64,000 bases of DNA from Pelagibaculum spongiae (GTDB lineage: Bacteria; Pseudomonadota; Gammaproteobacteria; Enterobacterales; Pelagibaculaceae), in NCBI RefSeq assembly GCF_003097315.1, contig NZ_QDDL01000001.1, positions 620,001 to 684,000 of the forward strand. The letters are read 5' to 3'. The notes beneath the pieces are model-generated. The model saw nothing but the letters and a program-made list of their open reading frames with translations. It was not told the origin of the DNA and did not search any database. Each line of letters begins with the position of its first letter. The stretch's first letter is position 1. This document shows, piece after piece, positions 1-64,000 of the stretch. A program made the position numbers and the translations under genes.

Positions 1-2276
1 GTAATACTCCAAACATCGGATTGAATACCGAAGTCTTCAGCCAACATTTCAGCTGCCGCTTCAACTTCACGCAAGATCGTACCGCCACCCATCAACTGGA
101 CTTTAATACCCTTATCGCCAACAGACTTCAGCTTGTAGCCACCCTTGAGGATGCCTGCTTCTGTGCCTGCTTCTAGGGCAGGTTGTGTGTAGTTTTCATT
201 CATTGCGGTGATGTAGTAGAAGACGTTCTCTTGCTGGTTCATCATCCGATCGATACCGTCTTGAACGATCACTGCCATTTCATGTGCATAGCAAGGATCG
301 TAAGCAACACAGTTAGGAATCAAACCAGCCTGAATCATGCCGTGACCATCTTGGTGTTGCAGGCCTTCACCCGCTAGGGTAGTACGACCAGCCGTGGCAC
401 CAATCAGGAAGCCACGTGCGTTCATGTCACCAGCTGCCCAAGCCAGATCACCAATACGCTGGAATCCGAACATTGAGTAGTAGATGTAGAACGGCAGCAT
501 GGAAACGCCGTTAGTGCTGTAGGAAGTTGCAGCAGACAACCAGCTGGAGAATGCGCCAGCTTCGTTGATGCCTTCTTCTAAAATCTGACCTTGTTTATCT
601 TCCTTGTAGAACATCACCTGATCGGCATCTACTGGACGATATAACTGGCCTACCGATGAGTAGATACCCAGTTGACGGAACAGACCTTCCATACCAAAGG
701 TACGGGCTTCATCTGGCACAATCGGCACCAGACGATCTTTAAGGTTCTTATCTTTAGTCAGAATGTTCAGCATGCGAACAAATGCCATAGTCGTTGACAT
801 TTCGCGCTCGCCAGAGCCCTTAGTTAATGGGGCAAAAGCTTCTAATGCTGGCGCAGGCAACTTTTCTGCCGCCTGATTGCGGTGTGGTAAGTAACCACCC
901 AATTCTTGACGACGCTCCTGCAAATATTTCATTTCAGGGCTGTCATCAGCTGGACGGTAATAAGGAACACCTTCCAGTTGTGCATCAGTAATCGGGATAT
1001 CAAAACGATCGCGGAACTGACGAATATGTTCCTCGTTCATTTTCTTAGTTTGATGCGCCTTATTCAGTGCTTCACCCGCATCACCCATGCCGTAACCTTT
1101 GATGGTTTTAGCAAGGATTACGGTAGGCTGACCTTTATGGGCAACCGCTTCAGCATAAGCTGCATAAACCTTATGAGGATCGTGACCACCACGGTTCAGG
1201 CGCCATACGTCGTCGTCACTCATGCCGGCAACCATTTCTTTCAGCTCTGGAGACTTGCCGAAGAAATGCTCACGAACATAGGCACCGTCATGGGCTTTAT
1301 AAGTCTGGTAATCACCGTCTAGAACTTCTTCCATCCGCTTGAGCAACAAACCTTCGTTGTCGCGTGCCAGCAGTGGATCCCAGTGGCGACCCCAAATCAC
1401 TTTAACCGCATTCCAGCCAGCACCACGGAAGTTGCCTTCCAGCTCCTGGATGATCTTGCCGTTACCACGAACAGGGCCGTCAAGACGTTGCAGGTTACAG
1501 TTGATTACAAAGATCAGGTTATCTAGCTTCTCACGGCCTGCCAGTGCGATAGCGCCCTGTGATTCAGGCTCATCCATTTCACCGTCACCGCAGAAACACC
1601 AAACTTTACGAGAACCCGCTTTAATCAGACCACGGTCTTCCATGTACTTCAGGAAACGTGCCTGATAGATCGCCTGGATTGGACCCAGACCCATGGAAAC
1701 GGTGGAGAACTGCCAGTAATCAGGCATCAGTCGAGGATGCGGATAAGAAGAAAGACCTTTCTTACCATTGGCTTCCTGACGGAATAACTCCAAATCATCT
1801 TCGCCCAAGCGGCCTTCTAGGAAGGAGCGAGCGTAAATGCCAGGTGCACAGTGACCTTGGATATAAACCAGGTCAGCACCATCTTTGGCCTCAGGGCCTT
1901 TCCAGAAATGGTTGAAACCTATGTCATATAAAGTCGCCGAAGAAGCAAAGCTGGATAAGTGCCCACCAAGTTCTGTGGTTTTCTGATTGGCACGAATAAC
2001 CATAGCCATGGCATTCCAACGAATCAGAGAACGTATCCGGCGCTCCATCGAAGCATCACCCGGTAAAGGAGTTTGCTTGTTGGTTGGGATCGTATTGATG
2101 TAAGCGGTGGTCGCTTTGTAAGGTAAATAAGCGCCGCTTCGACGGGCTTTATCGATCAATTCTTCTAGAAGATAATGGGCGCGTTCTGGTCCATCTTTCT
2201 CAAGAACTGATTGTAGGGACTCAATCCATTCGCGGGTTTCTTCTGGATCAAGATCAAATTTATCTAGTTCAGCCAT
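1..2276 (-). CDS. aceE: Pyruvate dehydrogenase E1 component (partial, 3' end outside window)
   Basis: Thiamine-diphosphate E1 subunit of the pyruvate dehydrogenase complex, which decarboxylates pyruvate and passes the acetyl group to the E2 lipoyl domain. The start at 2276 gives MAELDKFDLDPEETREWIES, the typical homodimeric (AceE-type) N-terminus, and about 758 codons are open to the left edge, where AAEMLAEDFG matches the conserved C-terminal half. The family is near 885 aa, so roughly 125 residues lie outside the window. aceF would be expected further left. The homodimeric form is usual in gammaproteobacteria. I read the first and last codons directly and did not check every internal codon. 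Confidence 0.96.
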   Translation of the reverse strand, partial: MAELDKFDLDPEETREWIESLQSVLEKDGPERAHYLLEELIDKARRSGAYLPYKATTAYINTIPTNKQTPLPGDASMERRIRSLIRWNAMAMVIRANQKTTELGGHLSSFASSATLYDIGFNHFWKGPEAKDGADLVYIQGHCAPGIYARSFLEGRLGEDDLELFRQEANGKKGLSSYPHPRLMPDYWQFSTVSMGLGPIQAIYQARFLKYMEDRGLIKAGSRKVWCFCGDGEMDEPESQGAIALAGREKLDNLIFVINCNLQRLDGPVRGNGKIIQELEGNFRGAGWNAVKVIWGRHWDPLLARDNEGLLLKRMEEVLDGDYQTYKAHDGAYVREHFFGKSPELKEMVAGMSDDDVWRLNRGGHDPHKVYAAYAEAVAHKGQPTVILAKTIKGYGMGDAGEALNKAHQTKKMNEEHIRQFRDRFDIPITDAQLEGVPYYRPADDSPEMKYLQERRQELGGYLPHRNQAAEKLPAPALEAFAPLTKGSGEREMSTTMAFVRMLNILTKDKNLKDRLVPIVPDEARTFGMEGLFRQLGIYSSVGQLYRPVDADQVMFYKEDKQGQILEEGINEAGAFSSWLSAATSYSTNGVSMLPFYIYYSMFGFQRIGDLAWAAGDMNARGFLIGATAGRTTLAGEGLQHQDGHGMIQAGLIPNCVAYDPCYAHEMAVIVQDGIDRMMNQQENVFYYITAMNENYTQPALEAGTEAGILKGGYKLKSVGDKGIKVQLMGGGTILREVEAAAEMLAEDFGIQSDVWSI

Positions 2277-2436
2277 AGGCTCCTCGGTCCTGATTTTATT
2301 TACTGTTGGCTTGTGGCCAAACTCTGCTACCGGCTCCAGGTCAACCCTAGTCTAGTCGACCAGAGCAGATAGAGATTTCGTGGTGCGAAATCAGCCTTGG
2401 AAATCAGAATCGAATACAGGTAGCAGCTGCTAGTTA

Positions 2437-3033
2437 TTAACGGGATGCATGAAATGCCAACCGTGAAAACGGTTTTTCTCCCTTGTCCTGAATCAATATA
2501 CGGCTCAGACTTGCGAAGGGTACTTCGATCCGATAAATGGCATGTAACGGCATCTGGAGCACATTCGCTAGCAAAATACGAATCAACGCTCCGTGACCCA
2601 CTAACAAAATGTGTTGTCCATTGTAGTTATTCAGCAAATTTGCCCATACATTCAAAATACGTTGATTAAATTCAACTATCCCTTCCGATTGATCTGGGGC
2701 ATACCTCAAAGGGTCTAACCAATACTCAGCTAAACGTTTTTCACCGATTTCTTCTGGTGACTTTCCATCCCAAACCCCAAAGCTAATTTCTTTTAATTCC
2801 GGGATAATTTGGTATGACAAATTGGCTTTGTCAGCTAATTTTTCAGCAAATTGACTACAACGAATTAATGGAGAACAAACAATATGCTGCCAGGGAGGAT
2901 TTTCAAGATACTGATCAACGGTTGACCACATTTGCTGCCAACCAACTTTACTTAGTGGATCATCAATTGCACCGCGCAATTTACGGCCACCTTCAGGTAG
3001 CCCGTGGCGCAACAGATCAATCGTGGTCAACAT
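2437..3033 (-). CDS. Histidine phosphatase family protein (alpha-ribazole phosphatase-like)
   Basis: About 198 aa, phosphoglycerate-mutase fold. The catalytic RHG motif is in LLRHGLPEGG near residue 10, the arginine of SPLIRC near residue 60, and the second histidine in LVGHGALI about two thirds along. The opening resembles CobC-type alpha-ribazole phosphatases (B12 nucleotide-loop assembly), but this family is not substrate-specific by sequence, so no symbol is given. The start is placed at the ATG at 3033; a longer frame reaches 3126 but would sit deep inside ampD. It overlaps the 3' end of ampD by 17 bp, so the two are probably co-transcribed. Confidence 0.85.
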   Translation of the reverse strand: MLTTIDLLRHGLPEGGRKLRGAIDDPLSKVGWQQMWSTVDQYLENPPWQHIVCSPLIRCSQFAEKLADKANLSYQIIPELKEISFGVWDGKSPEEIGEKRLAEYWLDPLRYAPDQSEGIVEFNQRILNVWANLLNNYNGQHILLVGHGALIRILLANVLQMPLHAIYRIEVPFASLSRILIQDKGEKPFSRLAFHASR

Positions 3034-3586
3034 CCTCAGACTCCAGCATTCGCATATATCTTTCCCAATCAAAGAATTGACCGGGATCGGTTTTGCGAAC
3101 GGGAGCAATATCACTGTGACCAACAATGCGCTCAGGGTTTATCGCCGGATAGTGATCCAGCAAACACTTTGTTACTCGTGAAAGCGAACGATATTGAGCA
3201 TCGGTATAGGTTTCAGTTTCAGTTCCTTCCAACTCAATACCGATTGAAAAATCATTGCAGCGCTGACGACCATTAAATTCACTTTTACCTGCATGCCAAG
3301 CCATCAGATGAAACGGTACATATTGTTCAACCGAACCATCTCGACTAATCACCAGATGGCTAGAGACTTCCAAACCACGTAATTGCTCAAAATACTCATG
3401 AGCATCACAATCTAACTGACCCATAAACAAGTCATGAATTTCTCTGCCACCGAACTGCCCTGGCGGCAAGCTGATGCAATGAATTACTAATAAAGAAATA
3501 TCATTTGGATCTGGACGCTCACTGAAATGAGCGCTGGCAAATTGACATGCCAAAGAGAGCAATCCTGTCTCGTTTGAAATTTCCAT
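3017..3586 (-). CDS. ampD: 1,6-anhydro-N-acetylmuramyl-L-alanine amidase AmpD
   Basis: Cytoplasmic zinc amidase that removes the peptide from anhydro-muropeptides during cell-wall recycling; its loss commonly derepresses AmpC beta-lactamase. 189 aa from ATG 3586. Visible amidase-2 features are the zinc histidine in LLVIHCISLP, SSHLVISRDG, AWHAG, and the C-terminal RIVGHSDIAP...KTDPG with the second histidine and the aspartate. Neighbours DUF1631 and nadC give the Pseudomonas-like ampD context. The ATG sits directly after the T-run of the upstream gene's terminator hairpin, leaving no visible Shine-Dalgarno; an in-frame TTG at 3658 is the alternative start. Confidence 0.93.
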   Translation of the reverse strand: MEISNETGLLSLACQFASAHFSERPDPNDISLLVIHCISLPPGQFGGREIHDLFMGQLDCDAHEYFEQLRGLEVSSHLVISRDGSVEQYVPFHLMAWHAGKSEFNGRQRCNDFSIGIELEGTETETYTDAQYRSLSRVTKCLLDHYPAINPERIVGHSDIAPVRKTDPGQFFDWERYMRMLESEDVDHD

Positions 3587-3587
3587 T

Positions 3588-3617
3588 AAAAAAGGCTGTT
3601 CAGTAAAAACAGCCTTT
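3588..3617 (-). terminator. Intrinsic terminator of the DUF1631 gene, abutting the ampD start
   Basis: On the minus strand AAAGGCTGTT pairs perfectly with AACAGCCTTT (10 bp, 7-nt loop) and is followed by T6. The ampD ATG follows one base after the T-run. Confidence 0.75.
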
Positions 3618-3658
3618 AGTATAACGAGCTCAGTTAATAAAAATAACCTAACAAACAA

Positions 3659-5935
3659 TTAACCTATTTTTTCACCCACTTCCCGCAAATTAACAATCAC
3701 CGCTTCTAGCGCACGGTCAAACATTGCCGCGTCATCTAATAACCTTAACTGCTGAGCCTGTAGCGCTTGAGCTAGCTCATCACGATTGTTGTCTCGCACT
3801 TTCATACCATTACGATCGACAAAAATATAACGGCCACTACTACCAATAACTGCCGCTAATTTACAACGAAGTTTATTATCTTGATCTTGCCATTCAAACC
3901 ATTGGCCACGGCAAAAGCTATCCACCATCGATAACCAAGAACTCATATCCGGCTCAACCGGCGCATTACTCACAGCTTGTTCGGCACCTTGCGCTGATGA
4001 CGTAGCAATAAATTGCTCCATTGGTGCTGGTTCAGTTAACAACGCCTGGGAAGACTGATCTTCAACCTGCTCATCCAAATCAGCCTGCGGTATTACATCT
4101 GCAGCCAAACCAGTAGTTTCGTCGGCTGGTTGGTAAAGCGCTTCATTTGCAGAGCATGCTTGCTGAGGAATTTGCAATGGCTGTTGAATTTGTTTTAACA
4201 ACCGACGCACTTCTGGCTCATCTAAGCCATTGCGCATAAAACCTTGTTTTAACGCTTCCGCCAGTCGCCCTAGTTCACCTGCATTAATTGGCAAGCCTTT
4301 ACCAAGCCCAGATAAAAGCGCTGCTTCTTGACAATTTTTATCCCAAATACCGCCCGGATCATCGCCATGCTTTAACCAATCAATTTTTAAAACCTGCTGC
4401 CAGTGATGTAATAACTTGGCTACTGGCTCAGCCAAAGCACCACTTAATAATGGCTTTAATATCTTGTCATTTTTTTCAACAGCTTGCTGATTTCGAGCCT
4501 TACCTTCTTCCGCTTCGCGGATTCTTTTTTCTAACAGCTCAGTCCGGCGCTGGTCATTTTGCAAATAATCAGTTAACTCAAGCTCTGCCAATTCGAAAAC
4601 ACCGGCATCTTGCTGATAGCGCTGTAAAATATTATCTACCTGCTTGGTCATAAAAGACAATAAACGCTTACCACGCTCATCGTCATGCCACCCCACACCA
4701 GCGTGCGCCATGGTGTTAATTAACTTTTTCGAAACATGTCCGTGCTGACTGAAAAAACCCGGATCAGCGATCACTGCTTTAACCACCGGAATTTGTAAAC
4801 GACTCACTTGGGATTTAATTGGATCGGGTAGCAAACTGTCAGAAAGAATAAATTCAAACATCATGCTAATCAGATCAATCGCATCTGATTCAAATCGTCC
4901 AATATTTGCTGAAGGCATATTATTGGCGATCTGATTTTGAATCACTTCTTTTAATTGGCTTGGTTGAACTGCAATCATTTGCTGGCTAGTTTGCAATCCA
5001 GTCAGCTCATTAAGCAACATATCGCGTGGAATAATCTGCGCCTGTTGCGGCGGCATTGGCTCATTAACACCTTGGCCTTGCCGATAGCTCGCCATCAACT
5101 GCTGAACCGCAGGCATGATGTTGTGTTGCCCTTGCTGCATAACAGGTTGCATATTTTGCTGCGGTGGCATTTCACCACCAATAATGGCTTGTTCTGCAAG
5201 TTCGGGTAACGGCTGGCCAGCAGAATTAACTGTATTCTGAACTGAAGCTTGAACTGCAGCATTACGCCTCTGCCAAGCTTCTTTGCGCATGCTATCAATC
5301 GTCAAATCTGGCAATACACCTGCTTGCTCTAACCACTGGTTAAGCCAGTGATAAAATTCTGGCAATTGCAGCATCACATGCTTTTCAAACAACTTGTAAA
5401 GAACAATTCGAGCTTTAATTGGCAGTTCAAGTATTCGACTGGATTCAAAAAAAGCTTCGGCAATCACTTTGGGAGATAGCGAACGACAATCATCAGGGGA
5501 ACAACTACATAACCAGGCAGTACGTTGGTCAAGCACCGTCATTGAATTGGTAGATATTTTAACAACTCGCTCGACCATTCCAGTCAGCGCCAATTGTTCT
5601 TCCATTTCATCTTCTTTAACCAAGCTCAAACTATCTAGCTCAGCAGCCACTTCAGTTTCCGAAACCTGAGGCTCACGCGTCATCAAATGAAAATACTGAT
5701 CAACTTCCTGATTAAAACGGGTATGCAGACCTTTGCGGCGAATCCGAATTTCTCGCATCGCATCGAAGTAAATCGTTTGGTCGCCAGCAACAGCTCGATC
5801 AGCCAATTCAAACAAAGCATCATCCACTTGATCCAACATGTGAACCAGCAAACCAGATAATTTCTGGCCGACCGGGTCTTTCATCCGGTCAATAACTGCT
5901 CTTCCTCTGGCATTACCGAGAGAGGAATCGTTCAT
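3659..5935 (-). CDS. DUF1631 family protein
   Basis: 758 aa, no signal peptide or membrane segments. Largely helical and rich in Gln and Glu, with a low-complexity Gln/Pro stretch around residues 250-310 and a second acidic linker around residues 600-650. I recognise it as DUF1631 from the overall sequence and from its position between ampD and nadC, as in pseudomonads. The last ~110 residues (LSMVDSFCRGQWFEWQD..., then RYIFVDRNGMKV) form a compact domain of the kind seen in PilZ-related proteins, which is an inference. The start at 5935 has a strong GAGGAG ribosome site; the frame is open further upstream. Molecular role unknown. Confidence 0.85.
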   Translation of the reverse strand: MNDSSLGNARGRAVIDRMKDPVGQKLSGLLVHMLDQVDDALFELADRAVAGDQTIYFDAMREIRIRRKGLHTRFNQEVDQYFHLMTREPQVSETEVAAELDSLSLVKEDEMEEQLALTGMVERVVKISTNSMTVLDQRTAWLCSCSPDDCRSLSPKVIAEAFFESSRILELPIKARIVLYKLFEKHVMLQLPEFYHWLNQWLEQAGVLPDLTIDSMRKEAWQRRNAAVQASVQNTVNSAGQPLPELAEQAIIGGEMPPQQNMQPVMQQGQHNIMPAVQQLMASYRQGQGVNEPMPPQQAQIIPRDMLLNELTGLQTSQQMIAVQPSQLKEVIQNQIANNMPSANIGRFESDAIDLISMMFEFILSDSLLPDPIKSQVSRLQIPVVKAVIADPGFFSQHGHVSKKLINTMAHAGVGWHDDERGKRLLSFMTKQVDNILQRYQQDAGVFELAELELTDYLQNDQRRTELLEKRIREAEEGKARNQQAVEKNDKILKPLLSGALAEPVAKLLHHWQQVLKIDWLKHGDDPGGIWDKNCQEAALLSGLGKGLPINAGELGRLAEALKQGFMRNGLDEPEVRRLLKQIQQPLQIPQQACSANEALYQPADETTGLAADVIPQADLDEQVEDQSSQALLTEPAPMEQFIATSSAQGAEQAVSNAPVEPDMSSWLSMVDSFCRGQWFEWQDQDNKLRCKLAAVIGSSGRYIFVDRNGMKVRDNNRDELAQALQAQQLRLLDDAAMFDRALEAVIVNLREVGEKIG

Positions 5936-6312
5936 AGGATGACGCTCCTCTATATGGCGGGCTTTAACCACTTCTAACCCCTGTTACGGTGCATAATTAC
6001 AACTTCCTGAGCATGATACTATCAGCGGTATTGGTTACCAAACGGGACACAGCTCTCACTTTCTCCGCGGTTAACTACGGCCAGGCGAATTTGATTCAAT
6101 AACCTGATCTACAGCACTTTGGGGAAATTACACTTGCAAGATGCGCCAAACCTGCTTGTAAAAGTCCATTGAACACAGAAAAACCTTTTGTTTTATACGG
6201 ATAAGATTTTTAATCAGTTGCTTAACGAGTTCTTTGGTGACTCTTGTAGTTTCAGGTCTTAGAATATCGCCATCTCTGACCCTGATGCGCTTTCGCTGTA
6301 TTGGTAGTAATC
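5936..6312. other. Divergent intergenic region, DUF1631 / nadC
   Basis: 377 bp between divergently transcribed genes, so promoters for both must lie here. No open frame of note. I see no confident operator or RNA element. Confidence 0.5.
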
Positions 6313-7185
6313 ATGAATCGACCTGACTATCTGACCCAAGACCTGATTGATCGAGACTGCCGACTGGCATTAAAAGAAGATCTCGGCCAATCCGCCCATA
6401 AAAAGCTCGACCCGTCTGCCGACATCACCGCACAATTAATTGACCAAAACACCCAATGTACCGCACGTGTATTATGCCGCGACAATGCGGTTATTAGTGG
6501 TATCGATTGGGTCGAAAGCTGCTTACAACAAGTCGATCCAACACTTTCAATTGAATGGCTGGTAAAAGATGGCGACCAGGTATCTGCCGACTCAGTGCTG
6601 TGCAATATTAGCGGCCCAGCTCGGGCACTATTGACTGCTGAAAGACCTGCATTGAATTTCTTGCAAACCTTGTCCGCAACGGCAACTGCGACCGCAGCTT
6701 ATGCCAAAGCGATTGCCCACACATCTTGTCGCTTACTCGATACCCGAAAAACTTTACCCGGCATGCGGCTCGCTCAAAAATATGCCGTTTTATGCGGTCA
6801 GGGTAAAAACCATCGGATTGGTTTATGGGATGCTTTTTTAATTAAAGAGAATCATATTATGGCCTGTGGCGGTATTGCCCAAGCAATTGAAAAAGCCAAA
6901 GAGATCGCACCAGGCAAACCCGTTGAAGTTGAAACAGAGAACCTTGATGAACTGCAACAAGCGCTAAATGCCGGCGCCGATATCATTATGCTGGATAACT
7001 ACTCTCTGGATGATATGCGCAGCGCAGTTTCAATCAATGCAGGTAAAGCCAAGCTAGAAGCTTCGGGTAATGTTGATTTATTGACCATTGCTTCTATTGC
7101 AGAAACCGGCGTTGATTTTATTTCAGTTGGCGCGATTACCAAACACGTAACAGCAATCGATTTATCGTTACGGGTTCAGCACTAA
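6313..7185 (+). CDS. nadC: Nicotinate-nucleotide diphosphorylase (carboxylating)
   Basis: Quinolinate phosphoribosyltransferase: quinolinate plus PRPP gives nicotinate mononucleotide, CO2 and PPi, the last step of de novo NAD precursor synthesis. 290 aa, usual family length. Conserved features are [16 protein letters not shown], the PRPP/quinolinate segment [10 protein letters not shown] and [20 protein letters not shown], and the barrel strands [17 protein letters not shown] and [10 protein letters not shown]. The start is taken at ATG 6313 ([10 protein letters not shown]); an upstream in-frame TTG at 6301 is possible. It appears monocistronic, followed at once by a strong terminator. Confidence 0.96.
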
Positions 7186-7204
7186 AATTCTCTTGTTATA
7201 AATT

Positions 7205-7236
7205 AAAAATGCCAGGAATTAACCTGGCATTTTTTT
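7205..7236 (+). terminator. Intrinsic terminator of nadC
   Basis: ATGCCAGG / CCTGGCAT stem with a 6-nt loop, A-rich 5' flank and T7 tail, starting 20 bp after the nadC stop. Confidence 0.9.
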
Positions 7237-7239
7237 CTA

Positions 7240-7511
7240 CGAAATAGCACCCATCGAATATTGTTTATCACAAAAACACGGCATCGAAACAATATCTTTT
7301 GAGTCACGCTACAATAAACACTGCATGGTTTATTCTGCCCGAATAGTTTCAGAACAGTAAGCGGCATAAAAGTTGATATTCGCTATTTTTGTTCGTGCTT
7401 CGATAGCTTGTGACCTACCGAATTCCGTTAAAGGCGAATCCAGCAGTCCCTGAAAAAACCCTCGTGCATTTAAATCAGTTTCACCATGGCGAAAATATAT
7501 AAGGCCGTCAT
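7240..7511 (-). pseudogene. Decayed histidine phosphatase remnant
   Basis: No long ORF exists here, but the minus strand reads LIYFRHGETDLNARGFF then QGLLDSPLTEFGRSQAIEAR, the N-terminal half of a phosphoglycerate-mutase-type phosphatase with its RHG catalytic motif. ATG 7511, overlapping the stop of the upstream GNAT gene, gives MTALYIF and needs a one-base frameshift to enter the RHG frame. After SETIRAE there is an in-frame TAA (7330-7332), then TMQCLL, another stop, then RDSKDIVSMP, which still looks phosphatase-like. Homology fades at about 7240, next to the nadC terminator. It is a dead gene formerly downstream of the GNAT gene. The left boundary is approximate. Confidence 0.75.
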
Positions 7512-7513
7512 TA

Positions 7514-7963
7514 CTATTCTGAATCGATTGTCTGCAAGCATTTAGTAAATTTGAGTTTTATTTCATCGGGTTTATCACAAATCATCCCGACAATTTTCAT
7601 TCCTGTTTTTAAATTAATCAGCTGCATTGGAAAATTATCATTACTGGTTATGGTTTCAATAAAATGAATACCATTCCCCTGGCAATGTGCATGCTGAGCT
7701 AGTTGCAGTTCAAGGCCTATTCCTTTGCTTCGATAGTCAGGGTGTACCGCACCAACCCAACTCTCAAAAATTCCTGGTCGCGTGACATAACCAATCGATG
7801 TAGCAACAAGCATGTCACCTTGATACGCCATGCAAAACAGAACATCTCTTCCACATAAAATATAGTCAAACACCCGCTGGCTATAGCCACCACAGAGGTC
7901 AAACAACTGCTCGATTTGTGTTTCTATCTCATCAGTTAACTCTGTAAATAGCTTGATATTCAT
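7514..7963 (-). CDS. GNAT family N-acetyltransferase
   Basis: 149 aa acyl-CoA-dependent acetyltransferase of unknown substrate. The acetyl-CoA binding motif A is clear as VHPDYRSKGIGLELQ (R-x-x-G-x-G/A pattern) near residues 93-107, preceded by the beta-strand VGAV and followed by a C-terminal strand pair with TITSNDNFPMQL. Starts with ATG at 7963. A phosphatase pseudogene follows directly on the same strand, so the two once formed a small operon. Confidence 0.88.
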   Translation of the reverse strand: MNIKLFTELTDEIETQIEQLFDLCGGYSQRVFDYILCGRDVLFCMAYQGDMLVATSIGYVTRPGIFESWVGAVHPDYRSKGIGLELQLAQHAHCQGNGIHFIETITSNDNFPMQLINLKTGMKIVGMICDKPDEIKLKFTKCLQTIDSE

Positions 7964-8034
7964 AGATAACGATCTAGGTTTTTATTGCGGGATTTGCAGC
8001 ATACATCAAGCTTGCCAACCAGTAAATGCTAGCA

Positions 8035-8062
8035 ATAAAAAAGGCCAGCAGTTGCTGGCCTT
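8035..8062 (-). terminator. Terminator of the YceI-b561-YceI operon
   Basis: AAGGCCAGCA / TGCTGGCCTT perfect 10-bp stem with a 2-nt apparent loop, followed on the minus strand by a T6 run. Lies about 50 bp past the last operon stop. Confidence 0.88.
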
Positions 8063-8113
8063 GCGCACTTATCCTAGAAGACAAAGAGTTCAGAAACTAT
8101 TCGCTATCAAATA

Positions 8114-8656
8114 CTAACTGTCGAACTGAAACTGAATTTTTATTTGATTGCCAATGGTTGAAGTATCAGTCCATTCTCCCGTACCAACATTAAAATCCAG
8201 TCGATTCAAACGTGCTTCACCTTGGTAATGATAACCAGTGGATGTTTTACTAATTTGCAATGGAAAACTAATCGGCTTAATTAGGCCTTTTAGCTCGATA
8301 GTGCCGTTAAATTGATATTGCTGTTGTACAGTAGTTGCCGCTAAAGAACCTTTTACAATCGCTGTAGCAAAACTCGAAGCAGCAAACCATTCAGAGCCAA
8401 CCGCCAATTCATCTCGCTCAGCATCACCACTAAAAAAGCTGGCAGTATTCACTTGCAACTCCAGTAGTGCTGCTTGAGGTTTTGCTGCATCAAAAGTGAA
8501 ATTCTTATTGAACTTAGAAAATCCACCCTGAAAATCTTCACCCATTAGACTCGCGGTAAAGGTAAGTTTTTCAACTGCTAACAGCGAAGTTGACGCCATA
8601 CCTGATAATGTCAATGCTAATGCAGAGTAACCCACTGCTTTTTTGAAAACATTCAT
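8114..8656 (-). CDS. YceI family periplasmic protein (second copy)
   Basis: 180 aa. A signal peptide of about 27 residues (MNVFKKAVGYSALALTLSGM... ending ...LLAVE) is followed by a YceI/lipocalin-like beta-barrel. YceI proteins bind polyprenyl or isoprenoid lipids in a long barrel; the ligand here is unknown. It lacks the tidy family opening seen in its neighbour and has diverged from it. Last gene of a three-gene operon, 18 bp after the cytochrome b561 gene. GGAGTAG precedes the start. Confidence 0.85.
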   Translation of the reverse strand: MNVFKKAVGYSALALTLSGMASTSLLAVEKLTFTASLMGEDFQGGFSKFNKNFTFDAAKPQAALLELQVNTASFFSGDAERDELAVGSEWFAASSFATAIVKGSLAATTVQQQYQFNGTIELKGLIKPISFPLQISKTSTGYHYQGEARLNRLDFNVGTGEWTDTSTIGNQIKIQFQFDS

Positions 8657-8674
8657 TGATTACTACTCCAACAG

Positions 8675-9217
8675 CTAATCTTTTAGCATTCGCTTTAATA
8701 CTTCATCTTTCACTACAAAGTGGTGATAGAGCGCAGCACCGACATGAGCAACTAATACCGCAATAAATGCCCAGCTTGCAAACTCATGTACAACATGGCC
8801 GATATCTTGCAGCTGCTTATTCTTTTCAAATAATAATGGAAATTTGGCCAATCCAAAATAGCTGACTGGATAGCCAGCTGCAGTTGACATCACCCAACCA
8901 CTAATCGGCATTGCCAACATAAACCCATAAAGACTCCAATGAGCTGCTTCAGCTGCTCTTTGCTGCCATTTCGGCTGACCTGGTGGCGCCTTCACTGATG
9001 GGTTAGACAACTTCCAAATTAAGCGAATCAACACCAGAGCAAACACCGTAACGCCCAATGCTTTGTGCAGGTTAATTTGCTTTAACTTTTCCAAGCCCAA
9101 CGGTAAGTCATGCATGGTCAGCCCTAAATAGAGCATCCAAAAAACAAATAGCGCGATGAGCCAGTGTAATACTCTGGAAAGCAGGCCATAACCTGCTGCA
9201 TGATTTCGCCAGTTCAT
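8675..9217 (-). CDS. Cytochrome b561 (YceJ-type)
   Basis: 180 aa inner-membrane di-heme cytochrome b with four transmembrane helices. Conserved histidines are visible in LLSRVLHWLIALFVFW (helix 1), QINLHKALGVTVF (helix 2) and GHVVHEFASWAFIAVLVAHV with ALYHHFV (helix 4). Such proteins pass electrons between quinol and periplasmic acceptors. It is sandwiched between two YceI genes with 6- and 18-bp gaps, the classic yceJ-yceI pairing with an additional yceI. Confidence 0.93.
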   Translation of the reverse strand: MNWRNHAAGYGLLSRVLHWLIALFVFWMLYLGLTMHDLPLGLEKLKQINLHKALGVTVFALVLIRLIWKLSNPSVKAPPGQPKWQQRAAEAAHWSLYGFMLAMPISGWVMSTAAGYPVSYFGLAKFPLLFEKNKQLQDIGHVVHEFASWAFIAVLVAHVGAALYHHFVVKDEVLKRMLKD

Positions 9218-9223
9218 ATTAAT

Positions 9224-9826
9224 TTACTTCTTTTGCTTTAATTCAAGTTCAAATTCCAGTTGGATTTCATCACCCACAGCTGGCACATAGGTATTCATAC
9301 CAAAATCACTACGCAAAATAGTCGCGTTGGCTGAAACACCCGCCCAATTACCTTTATAAGAAGGTACATATTTTCCGAGCGGATGCTGACCATCAAAATT
9401 CAGTGTTGCAAACAAAGTCACCGGCTTGGTCACACCATGCATAGTCAGCTCGCCTTCTACCGCATAACGTGCTTTAGTGATTGCACGGAAATTTTTACTA
9501 ACAAAACGAGCCTGCGGATATTTAGTTACATCAAAAAAATCAGCATTTTTTAAATGCTTATCTAGCGCAGCGACATCGGTATCAACACTGGCAGGATCAA
9601 TAATAATATCCAACTTGCTGTTTTCAATCTTGTCCAGATCCAGTGTCACCTGCCCATCAAAATCAGCAAATTGACCGCGGAAGTTGGATAGCCCGTGATG
9701 ATTAACTTTGAACAGAACCTTACTGTGAGCCTGATCAAACTGGTAATCCGCTGGAGCAGCTTGAGCGCCCGCTGCAAATAAACCACAAGAAACAATTAAC
9801 GCACCTGCTTTAAACCAGCTTTTCAT
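9224..9826 (-). CDS. YceI family periplasmic protein (first copy)
   Basis: 200 aa with a signal peptide (ALIVSCGLFAAGAQA, cleavage before APADY). Canonical YceI features are YQFDQAHSKVLFKVNHHGLS, FRGQFADFDG, HLKNADFFDVTKYPQARF and LTMHGVTKPV. Secreted lipid-binding barrel; first gene of the operon with cytochrome b561 and a second YceI. Transcribed divergently from the LysR gene at 10331, which is a plausible regulator by position only. Confidence 0.93.
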   Translation of the reverse strand: MKSWFKAGALIVSCGLFAAGAQAAPADYQFDQAHSKVLFKVNHHGLSNFRGQFADFDGQVTLDLDKIENSKLDIIIDPASVDTDVAALDKHLKNADFFDVTKYPQARFVSKNFRAITKARYAVEGELTMHGVTKPVTLFATLNFDGQHPLGKYVPSYKGNWAGVSANATILRSDFGMNTYVPAVGDEIQLEFELELKQKK

Positions 9827-10330
9827 TATAAATTCCTATACTGTATTTTTTTTAAGCTCACCTTTTAAAGGCTCTTTTGAAAACCATATGGGTAAGCTTG
9901 CTTTTACTGTTATTTGATAAACCACAGCAGCCGTTGATACCTCAAGCGCTGTAAGAAAATACATTTTGTTCGAATCTCGCCCAGCTTACTCAGACAAATG
10001 ATCAAAATAAATCGTTCAAATTTAACTTCACATTTGTTTCTTTTTCGAGTAACTGCTTTTATCAGTAAGCAATAAGATCAAGCGGTATCAGCCAACTCTA
10101 TTTTGCAACTTTGCAAGCATTCTTTTGAAACATATCGCAGACCAAACTCTGTTTTACTACTAAGACTGCGACGATACTGAAACATAGATTTTCAACTAGC
10201 AGCGTAGCATTCAATCAGTTTAAATCAGTATTCTCAGCCAGCACAAAGCTGGATATCTGACGCACAGCATATTGGTATTTATGCCAACTTAGAATAAGCT
10301 TTGCAGCAAATGTTCATTGCGAAATTGCCT
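9827..10330. other. Divergent intergenic region, yceI operon / lysR
   Basis: 504 bp, AT-rich, no supported ORF. The spacing is that of a LysR-regulated divergent promoter, but I see no convincing LysR box or hairpin. Confidence 0.4.
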
Positions 10331-11206
10331 ATGCAAGACTGGAATCAACTCAGGTTTTTCCTTGCGCTATCAAGCCATGGAACACTGGCACGTGCTGCAG
10401 AGAAGCTACAGGTTAACCAATCCACTGTTTTTAGGAGATTAAAGCAACTAGAAGACGATTTAGGCTTTAGTCTATTTATTCGAACTTCGACCGGCTATCA
10501 ATTAACTTCTGCTGGCGAGCAAATCCTTAAGCACGCGCAATCAATAGAAGATCATTTCGATCAATTGAAGCAAACCACTTCACCTGCTGAAGATCAGTTG
10601 GCTGGTAACATTCGGGTTTCAACGCTGGATACCGTTGCACTGCAACTAATACCTCAAGTGATTAGCCAATTCAGAGAACTTCACCCTTTAGTACATATCG
10701 ATTTAATGGTTAGCGAAAGTCGCCACAATCTTGCACGTCGTGAAGCTGACATTGCGATTCGAGCAACCCGTCGACCACCTGATTACCTGATTGGTAAAAA
10801 ATTATTCAGTCAGCCTTGGTGTTTATGGGCCAGCCAAGATTATCTTGATCAGCATGGCTACCCGGAAAAAGGGCAGCTAGCACAACATAAGTTTTTGCTA
10901 GGGATTGGTGATTTGGGTGAAGCCCCGATTATGCCGGTACTGGAGCATATGTTGTCCAAAGACCAAATCGTTTGCCGCAGCAATAGCATGCTGGCGTTAC
11001 AGCAACTTTGTCGCCAAGGTGTTGGACTATTACCCGGCTTGCAATGCGAAACATCTGACTTGATAAGCACCATGGATTTTCCCGAAGTACCTCAGTCTGA
11101 GTTATGGCTACTTTACCATCCTGACCAAAAAACTCAGCCACGGATTAAAGCTTTCACCCAGTTCATAATGGATAACTTTAAACGCACGACTCTGGTCGGA
11201 ATTTAA
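10331..11206 (+). CDS. LysR family transcriptional regulator
   Basis: 291 aa. The N-terminal winged helix-turn-helix covers residues 3-60 (DWNQLRFFLALSSHGTLARA, then VNQSTVFRRLKQLEDDLG). The C-terminal two-lobed effector domain includes GNIRVSTLDTVA and RREADIAIRATR, as in regulators of the V/GcvA-like group. Ligand unknown. Starts at 10331 or the in-frame ATG at 10310; neither has a good Shine-Dalgarno, and family alignments favour the shorter form. Divergent from the yceI-b561 operon. Confidence 0.9.
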   Translation: MQDWNQLRFFLALSSHGTLARAAEKLQVNQSTVFRRLKQLEDDLGFSLFIRTSTGYQLTSAGEQILKHAQSIEDHFDQLKQTTSPAEDQLAGNIRVSTLDTVALQLIPQVISQFRELHPLVHIDLMVSESRHNLARREADIAIRATRRPPDYLIGKKLFSQPWCLWASQDYLDQHGYPEKGQLAQHKFLLGIGDLGEAPIMPVLEHMLSKDQIVCRSNSMLALQQLCRQGVGLLPGLQCETSDLISTMDFPEVPQSELWLLYHPDQKTQPRIKAFTQFIMDNFKRTTLVGI

Positions 11207-11235
11207 TCAATCAGACTTAGCAAAACGGACTTAGC

Positions 11236-12549
11236 ATGACGACATTAACACTCGACAATCTTCATTTTATTTTTATCGGATTGAGCCTGATTCTACTGAT
11301 TAGTTCAGTGGTTTTAGCAAGTGCTTCAAATAAGAACAAAGCGCTACTTAGCCAGGCTCAACTAGCAGCCCAACGGCTATCGGCAGATAACCTGTCATCG
11401 ACAAGTCAGCTACAAAATCTTGAACTAGAAACCACACAAACAATTAGCACACTACACGCGCAGTTGGAACATGCTCGTCAGCAAAACCAGCAGCATAATG
11501 AACAGCTGATTGCTCTGGAAAAAAACAAACAGCAAATGAACTTGCAGTTTGAAAACCTGGCGCAAAAGATTTTTGAAGAAAAAGGTAAAACCTTTACTGA
11601 AAAAAATCAGTCTTCGATGGATGCCTTGCTTGCACCATTTAAAGAACAACTCAGCCAGTTCAAAACCCAGCTAGATCAATCTCACCACCGAGACAACCAA
11701 GACCGTGCTTCGTTAAGAGAACAAGTTTCTCAATTAATGAACCTGAATCAGAAAATAAATCAGGAAGCGATTAACCTGACCCGCGCCTTAAAAAGCGAAA
11801 ACAAAACTCAAGGCAACTGGGGTGAATTAGTACTAGAAAAAGTGCTAGAAAAATCAGGGCTTCGTAAGGGCGAGGAATATCAGGTACAAGAGAGCTTCAA
11901 AGATGACAGCGGCAGTCGCCGTCAACCTGACGTAATTATTCGATTACCCGAAGGCAAAGATGTCATCATCGACTCTAAAGTATCTCTAACCGCTTACCAG
12001 AAGTACATCTCCAGTGAAGATCAAGCTGAAGCATTGACTGCATTAAAAGCGCACGTTGAATCGGTACGCCGTCATATTCGCCAACTCAGTGATAAAGATT
12101 ACAGCCAACTTTCAGGGCTCAATTCTCTAGATTTTGTTCTAATGTTCATGCCGATTGAACCGGCTTTTGTTGCAGCATTCCAACATGACCCTCAATTATT
12201 CACTGACGCTTTTGACCAAAAAATAATTGTAGTGACTCCAACCACATTGCTGGCGACCTTGAGAACCATTGAAAATATTTGGCGCTATGAACGGCAGAAC
12301 CAAAATGCAATAGAAATTGCCGAACAAGCCGGCAAGCTTTATGACAAGCTACGGGTTTTTTGTGAAAAAATGGAGAAAACAGATGCCCAGCTAACCACCG
12401 CACGAAATACCTTTGATGACGCGATGAATAGCCTTAGCCAAGGGCGCGGCAATCTAATCGCTCAGGCTGGAAAGTTTCTTGACATGGGGGTTCGAGTAAA
12501 AAAGCAATTACCGAAAACGCTCACTGACAAAGCTGACCCGTCCGAATAG
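11236..12549 (+). CDS. rmuC: DNA recombination protein RmuC
   Basis: 437 aa. One N-terminal membrane helix (residues 9-30, FIFIGLSLILLISSVVLAS) anchors a long coiled coil (about residues 35-190, Gln/Glu rich), followed by the conserved RmuC nuclease-like domain with GNWGELVLEKVLEKSGLRKG, QPDVIIRLP and DVIIDSKVSLTAYQKY (PD-(D/E)xK-like core), then EPAFVAAF and TTLLATLRTI. The family limits inversions at short inverted repeats. Starts 29 bp after the LysR stop. Confidence 0.94.
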   Translation: MTTLTLDNLHFIFIGLSLILLISSVVLASASNKNKALLSQAQLAAQRLSADNLSSTSQLQNLELETTQTISTLHAQLEHARQQNQQHNEQLIALEKNKQQMNLQFENLAQKIFEEKGKTFTEKNQSSMDALLAPFKEQLSQFKTQLDQSHHRDNQDRASLREQVSQLMNLNQKINQEAINLTRALKSENKTQGNWGELVLEKVLEKSGLRKGEEYQVQESFKDDSGSRRQPDVIIRLPEGKDVIIDSKVSLTAYQKYISSEDQAEALTALKAHVESVRRHIRQLSDKDYSQLSGLNSLDFVLMFMPIEPAFVAAFQHDPQLFTDAFDQKIIVVTPTTLLATLRTIENIWRYERQNQNAIEIAEQAGKLYDKLRVFCEKMEKTDAQLTTARNTFDDAMNSLSQGRGNLIAQAGKFLDMGVRVKKQLPKTLTDKADPSE

Positions 12550-13055
12550 TCGCAATGCTTGCGGGCTATTCAACTGGAACATGAACCGTTTTTAGGCGAT
12601 CCATTGACTAAAGACGGTTCTAAAACTGCTACTTAGAAACCATTCACGTTCTGTCTCTGCATCTCAATTACTGCGCCCAGCAATCGTTATTCTTCAATTG
12701 AAAGGTTGCATTGATACATTTTCCAACAACTACTAGCTATTAATACTCAACTTGCTAGAAACTAACAATTAATAACCAAACCGTTAAGCCACTTGAGTTC
12801 CAGGTTAATCAAAAACCTGCTACTTTGGCACAAACCTAGGTACAGTTTATTCCTGTTCGCGCTGAAGATGCTGAGTAGATCCATTTTTAATCAATCGCTA
12901 TCGCCACTACCCGCAGAGCAGTACTATACCGACTAAAGATTTTCTTACCCGGAAAGTCTACTTAATAAAACAACATATTCACAAGAAACCGCTTAATCCA
13001 AGAGCACCCGTTACCAAAATACCGTGGCCTAATACTTCATCTAAAGAGCATAATA
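12550..13055. other. Intergenic region after rmuC
   Basis: 506 bp without a supported gene. A short CGCAA/TTGCG hairpin lies 2 bp past the rmuC stop but has no T-run. Nothing else recognised. Confidence 0.4.
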
Positions 13056-14033
13056 ATGATAAAAAAAATCAGCCACCTCAGCGCCATTTCTATTATCAGC
13101 GCCAGTTTATTATTTACTGGGTGTACTTCTAACCAACAGGACAGCCTATTCGATAGTGCAGTTAGCTTTGCCAGAAGTAGTGTTGATTTAGAAGTAAAGA
13201 CAGCATTGGCGGGCGATGTAACCCTAACTTATATGGAGCGCCCAAGCACTTTAACCGAAAATGCAGAAACTGTTTTATTGTTGCATGGATTTTCTGCTAA
13301 TAAAGACAACTGGATTCGTTTTACCGATGCACTTGATGAAAAATATCATGTCATTGCAGTAGATCTAGCAGGACACGGCGATTCAGAAAAGTCACTCACT
13401 ACCAATTATGGTCTTGTTAAGCAAGCTGAGCGTTTAGATGCTCTCATGACGGGTTTAGGTATTGAAACCTTTCATATTGCCGGTAATTCAATGGGCGGAG
13501 CAATTAGTACTATTTTTAGTTTTAATTATCCAACTAAAGTAAAAAGCTTAACTTTGATTGATGCTGCCGGTGTTGATGGTGACACTCCTAGCGAGTATTA
13601 CCAAGCACTTGCCAAAGGCACTAACCCGCTAATTGCCACCGATGAAGAAAGCTTTGAGTTTCGCATGGATTTTACCATGAGCCAACCACCGATATTACCT
13701 TGGCCTTTACGCCCAGCCTTATTCCGAAAAACAATGGCTCGAGTTGATATCAACAAAAAAATCTTTAGCGACATGATTGAAACAAAACAGCATTTAATCG
13801 AAAGCAATTTCCAACAGTCTATGCAAACAACGTTTGCTGAACACAAACTACCAACGCTGATTATGTGGGGCAAAGAAGATCGAGTATTGGACGTATCAGC
13901 CGTCGCTGCCTTTAAGCAATTAATGCCCGCAGCAACTGTGCATATTTTTGATGGTGTTGGCCACCTGCCTATGGTAGAAATTCCAAATGAGAGCGCAAAA
14001 GTTTACCAGGATTTTCTAGCATCCATAAAATAA
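13056..14033 (+). CDS. Lipoprotein alpha/beta hydrolase
   Basis: 325 aa. The lipoprotein signal ends in the lipobox LLFTGC (Cys near residue 23), so the protein is probably anchored to a membrane. The alpha/beta-hydrolase fold follows: LLLHGFSANKDNW oxyanion region, DLAGHGDSE, nucleophile elbow GNSMGG, the late acidic residue in MWGKEDRVLD and the catalytic histidine in GVGHLPMVE. Esterase or lipase-like; substrate unknown. The next gene starts 77 bp downstream. Confidence 0.9.
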   Translation: MIKKISHLSAISIISASLLFTGCTSNQQDSLFDSAVSFARSSVDLEVKTALAGDVTLTYMERPSTLTENAETVLLLHGFSANKDNWIRFTDALDEKYHVIAVDLAGHGDSEKSLTTNYGLVKQAERLDALMTGLGIETFHIAGNSMGGAISTIFSFNYPTKVKSLTLIDAAGVDGDTPSEYYQALAKGTNPLIATDEESFEFRMDFTMSQPPILPWPLRPALFRKTMARVDINKKIFSDMIETKQHLIESNFQQSMQTTFAEHKLPTLIMWGKEDRVLDVSAVAAFKQLMPAATVHIFDGVGHLPMVEIPNESAKVYQDFLASIK

Positions 14034-14110
14034 CCATATCAACCAAAGTCACCGTTGATGCTGCATTAGAATCGAGCAGTAATTAATTACCTGAAAAGGA
14101 GCCAATAATA

Positions 14111-14983
14111 ATGAAAAAAACAGCACAACCAGGTATTGAAGCGCGTAAAAACCTTGATTTTGGCCTGGACGCAAATACTCCAAAATACTGGCACTCTAAC
14201 GATCCATTTAAAACACGCCTACACGATGCATTACAGTCAACCTTTCCAGAAGGTGAGCGCTATTTTATAGCCTGCGTCCGTGTGTTTAATGACCGTATTG
14301 AAGATCCTAAGCTTCAGCATGAAGTAAAAGAATTTATCCATCAGGAAGCTCAGCACGGTATGGCTCATACCAAATACAACCAGCTATTAGCACAACAGGG
14401 AATGCCAATGAAGCGTCTACTGGCGTTTCATAAAGATAAGACCCAAAAGGATCAAAAACGTTTTTCCCCAGAGTTTAATTTGGCGTTAACTGCCGCATTT
14501 GAACACTTTACCGCACTGCTGGCAGATGCGTATTTTTCAAATAAAGAAACTACCGCGGGCATGGATCCGAAAATGAAAGCCCTGTTTGCTTGGCATGCCA
14601 TTGAAGAAATGGAACATCGCTCAGTGGCCTTTAATGTAATGAAGAGCATTGCCAAAGTAGGTTACTTCAAACGCTCCTGCGCCATGGTATATGCCACCTG
14701 GATGGTAATGTATTTTATGTTCAGCTTTGCCGATAACATGCTAGAAGCTGACGGCTTCTCTAAATGGCAACGCCGTAAGATGTTTTTCAAAAACCTAAAC
14801 TGGATGTATGGTTACAAAGGGATTTTATCTTCCTTTACGCCAAGCCTATTGCGTTACTTCAAACCTAGCTTCCACCCAGAAGAGATTCCGGTAATTCACA
14901 ACTACCCTGACTGGGTTAAAGCGTACGATGAAAGCGGCAACCCACACAAGGCCTGTGAAGCACTGATAGCTGCTGCTCATTAA
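14111..14983 (+). CDS. Predicted metal-dependent hydrolase, ferritin-like di-iron fold (PF10118 type)
   Basis: 290 aa cytoplasmic protein. Four metal-ligand helices are visible: FPEGERYFI, FIHQEAQHGMAH (E-x-x-H), FEHFTALLAD and HAIEEMEHRSVAF (E-x-x-H), the ligand pattern of di-iron carboxylate proteins and of the PF10118 family. Reaction not established. AAAAGGAGCC is a strong ribosome site 9 bp before the start. It follows the hydrolase gene on the same strand and may be co-transcribed. Confidence 0.85.
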   Translation: MKKTAQPGIEARKNLDFGLDANTPKYWHSNDPFKTRLHDALQSTFPEGERYFIACVRVFNDRIEDPKLQHEVKEFIHQEAQHGMAHTKYNQLLAQQGMPMKRLLAFHKDKTQKDQKRFSPEFNLALTAAFEHFTALLADAYFSNKETTAGMDPKMKALFAWHAIEEMEHRSVAFNVMKSIAKVGYFKRSCAMVYATWMVMYFMFSFADNMLEADGFSKWQRRKMFFKNLNWMYGYKGILSSFTPSLLRYFKPSFHPEEIPVIHNYPDWVKAYDESGNPHKACEALIAAAH

Positions 14984-15560
14984 TAGTCAAAAAACTATTT
15001 AAAAAGCGCTTCTCATTATTTCCGGCTAGCAATAGCCGGAACATTTTTATTCAAAAAAGCTGGGCTCGACCACCACTTTGGCTATCAAAAGAATAAGAAG
15101 TCATCTTTTGGATATAGCCGCAAAATTAACATATCGATGCACTTATCAACTGCCTTAGTCAATATTCTGATTAACGACTCACCTCTGCCTCTCATATTGC
15201 TGACTCACTCTGTTGTATCGACCTTCAATTTCGAGCCTTGGCTGCTAATAAGCTCGTGCTATTTGCTTACCATCAAACTCAAGCATGAAAATCAGTAGAT
15301 TAACGACATTAATAGATGAATATCAATAGGTTGGTTAGCTCAATTTCCAAGGTAACAAAAAACCTGTTATCTTGGCGACACACGCGTGCGCTAGGTTTGC
15401 TTGGATTGGCAGAAGGCAAAAAGATAAATTTCTTTAAAATCTGAATGTTAACAACAAACAGGCATACTTACATACCTGCATACCTGCATACCGAGCCTGC
15501 ATACAGTCAAACCGCTATAGCATCATTATCACTAATGAATAGCCTATTCATGGAATACAT
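14984..15560. other. Intergenic region, terminator plus long leader of the RRM gene
   Basis: 577 bp. Holds the terminator at 15021-15050 and, just before the RRM gene, short direct repeats of CATACCTG / GCATACC between about 15462 and 15505. No supported ORF. Confidence 0.45.
15021..15050 (+). terminator. Terminator after the PF10118 gene
   Basis: TCCGGCTA / TAGCCGGA stem with GCAA tetraloop, followed by ACATTTTTATT; 37 bp past the stop codon. Confidence 0.75.
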
Positions 15561-15806
15561 ATGAAATTATTAATACGCAACTTAGATCGTTCAACCACAG
15601 AAGAAGAGTTAAACGGTTTATTTCAAGCGTTCGGAACAGTCCAATCTTGCAATCTGGTGATTGACAAAGCAGATGGCGCATCTAAAGGCTTCGGATTTGT
15701 TGAAATGCCAAAGCCAGGCGAAGCAAAGGCAGCAATGCAAGGCCTCAACAACCAAACAATTGGTAACAACCAAATTCGTGTAAAAAAAGCTGAAGACAAA
15801 AAATAA
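15561..15806 (+). CDS. Small RNA-binding protein, single RRM domain
   Basis: 81 aa consisting of one RNA recognition motif. RNP2 is KLLIRNL at residues 2-8 and RNP1 is KGFGFVEM near residues 43-50, each with the aromatic or aliphatic positions needed to stack on RNA. A short basic tail (VKKAEDKK) follows. Bacterial single-RRM proteins of this size are often cold-inducible; no control element is proven here, but the gene stands alone with a long leader and its own terminator. Confidence 0.93.
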   Translation: MKLLIRNLDRSTTEEELNGLFQAFGTVQSCNLVIDKADGASKGFGFVEMPKPGEAKAAMQGLNNQTIGNNQIRVKKAEDKK

Positions 15807-15839
15807 ATAACGTCTCGCTACTGCCGAACATTTCCTTCT

Positions 15840-15871
15840 AAAGTATTTTTGATCTCCTCAAAAATACTTTT
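15840..15871 (+). terminator. Terminator of the RRM gene
   Basis: AAAGTATTTTTGA / TCAAAAATACTTT perfect 13-bp stem with a TCTCC loop and a TTTTAT tail; 33 bp after the stop. Confidence 0.85.
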
Positions 15872-17015
15872 ATCTAAAATTGACTAATTTATTAGCTAAT
15901 TGATTTTCTTATCATAAAATTATCTTTACCAGCAGTCACTCATCCCTCGGCTGGTAGGCCTACCGACTTATTTTTAATAGGTTTGCCAAGCCTCATCTTG
16001 AGCGTTCAGATTACAATCTCACTCTAAGGCAGGTCTGGCGCATAAGAAAAGGCCTGCATTGCGGGCCTAAAGATGGCAGGTTATAACAATCAAAGCTTCA
16101 ACTCGTCGAGCAAAAACTTTGTAGTAAGCCGTTTATCAGCTTTCAACTGAAGTGAGACTGATCTGGCAATGTGATTGAAAGAGCGTCATTTCAGTTCTTT
16201 CCTTGAACGTAAAAAGATCTGCAATCGACAAAATCTAGGTCAAACAATTTACTATAGGCAAAATGATGATCCTAAGCTAATAGCCTAGATAAAACTGAAA
16301 TATTAAATTGATAAACAATACAGACCACCATCTTTTCAATATTTCATTTATCATTTTGATTTTTTTGTTAATGAAGTCAATAGTGCCATTTATAAATATT
16401 AATATGAAAAACTTATGGTATGGCTTTTTCAAGACAAAAAAAAGACTCAAACATTCTGAGCCTAAAGGATGGGATAACTACAAATTACTAACTAACTTTC
16501 AAAATTCAGAAAGGCAAAAGACTAGATTAACAAATACAAAAGCTGCCGATGTATTTTAGCCTGAAAATACATCATTAGATGGTAAAACCACTTAATTTAA
16601 ACAATGATATTTCACTCAGCCAAAACCTGCTAAATAAACAACAATTATCGAGTAGCATATTCAAGACAGAAATTTGCTGTTCGACTGATCTGATTCAATG
16701 ACTACAGATTACCCCTGTCAGCCTTCGCTGTAAATCGATAAGACCCTTATTGCATTTTTAGTCCTAAATTGAAACAAATTAAACTTTCTCTTGTAGCCTG
16801 ACGAAAATTTGGCAAATGAGTGTTTACAGCCAGACCAAGCATCATTGAATTGAATAGAATGATTAACAAAATTAACAGCAGGCGTATCGCCGCCAGCTCT
16901 ATTTATCGCACGCAGAAAGTTGGTTTTAAACTGATAGAATTAATATAATGAAAAAGAAATATAAGAAGGCAATAAATAAGTAAATCGGGCAACTATGACG
17001 TTTGCAACAGATGAT
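15872..17015. other. Long AT-rich gene-poor region
   Basis: About 1.1 kb with no confident gene. The longest frame (16308-16559, plus, 83 codons from TTG) has a hydrophobic then basic composition but no ribosome site or recognisable family. An imperfect GC-rich hairpin at 16050-16068 (GGCCTGC / GCGGGCC) could end minus-strand transcription. Confidence 0.4.
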
Positions 17016-17054
17016 TTTGTCAGCGGCATTAACTCATGCTAATCCGCTGACAAA
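17016..17054. repeat. Long perfect hairpin downstream of the globin gene
   Basis: TTTGTCAGCGG pairs with CCGCTGACAAA (11 bp, no mismatch), and the loop contains a further ATTA/TAAT pairing with one bulged base. It lies 30 bp past the globin stop. No T-run follows on either strand, so it is not a standard intrinsic terminator; transcript 3'-end protection is possible. Confidence 0.6.
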
Positions 17055-17084
17055 CAAAACTTTGGCTAATTTTTGAATAGAAAG

Positions 17085-17498
17085 TTAAGCCGCTTCAGCA
17101 GCCGCACCTTTCATGGTATCAGCCAATACGGTATAGACCGTTACCCAAGCCTCTTGCAGTTCTGGGGTGAATGCTTCACCTAAACCCTGTTGCAAAGTCC
17201 AGATTAATGCTGCACCGACTGTTTCATAGTGCTGATCTTTAACACCGTAGGCGACGTGACCACGACCAAGATTCTGCACCGCAGGAACTAAAGCTTCTAA
17301 ATTATCCAAGCCACGTACTGCAACACCAATCATCGTCATCAGTTTACGGCCCTGCTCAGCAATATCATCACTAAACAATGGCTTTAAAGAAGGATCCAAC
17401 TCAAACAGTCGGCCATAAAATAATTCGGCGGCAGTATCAGCAATAGGAACTACTTTTTCCCAGCTCTGCTGTACCAGTTGTTTTTGTTCTGGTGTCAT
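17085..17498 (-). CDS. Single-domain bacterial globin (Vitreoscilla hemoglobin-like)
   Basis: 137 aa. The opening MTPEQKQLVQQSWEKV, the E-helix region GRKLMTMIGVAV and the proximal heme histidine in GRGHVAYGVKDQHYE match single-domain globins related to flavohemoglobin heads. No FAD/NAD domain follows, so it is a stand-alone globin for oxygen or NO binding. The start at 17498 has an excellent AGGAGA ribosome site 6 bp upstream; the frame is open 9 codons further. A palindromic candidate operator lies just upstream. Confidence 0.92.
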   Translation of the reverse strand: MTPEQKQLVQQSWEKVVPIADTAAELFYGRLFELDPSLKPLFSDDIAEQGRKLMTMIGVAVRGLDNLEALVPAVQNLGRGHVAYGVKDQHYETVGAALIWTLQQGLGEAFTPELQEAWVTVYTVLADTMKGAAAEAA

Positions 17499-17526
17499 AG
17501 ACTTCTCCTGACAATAAGGCAGCATT

Positions 17527-17545
17527 TTCAGATATTTATTCTGAA
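17527..17545. promoter_or_regulatory. Candidate operator palindrome upstream of globin
   Basis: TTCAGA-TATTTAT-TCTGAA, a perfect 6-bp inverted repeat with a 7-bp spacer, about 30 bp before the globin ATG. It resembles the spacing of repressor sites at NO/oxygen genes but does not match the FNR or NsrR consensus; the protein that reads it is unknown. Confidence 0.45.
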
Positions 17546-17685
17546 TAAGACATTATTAACTAATAAAACGAAGCAACCCTGCCAGTCGCCAAACCAAGCG
17601 GGGCTGTCGTTTTGACAGACACAGTCTATCCACCAAGAGGGAGAGTGCAAGCCTAAAGAGGTAAATTGCGTGAAAAAGCAACCTT

Positions 17686-18060
17686 TTAGTTATTAACTGT
17701 CAGCTTTTCTACTTCTTCATGTTCTAACTGATGAAGTAATTCATTCATGCGTTTTTTACCAAAACGCTTTAAACGAAATTTTCGCGCTTGCTGCAAATTG
17801 GAAGATGGATCGCCAACCACTAACAATGCCACCATTCCATAACGATTATGAACCCGACACTTCAAACCATATACGCCAGGAACATCAAACTTTATATCTT
17901 TACTGGGAATAGAATGAATTTCTACTGGCTTAACACCTTCTGGCAGCATACCTTTTACCGTAGTCACCGTATGCTGACCCATAGAACCGGTAAAACGAAC
18001 CGTATCACCTGGTTGAATTCTTAAATAGTCGGGTTCAAAACGAAACATATGGGTGACATC
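17686..18060 (-). pseudogene. Pseudoazurin-like cupredoxin, 3' fragment (IS-disrupted)
   Basis: Encodes HMFRFEPDYLRIQPGDTVRF onward. Copper ligands are visible: His in MGQHTV, then Cys, His and Met in GLKCRVHNRYGM, the pseudoazurin/amicyanin type-1 copper order. A basic C-terminal extension of about 40 residues follows the cupredoxin core, longer than usual. The 5' part lies beyond the IS at 18061-19275. Removing the IS and one 10-bp repeat gives a 163-aa protein in one frame. A 146-codon frame running out of the IS (from 18126) could express a leaderless copy, which would not reach the periplasm. Confidence 0.93.
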
Positions 18061-19275
18061 CAGGGCAAACGCATAAAAAAATGTTAGAATACAGGCATTT
18101 TTAATCTTAGTGTTTAGCCATGTCACCTACTGTTCTTGATTACTTTTCAGATATCGAAGATCCTCGCCAAAAAGGTAAGGTCACTCATTCCCTAGATAAA
18201 ATTCTTTTGATCAGTCTATGCGGCATGCTATGCGGTGCAGATGACTGGGAGACCATTGAAACATTTGCTGAAAATAAACAAGCATGGCTTGGTCAGTTTG
18301 TTGATATGAGTGATGGCGTTCCCAGTCACGACACCCTTGGAAGAGTATTCTCAAGAATACGGCCTGAGCAGTTCACGCAATGCTTTATTGAGTGGGTTCA
18401 AGGATTTATTGAACAACACAAAGATGTAGATAAAGAAACATTGTCTGTCATTGCACTCGATGGGAAAACAGCCCGAAGAAGCCAAGACAAAAGAAATAGC
18501 AAGAGCGCAATGCACATGATGAATGCCTGGTGTTGCGCAAATCAGCTCGTGCTGGGGCAATTAGTGGTAGATGAAAAAACTAATGAAATTACTGCATTAC
18601 CCGACCTACTGAAATTGATCGACGCACAAGGCAGTATCATTACTGCAGATGCGCTAAATTGCCAAAAAGATATCACTCAAGCGTGTATTGAATCGGGCGC
18701 AGATTATTTGCTGGCAGTAAAAGGTAATCAGCCTACATTACACGAGTATATTCATGATTATTTTGAAAAAAAGAAACCCAAAGCTTACAGGCGCCCAGAG
18801 ATTAATTTTTTTGAAAGTAGTGAAAAGAATCGAAACCGGGATGAAATTCGTCGTTGCTGGGTGGCAGATGCCTCTGACTTAATACCAAATCGAGCAGAAT
18901 GGACATCGCTAAACAGCATTGTCCGGATAGATAGAAGCCGAACAATCGATGAAAAAACATCTTTCGAAACACATTATTATATTTGCAGTAACAATCAGTT
19001 ATCAGCAGAAGAGGTTCTTTCAGCAGCCCGGCAGCATTGGCAGGTGGAAATCATGCACTGGACGCTGGACATGTGTTTCAGAGAAGACGAACAACGTGCT
19101 AGAAAAGACTATAGTGCAGAAAATATGACGATTATGCGGCAAGTATCAATGAATTTATTGAAGCACGATAAGACACCAAGGCTCAGCATGAAAAGAAAAC
19201 GGCTGGTAGCTTGCATGAATGAAAGCTACCTTGAGAAGCTGTTGTTTTTAAATACCTGATCATGCGTTTGCCCTG
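18061..19275 (+). mobile_element. ISAs1-family insertion sequence, complete, in pseudoazurin gene
   Basis: 1215 bp bounded by 14-bp perfect inverted repeats, CAGGGCAAACGCAT at the left and ATGCGTTTGCCCTG at the right. Flanked by the 10-bp direct repeat GGGTGACATC (18051-18060 and 19276-19285), the target duplication length usual for this family. The transposase is intact, so insertion appears recent and the element may be active. Confidence 0.95.
18120..19259 (+). CDS. ISAs1 family transposase
   Basis: 379 aa, full family length. Starts with the helix-rich domain FSDIEDPRQKGKVTHSL; the DDE catalytic core shows the first Asp in VIALDGKTARRS, the second in IITADALNCQKD and the Glu region in WTLDMCFREDEQRARKD. 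Coding fills nearly the whole IS and stops 16 bp before its right end. No frameshift or internal stop. Confidence 0.96.
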   Translation: MSPTVLDYFSDIEDPRQKGKVTHSLDKILLISLCGMLCGADDWETIETFAENKQAWLGQFVDMSDGVPSHDTLGRVFSRIRPEQFTQCFIEWVQGFIEQHKDVDKETLSVIALDGKTARRSQDKRNSKSAMHMMNAWCCANQLVLGQLVVDEKTNEITALPDLLKLIDAQGSIITADALNCQKDITQACIESGADYLLAVKGNQPTLHEYIHDYFEKKKPKAYRRPEINFFESSEKNRNRDEIRRCWVADASDLIPNRAEWTSLNSIVRIDRSRTIDEKTSFETHYYICSNNQLSAEEVLSAARQHWQVEIMHWTLDMCFREDEQRARKDYSAENMTIMRQVSMNLLKHDKTPRLSMKRKRLVACMNESYLEKLLFLNT

Positions 19276-19402
19276 GGGTGACATCAGATGATTTAACATC
19301 GGAAGTTTGATGCACCATATGAATTTTCTGTGCTTCGGCTTGCGCTAACGGGCTAGCCAAAACGCTGAGCAATACCAATGTGCCGACCAGAGAAGCCTTC
19401 AT
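19276..19402 (-). pseudogene. Pseudoazurin-like cupredoxin, 5' fragment (IS-disrupted)
   Basis: ATG 19402 gives a signal peptide (MKASLVGTLVLLSVLASPLA, then QAEAQ) and the first strand KIHMVHQTSDVKSSDVT before the sequence runs into the IS and terminates at 19226. Joined to 17686-18050 after removal of the IS plus one target repeat, it reads ...SSDVTHMFRFEP... without a frame change. Periplasmic electron carrier, classically donating to nitrite or nitrous oxide reductases; no denitrification gene is present in this window. Confidence 0.92.
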
Positions 19403-19503
19403 TAAACGTGTAATTTTCACAACTTTCCTGCAGCTGTTGAGAACGATACGCAAATGATAAACAATCTTATTTACACCGACCAGAAAAACCTGACGACTTG
19501 GCG

Positions 19504-19917
19504 TTATATATCAACTGAATTGCGCAGCGCAGTTTCAATCTTATTGAACAAGTCAGCCGAAGAGATACCCGCCTGTAACGGTGAAAAGCCATCTTCTACA
19601 AAACCGTCAATCACCCCATTACGGCCTCGTAAAATATCCACCACCTGCACCAAAGCCGGTGCATCGGCGTAATAACGAACATGGTACTTTTCTAATGCGC
19701 GCTCCAATGCATCTAAATCATCCACTTGAGCATGCTCCGCAGCAATGGTTTCTATTTTTAAAAAGCGCTGCTTTTGAATTTCAATCAGTTGATCATTCGG
19801 CAACTGGAACCAGTCCCGAATCTGCTCAACGGTTCTGAAACAACCTCGGCATTCATCACCGCCATAGGTAGTGGAGCAGCGACCAATACATGGGGATTCA
19901 ACGATATCTAGTTTCAT
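19504..19917 (-). CDS. DUF1289 domain protein
   Basis: 137 aa. The N-terminal 45 residues carry the DUF1289 signature SPCIGRC...ECRGCFRTVEQIRDW, with four cysteines that suggest metal or Fe-S binding. The remaining ~90 residues form a separate alpha/beta region not recognised. The start at 19917 has GAGAAG upstream. Stand-alone gene upstream (minus strand) of the disrupted pseudoazurin gene. Confidence 0.8.
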   Translation of the reverse strand: MKLDIVESPCIGRCSTTYGGDECRGCFRTVEQIRDWFQLPNDQLIEIQKQRFLKIETIAAEHAQVDDLDALERALEKYHVRYYADAPALVQVVDILRGRNGVIDGFVEDGFSPLQAGISSADLFNKIETALRNSVDI

Positions 19918-20032
19918 TTTACTTCTCTTTGAATGCAGCAAACCCGAAGCTAGATTTTTAACCTAACTCCGGGCTTTGATCAACTATTAATCTCTTGCTG
20001 TTAATTACTGGATAAATCTAGCATTTGCGAAA

Positions 20033-21256
20033 CTAGTCCCAACTTAAAGCACCACCGGTTTGATACTCAGTCACCCGCGTTTCAAAAAAGTTCTTCTCTT
20101 TACGCAAGTCCATCATTTCAGCCATCCACGGGAAAGGGTTACGCGGATTATTATAAATTTCCGGCTCTCCCATCTGAGTCATTCGACGATTAGCAATAAA
20201 CTGTAAATACTCTTCCATCAATTCAGCATTCATACCTAACACACCGCGTGGCATGGTGTCTTTGGCATAAGCAATTTCTAATTCAGTACCGTCTTTGATC
20301 ATATCTCGAACTTTAGTTCGGAAATCTTCGGTCCATAAATGTGGATTTTCACGTCGAATCTGATTGATCATATCCATGCCGAAATTCACATGCATCGATT
20401 CATCACGCAAGATATATTGAAATTGCTCAGCGACACCGACCATTTTATTGCGACGACCCATTGATAAAATCTGGGTAAAGCCGCAATAAAAGAAAATACC
20501 TTCCAATACGCAATAAAAGGCAATCATATTAAATAGCAAAATCTGATCGGTTTCATCGGTACCGGTATTAAATGTAGGATCTGAAATTTGCTCAGTGTAT
20601 TTCAAACCCCACTCTGCTTTGGCAGCAACACTGGGTACTTCATGGTACATATTGAAGATTTCACCTTCATCCATGCTTAAAGATTCAACACAATATTGAT
20701 AGGCATGGGTGTGTATCGCTTCTTCGAAAGCCTGGCGTAAAAGATACTGTCGACATTCCGGGTTGGTAATCAAGCGGTAAACTGCTAACACCAGATTATT
20801 AGCTACTAGAGAATCGGCAGTAGAGAAAAAACCAAGGCTTCTTTTAATAATTAAACGCTCGTCATCACTCAGACCTTTGGGATCTTTCCACAGTGCGACA
20901 TCACCCGCCATGTTAATTTCTTGCGGCATCCAATGGTTAGCACAGCCATCTAAATACTTCTGCCATGCCCATTGATACTTAAATGGCACCAGCTGATTTA
21001 AATCAGCACGGCAATTAATCATTCTTTTTTGATCAACCTTCACTCGCTCACTATTTTCAGCAGACAGCACAGCACCAGCAACAGTTCTTGGTTGATCTGC
21101 TTTCGGTTGCTGGTGAACTGGCTGTGGTTCTGCAGCTTTTTGTGATGCTTGTTTTATAATTTTTTGCGTAATGACTTCTGACTGAATTACTGGCTGTGCT
21201 TTTTTAGCCGCGGTTACTTTATTTTTGGCGACAGGTACTTCATCCCATTGCAGCAT
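20033..21256 (-). CDS. nrdB: Class Ia ribonucleotide reductase, beta subunit
   Basis: Radical-generating subunit of the aerobic enzyme that makes dNTPs from NDPs. 407 aa. After a ~75-residue Lys/Gln-rich N-terminal extension the R2 fold appears. The segment [15 protein letters not shown] holds the iron ligands Glu and His and the radical Tyr seven residues after the Glu; [12 protein letters not shown] carries the later Glu and His ligands. The C-terminal tail that docks to NrdA is present. The start at 21256 has GGAG spaced 7 bp. 66 bp downstream of nrdA, one operon. Confidence 0.97.
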
Positions 21257-21322
21257 AGTTTCTCCATTGCGCCGATATAATCGGCGCTGAATTTTTATCA
21301 ATATTGTTTATTTAAATAGGTT

Positions 21323-24160
21323 TTATTGGCAGGCTTCACAATCTGGATTATCAATACTACAAATCGCTGGCTGAGCAACCGGCGCAACACTACTTAATGA
21401 ACCTTGCTGCACCGTAGATTTTTCTGTTGAAGTCGCACCGAGGCTTCTTAAGTAATAGGTGGTTTTCAAACCCTGTCTCCAGGCACTTCTATACATTTCA
21501 TCTAACTTTTGGCCGCTAGGTTGACCCATATATAAATTGAGAGACTGCGCCTGATCAATCCATTTTTGTCGGCGGCTAGCTGCCACAATCATGCTCTCAG
21601 AATCTAATTCAAATGCAGTGGCAAATTGAGCACGAATAGCAGCAGGAATCCGTTCAATTTGTGCCACAGAACCATCGAAGTATTTCAGATCATTGACCAT
21701 CACTTCATCCCACAAACCTTCTGCTTTTAATGCCTTAACCAACCAAGGGTTAACAACGGTAAATTCACCAGACAAGTTAGATTTCACATATAAATTGCTG
21801 TAACTCGGCTCAATCGATTGACTAACACCGACAATATTAGAAATTGTCGCGGTTGGTGCAATCGCTAGCAAGTTAGAATTACGCATTCCCTGCTCGGCAA
21901 TTTTTTCACGCAGTGCAGGCCAATCCATCTGTTGGGTTAAATTCATTTGCAGCTGGCCTGGCTGGCGAGCATTTTCCAATAGGTTGATTGAGTCGATTGG
22001 TAAAATACCTTTTGACCACAATGAACCTTGGTAGCTGGAGTAAACACCTCGCTCTTTAGCCAAGTCTGACGAAGCACTCAAAGCAAAGTAGCTAATAACT
22101 TCCATCGACTGGTCAGCAAATATCGCCGTTTTAGGATCATCCCAGCTCAAGCTTTTCTTATATAGAGCATCCTGAAAACCCATCATGCCCATGCCAACTG
22201 GCCGATGCTGCATGTTCGAAGTTTTCGCTTTTTCAGTCGGGTAATAATTAATATCAACCACGTTATCAAGCATTCTGACGGCGGTTGTAATTGTCCGTTG
22301 CAGTTTTTCTAAGTCTAAATCGCCATTGGCTTTTAAATGTGCAGGTAAATTAACCGAACCTAAATTACAAACCGCGGTTTCAGTATCAGAAGTATTTAAA
22401 GTGATTTCAGTACACAAGTTAGACGAATGCACTACACCTGTATGCTGCTGTGGGCTGCGTAAATTGCATGGATCTTTAAAGGTGATCCACGGATGTCCGG
22501 TTTCGAACAACATGCCCAGCATTTTACGCCATAAATCCTTGGCTGCTATTTGCCGTGACTGTCGTAATTCACCTGCCTCAGCTAGCTTTTCCAATTCCAG
22601 ATAACGTTTTTCAAAGGCTTTGCCATATAAATCATGCAAATCGATCGCTTCATCGGGTGAAAATAAAGTCCATGACTGGCCAGCTTCCAACCGTTGCATA
22701 AACAAGTCAGGTACCCAACAAGCAGTATTCATATCATGGGTACGGCGACGGTCATCACCGGTGTTTTTGCGTAGCTCAAGAAACTCTTCGATATCCAAGT
22801 GCCAAACTTCTAAATAAGCACATACTGCGCCTTTTCGCTTGCCACCCTGGTTGACTGCAACCGCAGTGTCATTAGCTACCTTAAGGAATGGCACCACACC
22901 CTGTGATTTTCCGTTAGTGCCTTTAATATGAGCACCTAACGCACGCACTGGCGTCCAATCATTACCTAAACCACCGGCCCATTTCGACAATAATGCATTG
23001 TCTTTTAATGCATCAAAAATACCATCCAGATGATCCGGAATTGTCGTCAAATAACAAGATGACAGTTGAGAACGCAAGGTACCGGAGTTAAATAAAGTAG
23101 GAGTTGATGCCATGTAGTCAAAGCTAGACAGCAACTGATAAAACTCAATGGCTCGTGTTTCTTTATCTGCTTCATTTAATGCCAGCCCCATTGCGACTCG
23201 CATAAAGAATAGTTGAGGTGTTTCAATTCGCTGATCATTTACATGCAACAAGTAACGATCAAAAATCGTCTGTAGCCCTAAATAACTGAATTGTTTATCT
23301 GCTTCAAAATTAATCGCTTCAGCAATTTTAGCTAAATCAAATTCTGCCAACTGAGGGTTAATTAATTTGTTTTCAATGCCGATTGCCAAGCTGGCTTTAA
23401 CTGTTGCCAATGCATCAGCATCAATAGCGGTTAATTGTAAAGTACCTGCCACCCGCTGCCTGATTTGAGATAACAGCAAGCGTGCAGCCAATGCATCATA
23501 TTCAGGTTCTTTTTCGATCAAAGAACTGGCCGTAATTAATAAAGAGCTTTCCAACTCTGCTTGGGCAATCCCTTGGTACAAACTATCGAATATCAGTGCG
23601 GTATATTCTTTTAAGTCGACGGCTTCAAGACCAATTGCCAGAGGCTTTATCAATTCAATCAACGACTGACGATCAATAGCCCAGTTTTGGCCATTTTCAC
23701 CTTGTACTTCAAAAGCCGGTTCTGGCTCATTTTGATCTTGAGTTTCTTTACTGGCCTGACGTGCTAATGCATGCGCTTCACGATATAAAACATAGGCACG
23801 TGCAATTAACTGGTGTCCATCGCGCATTAATGCCAGCTCAACCTGATCTTGAATTTGCTCAATGTCTAAAGTGCCACCAGTCGGCATGCGCGAAAAGAAA
23901 ACAGACAATACTTGAGCGGTTAATTGGTCGGCAATCTGATGGATACGCTCGGGAATAATGGCATTACTGTTTTCAGGGAATTCAACTGCTAAAAAAGCTT
24001 TGCTAATCGCAACACGAATTCTTTCTGCATCAAAAGTGGTGACTTCCCCACTGCGCTTGCGAACCTGAAATAAATCAGTTGAGGCCTGACCGTATTTCTG
24101 GTTCAGGGAAACAACAGAGTTATCTGATGCAAGGGCATTGGAAGATCGGCTTGGGGACAT
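21323..24160 (-). CDS. nrdA: Class Ia ribonucleotide reductase, alpha subunit
   Basis: Catalytic subunit, 945 aa, longer than the E. coli protein (761 aa) because of an N-terminal region with an ATP cone (FQVRKRSGEVTTFDAERIRV, about residues 32-125) and a further helical part. Active-site features include LSSCYLTTIPDHLDGIF, ETAVCNLGSVNLPAH (second redox Cys), PTATISNIVG, and the C-terminal redox pair in NPDCEACQ. AGGAGC lies 7 bp before ATG 24160. Expression is predicted to be under an NrdR box and a cobalamin riboswitch directly upstream. Confidence 0.97.
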   Translation of the reverse strand: MSPSRSSNALASDNSVVSLNQKYGQASTDLFQVRKRSGEVTTFDAERIRVAISKAFLAVEFPENSNAIIPERIHQIADQLTAQVLSVFFSRMPTGGTLDIEQIQDQVELALMRDGHQLIARAYVLYREAHALARQASKETQDQNEPEPAFEVQGENGQNWAIDRQSLIELIKPLAIGLEAVDLKEYTALIFDSLYQGIAQAELESSLLITASSLIEKEPEYDALAARLLLSQIRQRVAGTLQLTAIDADALATVKASLAIGIENKLINPQLAEFDLAKIAEAINFEADKQFSYLGLQTIFDRYLLHVNDQRIETPQLFFMRVAMGLALNEADKETRAIEFYQLLSSFDYMASTPTLFNSGTLRSQLSSCYLTTIPDHLDGIFDALKDNALLSKWAGGLGNDWTPVRALGAHIKGTNGKSQGVVPFLKVANDTAVAVNQGGKRKGAVCAYLEVWHLDIEEFLELRKNTGDDRRRTHDMNTACWVPDLFMQRLEAGQSWTLFSPDEAIDLHDLYGKAFEKRYLELEKLAEAGELRQSRQIAAKDLWRKMLGMLFETGHPWITFKDPCNLRSPQQHTGVVHSSNLCTEITLNTSDTETAVCNLGSVNLPAHLKANGDLDLEKLQRTITTAVRMLDNVVDINYYPTEKAKTSNMQHRPVGMGMMGFQDALYKKSLSWDDPKTAIFADQSMEVISYFALSASSDLAKERGVYSSYQGSLWSKGILPIDSINLLENARQPGQLQMNLTQQMDWPALREKIAEQGMRNSNLLAIAPTATISNIVGVSQSIEPSYSNLYVKSNLSGEFTVVNPWLVKALKAEGLWDEVMVNDLKYFDGSVAQIERIPAAIRAQFATAFELDSESMIVAASRRQKWIDQAQSLNLYMGQPSGQKLDEMYRSAWRQGLKTTYYLRSLGATSTEKSTVQQGSLSSVAPVAQPAICSIDNPDCEACQ

Positions 24161-24344
24161 TGCAGCTCCTTTATTATCGCGTAAATTCCACACGGGGCAG
24201 CTACAAGCTCGCAGACAGGCACCGAATATCGGTGTCTTATTGTCTTGCTAGCTTCCCTGCCCTTTTCGCGAGGACTAGAAAATATGATGCTCAGCTCCGC
24301 TGAGTGACACTATCTGTAAAAGCGGTGTAAGACCGCGTGAAACT

Positions 24345-24580
24345 GTGTCGATCTGGCAGGTATTCGGACTTAGGAGCACGTCACTTGATGATGATTTTCT
24401 CGATCATTTGTGACACCTACATGGCGGCTTCCCATTCATAGATACATCCCTGATGAACAGTGCCTGGCCTGCTGGCCATGCCATTTTTGTTCTCCAATAC
24501 CGCTGCGCGTCAGTGCCGGATTCTCACCGGGCTTCCCTGTTGCCTTGCCTGAATCTGCAAGTAAATGCAATAGCCTTACG
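24345..24580 (-). promoter_or_regulatory. Cobalamin (B12) riboswitch upstream of nrdA
   Basis: The minus strand carries the two most conserved parts of the class: GGGAAGCCCGGTGAGAATCC followed by CTGACGCGCAGCGGTA (nearly identical to the btuB leader core) and, about 165 nt later, the B12 box AGTCCGAATACCTGCC (24355-24370). Spacing and order are correct. Downstream, a GCGGT/ACCGC hairpin followed by TTTTA (24320-24338) could act as a weak terminator, and a CACCGA/TCGGTG hairpin (24217-24231) lies near the nrdA ribosome site; which is the expression platform is not settled. Outer limits are approximate. Confidence 0.92.
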
Positions 24581-24623
24581 CCATTTCAATTCCACCAGAT
24601 GGTGAGGCAAACCAGAACCGCCG

Positions 24624-24655
24624 ACACAATATATAGTGATTCACAATTTGGTCAA
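24624..24655 (-). promoter_or_regulatory. nrdAB promoter with NrdR box
   Basis: On the minus strand TTGACC (24650-24655), a 16-bp spacer and TATATT (24628-24633) make a good sigma-70 promoter. The plus-strand palindrome ACACAATATATAGTGA (24624-24639) matches the NrdR box and covers the -10 element. NrdR boxes usually come in pairs three helical turns apart; CACCAGATGGTG at 24593-24604, centred 33 bp away, is a degenerate second candidate. Confidence 0.85.
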
Positions 24656-24660
24656 GCGCC

Positions 24661-25096
24661 AATCGAATAACGCCGCAACAGGCGCATAAGCGATCGATTC
24701 CTTAGTGGCAAACCTCGCATTTAAAGCGACTGGTTTACCAGCAATGCTCTTGTAAAAAAATCTTCATAAAAATTTCTGATAGGTAGTCACAATGCTTTGA
24801 ATCGCTCCGACAATCGATTTGGCTTGTCACGATATAGCGCCAAAAACCGCCATACAGGTATGACCAGTTTCCATCCATCTGCCAGACTTGTCACGGCGCG
24901 CTGCTCTGTCAGAAACTGACAATCAACACAAAAGCTAACAGTTTGAACCCGCTCACCTGCCGATACTCTCTTTACTAAACGACTCAACTGGCAGACAGCA
25001 CCAGCACTAATCGACATTGAACTTTCGTATCTAATACTGTTTGAATAACAACAGCTGCAAAACTAGCGCTGTAGCATCAGCCCAGGACAATCAATC
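24661..25096. other. Divergent intergenic region, nrdA promoter / dctB
   Basis: 436 bp. Holds promoters for both directions. A 76-codon minus-strand frame (24787-25017) has no recognisable family and was not called. Confidence 0.35.
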
Positions 25097-25629
25097 TTGA
25101 GAAAAAAAAGCGCTTTATTCATGAGCTGCCTAATGATTGCCACTCTGTCTGCCAGTTTGGCGGCAATTGCTTGGCAGCAATCATTAGATAACCACCGCAA
25201 GGAATCGTTGGCAGAACTGTATCGATTTCGCAAAGGTCTTGATAGCCTGCTAGATCGGCATAAATATTTACCTGGTCTTCTGGCACAACACTCTCTACTC
25301 AGTAACGCGCTAGCCAATGAATCTGGGCTAAATCCGCAACAGCAAGCCAATCAGTTTTTAGAAGAAGTTCGCCATGTCACTGAAAGCGACACTATTTATT
25401 TGATGAATAAAGCGGGCACTACGATATCTTCCAGCGATTGGCGAAGTAACAACAGTTTTGTTGGTCGTAATTTTTCTTTTCGTCCTTATTTTACTCAAGC
25501 AATTAAAAACGGTAACGGACAATATTTTGCACTAGGCACCACTTCACTAAAACGCGGTTACTATTTTTCAAGAGCTATCTATCAAGGTGCCGATGCAATT
25601 GGCGTTGTTGTGGTTAAGGTTGATCTTTC
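25097..25629 (+). pseudogene. dctB: DctB-type sensor histidine kinase, 5' fragment (IS-disrupted)
   Basis: N-terminal membrane helix (ALFMSCLMIATLSASLAAIA) followed by the first part of a periplasmic double-PAS (dCache) sensor domain, with the family segment FVGRNFSFRPYF and GYYFSRAIY. Starts with TTG 25097, preceded by AGGA at good spacing; ATG 25121 is the alternative but would lose the positively charged N-terminus. The frame hits a stop (TAA) 4 bases inside the IS66 element. Joining 25097-25629 to 27335-28670 restores exactly 623 codons (622 aa). Confidence 0.93.
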
Positions 25630-27326
25630 GTAACCATTCAGCATGTCACACCAACCGATCCAATTTCTTCTGAATAAAGTCCGGCCATTTACCCGCAAAT
25701 AATAACGACAAAGCCTCCCCAACACCGACCCCATGTTTTTGGCAGGTCGATATATAGCTCCGGATTCTGCAATACGCTTTCACGCCATCCCATGAGCGGA
25801 AGCAGCCTGATATCTTCTGCTGAACCTTGCTCATACGGAAGTCCCGTTCACCCTGATTATTGGTAAACGGTGCTCGGGTATTACTCATAAACCGCAGCAC
25901 GTCTGCTTCAAAATCCCGCAGCCGTTCTAATAAATTTCTCGATTTACTTCGTGCTAATTTCCCTCGTTTTAATTGACCTTTTTTATCCGCTTTTTTTGGC
26001 TCAGGTGCCGGACATTCCCGATCACCTGCTTTTAATATTTTTCGATATCGCTTCACCCATTTTTGACACTGCTTTTCATCCAACTCACCCCCCGCCTCAT
26101 TGACTGCTGTATTCATTTCATAAAGCAGATCTTCCATTGCCTTGGCCCACTGCTGGCCATCTTGCTCATGGGCTCGCGCCAATTCACGTACATGATGGGC
26201 GTTACACAATACATGCAAGCACAGCACAAATCGGTAGTAGCTTTTCCAGTGATCGTGTACCAATAAACCGGTAAATTTAGGCAAGATGTCGATCGCTTCC
26301 ATTGCCTCGATACCTCTTGATTCATGCGCTTCAATCCACGTCCAGCGGTCATTGCTCGCGACATGTAGCCACTTTCGTTTACCATTGATATTGACGCCGG
26401 TTTCATCGGCATGAATCAAATCTCCAGCACGCAAAATAGCCGGTACTAACTGAGCAAATGGCTTCAGTCGATGAAAAGCTTCCTGATTAAAATTGGCAAG
26501 GCTACCGGTGCTGATTGGCGCATCCAATATCTCAGCGAAGTGCTTTTGAGTCCGTTCATAAGGAATCAGCTGGTAGCTCGACATATAAACCGCGTTGGCT
26601 TTAAACTCATTGCCATATTGTATTGGCCGAGTGACCCCTTGCGGAAACTCAGCAACAAACTGGTTACCCTGCTCGTCTTGTAGAATCTGCGCCCGATATT
26701 CGGTGACATATCGGGTAATACGAACATCAACTACTTGGCGGCTTTCACTGCCAACAACACGGTATTTTCCTTTCGGCAATTGGCTACGATCAATCGTAAT
26801 ATCCAGCACTTCATCTTGGTCTTTCTCCGGTGATAAGTTACTGCCTTTACGGCCCCGCTGCCCTCCTGGGCTTCTATTGCTTCTGGTGCCCGATTTCTTT
26901 TCTCGATTAGGATCTGCCGATGGCGGAATGCTGGAGTTTTTGCTGTTTAGCCCTTTGCTATCAAGCAATATCTTAACGACGAGCATCAGCATACGAACCA
27001 TCGCCACCAGTTCGGGCGGTAAGCGTTTGCTTTTGGCTAACAATCGCTCGGTTTCAGCGATGGTTTTATTAATTTCGATTGAGTCCATGCGGTTATTATC
27101 GCACAGGTTTTCAGGGTGGTTTTTTTGTCTCTGAGGCTTACTGTGGCGACTTTTTAGAAGCGGAATGCTGATGCGCTATTCTGAGCAAAAAACATTGATA
27201 ATCAGGTGTGTTAATAGCAGTTTAATGCGGCGTTTAAGTGGTATTCTGAAAGAGGTGCTTAAATTCGGGAAAATATCAAAAAAACCTGTCAAGCGATTTT
27301 TATATTAAATTGTGCTGAATGGTTAC
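25630..27326 (-). mobile_element. IS66-family element (ISBst12-like, single-gene), in dctB
   Basis: 1697 bp. Ends are 14-bp perfect inverted repeats GTAACCATTCAGCA / TGCTGAATGGTTAC, beginning GTAA as in IS66. The flanking 8-bp direct repeat GATCTTTC (25622-25629 and 27327-27334) is the expected target duplication. Only a tnpC-type transposase is present, without tnpA or tnpB, the arrangement of the ISBst12 subgroup. Both ends are intact. Confidence 0.96.
25646..27088 (-). CDS. IS66 family transposase (TnpC type)
   Basis: 480 aa. N-terminal coiled coil (residues 5-45) and the linker NSSIPPSADPNREKKS with the Arg/Lys-rich SPGGQRGRKG segment, then the DDE domain: LIHADETGVN (first Asp), LLVHDHWKSYY (second Asp), CNAHHVREL zinc-like motif, and FTNNQGERDFRM with the catalytic Glu, followed by KISGCFRS. 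An insertion of Lys-rich sequence (residues ~365-395) is typical of the family. Uninterrupted and full length. Confidence 0.96.
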   Translation of the reverse strand: MDSIEINKTIAETERLLAKSKRLPPELVAMVRMLMLVVKILLDSKGLNSKNSSIPPSADPNREKKSGTRSNRSPGGQRGRKGSNLSPEKDQDEVLDITIDRSQLPKGKYRVVGSESRQVVDVRITRYVTEYRAQILQDEQGNQFVAEFPQGVTRPIQYGNEFKANAVYMSSYQLIPYERTQKHFAEILDAPISTGSLANFNQEAFHRLKPFAQLVPAILRAGDLIHADETGVNINGKRKWLHVASNDRWTWIEAHESRGIEAMEAIDILPKFTGLLVHDHWKSYYRFVLCLHVLCNAHHVRELARAHEQDGQQWAKAMEDLLYEMNTAVNEAGGELDEKQCQKWVKRYRKILKAGDRECPAPEPKKADKKGQLKRGKLARSKSRNLLERLRDFEADVLRFMSNTRAPFTNNQGERDFRMSKVQQKISGCFRSWDGVKAYCRIRSYISTCQKHGVGVGEALSLLFAGKWPDFIQKKLDRLV

Positions 27327-27334
27327 GATCTTTC

Positions 27335-28670
27335 TAATATTGAAGACCAATGGGAAAGCCCGTGGGACCAAGGACAATTAGTCCTTGCCGCTTCAGATCC
27401 AGATGGCGTGCTATTTATTTCAACTCAAGCCGACTGGCGTTTAAAATCATTACAACCACTTACAGATGCACAAAAAAAACAACTAATCAGCAGCCGACGC
27501 TACCCCGACAAGACCATTTCTGCTTTGCCTTTTGTAAAACCTGAGCCTTTACTACAAACACTGCATAACAAGCAACTGATTAAAATTGCCCCACAAGATA
27601 AACAAGCAGCTTTTCATTTACTGCACCAACAAGTTGATATGCCCGACACTCAATGGCGACTTCATCTATTTAGTCGCATGACTTATCCGGCTAACCAAAC
27701 ATTATTAGTTTTTCTACTCAGCTTGGTGGTACTAACACTACTAACATTGTTAGCGGCATTTCTGCGAGAACGCATTCGTAACGAGCGACGCTTAACCCTC
27801 GCTAGAAATCAGCTAGAAGTTCGAGTAGAAGAGCGTACTCACGAGTTATTGGGAAGTAATGTCCAACTAAAAAAAGAAATCCAAATACGCAAGCAAGCCC
27901 AAGAAAGTTTGCAAGAAACTCGCGATGAATTAGTACAAACGGCCAAAATGGCATTGTTAGGGCAAATGTCTGCCAGCATCAATCATGAATTGAACCAACC
28001 GTTAACTGCTCTGAGTAATTACGCAGAAAATGCACTCAAACTATTGAAAAAAGAACAGTATGATAAAGTACAAAGCAACTTGCAGTTAGTGGTCGAACTC
28101 AGTCGTCACATGGCAGAAATCATTGCCCGATTTAAAATATTTTCTAGCAAGCGTCCCGGCAATATCAGTCAACTGGATTTAAATAATTCAATCACTGCCG
28201 CCATTAAAATTATTCACCCACAAATAGAAAAGCAACAAGTTAAATTACGACTACCAAACATCAATAAAAAAGTACTGGTTAAAGGTGACTCGGTTCTACT
28301 GCAGCAAGTATTGGTCAATTTGCTCAGCAATGCAGTGCAGTCCTTAGAAAACTTTGAAACAAAACAATTGGAAACAGAAACCGATACAACCGAACCACTC
28401 GTTCGGCCTGAAATTGAAATTCATTTAATTGAAACCAGCAATAGCTGGCAATTATCGGTACTGGATAACGGCTGCGGAATTAGCCAACACGATATTGAAC
28501 ATATCTTTGAACCATTTTTTACTACCAAAGGCAGCGGTGAAGGGCTTGGCTTGGGACTGCCAATTTCCAGGCAAATCATGCAGCGTCTTGGCGGTAATTT
28601 ATTTGTCGAAAGTGATATTCAACAAGGAGCCTGTTTCACCATGGAACTGGCTAAAGCCGATAATTTATGA
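27335..28670 (+). pseudogene. dctB: DctB-type sensor histidine kinase, 3' fragment (IS-disrupted)
   Basis: Continues the sensor domain (NIEDQWESPWDQGQLVLAAS, then DPDGVLFIST), the second membrane helix (TLLVFLLSLVVLTLLTLLAAF), a coiled linker, the phosphoacceptor H-box in SASINHELNQPLTALSNYAE, and the ATPase domain with N-box LLSNAVQSL, G1 DNGCGI, F-box FEPFFTTK and G2 GLGLGLPIS. All kinase motifs are intact. A frame open from 27312 inside the IS could express a kinase without most of its sensor; that is speculation. Overlaps dctD by ATGA. Confidence 0.93.
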
Positions 28671-30064
28671 ATTCAACAAATCAAATTTCCAATATGAGTA
28701 ATCTACCTAACCCTCAACCTCGAATTTTACTGGTCGATGATGAAGCTTATTTACGTGATTCAATACGACAAACGCTTGAATTAGAAGATTATCAAGTTGA
28801 TTGCTTTGCGAACGGTGAGCATTTATTAAAAGATCAAAAACTCGAACAAGTCGGCCTACTAATTACTGATATTTCTATGCCGGGTATGAGTGGTTTGCAA
28901 TTAATGCAGCAGATCAACCAAAGGGATAAAGATTTACCGGTTATTTTGATTACTGGCCATGGTGATATCAGCATGGCCGTTCAAGCAATGCGTGATGGCG
29001 CATGGGACTTTATAGAAAAACCTTTTTCTAACGATCGCTTGCTGGACGCGGTAAAACGCGCAATGCAAAAACGTCAGCTGGTATTGGAAAATCGCCAGTT
29101 AAAAGTCGACATAGAAGCCCATACCGCTCCTGGCCCGAGAATTCTCGGTAATAGCGAGCCAATGCGTCAATTACGGCAAATATTAAAAAGAGTAATTAAT
29201 GCACCTGCAGATATTTTAATCGAAGGTGAAACAGGCACAGGCAAAGAGTTAGTGTCTCGTTATTTGCATGAGCACTCTAACCGCCAACAACATAATTTTG
29301 TTGCTATTAACTGTGGTGCGATTCCAGAAAACCTGATCGAGTCAGAACTATTTGGCCATGAAGCAGGTGCTTTTACCGGTGCAGGTAAAAAACGTGTGGG
29401 TAAGTTTGAACATGCGAATGGCGGCACATTGTTTCTAGATGAAATTGAAAGCATGCCGATATCACTTCAAGTGAAAATTCTGCGGGTGTTGGAAGATAGA
29501 AAAGTAGAACCACTAGGGTCTAATAAAAGTATCTCACTCGATATTCGAATAGTCGCTGCCACCAAAACCGACTTAAAGGCATTAAGTGACCAAGGCAGTT
29601 TTAGATCCGATCTGTATTATCGATTGAATTTAGTCAATGTACATATTCCACCACTTCGACAAAGGTCCGAAGATATAGCACTGCTTTTTCAACATTTTAC
29701 CTTAATTGCTTCAGCACGATATCAGAGTGAAATCGTACCCTTATCTATTGAACAACGTCAGGCATTACTCAAACATCAATGGCCGGGCAATGTTCGCGAG
29801 CTGCGTAATTTAGCTGAACGCTATATCTTAATGGGTAGCCATACTCCTTTTGATTTTTCTGCCGCAGTGAGTTCACCTAATGGACTTTCATCTCTATCAG
29901 ATCAAGTAGAACAATTTGAACGGAGTCTGCTAGAACAGGCGCTGGAGTCAAGCAAGGGCAATCTCAAACAAGCAATGGAAGTGCTAGACCTGCCACGAAA
30001 AACCCTTTATGACAAAATGAAAAAACATCAATTAAACAAAGAAATGTTTAAATCGGCAGAATAA
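28667..30064 (+). CDS. dctD: Sigma-54-dependent response regulator DctD
   Basis: 465 aa. Receiver domain residues 18-135 (ILLVDDEAYLRDS with acidic pocket, phosphoacceptor Asp in LLITDISMPGMSG, Lys in FIEKPF). The AAA+ sigma-54 interaction domain follows with Walker A GETGTGKE, the GAFTGA loop contacting sigma-54 and the Walker B GGTLFLDEIE. A Fis-type helix-turn-helix sits at the C-terminus (LKQAMEVLDLPRKTLYDKM). The upstream partner kinase DctB is broken by an IS, and a sigma-54 promoter plus dctPQM follow, which fixes its role. Confidence 0.95.
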   Translation: MNSTNQISNMSNLPNPQPRILLVDDEAYLRDSIRQTLELEDYQVDCFANGEHLLKDQKLEQVGLLITDISMPGMSGLQLMQQINQRDKDLPVILITGHGDISMAVQAMRDGAWDFIEKPFSNDRLLDAVKRAMQKRQLVLENRQLKVDIEAHTAPGPRILGNSEPMRQLRQILKRVINAPADILIEGETGTGKELVSRYLHEHSNRQQHNFVAINCGAIPENLIESELFGHEAGAFTGAGKKRVGKFEHANGGTLFLDEIESMPISLQVKILRVLEDRKVEPLGSNKSISLDIRIVAATKTDLKALSDQGSFRSDLYYRLNLVNVHIPPLRQRSEDIALLFQHFTLIASARYQSEIVPLSIEQRQALLKHQWPGNVRELRNLAERYILMGSHTPFDFSAAVSSPNGLSSLSDQVEQFERSLLEQALESSKGNLKQAMEVLDLPRKTLYDKMKKHQLNKEMFKSAE

Positions 30065-30145
30065 AGCACACCTCTTTTGACAGAGACTCTACTCATCTGC
30101 ATTACAATGTTTTGTTTGGGTGACAATCCACCCATTACTTTTTAT

Positions 30146-30171
30146 AAAATTGGCGGATTCCCGCCAATTTT
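30146..30171 (+). terminator. Terminator after dctD
   Basis: AAAATTGGCGG / CCGCCAATTTT with a short ATTC loop, followed by CATTTTAC; 85 bp beyond the stop. Separates dctBD from dctPQM. Confidence 0.85.
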
Positions 30172-30244
30172 CATTTTACTGGCATGATTTCAGCACTCCA
30201 GCAAACACTTACCCAGCGATACTTTAGATCACTTTTTTTGATTC

Positions 30245-30260
30245 TGGCACGTATCTAGCA
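30245..30260 (+). promoter_or_regulatory. Sigma-54 promoter of dctPQM
   Basis: TGGCACGTATCTAGCA matches the -24/-12 consensus (GG and GC separated by exactly 10 bases, with the full TGGCACG -24 element). It lies about 150 bp before dctP and downstream of the gene for a sigma-54 activator. No clear palindromic DctD site was found between it and the dctD terminator. Nothing else is seen in the 348-bp dctD-dctP gap. Confidence 0.85.
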
Positions 30261-30412
30261 TTTATTATCAGCAACCAACACCAATAGTAAATATCGAGAG
30301 CACATTGCTCAACTCGGTTGTTTCAAGGCAAGCAAACCTTACTTGAACGCTGCACAACCAAGATTTGATGCGCTCTTCAATGCTGCATAAAACAACGATT
30401 CGGAGCCAAATT

Positions 30413-31414
30413 ATGAAGATGCGAAAGCTATTAAAGCACTCCTTAATCACCATCGCTGCTGCCACGACACTTATTGCGTCAGGCTTGTTACAAGCCAGAC
30501 CAATTGAAATAAAATTTTCTCATGTAGTTGCAGAAAACACGCCAAAAGGCCAAATGGCACTCAAATTCAAAGCGCTAGTTGAACAGAGGCTTCCAGGAAA
30601 AGTACAAGTCAAAGTATTCCCAAACTCTCAACTCTTTGGTGATAATAAAGTATTGGAAGCAATGATTCTTGGCGACGTTCAATTAGCTGCGCCATCGCTG
30701 TCAAAATTTAAAAAATATACCAAAAAATTGCAGGTTTTTGATCTACCATTCTTGTTTAAAGATATGGAAGCGGTAGACAGGTTCCAGCAAGGCCCTACCG
30801 GTCAAAAGCTACTTACCTCGCTAAAGAAAAAAGGCTTAGTTGGCTTGGGTTATTTACATAATGGTTTAAAGCAGTTGTCTGCTAGCCGCCCATTAAAAAC
30901 ACCAGCAGATATCGATGGCTTAAAATTCCGTATCATGGCATCCGATGTTTTAGCGGCACAGTTTGAAGCAGTTGATGCGACACCGGTTAAAAAGCCTTTT
31001 TCAGAAGTGTTTACTCTGTTGCAAACTCGCGCAATTGATGGACAAGAAAATACCTGGTCTAACATCTACTCCAAAAAATTCTTTGAAGTACAACCTTATA
31101 TTACTGAATCAAACCATGGCCTTCTCGATTACATAATCGTTACTTCTGCCGAATTCTGGTTAACTTTGCCAAAAGATATTCGCCCTATCGTTAAAAAATC
31201 TCTCGATGAAGCAATTGCTCACGGTAATTCAATTGCCGCACGTAAAGTTAACGAAGATCGTCAAAAAATTATTGATTCTGGCAAAAGCGAAGTACTAACC
31301 ATCACTAACCGTCAACGCCAGCAGTGGGTTGATGCAATGAAGCCAGTTTGGAAAGAGTTTGAGCGTGAAATCGGTAAAGACGTTATTCGCGCAGCAATCA
31401 AGTCTAATAATTAG
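30413..31414 (+). CDS. dctP: TRAP C4-dicarboxylate substrate-binding protein DctP
   Basis: 333 aa periplasmic solute receptor. The signal peptide ends near LLQARP; the mature part begins IEIKFSHVVAENTPKG. The family segment FRIMASDVLAAQFEAVDATP contains the arginine that binds the carboxylate of the ligand, and ARAIDGQENTW-type sequence (TRAIDGQENTWSN) is present. The start at 30413 has GGAG 7 bp upstream; earlier in-frame codons lack this. First gene of dctPQM. Confidence 0.95.
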   Translation: MKMRKLLKHSLITIAAATTLIASGLLQARPIEIKFSHVVAENTPKGQMALKFKALVEQRLPGKVQVKVFPNSQLFGDNKVLEAMILGDVQLAAPSLSKFKKYTKKLQVFDLPFLFKDMEAVDRFQQGPTGQKLLTSLKKKGLVGLGYLHNGLKQLSASRPLKTPADIDGLKFRIMASDVLAAQFEAVDATPVKKPFSEVFTLLQTRAIDGQENTWSNIYSKKFFEVQPYITESNHGLLDYIIVTSAEFWLTLPKDIRPIVKKSLDEAIAHGNSIAARKVNEDRQKIIDSGKSEVLTITNRQRQQWVDAMKPVWKEFEREIGKDVIRAAIKSNN

Positions 31415-31429
31415 CAGCTATTTTAAAAA

Positions 31430-31455
31430 TGCAGGCACAGATTGTTGTGCCTGCA
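31430..31455 (+). repeat. Intercistronic hairpin between dctP and dctQ
   Basis: TGCAGGCACA / TGTGCCTGCA, 10 bp perfect, 6-nt loop, no T-run, 15 bp after the dctP stop and 15 bp before dctQ. Such hairpins typically stabilise the upstream cistron, consistent with receptors being needed in excess of the permease. Confidence 0.7.
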
Positions 31456-31470
31456 GGATGGAGCAATATT

Positions 31471-32022
31471 ATGCTGCAAAAACTACATCGATTTGAAGAA
31501 AACCTTCTCTGCACTTTATTAGGCCTGATGACTGCTTTGGTTGCTGTCGAAGTGGTACTGCGCTTCTTTTTTAATACCGGTCTTTTATGGGCTCAAGAAG
31601 TCACACTCTATATTTCAGCTTGGTTTGTTTTGTTAGGTGCTTCCTACGGCATTAGGGTTGGCGCCCATATCGGCGTAGATGCGTTCATTCGACTGATGCC
31701 TCCGCTACCTCGAAAAATATTATCTAGCATTGCAGTCGCCTGCTGCTTGATCTATTGCGGTTTGTTTATCTATGGCAGCTGGATTTACCTGGCAAAAATG
31801 AAACTGATTGAATTGGAAATGGAAGATTTACCGATTCCAAAATGGATTGCCATGAGTGTTTTAGTTATAGGCTTTGTATTGTTGGCTATTCGTTTTTTAA
31901 TATTGCTATGGAATATTATCACCGACAAGCAAGATGGCTTTAAATTAGCGGACGAAGCCAAAGAAAGCCTAGAACTGGCACAAAAAACCGATGAAGAAGT
32001 TAAATCAGAGGGAGTTCGCTAA
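31471..32022 (+). CDS. dctQ: TRAP transporter small permease DctQ
   Basis: 183 aa with four transmembrane helices: LLCTLLGLMTALVAVEVVLRF, VTLYISAWFVLLGASYGI, ILSSIAVACCLIYCGLFIYG and WIAMSVLVIGFVLLAIRFL. The DctQ segment GLLWAQEVTLY and GAHIGVD are conserved. Starts at ATG 31471 with a GGAG site; earlier codons fall in the hairpin. The charged tail (about 30 residues) is cytoplasmic. Overlaps dctM by one base. Confidence 0.94.
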   Translation: MLQKLHRFEENLLCTLLGLMTALVAVEVVLRFFFNTGLLWAQEVTLYISAWFVLLGASYGIRVGAHIGVDAFIRLMPPLPRKILSSIAVACCLIYCGLFIYGSWIYLAKMKLIELEMEDLPIPKWIAMSVLVIGFVLLAIRFLILLWNIITDKQDGFKLADEAKESLELAQKTDEEVKSEGVR

Positions 32023-33404
32023 TGGCTACAGCAACATTATTCACAGCACTTTTGCTTTGTATGCTAATTGGCATGCCTATTGCGATTGCTCTTGGATTTT
32101 CTAGCATCGCTACTATTTTATTATTTTCTAATGACTCGCTAGCTTCTGTTGCACTTAAACTATTTGAAGCAACTTCAGAACATTACACTCTACTAGCGAT
32201 TCCATTCTTTATTTTATCTTCGGCTTTTCTATCGACTGGTGGTGTTGCTCGAAGAATTATTGATTTTGCAATTGATTCAGTCGGTCATATTCGTGGCGGC
32301 TTGGCAATTGCTTCTGTTATGGCTTGTATGATCTTTGCTGCAGTATCTGGCTCTTCACCGGCCACCGTTGCAGCCATCGGCTCTATTGTTATTGCCGGAA
32401 TGGTCCGCGCTGGCTACCCCAAAGCTTTTGCCGCCGGCGTCATTGCCAATGCCGGTACCTTAGGCATTCTGATTCCACCTTCCATTGTCATGCTGGTCTA
32501 TTCAGCCGCAACAGAAGTATCGGCTTCTAAAATGTTTATGGCCGGTTTAATTCCTGGTTTAATGATGGGTAGCATGTTGATGATCGCCATCTATATCGTC
32601 GCCCGAATTAAAAAACTACCGGCTCAACCCTTTCCTGGCATTAAAAAATGGTGTATCTCCGGCTCTAAAGCTTTAGCCGGTTTAATGCTGATAATTTTAG
32701 TACTGGGTTGCATTTATGGTGGCGTCGCCAGCCCAACCGAAGCTGCCGCTGCTTCAGCTGTCTATGCATTTTTAGTTGCTGTTTTTGGCTACCGAGATTT
32801 AGGCCCACTTAAAAATGAGCCTTGGAAGAAACAAGACGAATCAATTGCAGCGGCATCAGTTCGCGCGGTATGGCAGCTGCCCTATTCAGTCACAACATCT
32901 TTTGCCAACGAAGAAGTACGCAAAGTCATTCTTGATGCGTGTAAAGTCAGTTTGATGCTGTTGTTTATTATTGCCAATGCAATGCTGTTTGCCCATGTAT
33001 TAACCACCGAGCGCATTCCACATGCTATTGCAGAAACCATTGTAAACTGGGGATTACCCGCTTGGGGCTTTTTAATTGTGGTTAACCTGCTGCTATTAAT
33101 GGCCGGTAATTTTATGGAGCCATCAGCTATTTTGCTGATTATGGCACCCATTCTGTTTCCTATCGCGGTTCAGCTCGGCATCGATCCGATCCATTTGGGT
33201 ATCATTATGGTGGTCAATATGGAGATTGGTATGCTAACACCGCCAGTTGGGCTCAACCTGTTTGTCACCGCAGGCATAACCAACATGGGAATTGGCTGGG
33301 TGATTAAAGCAGCATTACCATGGTTGTCACTGCTGCTGATTTTCCTAATATTGATTACTTATATTCCAGCAATTTCATTGTGGCTGCCAAATAAGTTGGG
33401 GTAA
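32022..33404 (+). CDS. dctM: TRAP transporter large permease DctM
   Basis: 460 aa, about 12-13 transmembrane segments. The family signature FAAVSGSSPATVAAIGS, GVIANAGTLGILIPPSIVMLVYS and the repeat-half motif IGMLTPPVGLNLFV are all present. A cytoplasmic loop of about 50 residues near position 265 is longer than the minimal family form. Ion-coupled import of dicarboxylate delivered by DctP. Last gene of the operon, followed by a terminator. Confidence 0.96.
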   Translation: MATATLFTALLLCMLIGMPIAIALGFSSIATILLFSNDSLASVALKLFEATSEHYTLLAIPFFILSSAFLSTGGVARRIIDFAIDSVGHIRGGLAIASVMACMIFAAVSGSSPATVAAIGSIVIAGMVRAGYPKAFAAGVIANAGTLGILIPPSIVMLVYSAATEVSASKMFMAGLIPGLMMGSMLMIAIYIVARIKKLPAQPFPGIKKWCISGSKALAGLMLIILVLGCIYGGVASPTEAAAASAVYAFLVAVFGYRDLGPLKNEPWKKQDESIAAASVRAVWQLPYSVTTSFANEEVRKVILDACKVSLMLLFIIANAMLFAHVLTTERIPHAIAETIVNWGLPAWGFLIVVNLLLLMAGNFMEPSAILLIMAPILFPIAVQLGIDPIHLGIIMVVNMEIGMLTPPVGLNLFVTAGITNMGIGWVIKAALPWLSLLLIFLILITYIPAISLWLPNKLG

Positions 33405-33426
33405 ATTACCAACAGTCATCGTTAAT

Positions 33427-33454
33427 AAAAAGGCCAGCATTTTCTGGCCTTTTT
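33427..33454 (+). terminator. Terminator of dctPQM
   Basis: AAAAAGGCCAG / CTGGCCTTTTT with a CATTTT loop; ends in T5. Could also serve the minus-strand DUF805 gene. Confidence 0.9.
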
Positions 33455-33522
33455 ATTTCAGAATGAAATCGTCAAGACGAATCTAATTCACCTTAAGCGA
33501 ATATTATCATTCAAATCACCTT

Positions 33523-33875
33523 TTACTGAGCTGCCAGCTTAGGATTGACTCCAAAACCATTCGCATCATGGCTATCCTGAACAAGAAAAACAATCAAAAC
33601 AATTGGGCCAATCAATGGGATAAGCACCAATAACTGCCACCACCCGCTTCGACTCATGTCATGTAATCTTCTAGCGGCCAAGCTAACAGATGGAACCAAC
33701 ATTACCAGAGCATATACCATTGCGATTATGCCGCCAGTCTCCACCATTACATCAAGTACAATGCAAGCTACATAAAAAATCAGATAGAAAAGCATAAACA
33801 TCCAGTAAGCTTTCCTTCTTGCTCTTCCTTTAAAATCTGAATAATTTTTTTAAATGCATCGATGAAATATTCCAT
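33523..33875 (-). pseudogene. DUF805 membrane protein, frameshifted at an A7 tract
   Basis: The long frame (33523-33801) contains the DUF805 membrane part (AARRLHDMSRSGWWQLLVLI) but lacks the family's N-terminus. That N-terminus exists in another frame: ATG 33875, with GAGGG upstream, reads MEYFIDAFKK, and after a run of seven A (plus-strand T 33845-33851) the family motif SDFKGRARRKAYWMFML continues in the -1 frame. One extra A, or a -1 slip, restores the full protein. It may be a pseudogene, a phase-variable gene, a slippage-expressed gene or a sequencing error in a homopolymer. Confidence 0.85.
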
Positions 33876-34009
33876 TTTACCCTCTTTTATATTTTGGTAG
33901 GTATCTTAACAAACGGGCTAATATCCATGGCCTGCTTGCCAAGTATATTGCCGCATTGTCAGCTTATTACCTACAAAACATAATAGATTGCTGCTATTTT
34001 CTCTGAGCA

Positions 34010-34043
34010 AAAAAAACCGCACAGTTTCCTGTACGGTTTTTTT
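34010..34043 (-). terminator. Terminator of carAB-greA
   Basis: AAAAACCG-C-ACAG / CTGT-A-CGGTTTTT stem with one C.A mismatch and a TTTC loop, with A- and T-runs on both sides, so it works in either direction. Starts 19 bp past the greA stop. Confidence 0.88.
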
Positions 34044-34061
34044 GAAATGCTTGGTTAAATA

Positions 34062-34538
34062 CTAGTTATATTTAACTGCTGCAATTTCATATTCCACTTC
34101 ACCACCCGGCGTTTGAATGTTGACTGAATCATCAACTTCTTTACCGGTTACACCACGAGCGATCGGTGAGTTAAAGGAGATTTTGCCTTGTTTGATGTCG
34201 GCTTCATCGTCACCAACAATCTTGTAGACAACTTCTTCTTCTGTTTCGACATTTACCAAGGTCACTGTCGACCCAAAAATCACTTTGCCATTATTGGTCA
34301 TTTGACTAATGTCGACAATCTGGCAGTTAGATAACTTACCTTCGACTTCAGCAATTCGACCTTCTAAAAAACCCTGCTCTTCACGCGCAGCGTGATATTC
34401 AGCATTTTCTTTCAAATCACCGTGAGCGCGTGCTTCTGCGATCGATTCGATAATTCGCGGGCGATCAATGGTTTTAGCTTTCTGCAGCTCATCGCGCAGT
34501 GCCTTCTCACCTTCAACTGTGATGGGAACTAGATTCAT
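34062..34538 (-). CDS. greA: Transcription elongation factor GreA
   Basis: 158 aa. The N-terminal coiled coil (residues 10-75) includes the acidic tip region [20 protein letters not shown] and [20 protein letters not shown]; the C-terminal FKBP-like domain has [20 protein letters not shown] and [14 protein letters not shown]. Rescues backtracked RNA polymerase by stimulating transcript cleavage. The ATG overlaps the carB stop (ATGA), so translation is coupled. Confidence 0.97.
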
Positions 34539-37500
34539 CCTGATACCTTCGTATGCAAATCTTGGAGCCGATGAACCGGGCTATCTAGCCGGTCAGCTAA
34601 CGCCAAAGCGGTCGCTCGGGCTCCAGCAAGCGTTGTAGTGTAACTCACCTGATGCTGCAATGCAGACCGTCGGATATCAAAGGAATCTCGAATCGACTGA
34701 CGGCCTTCTGTGGTATTCACCACATAAGCGATCTCATCGTTCTTGATCATATCTACCAAATGCGGGCGACCTTCATGCATTTTATTCACTTGGATGCATT
34801 CCAAACCGGCCTCTTGCAATGCAGCAGCAGTGCCTCCGGTAGCAACCAATTCAAAACCAAGATCAAGTAGCATTTTTCCTGCTACAACTGCAGCTGGCTT
34901 ATCAGCATCACGAACACTGATTAATACCCGGCCCGATTCTGGCAAGGTTTGGTTTCCACCCAGTACTGCATTATAGAATGCTGCACCGAAGGTATCACCT
35001 ACCCCCATAACTTCGCCGGTCGACTTCATTTCCGGGCCAAGAATTGGATCAACACCTTGGAACTTAGCAAACGGCAACACAGCTTCTTTGACGCTGAAAT
35101 AAGGTGGAATAATTTCTTTTTCTACACCTAATTCAGGCAGCGTATAACCCGCCATGCAAAGTGCCGCAATATTGGCCACTGGCATGCCGGTTGCTTTAGA
35201 AACAAAAGGAACCGTTCGCGATGCGCGAGGATTTACTTCCAGGATATAAACCTGGTCACCCTTAATCGCAAACTGAGTGTTCATTAGGCCGATAACACCT
35301 AATTCACGCCCCATTGCTGCCACTTGCTCACGCATGACCTGCTGGACTTCTTGCCCCAAACTATAAGGCGGCAAAGAACAGGCAGAGTCACCTGAGTGAA
35401 CACCGGCTTGTTCGATATGTTCCATAATGCCAGCAACTAAAACATTGCCGTCTTTATCACAAATCGCATCAACATCTGCTTCGATTGCATCATCAAGGAA
35501 TCGATCTAACAATACGGGCGAGTCATTGGAAACGCTAACTGCAGTAGTCATATAGCGAGCTAAATCTTCATCACTATGAACAATTTCCATTGCCCGACCA
35601 CCCAGTACATACGATGGACGTACTACCAGCGGATAACCAATTTCATTTGCCTGAACTAAGCCTTCTTCCAGGCTACGAGCAGTCCGGTTAGGTGGTTGCA
35701 GCAAACCGAGCTTTTCAATCATTTGCTGGAAACGTTCACGATCTTCAGCTTGATCGATTGCCGAAGGCGGTGTTCCCATAATCGGTACACCAGCGGCTTC
35801 CAGATCTTCCGCCAACTTCAGCGGCGTTTGACCACCATATTGGACGATGACACCGGCAGGTTGTTCAATACGAACAATCTCCAGTACATCTTCCAAGGTT
35901 AACGGCTCGAAATAGAGTCGATCTGAAGTGTCATAATCGGTAGAAACAGTTTCAGGGTTACAGTTGACCATAATGGTCTCAAAACCCTTAGATTTAAGCG
36001 CCATTGCTGCATGTACACAGCAATAATCAAACTCAATACCTTGGCCAATCCGATTAGGGCCACCACCTAACACCATATATTTGGTGTTGCTGGTTGGCGC
36101 CGCTTCACACTCTTCTTCATAAGTGGAATACAAGTAAGCCGTGTCGGTAGCAAATTCAGCCGCGCAAGTATCAACGCGCTTATATACCGGAAATACCTTT
36201 TGCTGATGACGCTGCTCGCGCACCTGCTGCTCCGATACACTTAACAAGCTAGCCAAGCGACGATCAGAGAAGCCTTTACGCTTCAAACGACGCATCGTCG
36301 GTTGGTCTAGTTTATCAAAACCAAGCGCTTCAACCTTAGCTTCCCATAGCAACAAATCTTCCATTTGCGCCAAGAACCACGGATCAACATGACTGATTTT
36401 AAATAATTCTTCAGCGGTCATACCGGCACGGAAACCATCGGCCAAATAACGGAATCTCTCCGGTCCTGGCTGATTAATTTCATTGCGCATAAACAGGAAG
36501 TCTTCATCTGACTTCGGCTGAATAATTGGATCTAGGCCATCAAGGCCTGTTTCCAAACCACGCAATGCTTTTTGAAAAGACTCCTGGAAGGTTCGGCCAA
36601 TCGCCATCACCTCACCGACCGATTTCATCTGAGTGCTCAGACGTGGCTCAGCTTCGGGGAATTTTTCAAAGTTAAAACGAGGGATTTTGGTAACGACATA
36701 ATCGATTGAAGGCTCAAACGATGCAGGCGTTTGACCACCCGTGATATCGTTTTGCAATTCATCCAGTGTGTAACCAATCGCCAGCTTGGCAGCAATTTTA
36801 GCAATCGGGAAGCCGGTCGCTTTAGAAGCCAAAGCAGAAGAACGAGACACTCGAGGATTCATCTCGATAACAACCAAGCGGCCATTCACAGGGCTCACAC
36901 CGAACTGAACATTCGATCCACCGGTATCAACACCGATTTCACGCAATACCGCAATCGATGCATTACGCATCAATTGGTATTCTTTGTCAGTCAAAGTTTG
37001 CGCAGGTGCTACCGTGATCGAATCACCGGTGTGAACACCCATTGCATCGAAGTTTTCAATCGAGCAGACAATAATGCAATTGTCTTTGTGGTCACGAACC
37101 ACCTCCATTTCAAACTCTTTCCAACCGATGATTGACTCATCGATTTGCAACTCGCTAGTCGGAGATAAATCAAAGCCGCGATGGCAAATTTCATCAAACT
37201 CTTCACGGTTGTAAGCAATACCACCGCCAGAACCACCCATGGTAAACGAAGGGCGGATAATCGATGGGAAACCTAGTTTCTCCACCGCATCCATCGCTTC
37301 TTCCATGTTATTGACGATTTCACTGCGTGGCATATCTAGGCCGATCTTAACCATTGCTTCGCGGAAACGATCCCGATCTTCAGCCTTGTCGATTGCATCA
37401 ACACTGGCACCAATCAACTCGACATTATATTTATCGAGAATGCCTTCCCGGTTCAAATCCAGCGCACAATTCAGTGCAGTCTGGCCGCCCATGGTTGGCA

Positions 37501-37759
37501 AGATGGCATCTGGCCGTTCTTTGGCAATAATCTTTTCAACCGTGCGCCACTCAATCGGTTCGATATAAGTGGCATCGGCCATTGCCGGATCGGTCATGAT
37601 GGTCGCTGGGTTAGAGTTGACCAAAATAACCCGAATACCTTCTTCACGCAGCGCTTTACACGCCTGGGCACCGGAATAGTCAAACTCACAGGCCTGACCG
37701 ATAACAATCGGCCCGGCACCAATGATCAAAACACTTTTTATATCTGTACGTTTTGGCAT
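34535..37759 (-). CDS. carB: Carbamoyl-phosphate synthase large subunit
   Basis: 1074 aa, essentially the E. coli length. Two ATP-grasp halves are evident: [20 protein letters not shown] with [11 protein letters not shown] in the first and [19 protein letters not shown] with [11 protein letters not shown] in the second, then an MGS-like allosteric domain (last ~140 residues, [11 protein letters not shown]). Makes carbamoyl phosphate for arginine and pyrimidines using ammonia passed from CarA. 25 bp downstream of carA, overlapping greA. Confidence 0.98.
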
Positions 37760-37784
37760 GCGGGCAAACCTCTTAAATCCTGCT

Positions 37785-38939
37785 TCAGCTTTGCTTTTGA
37801 TGCGTTTGCATCAACTGAATAAAATGATCAAACAGTGGCGCCACATCGTGCGGCCCCGGACTGGCTTCCGGGTGACCCTGGAAACTAAATGCCGGTCTGT
37901 CTGTTCGTTGGATGCCCTGAAGGCTGCCATCGAAAAGGGATTTATGAGTTGCGCGCAAATTCTCTGGCAAGCTTGCTTCGTCCACCGCAAAACCATGGTT
38001 CTGGCTGGTAATCATCACCACACCTGAATCCAAGTCTTGTACGGGGTGGTTGCCACCATGATGACCAAATTTCATCTTCATGGTTTGTGCACCTGAAGCC
38101 AGCGCCAACAACTGATGTCCCAAACAAATTCCAAATACCGGAATATCGGTCTTTAAGATTTGTTGAATCGCTTCAATTGCATAAGTACATGGCTCAGGAT
38201 CACCCGGTCCATTGGACAAGAACACCCCATCGGGATTCATCGCCAGCACTTCAGCAGCAGGTGTTTTAGCAGGTACTACCGTCAGCTTACAGCCGCGGTC
38301 AGCAATCATGCGGAGAATATTTCGCTTGACCCCAAAGTCATAAGCCACCACATGGAAATCTGTCGGTTGATCCGATAAATCCTGATAGCCTTTTACCAAA
38401 TCCCAACTGCCTTCTCGCCAAAGGTAGTTTTCATCGGTAGTAACTTCTTTCGCCAAATCCATGCCTTTAAGACCTGCAAATGCTTTAGCCGCAGCTAAAG
38501 CTTGTTGCTGTCCTGCTGGATCTGCTGCTTTTTCACAAGCAAAAATGCATCCATTTAATGCACCTTTATCTCTCAGCAAGCGAGTTAATCGTCGAGTATC
38601 TATTTCGGCAATCGCCACTACACCGCGTTGTTTCAACCAGGCATCGAGCGATTGCTCGCTACGCCAGTTGCTGGCTAACAGAGGTAAATCACGAATAACC
38701 AGTCCAGAGGCATGCAGTTGTACCGCTTCCTGGTCTTCGCTATTGCAACCTGTATTGCCAATATGCGGATAAGTGAGCGTGATGATTTGTTGCGCGTAAG
38801 AAGGATCAGTCAGGATTTCCTGATAGCCAGTGATCGATGTATTAAACACGACTTCACCGACGGTCTGTCCTTCGGCCCCTATTGAGACCCCATGGAAGAT
38901 ACTGCCGTCTTCTAGGGCAAGAATGGCTGGTGTGGTCAA
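37785..38939 (-). CDS. carA: Carbamoyl-phosphate synthase small subunit (glutaminase)
   Basis: 384 aa. The N-terminal CarA domain ([18 protein letters not shown], then [20 protein letters not shown]) is followed by a class I glutamine amidotransferase with oxyanion segment [12 protein letters not shown], nucleophile Cys in [13 protein letters not shown] and catalytic His/Glu in [11 protein letters not shown]. First gene of carA-carB-greA. Confidence 0.98.
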
Positions 38940-39525
38940 CGTTCGGCCTCCCTTATACTTCTGTTCTATAGCCCGTTTCAGGCGTAAAAAAAGCGAGACA
39001 GCCCAAATAATGCGCCTAACCCCGCTTTTATGCCAAATAAATAATTAGCATGACGAAAAATTGTATCCCCGCCAAGCAAATTGGACGCATCTTACCCTAA
39101 GCCTTCATCTTGCACAATCCAGAAATTTACCTTTATTTCAATTGGATCGAAACAAGTTGTCTGATTTCATTCCAAACTAGTGGTCCGGCGCCCTAGAGAA
39201 TATTCAGCTGATATATTCGTTAACAAAAAGAAAATGCACGACCTAAGATTCCTTTTTGCGACCGTAAACGCAAAAAACAATAGATCGCTATAACAATATT
39301 TTCGCGATCATATAGAACGCAAGACTTTAACTTTCATTACTTTTCACAAACGCGCATATTCCAAAAATTCATATGCATTATTCCCGACATTTTATCATTT
39401 TATTTCTAGCGATTGATTCACATCAAGCCAGCCAACTGAAAGCTCAATAGTATTTTGCCCAAGCTCGCTAATCGATTTTAAATCGAGTTGAGCATTTTGC
39501 TTTTAAGGTATTCGCAGGGGAAAAC
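38940..39525. other. Divergent intergenic region, carA / secreted protein gene
   Basis: 586 bp containing promoters in both directions. I looked for ArgR boxes and PurR-type palindromes and found only weak partial matches (around 39365-39385), not called. No supported ORF. Confidence 0.4.
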
Positions 39526-40416
39526 ATGAAGAAACTTGTAACAGGTTTAATGCTGAGTCTGGCTGCTGCCGGTATGTCTTTTAGCGCAATGGCCGCTGAT
39601 ATGTCTGACATGCTGCCTAAATATGAATACAAACTGAAAAGTTCTTTCGAAGTTGCTGGCCGTCAAGGCGTTGCTGCAAACGAAGATTTTATTTTCGTCA
39701 GCGGTAGCAAGTCTATTTTCAAATATGACAAGCAAGGCAAGTTAATGGCCAAGAACTTAAAGCCATTCAAAGGCTATCCTCTGGAAGCCAACCACATCGG
39801 TGATATCGATGTAGTCGGTGATGACTTGTATATTTCTGCAGAATTTTTTGTAGATGGTGCGGGCAAAGACATCCAGATCGCAGTTCATGATGCTAAAACA
39901 CTCAAGTTCAAGCGTTCATTTGCTTTTGATCCTGCATCAGGTCAGCGTGAAGTTGCTGCATTAGCAGTTGACCGTATTAAAAACACCGCGTGGATGTGCT
40001 CATGGGTCGGCGGTGAATCTGGTCGTTATATTTATGAATATGACCTGACTACTGGAAAATACTTGCGTAAGGTTCACATGCAGCCAGTACCTCAGTACTG
40101 CCAAGGCATGCTGGCTAATGACGGCGACGTATTCCTGACAGCTGACGACGGCATTGCTGACGATAACGCTGCAGACAATATGTACCGGGTTAACGTAACC
40201 GACCAAGCTTACGCTTCTGTTGTTCAGGAAAAGAAATTTACCGAAGTGAAGCAAAACGGTGAAATTGAAGGCCTGACTATCGACCCAACAACCGGTGAGA
40301 TGATGGTTTTGTTTAACCGCGGCAAACGTGTTGTACTGGGTATGCCAAAAGGCCATTACCCACGTTATGATCGTGAAATCCACGAAGTATATGTATATGA
40401 GCGCATCGCTAACTAA
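39526..40416 (+). CDS. Secreted protein of unknown function (beta-propeller-like)
   Basis: 296 aa. Clear signal peptide (LVTGLMLSLAAAGMSFSAMA, cleavage before ADMSD). The mature part shows repeated short strand motifs of propeller style: NEDFIFVSGSKSIFKYDKQG, GDDLYISAEFFV, AALAVDRIKNTAWMC, RYIYEYDLTTGKYL and EIEGLTIDPTTGEMMVLFN. Two cysteines may form a disulfide. I do not recognise the family. The strong GCAGGGG ribosome site, the terminator after it and the coding quality say it is well expressed. It sits, with dsdA and a PH-like gene, inside the otherwise conserved dapB-carAB block. Confidence 0.85.
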   Translation: MKKLVTGLMLSLAAAGMSFSAMAADMSDMLPKYEYKLKSSFEVAGRQGVAANEDFIFVSGSKSIFKYDKQGKLMAKNLKPFKGYPLEANHIGDIDVVGDDLYISAEFFVDGAGKDIQIAVHDAKTLKFKRSFAFDPASGQREVAALAVDRIKNTAWMCSWVGGESGRYIYEYDLTTGKYLRKVHMQPVPQYCQGMLANDGDVFLTADDGIADDNAADNMYRVNVTDQAYASVVQEKKFTEVKQNGEIEGLTIDPTTGEMMVLFNRGKRVVLGMPKGHYPRYDREIHEVYVYERIAN

Positions 40417-40437
40417 TTAGCGCCGCACCTCAAATAC

Positions 40438-40473
40438 AAAAAACCCGGTGATTGAAAAATCATCGGGTTTTTT
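40438..40473 (+). terminator. Terminator of the secreted protein gene, bidirectional
   Basis: AAACCCG-TGATT / AATCA-CGGGTTT with one internal mismatch, A-run and T6. Also lies 15 bp past the dsdA stop on the other strand. Confidence 0.88.
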
Positions 40474-40487
40474 ATTTAAAAAAAGAA

Positions 40488-41816
40488 TTAATCATTTATT
40501 TTCGACAAATACTTTTCCATTTCAATCTTCGGCACCATTCCACCGCCAGTAGCCCAAACTAGATGCGTTGCATTAGCTAGTTTTTCGTCCGTAAAATTCA
40601 TTCTGTGTAAATATTCAACATTAGAATGCACTATCGCTGGGCCAATCATTCCTGCTAATGCCGATGGTTCAAGCCGAATTTTCTCTTGAGAATTTAATTC
40701 TGCCAACAGCTGGTACATGCGCTGATCAGAAATGGTGTAGTAACCATCCAGCAATCGCTGCATTGCCCGCCCAACAAAACCAGAAGCTCTGCCAACTGCC
40801 AAACCATCAGCTGCAGTGCGATTATCGATACCCAAATCCTGCACTGAAATTTGATCATGCAATCCAGTATGAACACCTAAAAGCATACAAGGTGAGTGAG
40901 TTGGCTCGGCAAAAATACAATGCACATTATCGCCAAAAGCCATCTTCAAACCAAAGGCCACACCACCAGGCCCACCACCAACACCACAAGGCAAATAAAC
41001 AAATAATGGATGCTGCGTATCAACTTTAATTCCAGCTGAATCAAATTGTGCTTTTACGCGTTCACCGGCAACTGAATAGCCTAAAAAAAGTGTTTGGGAA
41101 TTTTCATCATCGATAAAAAAACAGTTGGGGTTTTTCTCAGCTTCTTTTCTGCCTTGCTCAACTGCCACGCCATAGTCCTGCTGATATTCAACAACTGTCA
41201 CGCCATGAGCACGCAGCTTATCTTTTTTCCACTGACGGGCATCGGCAGACATATGCACCGAAACGACAAAGCCTAATTTTGCGCTAATAATACCAATCGA
41301 CAGCCCTAAATTTCCGGTTGAGCCGACGGCAATGCTGTAGCCTTTAAAAAATTTTCGAAAGTCATCTGAAAACAGCTTTGAGTAGTCATCATCAATACTG
41401 AGCAAACCGGCCTTGATTACCAGTTTTTCAGCATGAGTCAATACTTCATAAATACCGCCACGTGCTTTAATCGACCCGGAAATTGGCAAATGACTATCTT
41501 TTTTTAGCAGCAGTCGACCAGTTATCTCGGTTGAACAATCTTGTTGTAGAATATTTTTCATCTGAGAAATTTCTACAACGTCAGATTCAATAATACCGTT
41601 TGTTTCCGCAGTTTCCGGAAAGGCTTTTACCAAGTATGGTGCGAACCGCTGCAAACGGTCACTAGCATCTTTAATATCGGCGGCAGTTAGCCCAACATCA
41701 GGCAATGCTTCAGTAAAGCTGGTGATTTTTGGATTGAACCAACAAGTTTCTTCAAGATTAATTAATGATTGCAACAGAGGAAATTTTTCAACTAAAACTC
41801 GATTGGGACTTAACAC
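40488..41816 (-). CDS. dsdA: D-serine ammonia-lyase
   Basis: PLP enzyme converting D-serine to pyruvate and ammonia. 442 aa, family length. The PLP lysine is in [14 protein letters not shown], the glycine loop in [12 protein letters not shown], and [15 protein letters not shown] plus ATGGGMVP bind the phosphate and substrate. The start is GTG 41816 with AGAGG upstream; the nearer ATG is out of frame. No dsdC-type regulator or D-serine permease adjoins it, so it is probably an isolated detoxification or nutrient gene. Confidence 0.95.
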
Positions 41817-41958
41817 ACATTACCTCTTTAAATCATTCAAATAAAAAGCATAATCAACAAAGCCAAAATAAAATAACCCAGATCAAAAAAAAACACCCAA
41901 TCTGAATTACAATTCACCGCGAGCCCGTTATAAAAGAATAAGACAGTAGGGGATTTGG

Positions 41959-42366
41959 ATGAAAACCTTTAATTCAAAAATCGACCTGTGGTTTATTGTA
42001 CTAATGACAGGTGTCATTCTCTATAGCGCATACCAGGCAACAGCGAGCTTCTACAGCCAACCCATAACTTTTTGGGCTAGTGTAATATTCGGCGGCATAC
42101 TTCCAGTATCTTTCTTAGCACACACTAGATATACCATCCGACCTGAAGCTTTAGTTATCTATTGCGGCATATTTCGTTGGAAACTTGCATTTAATAGCAA
42201 TAGTCAACTGACTATAGAGCCCAGCAAGACAATGCTGAGTTCGCCCGCCTTATCGCTAAAAAGAATAAAAGTACAGATAGATAACAGAAGCATAATTATC
42301 TCACCAAGCAACACTGACAAATTCTCTCGAGCATTAACAGCAGCCATTAGCGATCTAAAAAACTGA
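41959..42366 (+). CDS. Small membrane protein with PH-like domain
   Basis: 135 aa. Two transmembrane helices at the N-terminus (LWFIVLMTGVILYSAYQAT and FWASVIFGGILPVSFLA) followed by a bacterial PH-like domain: TRYTIRPEALVIYCGIFRW, then ALSLKRIKVQI and the strand IIISPSN. The pattern matches short bPH membrane proteins of unknown function. AGGGGA precedes the ATG. Confidence 0.78.
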   Translation: MKTFNSKIDLWFIVLMTGVILYSAYQATASFYSQPITFWASVIFGGILPVSFLAHTRYTIRPEALVIYCGIFRWKLAFNSNSQLTIEPSKTMLSSPALSLKRIKVQIDNRSIIISPSNTDKFSRALTAAISDLKN

Positions 42367-42383
42367 AATGATTCTTATTAAAT

Positions 42384-42407
42384 AGCCCCGATTTATTGAT
42401 CGGGGCT
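42384..42407. terminator. Bidirectional terminator between PH-like gene and dapB
   Basis: AGCCCCGAT / ATCGGGGCT perfect 9-bp stem with a 6-nt loop between convergent genes; A-rich on the right and T/A-rich on the left. Confidence 0.8.
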
Positions 42408-42443
42408 TAGCAAGAAAAAAATATCGATTACTTCAATCCGATA

Positions 42444-43479
<1,036 letters not shown>

Positions 43480-43631
43480 GTCGCACCGGCAGCCTGCCTC
43501 TTTGCGACATACATTCCATCCTTGGAAATCGTCGTATCGGCTCCCTGCCTCCTTACGACATACATTCCATCCTTGGAAATCGTCGTATCGGCTCCCTGCC
43601 TCCTTACGACATACATTCCATCCTTGGAAAT
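43480..43631 (-). repeat. 51-bp tandem repeat array, locus 1
   Basis: Two complete 51-bp units (43505-43555 and 43556-43606), a diverged leading part-unit (43480-43504) and a trailing 25-bp part-unit (43607-43631) that runs directly into the dnaJ terminator. On the minus strand each junction forms GTCGTA ... GGC-AGGGA-GCC ... TACGAC; in the diverged unit the stem is GTCGCA ... TGCGAC. Units are 17 codons long and stay open, giving a 17-residue peptide repeat, probably incidental. Related array at 55121-55350. Confidence 0.92.
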
Positions 43632-43662
43632 AAAAATAGCCCGCCTTATGGCGAGCTATTTT
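43632..43662 (-). terminator. Terminator of dnaJ
   Basis: AAAATAGC-C-CGCC / GGCG-A-GCTATTTT with a TTAT loop and T5 on the minus strand; 30 bp past the dnaJ stop. Confidence 0.85.
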
Positions 43663-43692
43663 GAAGTATTCTCGAAACGATCACAAAGCTAA

Positions 43693-44823
43693 TTAGCGAT
43701 CGCCGAAGAACTTTTTCACACCGTCAAACCAATTCTTAGATTTCGGGCTGTGCTTATGGTGTTTTCCACCCATCGAATCATTGAATTCTTGCAATAATTC
43801 TTTTTGCTTAGTCGTCAGGCTGACAGGCGTTTCTACTGCAACCCGGCACATCAAATCACCTACCGGCCCGCCGCGAACCCCTTTAACACCTTTACCGCGC
43901 AAACGGAACATACGACCAGACTGAGTTTCCCCTGGAATTTTTAACTTCACTCGACCATTTAAAGTCGGCACTTCCAGTTCACCACCCAATGCTGCGGTCA
44001 CAAAGCTAATGGGCACTTCACAGTACAAATCACTTTCTTCACGGGCAAAAATATCATGTTCTTTAACGTTAACCTGAACAAACAAGTCACCGGCAGGCGC
44101 GCCGCCAACACCCGCTTCACCTTCACCAGCCAGTCGAATTCTGTCACCAGTATCGACACCGGCAGGCACCTTAACCTGCAATACGCGAGAATCTTCTTTA
44201 CGGCCCTGACCATGGCAGCTATTACAAGGATCAGAAATTACCTGACCTTGGCCATGACAAGCCGGACAAGTTTGCTGAACCGAGAAGAATCCTTGCTGCA
44301 TCCGCACTTGGCCATGACCACCACAAGTACCACACGCTTTAGGTGATGAGCCTTTTTTAGAGCCAGTGCCATTACACGGCTCACAAGCGACTAATGTGGG
44401 AATCCGAATTTTTTTGTTACAACCATGAACCGCTTCTTCCAAAGTCAGATTCAGGTTATAGCGAAGGTTGGAGCCTCGTTGTGTTTGGCTCCGGCCACCG
44501 CGACCACCACCGCCAAAAATATCACCGAAAACATCACCAAAAACATCGCCAAAGCCTGCGCCGCCATAACCACCACCATGACCACCGCCCATTTGTGGGT
44601 CGACACCTGCATGACCATATTGATCATAAGCCGATCGCTTTTGCTTGTCAGACAGTATTTCGTAGGCTTCCTTAACCTCTTTGAAGCGCTCTTCGGAAGA
44701 GGCGTCGTCCGGGTTACGGTCTGGGTGGTACTTCATTGCCAAACGGCGGTAGGCCTTTTTCAGGTCTGCATCGCTGGTGCTTTTGTCTACGCCCAGTACT
44801 TCGTAAAAGTCTCTTTTTGACAT
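43693..44823 (-). CDS. dnaJ: Chaperone DnaJ (Hsp40)
   Basis: 376 aa from ATG 44823. J domain residues 1-70 with the HPD motif (YHPDRNPD), a Gly/Phe-rich linker ([18 protein letters not shown]), the zinc-binding region with four CxxCxGxG-type repeats ([32 protein letters not shown]), and the substrate-binding C-terminal domains. Delivers clients to DnaK and stimulates its ATPase. Follows dnaK after a terminator-like hairpin. Confidence 0.97.
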
Positions 44824-44903
44824 AACCGTCTCAATCAATAGCTGTCTTCAGACAAACCAGCGTCTGTAATAGCGAAAAAATGTTTCGCGCGAACAAACCA
44901 AAA

Positions 44904-44934
44904 AAACGCAGCCGCTATTAACGGCTGCGTTTCT
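44904..44934 (-). terminator. Hairpin between dnaK and dnaJ
   Basis: AAACGCAGCCG / CGGCTGCGTTT perfect stem with a TTAATAG loop, A6 beyond it on the plus strand (T6 on minus). Should attenuate dnaK transcription so that dnaJ is made at lower level. Confidence 0.85.
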
Positions 44935-44986
44935 TATGGCGATTGGCCTTCTTTGCTTGACTGCCAATCACCATTAGCAGCCGTGC

Positions 44987-46915
44987 TTACTTTTTGTCTT
45001 CTTTAACTTCTTCAAACTCAGCATCAACGACGTTGTCGTCTTCTGGTGCTGCGCCTTGAGCTTGCTGCGCGCCTTCTGCTGCCTCAGGGTTTTCAGCCTG
45101 TTGCTTGGCATACAGTTTTTCAGCCAGCTTGCCTGAAACTTCAGTTAAAGTCTGAGTCTTAGCTTCGATGTCGTCTTTATCGTCGCCTTTCAGAGCTTCT
45201 TCAACTGCTGCAATTGCATCTTCAATGCTTTGCTTTTCTTCGTCTGACAGATCTTCCACTTCACCCAAAGATTTACGCGTTGCGTGAACCATGTTGTCTG
45301 CAGTGTTACGTGCATTAACCAGTTCATGGAACTTTTTGTCATCTTCAGCGTGAGCTTCAGCATCGCGAACCATCTGATCGATCTCGTCATCGCTCAAGCC
45401 AGAGTTAGCCTTGATGATGATGGACTGTTCTTTGTTGGTCGCCTTATCTTTAGCCGACACGTTCAAGATACCGTTAGCATCGATGTCAAAGGTTACTTCA
45501 ACTTGTGGCATGCCACGTGGTGCTGGTGGGATATCAGCCAGATCGAAACGACCCAGAGATTTATTACCAGAAGCCACTTCACGCTCGCCCTGCAGTACGT
45601 GAACGGTTACTGCATTTTGATTGTCTTCAGCAGTCGAGAAAATCTGCGATTTCTTGGTAGGAATCGTGGTGTTTTTCTCGATCAGCTTAGTCATTACGCC
45701 GCCCATAGTCTCGATACCCAGAGACAGTGGAGAAACGTCTAACAGCAATACGTCTTTAACGTCACCAGAAAGAACGCCCGCTTGAATCGCTGCGCCCATG
45801 GCAACAGCTTCATCAGGGTTAACGTCTTTACGTGGCTCTTTACCAAAGAACTCAGCAACCTTCTGCTGAACCAATGGCATACGGATCTGACCACCAACCA
45901 AGATAACGTCATCAATTTCTGATGCTGCTAAACCAGCGTCTTTCAGCGCTTGCTTACAAGGTGCTAATGAGCGGTTTACCAGATCTTCTACTAAAGATTC
46001 CAGCTTAGCGCGGGTAATTTTTACATTTAAGTGCTTAGGACCGGTTTGGTCAGCAGTAATGTAAGGCAGGTTTACTTCAGTTTGCTGGCTAGAAGATAAT
46101 TCAATCTTCGCTTTCTCGCCGGCTTCTTTCAAACGCTGCATTGCCAGTGGATCGCCTTTCAGGTCGATGCCTTGGTCTTTCTTGAATTCTGTTGCCAGGT
46201 AGTCAATAACTGCCATGTCAAAGTCTTCACCACCAAGGAATGTATCACCGTTGGTTGCCAATACTTCGAACTGACTTTCGCCATCAACTTCTGCAATTTC
46301 GATAATAGAGATATCGAAAGTACCACCACCTAAGTCATAAACAGCAACGGTAGAATCACCGCGTGCCTTATCCATGCCGTAAGCCAGTGCTGCTGCAGTT
46401 GGCTCGTTGATGATGCGTTTTACGTCTAGACCCGCAATACGGCCAGCATCTTTGGTTGCTTGGCGCTGTGAGTCGTTGAAGTAAGCAGGAACCGTAATAA
46501 CTGCTTCAGAAACTGTTTCGCCTAGGAAATCTTCGGCAGTTTTCTTCATTTTCTTCAAGATTTCTGCAGAAATCTGTGGCGGTGCTAATTTCTCACCTTT
46601 TACTTCTACCCATGCGTCGCCGTTATCGGCTTTAGCGATGGTGTAAGGCACCATAGAGATGTCTTTCTGCACTACGTCGTCTTCAAAACGACGACCGATC
46701 AAACGCTTGATCGCATTCAAAGTATTAGTCGGGTTGGTAACCGCTTGACGCTTTGCAGACTGGCCGACCAGAATTTCGCTGTCGTCGGTATAAGCAATGA
46801 TGGAAGGGGTCGTACGATCACCTTCACTGTTCTCAATTACTTTACAGTCTTTGCCTTCAAGGATTGCCACACACGAGTTGGTGGTACCCAGGTCGATGCC
46901 AATGATTTTGCCCAT
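44987..46915 (-). CDS. dnaK: Chaperone DnaK (Hsp70)
   Basis: 642 aa. Nucleotide-binding domain with [49 protein letters not shown] and the phosphate loop [13 protein letters not shown]; substrate-binding domain and a Gln/Ala/Glu-rich lid ending in EEVKEDKK. Residue 344 is Ile in GGQIRMP, where most DnaK proteins have Thr (GGQTRMP). Preceded by a good sigma-32 promoter; grpE lies upstream in the same direction. Confidence 0.98.
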
Positions 46916-46966
46916 GGTATGGCTTCTCCGATTAAATCTGTTAACGCTTGTTAAAGTCTGCCCCTG

Positions 46967-46994
46967 ATATGGGGACAGCGTTTTTCAGTTCAAG
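46967..46994 (-). promoter_or_regulatory. Sigma-32 heat-shock promoter of dnaK
   Basis: Minus strand CTTGAA, 14 bp, CCCCATAT, matching the sigma-32 consensus at both elements. About 50 bp before the dnaK ATG. Confidence 0.9.
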
Positions 46995-47035
46995 CCCTTA
47001 TTTTTTTCAGAGCTATTCTGCTGTTTGCTTTCTAT

Positions 47036-47620
47036 CTATTTGGCAACCATTACCCGAGCCGGACGGACCAGACGCTCGTTTAATAGGTAGCCTTTCTGAA
47101 TCACAAACAACACTGTATTTGCTTCAGAACCAGCAACTTCCTGCATTGCCATCGCTTCATGACGCTCCGGGTTGAATACTTCACTTACTGGATTGATCTG
47201 AACCACGCCAAATTTGCTCAAACTATCGGTGAACATTTTTAACGTCATTTCTGTGCCTTCACGAATTGCCTTGTTGGCTTCATCGTCTTCGGCAATGCTT
47301 TCCAATGCTTTTTCAAGGCTATCGACTACTGGTAACAGCGAGCCAACAAACTTATCTAATGCAAACTTGTGCGCATTAGCAACATCACGCTCGGCGCGAC
47401 GTTTGATATTTTCCATTTCAGCCTGGGCGCGTAATGCAAGATCCCAGTTTTCCTGTGCTTTCTTCTGCGCAGCCATTAATTGGCCCTGCAAATCTACTTC
47501 AGCTGACTCTGCCTGTTCGGCAACAGTTTCAACTTCTATTTCAGCTTCAACAACCTGTTCAGGCTGTTGCGCTTCATTCTCGATAGACTGCTCTTGCTGA
47601 GCCTCTGTCTTGTCGTTCAT
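47036..47620 (-). CDS. grpE: Nucleotide exchange factor GrpE
   Basis: 194 aa from ATG 47620. Acidic, Gln/Glu-rich disordered N-terminus (residues 1-45), a long helix with RAQAEMENIKRRAERDVANA, and the C-terminal beta domain with PVSEVFNPERHEAMAM and VLFVIQKGYLLNERLVRPA. Releases ADP from DnaK. The frame is open 13 codons further upstream but the conserved start and context favour 47620. Confidence 0.96.
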   Translation of the reverse strand: MNDKTEAQQEQSIENEAQQPEQVVEAEIEVETVAEQAESAEVDLQGQLMAAQKKAQENWDLALRAQAEMENIKRRAERDVANAHKFALDKFVGSLLPVVDSLEKALESIAEDDEANKAIREGTEMTLKMFTDSLSKFGVVQINPVSEVFNPERHEAMAMQEVAGSEANTVLFVIQKGYLLNERLVRPARVMVAK

Positions 47621-47668
47621 GGGGTCACCAATATCTAGAATATAAAGTCGACAATTCACTGACAGGCT

Positions 47669-47696
47669 ATATGGGGATCAGCAGATTTGATTCAAG
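47669..47696 (-). promoter_or_regulatory. Sigma-32 heat-shock promoter of grpE
   Basis: Minus strand CTTGAA, 14 bp, CCCCATAT, the same spacing and sequence as the dnaK promoter. About 50 bp before the grpE ATG. Confidence 0.9.
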
Positions 47697-47782
47697 GGTT
47701 TTTCTTTGCAGTTTATGAATCTCTTCTGTTTTAGTGCCTTTTTACCCCATAATGCGATGAGTCACTTCAGTCAGGATCCGTC

Positions 47783-48673
47783 ATGCAGTCAGTTAGCCAG
47801 GTCGGCGTAATCGGTAAGTTTCGCAATCAGGAAGCATTAGATACTGTCAGCGCACTTTGCCAGCACCTAAAAGCCAGAGGTATCAGTGTGATTCTGGAAG
47901 CAGTGACTGCTGCGGCACTCCAGGAACATGGCTTTGAAAATACTGAAAACTATCTCACCAGCTCCCGAGAAGAAATGGGCCAACAAGCCCAATTAGTTCT
48001 AGTGGTTGGTGGTGATGGCAGTTTGTTAAATGCCGCTCGCGCCCTATCGGTTCATAATGTGCCAGTAATGGGCATCAACCGCGGCCGATTAGGTTTTCTC
48101 ACTGATATTCACCCTGATGACATGTTTTCACTGGTCGATCAGGTGCTAGATGGTAAATACGTTGAAGAGCAGCGCTTTTTAATTGAATGCCAAGTGATAC
48201 GTAACGGTGAAAAGGTTGGCGAAGGGCGAGCACTTAACGACATCGTGCTGCACCTTGGCAAAATCTTGCGAATGATCGAGTTTGAAGTCACCGTCGATGA
48301 TCACTTCGTTTATCGCCAACGCGCCGATGGGATTATTGTTGCCACGCCTACTGGCTCCACCGCTTACGCATTATCCGCTGGCGGACCGATTATGCACCCG
48401 ACCATTGATGCAATTTCATTAGTGCCAATGAATGCTCATACCTTAAATAGTCGACCGATTGTGATTCCCGGCGACAGTCAAATTGAATTACTAATTACCG
48501 ACAACAATGAAACCAGCCCGCAATTAAGCTGCGATGGCCAAGTGCATTTGCCTTTAGCACCCGGTGATCGCGTGTTAATTAAAAAGCAGGCTAATCGGTT
48601 AAAGCTCATTCACCCGCATGATCAGAATTACTTTCAAGTACTTCGCAGTAAATTGCAGTGGAATAACAATTAA
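47783..48673 (+). CDS. nadK: NAD kinase
   Basis: 296 aa. Phosphorylates NAD to NADP. Shows the GGDG motif in VVGGDGSLLNAAR, the GINRGRLGFLTDI segment, and the NAD-binding region RADGIIVATPTGSTAYALSA, with DGQVHLPL near the end. Divergent from grpE, as in E. coli. Its 3' end overlaps the convergent gene at 48670 by 4 bp. Confidence 0.97.
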   Translation: MQSVSQVGVIGKFRNQEALDTVSALCQHLKARGISVILEAVTAAALQEHGFENTENYLTSSREEMGQQAQLVLVVGGDGSLLNAARALSVHNVPVMGINRGRLGFLTDIHPDDMFSLVDQVLDGKYVEEQRFLIECQVIRNGEKVGEGRALNDIVLHLGKILRMIEFEVTVDDHFVYRQRADGIIVATPTGSTAYALSAGGPIMHPTIDAISLVPMNAHTLNSRPIVIPGDSQIELLITDNNETSPQLSCDGQVHLPLAPGDRVLIKKQANRLKLIHPHDQNYFQVLRSKLQWNNN

Positions 48674-49482
48674 TAGAGAGCTTCCTTGCTCTTATTCTTT
48701 GATCTTTGTAATTTAATGCAATAAGTCATCAACGCACTAGGCGTCCAGATCAAATTATGACTGGCACGCCAACCTGCACGCTGATCACCGCCTCCTGCAG
48801 CTAATACTCGATGAACAACCGTGGCACAATTCTTCCTAAAAAGCCGATAATGTGCACCTGGCTTACTTCGAATTGCTTGCCATTCAGTTGCCATCGCTTG
48901 CTCATCTAGCCCATCAATATTAACCTGCCACGGCAAACGGTCTGAAAAATCAGGTCTAGCATGAAAAGATTTGTCTAAATTAGATAAAGCCATTTCTTTC
49001 TTTGCTTTAATACTATTCATAACAGTGGCAATAAATGCCGCTTCATTTTCGTTATGGCCACGCTCAAACCAATTATCAATATATTGCTCTGACACTCCCA
49101 TCGCAGTATGCAACATATTCTCATGAAACATATTCACCACCATTTCTTCTGAAAACCCTTCAGATGAAAATTGACGCAAAATCATTGATAGGTCATTTAT
49201 TTTTTTATTTCTAGGTCGCGTTTTCTCTTTTTTAAAATCATCTTCCGCTGAAAAGTGACTCGCCCGCGCCTTCACCCCAGGCAAAACATGAGAATGACCA
49301 ATAGTATGATCAGGCCACCAACAAACGTACTTTCCTGTATCGAGGTGGCCCCCAATCTGCATCGCTGCATGACCAACAGTTCCAACATGCCGCATCATAT
49401 TGGAAAGCGCATTCCCTGAAAAAACGCTCTTAGAAGCCCCTTTCGGTAACCACAAATATACCGTACAACTTTGGTTCATCAT
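48670..49482 (-). CDS. Unrecognised protein with NlpC/P60-like His/Cys pattern
   Basis: 270 aa, soluble, no signal peptide. I do not recognise the family. It opens with a strand and a loop VYLWLPKGASKSVFS, then VGTVGHAAMQIGG with a conserved-looking His38, and near the C-terminus YRLFRKNCATVVHRVLAAGG with Cys219, followed by LIWTPSALM. A His followed much later by an NC-x3-V helix is the order of permuted papain-like (NlpC/P60, YiiX/LRAT-like) hydrolases; that is inference. The middle is charged and helical. Located between nadK and recN, where relatives have no gene, with AT-rich upstream DNA. ATG 49482 chosen; GTG 49491 is possible. Confidence 0.7.
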   Translation of the reverse strand: MMNQSCTVYLWLPKGASKSVFSGNALSNMMRHVGTVGHAAMQIGGHLDTGKYVCWWPDHTIGHSHVLPGVKARASHFSAEDDFKKEKTRPRNKKINDLSMILRQFSSEGFSEEMVVNMFHENMLHTAMGVSEQYIDNWFERGHNENEAAFIATVMNSIKAKKEMALSNLDKSFHARPDFSDRLPWQVNIDGLDEQAMATEWQAIRSKPGAHYRLFRKNCATVVHRVLAAGGGDQRAGWRASHNLIWTPSALMTYCIKLQRSKNKSKEALY

Positions 49483-49943
49483 TCCACTCACGATTTAAAA
49501 ATAAACAAAGCAATACAATGTGTTTTGTTTATAAAAACTTCATATATTATATAAATAACAAATCAAGTGCTAACAACCAAGGGCAAGGGCAAGGGTTAAA
49601 ACATTTTTTTCTGAAACAACCGCTAGTACCACAAAAAAAACTTTCAAAAAAATCAAAAATTTATTGTTGTGAGTAATATTTTCGCCCTCCTGCGCAAACC
49701 ATTAGAAATGACCAACCAAGGAACAAGGAACAAGGAACAAGGAACAAGGAACAAGGAACAAGGAACAAGGAACAAGGAACAAGGAACAAGGAACAAGGAA
49801 CAAGGCATCAACTTTATTAGCATATTGTTTTTACTATAAAAATTACTCGGAATCTTGATTGAATAATTCAGGAATTATTTCAACACGTTTTTTTAGCTCT
49901 CCTTTAGCTACTTAGACATAATAATTTACCTTCCATTACGATA
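49483..49943. other. AT-rich intergenic region with simple repeats
   Basis: About 460 bp before the recN control region. Contains a short CAAGGG triplet repeat (about 49578-49597) and the 12-copy 7-bp array. No supported ORF. Confidence 0.5.
49718..49805. repeat. 7-bp tandem repeat, 12 copies
   Basis: Twelve perfect head-to-tail copies of AAGGAAC (49718-49801) and a partial thirteenth. Strongly purine-rich on one strand. Located about 235 bp upstream of the unrecognised gene and 140 bp upstream of the first recN LexA box, in neither coding region. Copy number should vary by slippage. Confidence 0.97.
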
Positions 49944-49959
49944 CTGTATATTTACACAG
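49944..49959. promoter_or_regulatory. LexA (SOS) box 1 of recN
   Basis: CTGTATATTTACACAG, that is CTG-N10-CAG with an AT-rich core close to the consensus. Confidence 0.88.
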
Positions 49960-49983
49960 TCTTATTCCTGTGCTACAAAACAA

Positions 49984-49999
49984 CTGATCATTTATACAG
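49984..49999. promoter_or_regulatory. LexA (SOS) box 2 of recN
   Basis: CTGATCATTTATACAG, CTG-N10-CAG, exactly 40 bp (start to start) after box 1 and 46 bp before the recN ATG. Multiple LexA boxes at recN are known in enterobacteria. Confidence 0.85.
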
Positions 50000-50045
50000 T
50001 CTTGGCGAACTTGTATCCCGCCGCACCGATTTGAGCTTGAACACC

Positions 50046-51713
50046 ATGCTAAAGCTACTCAACATTCAAAACTTTGCGATTATCGACCATCTGGAACTGG
50101 ACCTTCAACCAGGCTTAACCGTTCTAACCGGCGAGACAGGTGCTGGCAAATCTATTTTGTTAGATGCCCTAACACTGGCATGCGGCGGCCGGCTAGAACA
50201 AAACCCGGTGCGGCCCGGTGCTGAAAAAGCAGAGATTTGCGCCAGCTTTGAATTGCAGCAACTACCAGAAGCAATGCAATGGCTCAAAGACAATGAAATG
50301 GATAGCGACCACGAATGTGTACTGCGAAGAGTCATCACCCCGGAAGGTCGTTCTCGCAGTTGGATTAATGGCAGCCTGCTGCCGTTAGCCAAGGTTCGTG
50401 ATTTTTCCCGCTATCTGCTCGATATCCACGGCCAGCATCAACACTACTTGCTACTCAAGCGCGAAGCCCAATCAGAATTGCTCGACCATAGCGGCAAATT
50501 ATTGCCTCAACTGCAACTGGTTGAGCAGGCTTGGAGTAATTGGCAATCGCAGCTCAAACAACTCAAAGCGCTGCAAAATAGCATTCAAACTCGCGGTCAA
50601 AGAATTGAATTTCTTAATTTTCAATTGGTAGATTTCAACCAACTTCAATTGCAAACCGATGAAATTGCACAATTGGAACAAGAACAAAAAAAACTATCCA
50701 GCGTCAGCATGCTCGCCACCACTGCAAAAAGTTGCGGCCAACAACTCGATAGCAGCCAACGCAGTTTAGTTAACGAAATTGAACGTCTGCAGGCACAGCT
50801 AGAGCCGTTAAAGGCAACCGAAACCCAGTTTGAGCCGATTTGCCAAATGCTAGATAGCGCACATATTCAGCTAGCCGAAGCGGCCAGCGAGCTCAATCAC
50901 TACAGTCAAAGCTGCAACCTAGACCCGCAAAGGCTGAAATTTGTTGACCAACGTTTATCTGAAATTTACAGTTTGGCCAAACGGCACCGCTGTGCACCGG
51001 AGCTATTAAATGAAATTCAGCAGCAATTAAATGATGAATTAATACAACTAGAGCAAGTGGATTTAAATTGTGAACAGCTCGCTGAGCAAATTGCCGCGCT
51101 AGAACAGCATTACATGCTACAAGCACAGCAACTTAGCCAGTCGCGGCAGGCCACTGCCGAACAACTATCTCGCAAAGTCAGCCGCATGATGGGTAAGTTA
51201 GATTTAGCCAAGGGCCAGTTCGCAGTCGCTCTAGAAGCAAAACCTGCCGGACCGAGTGGTTTAGAGCAGGCAGAATTTCTTTGCACCACCAACCCCGGCC
51301 AACCGATGGGTCCCATCAGCAAAATTGCTTCTGGCGGCGAGCTATCTCGAATTAGCTTGGCGCTACAAGTCAGCACCATCGATTCACGCAGCCACACCAC
51401 GCTAGGCTTTGATGAAGTCGATGTGGGTATTGGCGGTGCCACGGCCGAAACGGTTGGTGAGCTGTTACAAGAATTAGGCAAACAGCAACAAGTGCTTTGC
51501 ATCACCCACCAGCCACAAGTTGCCAGTCGCGGTGATCAGCATTTGAAAATTTCCAAGCGAAGTGATCAGAAAAATACCTACAGCCGTTTCGATAGCCTTT
51601 CCTCCCAACAAAGAATTGAGGAAATAGCCCGCATGCTAGGCGGTCGAAAAATAACCCGCCAAGGCCTTCAACATGCGACGACTTTGCTAGAAGATGCGCT
51701 ACGAAGTGAATAA
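50046..51713 (+). CDS. recN: DNA repair protein RecN
   Basis: 555 aa SMC-like ATPase for double-strand-break repair. Walker A is in VLTGETGAGKSILLDAL (residues ~27-43), long coiled coils span about residues 150-360, and the C-terminal half carries the ABC signature ASGGELSRISLAL, Walker B TLGFDEVDVGIGG and VLCITHQPQVAS. The start at ATG 50046 gives the standard MLKLLNIQNFAIIDHLEL. Two LexA boxes upstream indicate SOS induction. Confidence 0.97.
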   Translation: MLKLLNIQNFAIIDHLELDLQPGLTVLTGETGAGKSILLDALTLACGGRLEQNPVRPGAEKAEICASFELQQLPEAMQWLKDNEMDSDHECVLRRVITPEGRSRSWINGSLLPLAKVRDFSRYLLDIHGQHQHYLLLKREAQSELLDHSGKLLPQLQLVEQAWSNWQSQLKQLKALQNSIQTRGQRIEFLNFQLVDFNQLQLQTDEIAQLEQEQKKLSSVSMLATTAKSCGQQLDSSQRSLVNEIERLQAQLEPLKATETQFEPICQMLDSAHIQLAEAASELNHYSQSCNLDPQRLKFVDQRLSEIYSLAKRHRCAPELLNEIQQQLNDELIQLEQVDLNCEQLAEQIAALEQHYMLQAQQLSQSRQATAEQLSRKVSRMMGKLDLAKGQFAVALEAKPAGPSGLEQAEFLCTTNPGQPMGPISKIASGGELSRISLALQVSTIDSRSHTTLGFDEVDVGIGGATAETVGELLQELGKQQQVLCITHQPQVASRGDQHLKISKRSDQKNTYSRFDSLSSQQRIEEIARMLGGRKITRQGLQHATTLLEDALRSE

Positions 51714-51998
51714 AAGCGATATAGTTGTAACCAATCCCTACTTGGCGATAACTATTGATAACACTACAAAATAGACAATTTGCACGCCCACTGTCAGTAA
51801 ATTGGTCTGTCAGCTAAGGCCTATTGGCTGTTAGAGTGCCTTTCATGCAGAAAACTGCCGCGACAAACGGAGTTTGATAACTGCATTTAGTTGCAACTTG
51901 GCACTATTCTTTTAATCACCTATCATGGCGCTCTAATGTGTGATTTGTCTGACTACTCGCACCCAGTAGCATCAGGACCAGAATTCAAGAGGATTGTT
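51714..51998. other. recN-fur intergenic region
   Basis: 285 bp. An open frame extends upstream of fur to 51891, but its translation is not Fur-like before residue Glu-Asn-Gln; treated as leader. No clear Fur box recognised. Confidence 0.4.
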
Positions 51999-52409
51999 TT
52001 GGAAAATCAGGAACTGAAAAAGGCCGGACTCAAAGTGACCCTGCCAAGAGTCAAGATTCTGCAGATCCTTGAGACTACCGAGCAAAGACATGTCAGCGCC
52101 GAAGATGTCTACAAGGCACTTCTGGAAGCTGGCGAAGATGTCGGTCTGGCCACGGTATATCGAGTATTAACCCAGTTTGAAAATGCCGGACTCGTACTGC
52201 GCCACAATTTTGATGGTGGCCACTCGGTGTTTGAACTATCTCGCGGTGGGCACCATGACCATATGGTCTGCCTGGAAACTAACCGGGTAGTAGAATTTCA
52301 CAGCGAAGAGATCGAGCGAATCCAGAAAGAACTTGCTGAAGCGGAAGGCTTTGAGCTAATCGATCACAATCTGGTGTTGTACGTTCGTCCAAAAGTTTCC
52401 AAGGAGTAG
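51999..52409 (+). CDS. fur: Ferric uptake regulator Fur
   Basis: 136 aa from a TTG start at 51999, preceded by AGAGGA; the protein then begins (M)ENQELKKAGLKVTLPRVK, the exact Fur N-terminus. Winged-helix DNA-binding domain to about residue 85 (AEDVYKALLEAGEDVGLATV), then the metal site GGHHDHMVC. The second cysteine of the E. coli CxxC is replaced (CLET), as in Pseudomonas Fur. recN-fur-bamE is the Pseudomonas order. The frame runs upstream to 51891 with an ATG at about 51936, but that extension is not family-like. Confidence 0.95.
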   Translation: MENQELKKAGLKVTLPRVKILQILETTEQRHVSAEDVYKALLEAGEDVGLATVYRVLTQFENAGLVLRHNFDGGHSVFELSRGGHHDHMVCLETNRVVEFHSEEIERIQKELAEAEGFELIDHNLVLYVRPKVSKE

Positions 52410-52413
52410 CGCC

Positions 52414-52755
52414 ATGCGCCAGCTGATGTTGCCACTGGCTATGGCACTTACCCTCGGCCTTAGCGGCTGTAGTTGGGTTGACTCACTGATTTATACGGTC
52501 GACATTCGCCAGGGCACTTTGCCACCGACTGACAAGATCGAGCAACTCAAGCAAGGCATGACCCCTGAACAGGTCAACTATCTGCTTGGCAGCCCAAGCT
52601 TCCGTTCAATGGAAGACTCAGGGCATTGGGAATACGTTTACAGCTTGACCAGTGAACGCCAGCCAAATCAATACAGTCGCCTGACATTACATTTCAAAAA
52701 TGGCCAGTTGCATATAATTGATCGTAGCAAGGTAGATAGTTCAGCCAAGCTATAA
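52414..52755 (+). CDS. bamE: Outer membrane assembly lipoprotein BamE
   Basis: 113 aa. Signal peptide with lipobox ALTLGLSGC (Cys near residue 19), then the SmpA/OmlA domain: IEQLKQGMTPEQVNYLLGSP and HWEYVYSLTSE, RLTLHFKNGQL. Component of the BAM complex that inserts outer-membrane barrels. AAGGAG sits before the ATG; 4 bp after the fur stop, so probably co-transcribed. Confidence 0.95.
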   Translation: MRQLMLPLAMALTLGLSGCSWVDSLIYTVDIRQGTLPPTDKIEQLKQGMTPEQVNYLLGSPSFRSMEDSGHWEYVYSLTSERQPNQYSRLTLHFKNGQLHIIDRSKVDSSAKL

Positions 52756-52887
52756 GTTAGATGCAAGCTTCAAATCAGTTTGCCCCCTTAGCCCGATTTT
52801 TTTCAGACTAAGAGGGCGAACTGCTATCTGGAGATTGGTTTTGAGGTTGTGCTTAACACCAACCAATCACAACGTTTTGAATTTAAT

Positions 52888-54024
52888 CTATGCCGGATAT
52901 AAATTTCCATCGCCCACTTTCTCTGCCGGCAAATTTTCAGATTTAACCTCAACCCAACCCGCTTGCTCGATAATCTCGAAAAAACTCAAATAAAGCATTC
53001 TGGCAAAGCCTTCATCTTCCCGAAAAACCTGTCTGGTATTTGGCAATCGCTGAATTAACGTTTCGGCATAACAGGCTGCTACAGGATCGGCATTACCATA
53101 GGCGATATAACAAGGCGACTTAATGTCTTCCAGAGGAATCTGCCAGTCAGCATGCACTAATAAAATATCCCGAATTAGCGCTGAAACACCTTGTCGATTA
53201 TTCTCAATTGCTTCAATCAATGCAAAATCACGAACATCTTCTCGCAATAAAATTTGCGCATCGAATGGATTGAATAACTTACTAGTGTGCTGCAATGCCT
53301 TTTGCCAGTCATTGGCAAAATCACGTAATTGAAATGACATCAACCGCTCACTGACTTTTGGGAAATAACGAATTAACCTCGGCATCATTCTAAAGTATCC
53401 CGGCGCACCCTTAATTGTGTGCTCAGCAATATTCGGCGCAAAGCCTTCTAGTAATAAAACTCGATTAACGATATCCGAACACAGCCAAGCCGCACTCAAT
53501 GCATAGGCACCACCGGCCACCACACCAATTACATCGACTTTTTTCAACTGCAAATGCTCGACCAGTGCTCGAAAATCTGCCGCGAAATCAGTAATTTTTT
53601 GATACGGCGCACCATTAGATAAACCGACCCCACCTCGCTCAGGAACAATCAATCTAATTTGGTATTTTTCTAGCAAAGGTAAATGCAATGGCACGCCGTA
53701 ACGGCAGCTTAACGATGCATGACAGAGCACCATCGGCCTGCCATTTTTTGGCCCATATTCTCGATAGGAAATATTTTTTTCCGGTAATTTCACCAGACCA
53801 TCTTTGCCATACTGCATGACTATTTTTTTGGCATCGGTCACCTGCAGCGGCGCATTGAGCACCAAAGAAATTAAATCGGCCTGACGGCTAACACCGGTTT
53901 TAACAAAGATTGCTTTTAAATAACCACGAATGGTGCGCGACTTGCTACTGCGCTGCTCGGCAATTTCATCGATGGTTTGCCCAGTCGCTAACCTGCAGGT
54001 GATATCAGCTTCAACCGGGGTCAA
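52888..54024 (-). CDS. LuxR-type HTH / alpha-beta hydrolase fusion, 5' end damaged
   Basis: 378 codons from TTG 54024. Residues 1-55 form a LuxR-type helix-turn-helix (TPVEADITCRLATGQTIDEI, ending KTGVSRQADLISLVL); residues ~85-360 form an alpha/beta hydrolase with CHASLSCR, PERGGVGLS, the elbow-like VIGVVAGGAYAL and the late CYIAYGNADPV. The nucleophile position is Ala in GVVAGG rather than Ser, so catalysis is doubtful. The LuxR frame continues upstream as QRLKQLYGL but meets a stop; a separate 32-codon ORF (54038-54136, MNHAQLIPLIYKTAIEQG) looks like the original N-terminus one frame away. Probably a deletion-plus-frameshift derivative. Confidence 0.75.
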   Translation of the reverse strand: MTPVEADITCRLATGQTIDEIAEQRSSKSRTIRGYLKAIFVKTGVSRQADLISLVLNAPLQVTDAKKIVMQYGKDGLVKLPEKNISYREYGPKNGRPMVLCHASLSCRYGVPLHLPLLEKYQIRLIVPERGGVGLSNGAPYQKITDFAADFRALVEHLQLKKVDVIGVVAGGAYALSAAWLCSDIVNRVLLLEGFAPNIAEHTIKGAPGYFRMMPRLIRYFPKVSERLMSFQLRDFANDWQKALQHTSKLFNPFDAQILLREDVRDFALIEAIENNRQGVSALIRDILLVHADWQIPLEDIKSPCYIAYGNADPVAACYAETLIQRLPNTRQVFREDEGFARMLYLSFFEIIEQAGWVEVKSENLPAEKVGDGNLYPA

Positions 54025-54136
54025 ACCATATAATTGCTTAAGCCGCTGGATCGGTCAGCGCATCCATTAACTGAATGAAAGCACCTTGTTCAATCGCGGT
54101 TTTATAGATCAGTGGGATCAATTGCGCATGATTCAT

Positions 54137-54493
54137 TATTATTACTATGCCCAAAGTAATTGGAGATGCTGGTAGGCCGCAAGAGAGCGAAGCCCCACGA
54201 GCTTAGGGTTGTAAATGATTGGGGTGAGCGAAAGCAGCCAACTCCCTAGCACCCTCAAATACGAAGGGTATATACCTGCACTTCATAATGCTTTTGATTT
54301 TGCAGCAATTCTGAGCGAATAAAATAACCGATTAATGTGATCAAATCGGCACTCTTCAAGAGATCCCCCTCAGGTGAGGGGAAATACTTTTAGCATAACT
54401 CCGTATTATCTGCAGCAAAAAGCATTAGCCAAACGAGCACCCCCAAACCACCTCAAGGTGCAAGGTTTCGCTCGAAGTGGTTTGGATATAATT
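54137..54493. other. Gene-free segment with inverted repeats
   Basis: About 360 bp between broken genes. Contains a GTAGG...GCGAAGC repeat-like patch (54171-54200), the palindrome CCCCTCA/TGAGGGG (54366-54381) and CCAAACCAC/GTGGTTTGG (54446-54484). Probably a rearrangement junction zone. Confidence 0.4.
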
Positions 54494-54697
54494 ATGCAGT
54501 TAAATCGACAGTTTATTTTGTTTGTAACTTTGGTTATTGGGTTAAACGGATGCGACCTAAGCAGTGTGATTGAACCTCAATTACCTTCTCAAGCATATAA
54601 CGAACAAACACGTCATCAGCTGGCCATTTCGATGCAGCACTCAGACCCGTATCGGTTGCGCACCTTCAGCAACATGGCCAGCGATAGCTGCAACTGA
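54494..54697 (+). pseudogene. Lipoprotein gene fragment
   Basis: ATG 54494 gives a convincing lipoprotein signal (MQLNRQFILFVTLVIGLNGC) and about 30 further residues before the frame runs antisense into the regulator fragment and stops. Best read as the 5' stub of a lipoprotein gene cut by rearrangement near 54640. No family recognised. Confidence 0.4.
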
Positions 54698-54979
54698 ATC
54701 AGATATATTATCTGTCGATTGCAATAACAGTGTTTCAGCTTCGGCGTTAATCCCTTGTGACCAGATTTTTAATTTGGCGTTTAATCTGGCCTGAAGTTTT
54801 GCCGACGTCAGCACAAAACTTGGCTCGATCATGCTCACTGCTGCATGCCCTTGCAATAAATCTTTAGCCGGTCTGTTACTGAATACAGGCTTACCTTCAC
54901 AGTCCAACAGAACAATGCCCGTTTTAAGCCGATTGAAGATTGACTGGGCAATGGCTTGTTGATGTTGCAGCTGACTCAT
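54641..54979 (-). pseudogene. PAS-like middle fragment of a LuxR-type regulator
   Basis: 112 codons. LKTGIVLLDCEGKPVFSNRP is the PAS-like strand-turn-strand found in the middle of LuxR-family regulators with C-terminal HTH; it is followed by the usual helical stretch but stops before any HTH. Upstream, a short frame ending TLLLEK may join it through a frameshift in an A5 run. With the damaged LuxR/hydrolase gene to its left it suggests one or two regulators broken by deletion and insertion. Confidence 0.5.
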
Positions 54980-55120
54980 TTTTCCAACAATAAAGTAGCA
55001 CCACTTTCATGTGACTAGAGACGAGTCCTGCGGCACGCTCCGAACCCGTCATTCCGAGCGGGGATGCCAGAACCCAGTCGCCAAGGATGGCAACTCAGCA
55101 TTAATGGATCCATCCCTCCT

Positions 55121-55350
55121 TGCGGTATACATTCCTTCCTTGGAAATCGTCGATCCGGCTTCCTGACAGAAAATTGCTCCGTGCATTTTCTGCACTTCTT
55201 ACATCCTGTAAGTCGCCTACTATCGACATACATTCCTTCCCTGGAAATCGTCGATCCGGCTTCCTGCCTCCTATCGACATACATTCCTTCCCTGGAAATC
55301 GTCGATCCGGCTTCCTGCCTCCTATCGACATACATTCCTTCCCTGGAAAT
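55121..55350 (-). repeat. 51-bp repeat array, locus 2
   Basis: One isolated unit (about 55121-55165), a 58-bp insertion carrying its own CAGAAAAT/ATTTTCTG hairpin, two complete units (55224-55274 and 55275-55325) and a trailing 25-bp part-unit (55326-55350) fused to the rnfH terminator. Same design as 43480-43631, but the outer stem is GTCGAT/ATCGAC instead of GTCGTA/TACGAC. To the left (55047-55096) lies the same GTCATTC...GGGAT...ACCCAG...GGCAACT flank. Confidence 0.92.
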
Positions 55351-55388
55351 AAAAACGCCGGTGAATCGAGTGATTCACCGGCGTTTTT
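55351..55388 (-). terminator. Terminator of rnfH
   Basis: AAAAACGCCGGTGAATC / GATTCACCGGCGTTTTT, 17 bp perfect with GAGT loop; 12 bp after the rnfH stop. Confidence 0.93.
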
Positions 55389-55400
55389 AATCAATACATG

Positions 55401-55688
55401 CTATTGCTTAGCGGCTTTGGCCTGTTCAGCCCGGCGCTTACGAACTTCTTTCGGGTCGGCAATTAATGGCCGGTAGATCTCAATTCGGTCGCCATCACGG
55501 AGCAAATCATCCCATTTACATTTTTTAGAAAAAATGCCCACAGGAGTTTTGCCTAATTCTATTTGCGGATACTTGTTCAAAATGCCAGATTTTTCGACCG
55601 CAGCCTGAACATCGGCCCCTTTTTCTACCTTTACTGAAAGCAAACTTTGTTGATGCTCCAGTGCATAAACCACTTCGATATTTAACAC
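55401..55688 (-). CDS. rnfH: RnfH family ubiquitin-fold protein (UPF0125)
   Basis: 95 aa. Beta-grasp fold with IEVVYALEHQQSLLSVKVEK, the conserved LGKTPVGIFSKKCKWDDLLR, and GDRIEIYRPLIADPKEVRKR. Starts with GTG 55688; GGTGGTG lies upstream. The frame is continuous with ratA, 30 bp upstream, and the two form the conserved ratA-rnfH pair. Function unclear despite the rnf name. Confidence 0.93.
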   Translation of the reverse strand: MLNIEVVYALEHQQSLLSVKVEKGADVQAAVEKSGILNKYPQIELGKTPVGIFSKKCKWDDLLRDGDRIEIYRPLIADPKEVRKRRAEQAKAAKQ

Positions 55689-55718
55689 TTCAGCACCACC
55701 ATTATCTTCATTTAAAAA

Positions 55719-56159
55719 CTAGAACGCAGACTTATAAACCTGACGCGCTCTTTTACTAAAAGCATCTAAAAGACCATTGGAAATGCCATTAAAAATTGGC
55801 CCAAATGCCAAGTTAGCCATTTTGTTAGAAAAGCCAAAGTCGATTTCAACCTCAACTTTAGATGCTTGGGCCTGCAATGGGCGAAATACCCAATGACCCG
55901 TCAAATGACTAAATCCACCTTCGACCAATTCAATATGAATTGACTCACCATCCACCACCCGGGTACGGGTGGTGAATGATTTATGCAATCCGCCTTTGGC
56001 CAATTCTAGTGTTGCCACCAGACCTTCACCGTGACGCTCTATGACTTTGGCTTCGCGACACCAGGGTAAAAACTCTGGGTACTGCTCCACATCATGCACC
56101 AGATCGAACATCTGCTGCGCGGTAAACGGCAAAAGCGCTGAATGTACAACTTTCGGCAT
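55719..56159 (-). CDS. ratA: RatA, type II TA-like ribosome association protein / Coq10-type START protein
   Basis: 146 aa SRPBCC fold. Typical MPKVVHSALLPFTAQQMFDL, EQYPEFLPWCREAKVI and the C-terminal helix IFNGISNGLLDAFSKRAR. In E. coli, RatA is reported to block 30S-50S association; relatives bind ubiquinone. Both roles are known for the family and neither is proven here. Followed by rnfH. Confidence 0.92.
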   Translation of the reverse strand: MPKVVHSALLPFTAQQMFDLVHDVEQYPEFLPWCREAKVIERHGEGLVATLELAKGGLHKSFTTRTRVVDGESIHIELVEGGFSHLTGHWVFRPLQAQASKVEVEIDFGFSNKMANLAFGPIFNGISNGLLDAFSKRARQVYKSAF

Positions 56160-56202
56160 ACTGCTCCCGAAATTAATTAACCAAAAACAAAAAGTTACCC
56201 AT

Positions 56203-57567
56203 CTATCCCAGCAAACCTAATGCATTAAGGAAGATGACAAATACCAAACCGGGTGCAACCACTCGGCTGGTCCACAACCATATGGTAAACAAACCGCCCT
56301 TACCATCCAACTGTTGCGTTTGCATTTCCCGGCTAATAAACCAGCTGGCAAATACGGCAATCAGCAATCCGCCCAGTGGCAGCATGATGTTAGCGGTCAG
56401 ATAATCCAGGTTATCAAAAATGGTTCGGTCAAAAATCTTGAAATCAGCCAACACGTTAAATGACAGCACGGTGCCGATACCAATTACCCAACACAGCAAA
56501 CCAACCAACCAGGCTGACTTAGCTCGGCTCCAGTTCTTGTTTTCGACCAGCCAAGAGACACCTGGTTCCAATAAAGAAATTGCCGAAGTCCAACCGGCAA
56601 ATGCCACCAGCAGATAGAACAAAGTGCCAAAGAAACCGCCAAACTCCATACTAGTGAAGGCCAGCGTTAAGGTCGAGAACAGCAAACCTGGGCCCGCGCC
56701 TGGGTCCATATTATTGGCAAATACAATCGGGAAGATCACCATGCCCGCCATCAAAGCAACCAGCGTATCCATACCCGCAATGATCACCACGGTTTTGCCG
56801 ATATTGATATCTTTAGGCAGATAAGAGCCATAAATCATAATCGCACCCATACCCAAAGACAGAGTAAAGAACGAATGACCTAAAGCGACCAGTACTGAAT
56901 CCCAGCTGAGTTTTGAGAAGTCAGGCGCAAACAAAAATTCTAGCCCTTGTACAAAATGCCCGGTGGTTGCTGCATATCCCAGCAACACACATAACAGCGC
57001 AAATAACAGTGGCATTAAATACTTAACTAACTTTTCAATACCATCAGAAACTCCACGTGCCACTACCACTGTGGTGATTAAGGCAAACAAGGTGTGCCAT
57101 AACATCAACTCACCAGGGTTTGACACTAACGCGCTAAAACTGCCCTTAATCTCTTCTAGAGGCAACTCATGAAATGCCGGCGAAGCAATGCGCTGCACAT
57201 AAGCCAGCGCCCAGCCGGCGACCACGGTATAAAAAGACAGAATTAAAAATCCGGCCAAAGTGCCCATATAACCAATAAATGACCAAGCACCACTACCACC
57301 ATATTGGCGACCCAGGTTCATCATGGTATTGATTGGAGATTGTTTGCCGGCTCGGCCCAGAAGTACTTCCGAGACCATAATAGGTATGCCAACCAATGAG
57401 ATACAGATCAGATAGACCAGTACAAAAGCGCCACCACCATTCTCACCTGTGATGTAGGGGAACTTCCAAATATTACCCAGCCCGACTGCTGAACCGGTTG
57501 CTGCAAGAATAAACATCCACTTATTTGACCACTGGCCATGGATTGACTGTCCGCTATCAGCTGACAT
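56203..57567 (-). CDS. Sodium-dependent transporter, NSS/SNF family
   Basis: 454 aa, about 11-12 transmembrane helices. N-terminal signature WSNKWMFILAATGSAVGLGN then IWKFPYITGENGGGAFVLVY, with the unwound helix-1 sodium site, and helix 6 region ALGHSFFTLSLGMGAIMIYG. Amino acid or related amine uptake; substrate unknown. Between ratA and the divergent smpB. Confidence 0.93.
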   Translation of the reverse strand: MSADSGQSIHGQWSNKWMFILAATGSAVGLGNIWKFPYITGENGGGAFVLVYLICISLVGIPIMVSEVLLGRAGKQSPINTMMNLGRQYGGSGAWSFIGYMGTLAGFLILSFYTVVAGWALAYVQRIASPAFHELPLEEIKGSFSALVSNPGELMLWHTLFALITTVVVARGVSDGIEKLVKYLMPLLFALLCVLLGYAATTGHFVQGLEFLFAPDFSKLSWDSVLVALGHSFFTLSLGMGAIMIYGSYLPKDINIGKTVVIIAGMDTLVALMAGMVIFPIVFANNMDPGAGPGLLFSTLTLAFTSMEFGGFFGTLFYLLVAFAGWTSAISLLEPGVSWLVENKNWSRAKSAWLVGLLCWVIGIGTVLSFNVLADFKIFDRTIFDNLDYLTANIMLPLGGLLIAVFASWFISREMQTQQLDGKGGLFTIWLWTSRVVAPGLVFVIFLNALGLLG

Positions 57568-57695
57568 GACTCACCCCTTTTTGTTATTGTTGGCGTATTG
57601 TTATCTGTTTTGCAATTTCCCTCAAGACTGACCGATTAGTCAATAGCGAATTGCTACTTTAGCCCACATCATTCTTGAGACAGGCGTTAGGATTC

Positions 57696-58169
57696 ATGGC
57701 AAAGAAAAAGCCTCAGGCACCAAGCAGCACTATTGCGTTAAACAAAAAGGCCAAACACGACTACTTTCTTGAAGATCGGATTGAAGCCGGCATTGCGTTA
57801 CAAGGCTGGGAAGTCAAAAGCCTCCGCGAAGGCAAACTACAAATGGTCGATTGCTACGTGATCTTCAAAAATGGCGAAGCCTTTTTATTAGGCGCACTCA
57901 TTAGCCCATTGAACACCACCAGCACCCATATATTCCCCGACCCGACCCGCACCAGAAAACTTCTGATGCATGCAGAAGAACTTTACAAACTGCAATCATC
58001 CATCGACCGCAAAGGCTTCACTTTGCTAGCAACCGCAGTCTATTGGAAAAAAGGCATGGTTAAAGTCGAACTGGCATTGGGTAAGGGTAAAAAGCAGCAC
58101 GACAAACGTGCCACCGAAAAAGAACGTGATTGGGATCGTCAGAAAAACCGGATCATGAAAGAGAATTAA
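57696..58169 (+). CDS. smpB: SsrA-binding protein SmpB
   Basis: 157 aa from ATG 57696. OB-fold core with [31 protein letters not shown] and the C-terminal tail [20 protein letters not shown] that enters the mRNA channel. Brings tmRNA to stalled ribosomes. The ssrA gene lies 450 bp downstream on the same strand. Confidence 0.97.
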
Positions 58170-58537
58170 TGGCTCTGTGCAATCAGTTCCGGTGCCCAGC
58201 ACTATTGTTAAGCACCATCATCCTGCACAAGGAAGTGCAGGATCTATGCAACATGTAAGTTAGGAGCGTAGAAAGAAATAAACACCCTTAATGTAGGTCG
58301 TCATGAGCGAAGCGAATAGCGACTTGCCAACAAATTGTCACGCTTCGCCGAGGCTCAGGGATGACCTACGAGAGAACACAGAAAAATTATTTATTTCCAC
58401 GGCCCTTAAATCATTCCCTTGCATACCACCCAACACATTTTTGATTTTGTTGAGAAAGTACTGGGTAGCACTACGCCTATCTAACCTCCATTGATTTCGT
58501 TCCTCAAAGCTAATATCACAACACCCCTAATCTCCGC
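58170..58537. other. smpB-ssrA intergenic region
   Basis: 368 bp before the ssrA promoter. Contains a 9-bp perfect hairpin ATCCTGCAC/GTGCAGGAT (58220-58243, AAGGAA loop, no T-run) 50 bp past smpB, and the large palindromic element at 58293-58369. Confidence 0.55.
58293..58369. repeat. Long imperfect palindrome (REP/MITE-like)
   Basis: GTAGGTC-GTCAT-GAGC-GAAGCG at the left is mirrored by CGCTTCG...GGCTC...GATGACCTAC at the right, folding into an ~75-nt hairpin with small bulges. The GTAGG...GAGCGAAGCG motif is of the kind found dispersed in many proteobacterial genomes. A partial relative is at 54171-54200. Confidence 0.65.
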
Positions 58538-58566
58538 TTGAGCCCCTATATCAATTGGGCTACACT
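58538..58566 (+). promoter_or_regulatory. Sigma-70 promoter of ssrA
   Basis: TTGAGC, 17 bp, TACACT. Predicted start near 58573, giving a ~45-nt precursor leader before the mature tmRNA 5' end. Confidence 0.8.
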
Positions 58567-58618
58567 CCGCTGGCTGGATTTCGGGAACCCTCTGGGTTTC
58601 AGTGATCAGCTTGGTTTT

Positions 58619-58972
58619 GGGGACGACATGGCTTCGACGTGGGTTACAAAACCTTAGGTGCATGTCGAGGGGGCAATCACCCTCGTTAATCCATAATTGC
58701 ACATTCTTAGTTGCCAACGACGACAACTACGCTTTAGCAGCTTAACAGCTGCTGACTACCTAGACGGTTTGTCTGTGGGGTGCTCTAGGTAGACAATTAA
58801 CACAGAATAAGTTTCGCTAGTGCCCGACTAGTGAGATCGAAAATCTTAGGGCTCGCTTCCGTGCATCCTGTCAGTCGGATAATCGGCGGTTAAATTTGAA
58901 GACTTGACTAAGCATGTAGTACCGAGGGCAGAGGATTTGCGGACGCGGGTTCGATTCCCGCCGTCTCCACCA
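58619..58972 (+). ncRNA. ssrA: Transfer-messenger RNA (tmRNA)
   Basis: 354 nt. The 5' end GGGGACGACATGGCTTCGAC and the 3' end GGTTCGATTCCCGCCGTCTC then CACCA form the tRNA-like half. The tag reading frame (58713-58745) starts at GCC and encodes ANDDNYALAA then TAA; the common gammaproteobacterial tag is ANDENYALAA, so Asp replaces Glu at position 4. CCA is encoded. Works with SmpB to free stalled ribosomes and mark their products for proteolysis. Confidence 0.98.
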
Positions 58973-58982
58973 AATTCACATT

Positions 58983-59017
58983 AAAGGCTTGAAATTATTA
59001 AATTTCAGGCCTTTTTT
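58983..59017 (+). terminator. Terminator of ssrA
   Basis: AAAGGC-TTGAAAT / ATTTCA-GGCCTTT with a small bulge, ending in T6; 10 bp after the CCA end. Confidence 0.9.
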
Positions 59018-59336
59018 GTATCTGCAGATTCGTTAAATCGATATTATTTAATTTATCTCTTCGAGATCAGTCGCTAAGTCTAAAATTGGCATTATTCGAA
59101 AATTTGACTGGATAACGCTTAACTTTCAACCTGATATCAATATACTCAAGTAACGCTTCTGGAAAATAAGGCCAAAAGCGCCTATTTAAAATTCGTTGCG
59201 TGCAGCTTTTAAAAAATCCAGCAATGGTTAAATAAAACAATCAAAGCTCGTAGATTAGTTTTCTTGCTCTGCACTGGGTACAAATAAAGATAATCCTGAC
59301 CAGCTTTGGATTGATTTTATAATGAGGACTACTTAA
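59018..59336. other. Intergenic region at presumed island boundary
   Basis: About 320 bp, AT-rich, no ORF. tmRNA 3' ends are frequent integrase targets, but no integrase and no second copy of the tmRNA 3' end lies in the window. Confidence 0.4.
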
Positions 59337-60376
59337 ATGGCAGAAATAACCTCTTCAACACCCAAGCTATTTTCTGAACTCTACACCCTCATTACCGACT
59401 CTCGTCAAAAAACTACAACAGCAGTCAACACCTCCCTGACTTTTATGTACTGGCAGATCGGCTAGCGAATCAATCAAGAAGTGCTGGGTGGTGAACGAGC
59501 TGAATACGGCAAGCAGATTGTCGTCACACTGGCGCGACAATTGACCAATGAGTTTGGCCGGGGCTTTTCTGATAAGCAGTTGCGCCGGATGATGCAGTTT
59601 GCCGAGGTCTTCCCGGAGCAAGAAATTGTCGTATCGCTGATGCGACAATTTAACTGGACCCACCTTATCGCCCTGATCCCCATGAAAGACCCGTTGCAAT
59701 GGGAATTCTATGCCCAAATGTGCCGCATTGAAGGCTGGAGCGTACGGGGGTTGGCAGAAAGAATCGACTCCATGTTGTATCAACGTACCGCGCTGTCAAA
59801 AAAGCCGGAAAAGCTGATTTAACAAGAATTACAAAACCTAGCTGAGAAAAACCGCATGGAACCCAGCCTAGTACTAAAAGACCCTTATGTGCTGGACTTT
59901 TACAGTTGAATGACCATTACCTAGAGAAAGATCTTGAAGACGCAATTCTGCGTGACCTTGAAGGTTTTCTACTAGAGCTAGGTGCAGGCTTTTCCTTTAT
60001 CGCTCGGCAAAAGCGCATCCAGATCGATGGCGACGATTTCTACATTGACCTGCTGTTTTACAACCGGCAGTTGAAACAGCTGGTGGCGATTGATTTAAAA
60101 ATCGGTCGTTTTAAAGCTCACTACAAAGGGCAGATGGAACTCTACCTGCGCTGGCTCGATCAACACAAACGTCAGCCGGGCGAAGAACCTCCACTGGGCA
60201 TTATTCTCTGCGCCGAAAACCGTAAAGAACAAATTGAATTGCTACAGCTGGATGATGCCGGTATTCACGTAACGGAATACCTCACCGTATTACCCGAGCG
60301 CGAAGTACTGTACACCCGCTTGCAACGCGCGATCGATGAAGCACAAAAGAAGTATGCGCTAAAGGAATCTAATTAA
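59337..60376 (+). pseudogene. YhcG-type (DUF1016) PD-(D/E)xK nuclease, inactivated
   Basis: From ATG 59337 the frame reads ITSSTPKLFSELYTLITDSR, then ...MYWQIG, a TAG (59463-59465), and continues RINQEVLGGERAEYGKQIV, the DUF1016 N-terminal helical domain. After KKPEKLI there is a TAA (59819-59821), then QELQNLAEKNRMEPSLVLKD, and at about 59900 a frame change leads into LNDHYLEKDLEDAILRDLEG and the nuclease core DDFYIDLLFYNRQLKQLVAI, DLKIGRF (D...D-x-K). Two nonsense codons and one frameshift: a dead gene. The family includes toxin- or defence-associated nucleases. Confidence 0.92.
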
Positions 60377-60430
60377 TTAATACATTACTTTGGTGCAAAA
60401 AGTCTGAAATTATTGCAATATTTTGCGTAA

Positions 60431-60583
60431 CGATGGCGTGAGCTAAATAAAAGCACCAACCTAATTGCCGAGCGCAAACGCTGGTTTGAAAGTGCGCTTA
60501 CTATCCTGCAAACCCGGCCAGAATTATTGGCTGATTTTTTAAAAGACAAACCCTATCGATATATTATATCGACCGCTTTGTAA
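60431..60583 (+). pseudogene. Unidentified 3' gene fragment
   Basis: An open stretch of 50 codons following a stop, without a start or ribosome site, reads ELNKSTNLIAERKRWFESAL, then TILQTRPELLADFLKDKPYR and a stop at 60581. The composition is protein-like and helical, so it is probably the tail of a deleted gene, but I cannot name it. Ends in a TCGATATA/TATATCGA palindrome. Confidence 0.35.
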
Positions 60584-60597
60584 CTTATTACTTAATC

Positions 60598-60622
60598 AAA
60601 AAATAGTGCGACAGTGTCGCAC
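60598..60622 (-). terminator. Terminator-like hairpin
   Basis: GTGCGAC/GTCGCAC perfect stem followed on the minus strand by TATTTTTTG. Would end transcription of the small minus-strand gene at 60637. Confidence 0.7.
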
Positions 60623-60636
60623 CATTTCAGGAAGCT

Positions 60637-60882
60637 TCAGATTGAGATCAAGTCACTGCTTGCATAAACTGATTTAACCTCGACAGCTGGCACTTCAATA
60701 TCAAAAGCCTCTTCCAAATCGCGCTTAATTCTGCGGTATTCGCCCATCTTTTCTTTATTGAAAAACAACCAAGAGCAACTACTGCAAACAAAAACAATTA
60801 AAATTACATTTAGAGAAAACAAAAAGCCACTTACATTATCGACCGATACATATAATACATTATGTGTTCTAGAGAAATGCAA
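60637..60882 (-). CDS. Small hypothetical membrane protein
   Basis: 81 codons from a TTG, no family recognised. One hydrophobic helix (GFLFSLNVILIVFVCSSC) followed by a charged cytoplasmic part EKMGEYRRIKRDLEEAFDIE. No good start or ribosome site is visible, so it may be longer, shorter or degraded; the terminator directly after it is the main support. Confidence 0.35.
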   Translation of the reverse strand: MHFSRTHNVLYVSVDNVSGFLFSLNVILIVFVCSSCSWLFFNKEKMGEYRRIKRDLEEAFDIEVPAVEVKSVYASSDLISI

Positions 60883-61370
60883 ATATCTTTACGAATCAAC
60901 TACAGCACCCTTTTCATACATTGTCAGATTGATTCAAATTGTTTTTTAATTTTCAATTTTTTTGTATTTTTTAGCTAAATAAATTTAATGTTATACCGCT
61001 TTAAACGCACTAACTTGCATCACAAGAAAGGTGCAACCGATATTATCTTCACTATAACTGGCTATTATTGGCATTTATCAGGCCTCTAACATGTAGTTAA
61101 AAATTGCATCTTTCCCATAGTTCACACCCGCCGTTTTACTGAAGAGGCTTTTCTAGTAAATTCTTCAATCGCAAAAGAGATTAGCGCAAACCATCATCTA
61201 TTTCTGACAAACAGAACCCTTACAGACTGTTAATAAACTTGTTTTAACGCAACCCAATACGAATGATGGTGGTTATCATATTGACACACACTCGACTGTG
61301 CGATACAAAACACCTCCGAAAGCAGATAAATATCACCTTCATCTAGGTATGATGTTTTCAAGCAGGGCAC
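60883..61370. other. AT-rich upstream region of the WYL gene
   Basis: 488 bp, very AT-rich, no ORF. Presumably contains the WYL-helicase promoter and an operator for the WYL protein, but I could not pick out a convincing palindrome. Confidence 0.35.
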
Positions 61371-62333
61371 ATGAACGAAACCATTACTCAAGACTACTAT
61401 CCCTCAGCCAACAATCATGCCCCTAATCGCTTGCTTGAAGTCACCCAAGCCCAACGTGCGCGGTTATTTTATATCGACTTCCGCTTATTCTTCTACGGCA
61501 CAATCAATCGGGCCGATCTAGTTGCTCGCTTTGGTATTAAAGAAGCCGCCGCATCACGTGACCTGTCATTATATAAAGAAATTGCACCAAAAAATATCGA
61601 GTATGACACCAAAGGCAAAAGCTATATTCAACGACAAAGCGAAAACATAAAATGCTGCTTTGCACCACTATTTGAATATACAGCAAACCAAACATTAGCA
61701 AGCCTTCTTCATGGTTTTGGGGATGATTTTCTAGGGGTTCAAGAACCACTAATTCCTTGTATATCTCCAGTACTCTTGAATGCTCCAGATCTTCAATCAC
61801 TGGCGCTCATTACTAAAGCCATTTATCAGAAGAAAATTTTAAAGATAACTTACCACTCGCTAACCAGTGGATTATCTCAAAAGGAAATCACCCCTTTTGC
61901 TTTAATTAATAATGGACTACATTGGCATGTTCGAGGCTATGACCGATCACAGAAACGATTTGCCGATTTTGTAATCAATCGAATCGAGTTGCCACAACTC
62001 ATTGATAAAACGCCCTCGAAGGATCAAACCAAAACTGCTGATGATCAGTGGAATAAAATTGTTGAATTACGCATTCAAGCACATCCAAAGCTAGAGCATC
62101 CAAAAACTATAGAGCATGAGTATGCAATGCAAAACGGAGAACTTAAAATAGAAGTTCGAGCAGCTATTGCAGGCTATGTTTTACGCTATTGGAATGTAGA
62201 TTGCTCTGACCAACCCAATAGTTCTCTAGCGGGATTTCATCTTTGGCTAGCAAATAAGGATGCACTGAAGAGGCTCGACAATCTCATTCTTGCAACGGGT
62301 AACAACTACGCAACTCATATCATGGATGATTGA
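61371..62333 (+). CDS. WYL-domain transcriptional regulator (BrxR/CapW-like)
   Basis: 320 aa. N-terminal winged helix-turn-helix (residues ~25-85: RLFYIDFRLFFYGTINRADL, then VARFGIKEAAASRDLSLYKE), a central WYL domain (about 140-215: AIYQKKILKITYHSLTSG, GLHWHVRGYD, FADFVINRI) and a C-terminal dimerisation domain. This three-part layout is that of regulators guarding BREX, CBASS and similar phage-defence operons. Stops 10 bp before the helicase gene, so the pair is an operon. Confidence 0.9.
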   Translation: MNETITQDYYPSANNHAPNRLLEVTQAQRARLFYIDFRLFFYGTINRADLVARFGIKEAAASRDLSLYKEIAPKNIEYDTKGKSYIQRQSENIKCCFAPLFEYTANQTLASLLHGFGDDFLGVQEPLIPCISPVLLNAPDLQSLALITKAIYQKKILKITYHSLTSGLSQKEITPFALINNGLHWHVRGYDRSQKRFADFVINRIELPQLIDKTPSKDQTKTADDQWNKIVELRIQAHPKLEHPKTIEHEYAMQNGELKIEVRAAIAGYVLRYWNVDCSDQPNSSLAGFHLWLANKDALKRLDNLILATGNNYATHIMDD

Positions 62334-62343
62334 GAGGATTTAA

Positions 62344-64000
62344 ATGCTGAAATTAGAAGACATCAAAAAAGACGCACAAGTCCAAGGTATTCTGGCCGAT
62401 ACAATTGTCCGTATTGTACAAATCGAGCCTATTGGTGAAGCTGCTATCACTGTCTATTACAAGGACAGCCAAGGCGCGTTAGGCGAGCAAATGCTATTTC
62501 GCTCAGATGAAGCTCGTTTATCAGTAGCAACTGCCGGTCGCCCTTGGGCTTTTGATGCGCCAGGAGCAGAATTTAAACTGGGTCTAGAAGCATATCGCAT
62601 TTCACAAGCAGCCTTATTTGACCCAATGATGGCCGTACATACTTCTAGCGTTGAACCCTTGCCGCATCAAATTTCGGCTGTATATGAACACATGCTACCC
62701 AAACAACCATTGCGTTATGTTTTGGCCGATGATCCTGGTGCAGGAAAAACGATCATGGCCGGTTTATTAATTAGTGAGCTGCTAATGCGTGCAGACGCTA
62801 AAAGAATTTTGATTGTTTCTCCAGGTTCTTTAACTGAACAATGGCAAGATGAGTTACTAGAAAAATTCGGCGTGATTTTTGATATATTTAGCAAAGAAAA
62901 ACAAGAACAATGTGCTTCAGGTAATTATTTCAATGAATCAGATCAACTTATTTGCAGACTAGACCAATTATCTAGAAATGAAGATTTTCAAAACAAATTA
63001 AAAAACACTGAGTGGGATCTCATCATCGTTGATGAAGCCCATAAATTATCGGCCAGTTATTTTGGAAACAAAGTAAACAAAACCAAACGATTTCTATTAG
63101 GTGAATTACTCGGTTCGATTACTCGGCATTACTTGCTCATGACCGCCACCCCACACAACGGCAAAGAAGAAGACTTTCAAGTCTGGTTATCTTTGCTGGA
63201 TACAGATAGGTTTTATGGGAAATTCCGGGAAGGTGCACATAAGGTCGACGTAACAGATATGATGCGCAGGATGGTAAAAGAAGAACTACTCAAATTTGAT
63301 GGCACCCCTCTTTTCCCTGAGCGCCGTGCTTATACAGCAAATTACGAACTTTCATCCATGGAAGCATCACTTTATGAACAGGTGACGACCTATGTTCGTG
63401 AAGAAATGAACCGAGCAGACAATCTCGACGGCAAAAAGAAAAATAACGTCGGCTTTGCATTAACCATGCTGCAACGTCGCTTGGCATCCAGCCCCGAAGC
63501 AATCTATCAATCGCTTAAACGCCGTCGTAAACGCTTAGAAGACCGTCTGACAGAAACCAGGCTTCTCGCACGTGGTCAATCCGCCGCTGGAGACATCGCC
63601 GAAACAATTGGTGAATACAGTGTAAAGAAACAAATCGACCTACCAGAAAATCTTGATGATCTTGATGATGAATTAAGTGCAGAAGAGTATGAAATCTATG
63701 CCGAGCAAGTAGTTGATCAAGCCTCAGCTGCCGAAACAATCCCTGAGCTCGAAGCAGAAATATTGATACTTAAAGATCTAGAATACCAAGCATTAAAAGT
63801 AGTGCAATCAGGTAATGATAAAAAATGGGAAGAATTATCTTGCTTACTACAAGATAATCCCGAGATGTTCAGAGCTAGCGGCAGTCGCCGAAAACTCATT
63901 ATTTTTACAGAACACAAAGATACATTGAATTATCTGATCACACGTATCAGCGGCATGCTCGGTGACACCAATGCCGTTCGCAAAATTTATGGTGGCACCA
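62344..64000 (+). CDS. SF2/SNF2-like helicase, defence-associated (partial, 3' end outside window)
   Basis: 552 codons visible, open to the right edge. A ~100-residue N-terminal domain precedes the helicase core: [10 protein letters not shown] (Q-motif-like), Walker A DDPGAGKT at ~129-136, [13 protein letters not shown] (DEAH at 230-233), LMTATPHNG, then a Lys/Arg/Glu-rich helical insert and the second RecA lobe beginning [24 protein letters not shown] is a strong ribosome site. The architecture is that of large helicases encoded with methyltransferase genes in DISARM class 1 (DrmD) or DUF1156/DUF499 systems; which applies cannot be decided because the following genes are not in view. Confidence 0.9.

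Follow-up and report, generated by a model that had tools for sequence, protein, structure and literature searches.

A complete Hma operon, a system also known as Type-1 BREX-related (BR), very probably (about 0.88) begins at the right-hand end of the analysed stretch of the Pelagibaculum spongiae genome, with a Septu pair (PtuAB) lying between hmaA and hmaB and a BrxR/CapW-like WYL regulator in front, as judged from gene content and profile matches. In related operons, the slot that holds Septu here is empty or filled with other defence genes. The window, by which the whole analysed stretch of 64,000 nucleotides is meant (C1:620001-684000 of the 4.99-Mb genome), ends within hmaA; the sequence was extended rightward as 40 kb from window position 58000 (L002; window position = L002 position + 57999).

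Gene content of the operon

The operon genes lie on the same strand, tight or overlapping, in the order WYL regulator, hmaA, ptuA, ptuB, hmaB and hmaC (Table 1). As the preliminary description stated, 10 bp separate the WYL ORF from the helicase ORF, and the hmaA stop overlaps the ptuA start, the two genes sharing 4 nt. The PADLOC HmaA model matches residues 1-1177 of HmaA at E=0, the HmaB and HmaC models match at E=0 over nearly their full length, and PtuA and PtuB are recognized at 8.8e-182 and 2.9e-92, respectively. Pfam matches comprise WYL in the regulator, SNF2/Helicase_C and NOV_C in HmaA, AAA_15, DUF1156 and DUF499; PtuB has no Pfam match. Sequence scans returned 16 promoter-like sites versus 31.4 in shuffles and 17 terminator-like sites versus 14.2. 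The operon appears complete and intact, and its Hma function here is a predicted one.

Table 1. Features of the operon and its surroundings, in window positions (those beyond 64000 are extended window coordinates)
Feature	Position	Strand	Length	Basis or remark
ssrA (tmRNA)	58619..58972	+		left boundary of defence stretch
Broken YhcG (DUF1016) nuclease gene	59481..60376	+		outside operon; DUF1016_N 59481-59822, YhcG_C 59906-60376
WYL-domain regulator, BrxR/CapW-like	61371..62333	+	320 aa	ORF, Pfam, solved-chain similarity
hmaA, SNF2-type SF2 helicase with C-terminal NOV_C PD-(D/E)XK nuclease	62344..65880	+	1178 aa	within window to 64000
ptuA	65877-67346	+	489 aa	PADLOC PtuA
ptuB	67330-67977	+	215 aa	PADLOC PtuB
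hmaB, DUF1156 methyltransferase	67958-70933, likely start 67997	+	991 aa	length from ORF opening 67958
hmaC, DUF499 ATPase	70947-73754	+	935 aa	PADLOC HmaC
Protein right of hmaC	74106-74828	-	240 aa	
Protein	75046-75513		155 aa	
Orphan ThsB-type TIR protein	75680-76111			= L002:17681-18112
Protein	76452-77069		205 aa	next a TauD-like enzyme, then a formate/nitrite transporter

The preliminary description had taken this region for the probable edge of a phage-defence island, with an operon cut by the window end. The extension agrees with both points: the helicase gene continues past the window, where ptuA, ptuB, hmaB and hmaC, all defence genes by PADLOC, follow, and the DUF1156 methyltransferase and DUF499 ATPase genes sought there were found. 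Housekeeping neighbours downstream and a helicase of a non-defence family, the two outcomes named beforehand as adverse to a defence reading, were not encountered. The suggestion that the locus could be something new has to be given up, as it is a known Hma with a known Septu.

The WYL regulator matches Pfam PF13280 above the cut-off, and its nearest solved chain is 7qfz (4.8e-78), which we take to be BrxR, followed by CapW chains and BrxR 7t8k. The likeness to these chains spans most of the protein, in line with the BrxR/CapW-like character claimed earlier. BrxR and CapW usually front BREX or CBASS operons, whereas the gene in Pelagibaculum spongiae fronts Hma. A search of window 61100-61400, ahead of the WYL gene, revealed no inverted repeat resembling an operator. 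WYL matches occur in 16 of 80 Hma loci, some of which lie on cut contigs.

Catalytic residues

HmaA carries the Walker A motif and DEAH box that had been ascribed to the helicase (DDPGAGKT, 129-136, and DEAH, 230-233). Among 61 aligned HmaA proteins, seven of the eight Walker A positions are identical throughout and A133 is found in 58, DEAH is kept in all, and K135 and D230/E231 are likewise conserved in 61/61; motif VI is also present. The C-terminal PD-(D/E)XK nuclease by which Hma/Type-1 BR is recognized (NOV_C, 5.9e-21) retains D1079, E1099 and K1101 in 61/61 and is predicted to be active. The DPPY motif of HmaB (D593-P-P-Y596) is present in 81/81 aligned proteins, D326/E327 of PtuA in 21/21, and H69 and N85 of PtuB in 17/17. 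Residue roles were assigned by motif, and the catalytic roles given for HmaA, HmaB, PtuA and PtuB are putative. PtuA aligns lengthwise with the solved Septu PtuA 8ee4 (2.2e-88); the nearest chains of PtuB are those of retron I-A PtuB (8.6e-43), with Septu PtuB 8ee7 more distant (1.9e-10).

HmaB contains a variable middle. Residues 301-600 show 26-62% identity to the HmaB described here in 7 of the 12 operons compared, in which the flanks are mostly far more alike, and part of this stretch stays similar in the other 5. Such a pattern is what target-recognition domain exchange would give.

Two cargo slots in related operons

A scan for HmaB relatives returned 253 loci, from which the best 80, that is, those nearest to the HmaB described here and not a random sample, were used. 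The cargo was labelled manually, on the basis of blastp clusters and of PADLOC runs on 30 of the cargo proteins, unscanned cluster members taking the scanned label, and the label "other" includes slots with fragmentary ORFs only (L058, L081 and L117). The hmaA-hmaB slot could be labelled in 68 loci, 9 being omitted for want of hmaA and 3 for a gap with no convincing ORF; it is empty in 27 and holds PtuA in 18 (with a PtuB ORF found in 16 of these), an NYN nuclease (HEC-09) in 7, an AbiL-like protein in 3 and other cargo in 13. The hmaB-hmaC slot was labelled in 64 loci, with 7 lacking hmaC and 9 having a gap with no convincing ORF; here, 34 slots are empty, 13 hold HEC-02, 3 each hold HEC-06, HEC-01 or Ppl plus a Schlafen-like protein, and 8 hold other cargo.

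The two Hma junctions thus appear to act as cargo slots, and the main families keep to one of them. PtuA, NYN and AbiL occur 18, 7 and 3 times at hmaA-hmaB versus 0 at hmaB-hmaC, and HEC-02 0 versus 13 times, with HEC-06, HEC-01 and Ppl each 0 versus 3. The split between PtuA and HEC-02 gives a Fisher value of 5e-9, with related loci counted as independent. A YhcG, a GmrSD-type protein (HEC-05 cluster) and a Schlafen-like protein are seen at both slots. Families HEC-01, -02, -05, -06, -08 and -09 are carried by other Hma loci among the best 80 of 253. On plasmids (9 of 62 HmaB-matched records examined), the hmaA-hmaB cargo consists of an NYN protein, an AAA plus DUF4435 pair, a Fic protein and a large ATPase, one each; 4 records have no cargo there, and 1 is unannotated.

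Intact-looking YhcG proteins (DUF1016/PDDEXK) were observed inside other Hma operons, between hmaA and hmaB at L095:3781-4929 (scanned) and between hmaB and hmaC at L072:2947-4017 (by blastp cluster); a broken one lies just outside the operon in the window.

Cargo turnover and the origins of PtuA

Slot labels were placed on FastTree trees with 200 shuffles each. The hmaA-hmaB labels require 35 changes on the HmaB tree versus a shuffled mean of 35.7, with 93 of 200 shuffles as low. Since the variable middle distorts this first HmaB tree, the count was redone on HmaA (28 changes versus 28.9; 79/200) and on HmaB without its middle (35 versus 35.8; 83/200), and the answer was unchanged: cargo at hmaA-hmaB is close to random on the HmaA and HmaB trees. 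The hmaB-hmaC labels are somewhat clustered on the HmaA tree, with 18 changes versus 21.4 expected and only 2 of 200 shuffles as low; on the HmaB tree clustering is not clear, the count being 26 versus 27.9 (24/200), and without the middle 29 versus 27.9 (179/200). The departure of the hmaB-hmaC cargo from full randomness on the HmaA tree counts against the exchange reading set out below.

Of the Septu pair, PtuA was placed on a quick tree of 21 embedded, 41 free and 1 unlabelled copies. Of 44 free copies, 3 were dropped by length (L202, L203 and L205), the embedded copy of L137, which duplicates L048, was removed, and L169, at a contig end, was left unlabelled; some copies counted as free lie on short contigs and could belong to undetected Hma loci. 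The embedded label requires 7 changes versus 17.7 expected, with 0 of 500 shuffles as low, and 18 of the 21 embedded copies fall in one clade (support 90, not starred), which also contains 4 free copies and the unlabelled copy. Embedded and free copies were sampled differently, so this clustering may be partly taxonomic. On the quick tree, the hypothesis that embedded PtuA arose only once is rejected (p-AU 7e-68), which points to several captures or releases. In the 18 loci that have PtuA embedded, its distances correlate with those of HmaA (r=0.61) and HmaB (r=0.59), compared with 0.78 between HmaA and HmaB, so some co-inheritance of cargo remains. The same genome encodes a second PtuA-like protein (G000:C11:8942-10201, - strand, 7.8e-62), and no hma gene was found near it by tblastn within the surrounding 15 kb.

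The PtuAB block of this operon was most probably acquired as a cassette, its exchange proceeding through recombination within the conserved hma genes on either side. The sequence ahead of the likely hmaB start resembles that of the empty-slot operon L043, and the junctions look seamless. Grimontia celer (L065) has an incomplete second hmaA 3' end at 9785-9982, placed after ptuB and ahead of hmaB. This relict shares 86% identity with the end of hmaA in that locus and, when read on through its junction with hmaB, aligns at 83% over 209 bases with the corresponding junction of L078, where the slot is empty. The relict, the sole one of an hmaA end among 92 loci checked, fits entry of a cassette into an empty operon by recombination at hmaA. 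The proposed cassette exchange is supported by the trees and by one candidate scar. A second partial hmaB 5' copy (50% identity) was also observed downstream of the hmaB start at L102:12922-13095, and L052 shows a split match within one hmaA.

A broader picture is offered tentatively, at slightly less than even odds. Hma would be a chassis with two effector docks, the families faithful to each (PtuAB, NYN nuclease and AbiL at hmaA-hmaB; HEC-02, HEC-06 and HEC-01 at hmaB-hmaC) being swapped through recombination in flanking genes, nearly independently of chassis ancestry and alongside target-domain swaps, as in an exchange station without a dedicated recombinase. No text on Hma cargo and recombination was found in a literature search of limited scope.

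Proposed mechanism

The operon would act as a phage defence resembling restriction-modification. The WYL protein would keep the operon low and be released on infection, by analogy with BrxR and CapW, which act by repression and release. HmaB would mark self DNA by methylation, probably at adenine as its family and DPPY motif suggest, with its variable central domain determining the target sites. Following a published proposal (PMC12839542), HmaC, a large AAA+ ATPase, would assemble a scanning complex, and HmaA, whose catalytic residues are present here, would translocate on unmarked DNA and cut it with its C-terminal nuclease. HmaB is described as an m5C methyltransferase by Payne et al. 2021 (PMC8565338), and as an N6 enzyme in the later account (PMC12839542). 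PtuAB would provide a second layer, an effector with its own trigger that cleaves tRNA-Tyr or DNA and brings infection to an abortive end if the first layer fails or is blocked. We infer both this two-layer working and the trigger of PtuAB, and the cutting activities are extrapolated from other PtuABs: the PtuABs belonging to retron-Eco7 and to an E. coli Septu are described as depleting or cutting tRNA-Tyr, and another Septu is reported to target DNA.

Surroundings of the operon

The tmRNA gene noted to the left of the operon in the preliminary description is present, and the YhcG nuclease gene that it called dead is indeed broken, with DUF1016_N and YhcG_C on two separate ORFs. Beyond hmaC, no ThsA partner for the orphan TIR protein appears among the matches listed for the 10 proteins scanned. 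Several other features were also observed. The smpB-ssrA intergenic stretch at window 58260-58410 has at least 10 more dispersed copies (84-95% identity) on several contigs and is REP- or MITE-like, and window 55015-55400 holds a tandemly repeated coding-like stretch, with a repeated peptide across several overlapping ORFs. At L003:1566-18070, two related 608-aa proteins each precede a tandem run of related lipoproteins with ENGLVGTK or a similar sequence at their ends, and the one 608-aa protein scanned has weak LCAT/PGAP1 lipase matches; the region presumably represents a secreted effector accompanied by immunity-gene arrays.

Alternative readings

The overlap of hmaA with ptuA, the clustering of embedded copies on the PtuA tree and the correlation of PtuA distances with HmaA and HmaB would also suit one machine, in which PtuAB is a nuclease component that this Hma lineage cannot do without and is switched on by HmaC/HmaA complexes. 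Yet the hmaA-hmaB slot is empty in 27 of 68 labelled loci and holds other cargo in 23, the near relatives L043 and L050 have no PtuAB, HmaA retains its own nuclease residues in every aligned protein, and the single origin of embedded PtuA was rejected. A single machine is accordingly considered unlikely, and PtuAB as an exchangeable second layer is preferred.

A slightly smaller chance still is given to the operon lying inside a mobile element integrated at ssrA, which the preliminary description had pointed to as a common integration site. The operon does lie downstream of ssrA, past a broken gene, and among relatives G374 has the ssrA 3' end twice and G371 a second 27-base match. In Pelagibaculum spongiae, however, a genome-wide search for the 20-base ssrA 3' end gives a single copy even when up to 3 mismatches are allowed, and among 9 tyrosine-integrase and 1 resolvase domain matches genome-wide the sole one on the contig, at C1:308748, lies about 370 kb off, so integration at ssrA finds no support. 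When the whole fetched stretch was scanned for 31 of the 80 Hma loci, a tRNA was found in 6 and a tmRNA in 1; such genes are thus not a common Hma address. As to the kinship of the helicase, the preliminary description named both DISARM class 1 and DUF1156/DUF499 systems, and hmaB and hmaC uphold the second. DISARM class 1 or another DrmD-type system is close to inconceivable: HmaA is also matched by DrmD models (1.2e-117) and by one for DrmA (1.8e-72), but DrmD reaches only 392 bits where the HmaA model reaches 2236, hmaB and hmaC match Hma models at E=0, and the DrmD/DrmA cross-matches are limited to HmaA among the matches listed (the best 25 for ptuA and ptuB), where the other operon genes have no DrmA, DrmB or DrmC. 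DISARM is refuted by this gene content.

Comparison with known systems

Septu type I shares with the PtuAB pair of Pelagibaculum spongiae an ATPase and HNH composition with conserved catalytic residues; it stands alone, however, whereas the pair described here sits inside another operon, and this PtuB is nearer to retron I-A/TIGR02646 chains than to Septu 8ee7. Retron type I-A itself was rejected, as a reverse transcriptase gene is absent beside ptuAB and the neighbours are hmaA and hmaB. BREX was rejected as well: the ATPase matches DUF499 and not BrxC (DUF6079), and no PglZ, BrxA or BrxB is among the matches listed; BrxHI/BrxHII helicase models cross-match HmaA at 7e-95. Neither PglZ as the Type-3 BR marker nor DUF3780 as the Type-2 BR marker appears among the matches listed for the 10 proteins scanned. 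We know of no iSTAND model in the profile lists used.

It was the association with Septu that led to the discovery of Hma (Payne et al. 2021, PMC8565338). The system is named Type-1 BR by Rakesh and Krishnan 2026 (PMC12839542), who describe its components as a helicase-nuclease, an N6-methyltransferase and a DUF499 ATPase, and auxiliary nucleases, including an OLD-ABC and HNH pair, within or beside BREX-related operons. The locus agrees in having HmaA, HmaB and HmaC nearly full length on one strand and a helicase with a C-terminal PD-(D/E)XK domain, with no essential difference; PtuAB and the WYL regulator are extras of some loci only. Hma-embedded candidates (HEC) form a named class (2024 Payne et al. 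preprint, as cited in PMC12988326), several of which are antiviral according to PMC12988326. These are defence genes nested between hma genes, as is the cargo here, which is a Septu and not an HEC family. The wider comparison yields a model, open to testing, for the acquisition and exchange of backup effectors in defence operons, with fixed junctions, faithful families, near-random turnover at one junction and, in L065, a locus that seems to keep an insertion scar. Rhizobium rhizogenes plasmid pC6.5e carries the same five genes in the same order in its annotated record, and together with the published Hma/Type-1 BR and HEC descriptions, this public twin identifies the operon as an instance of a known system, a complete and intact-looking example of Hma with Septu.
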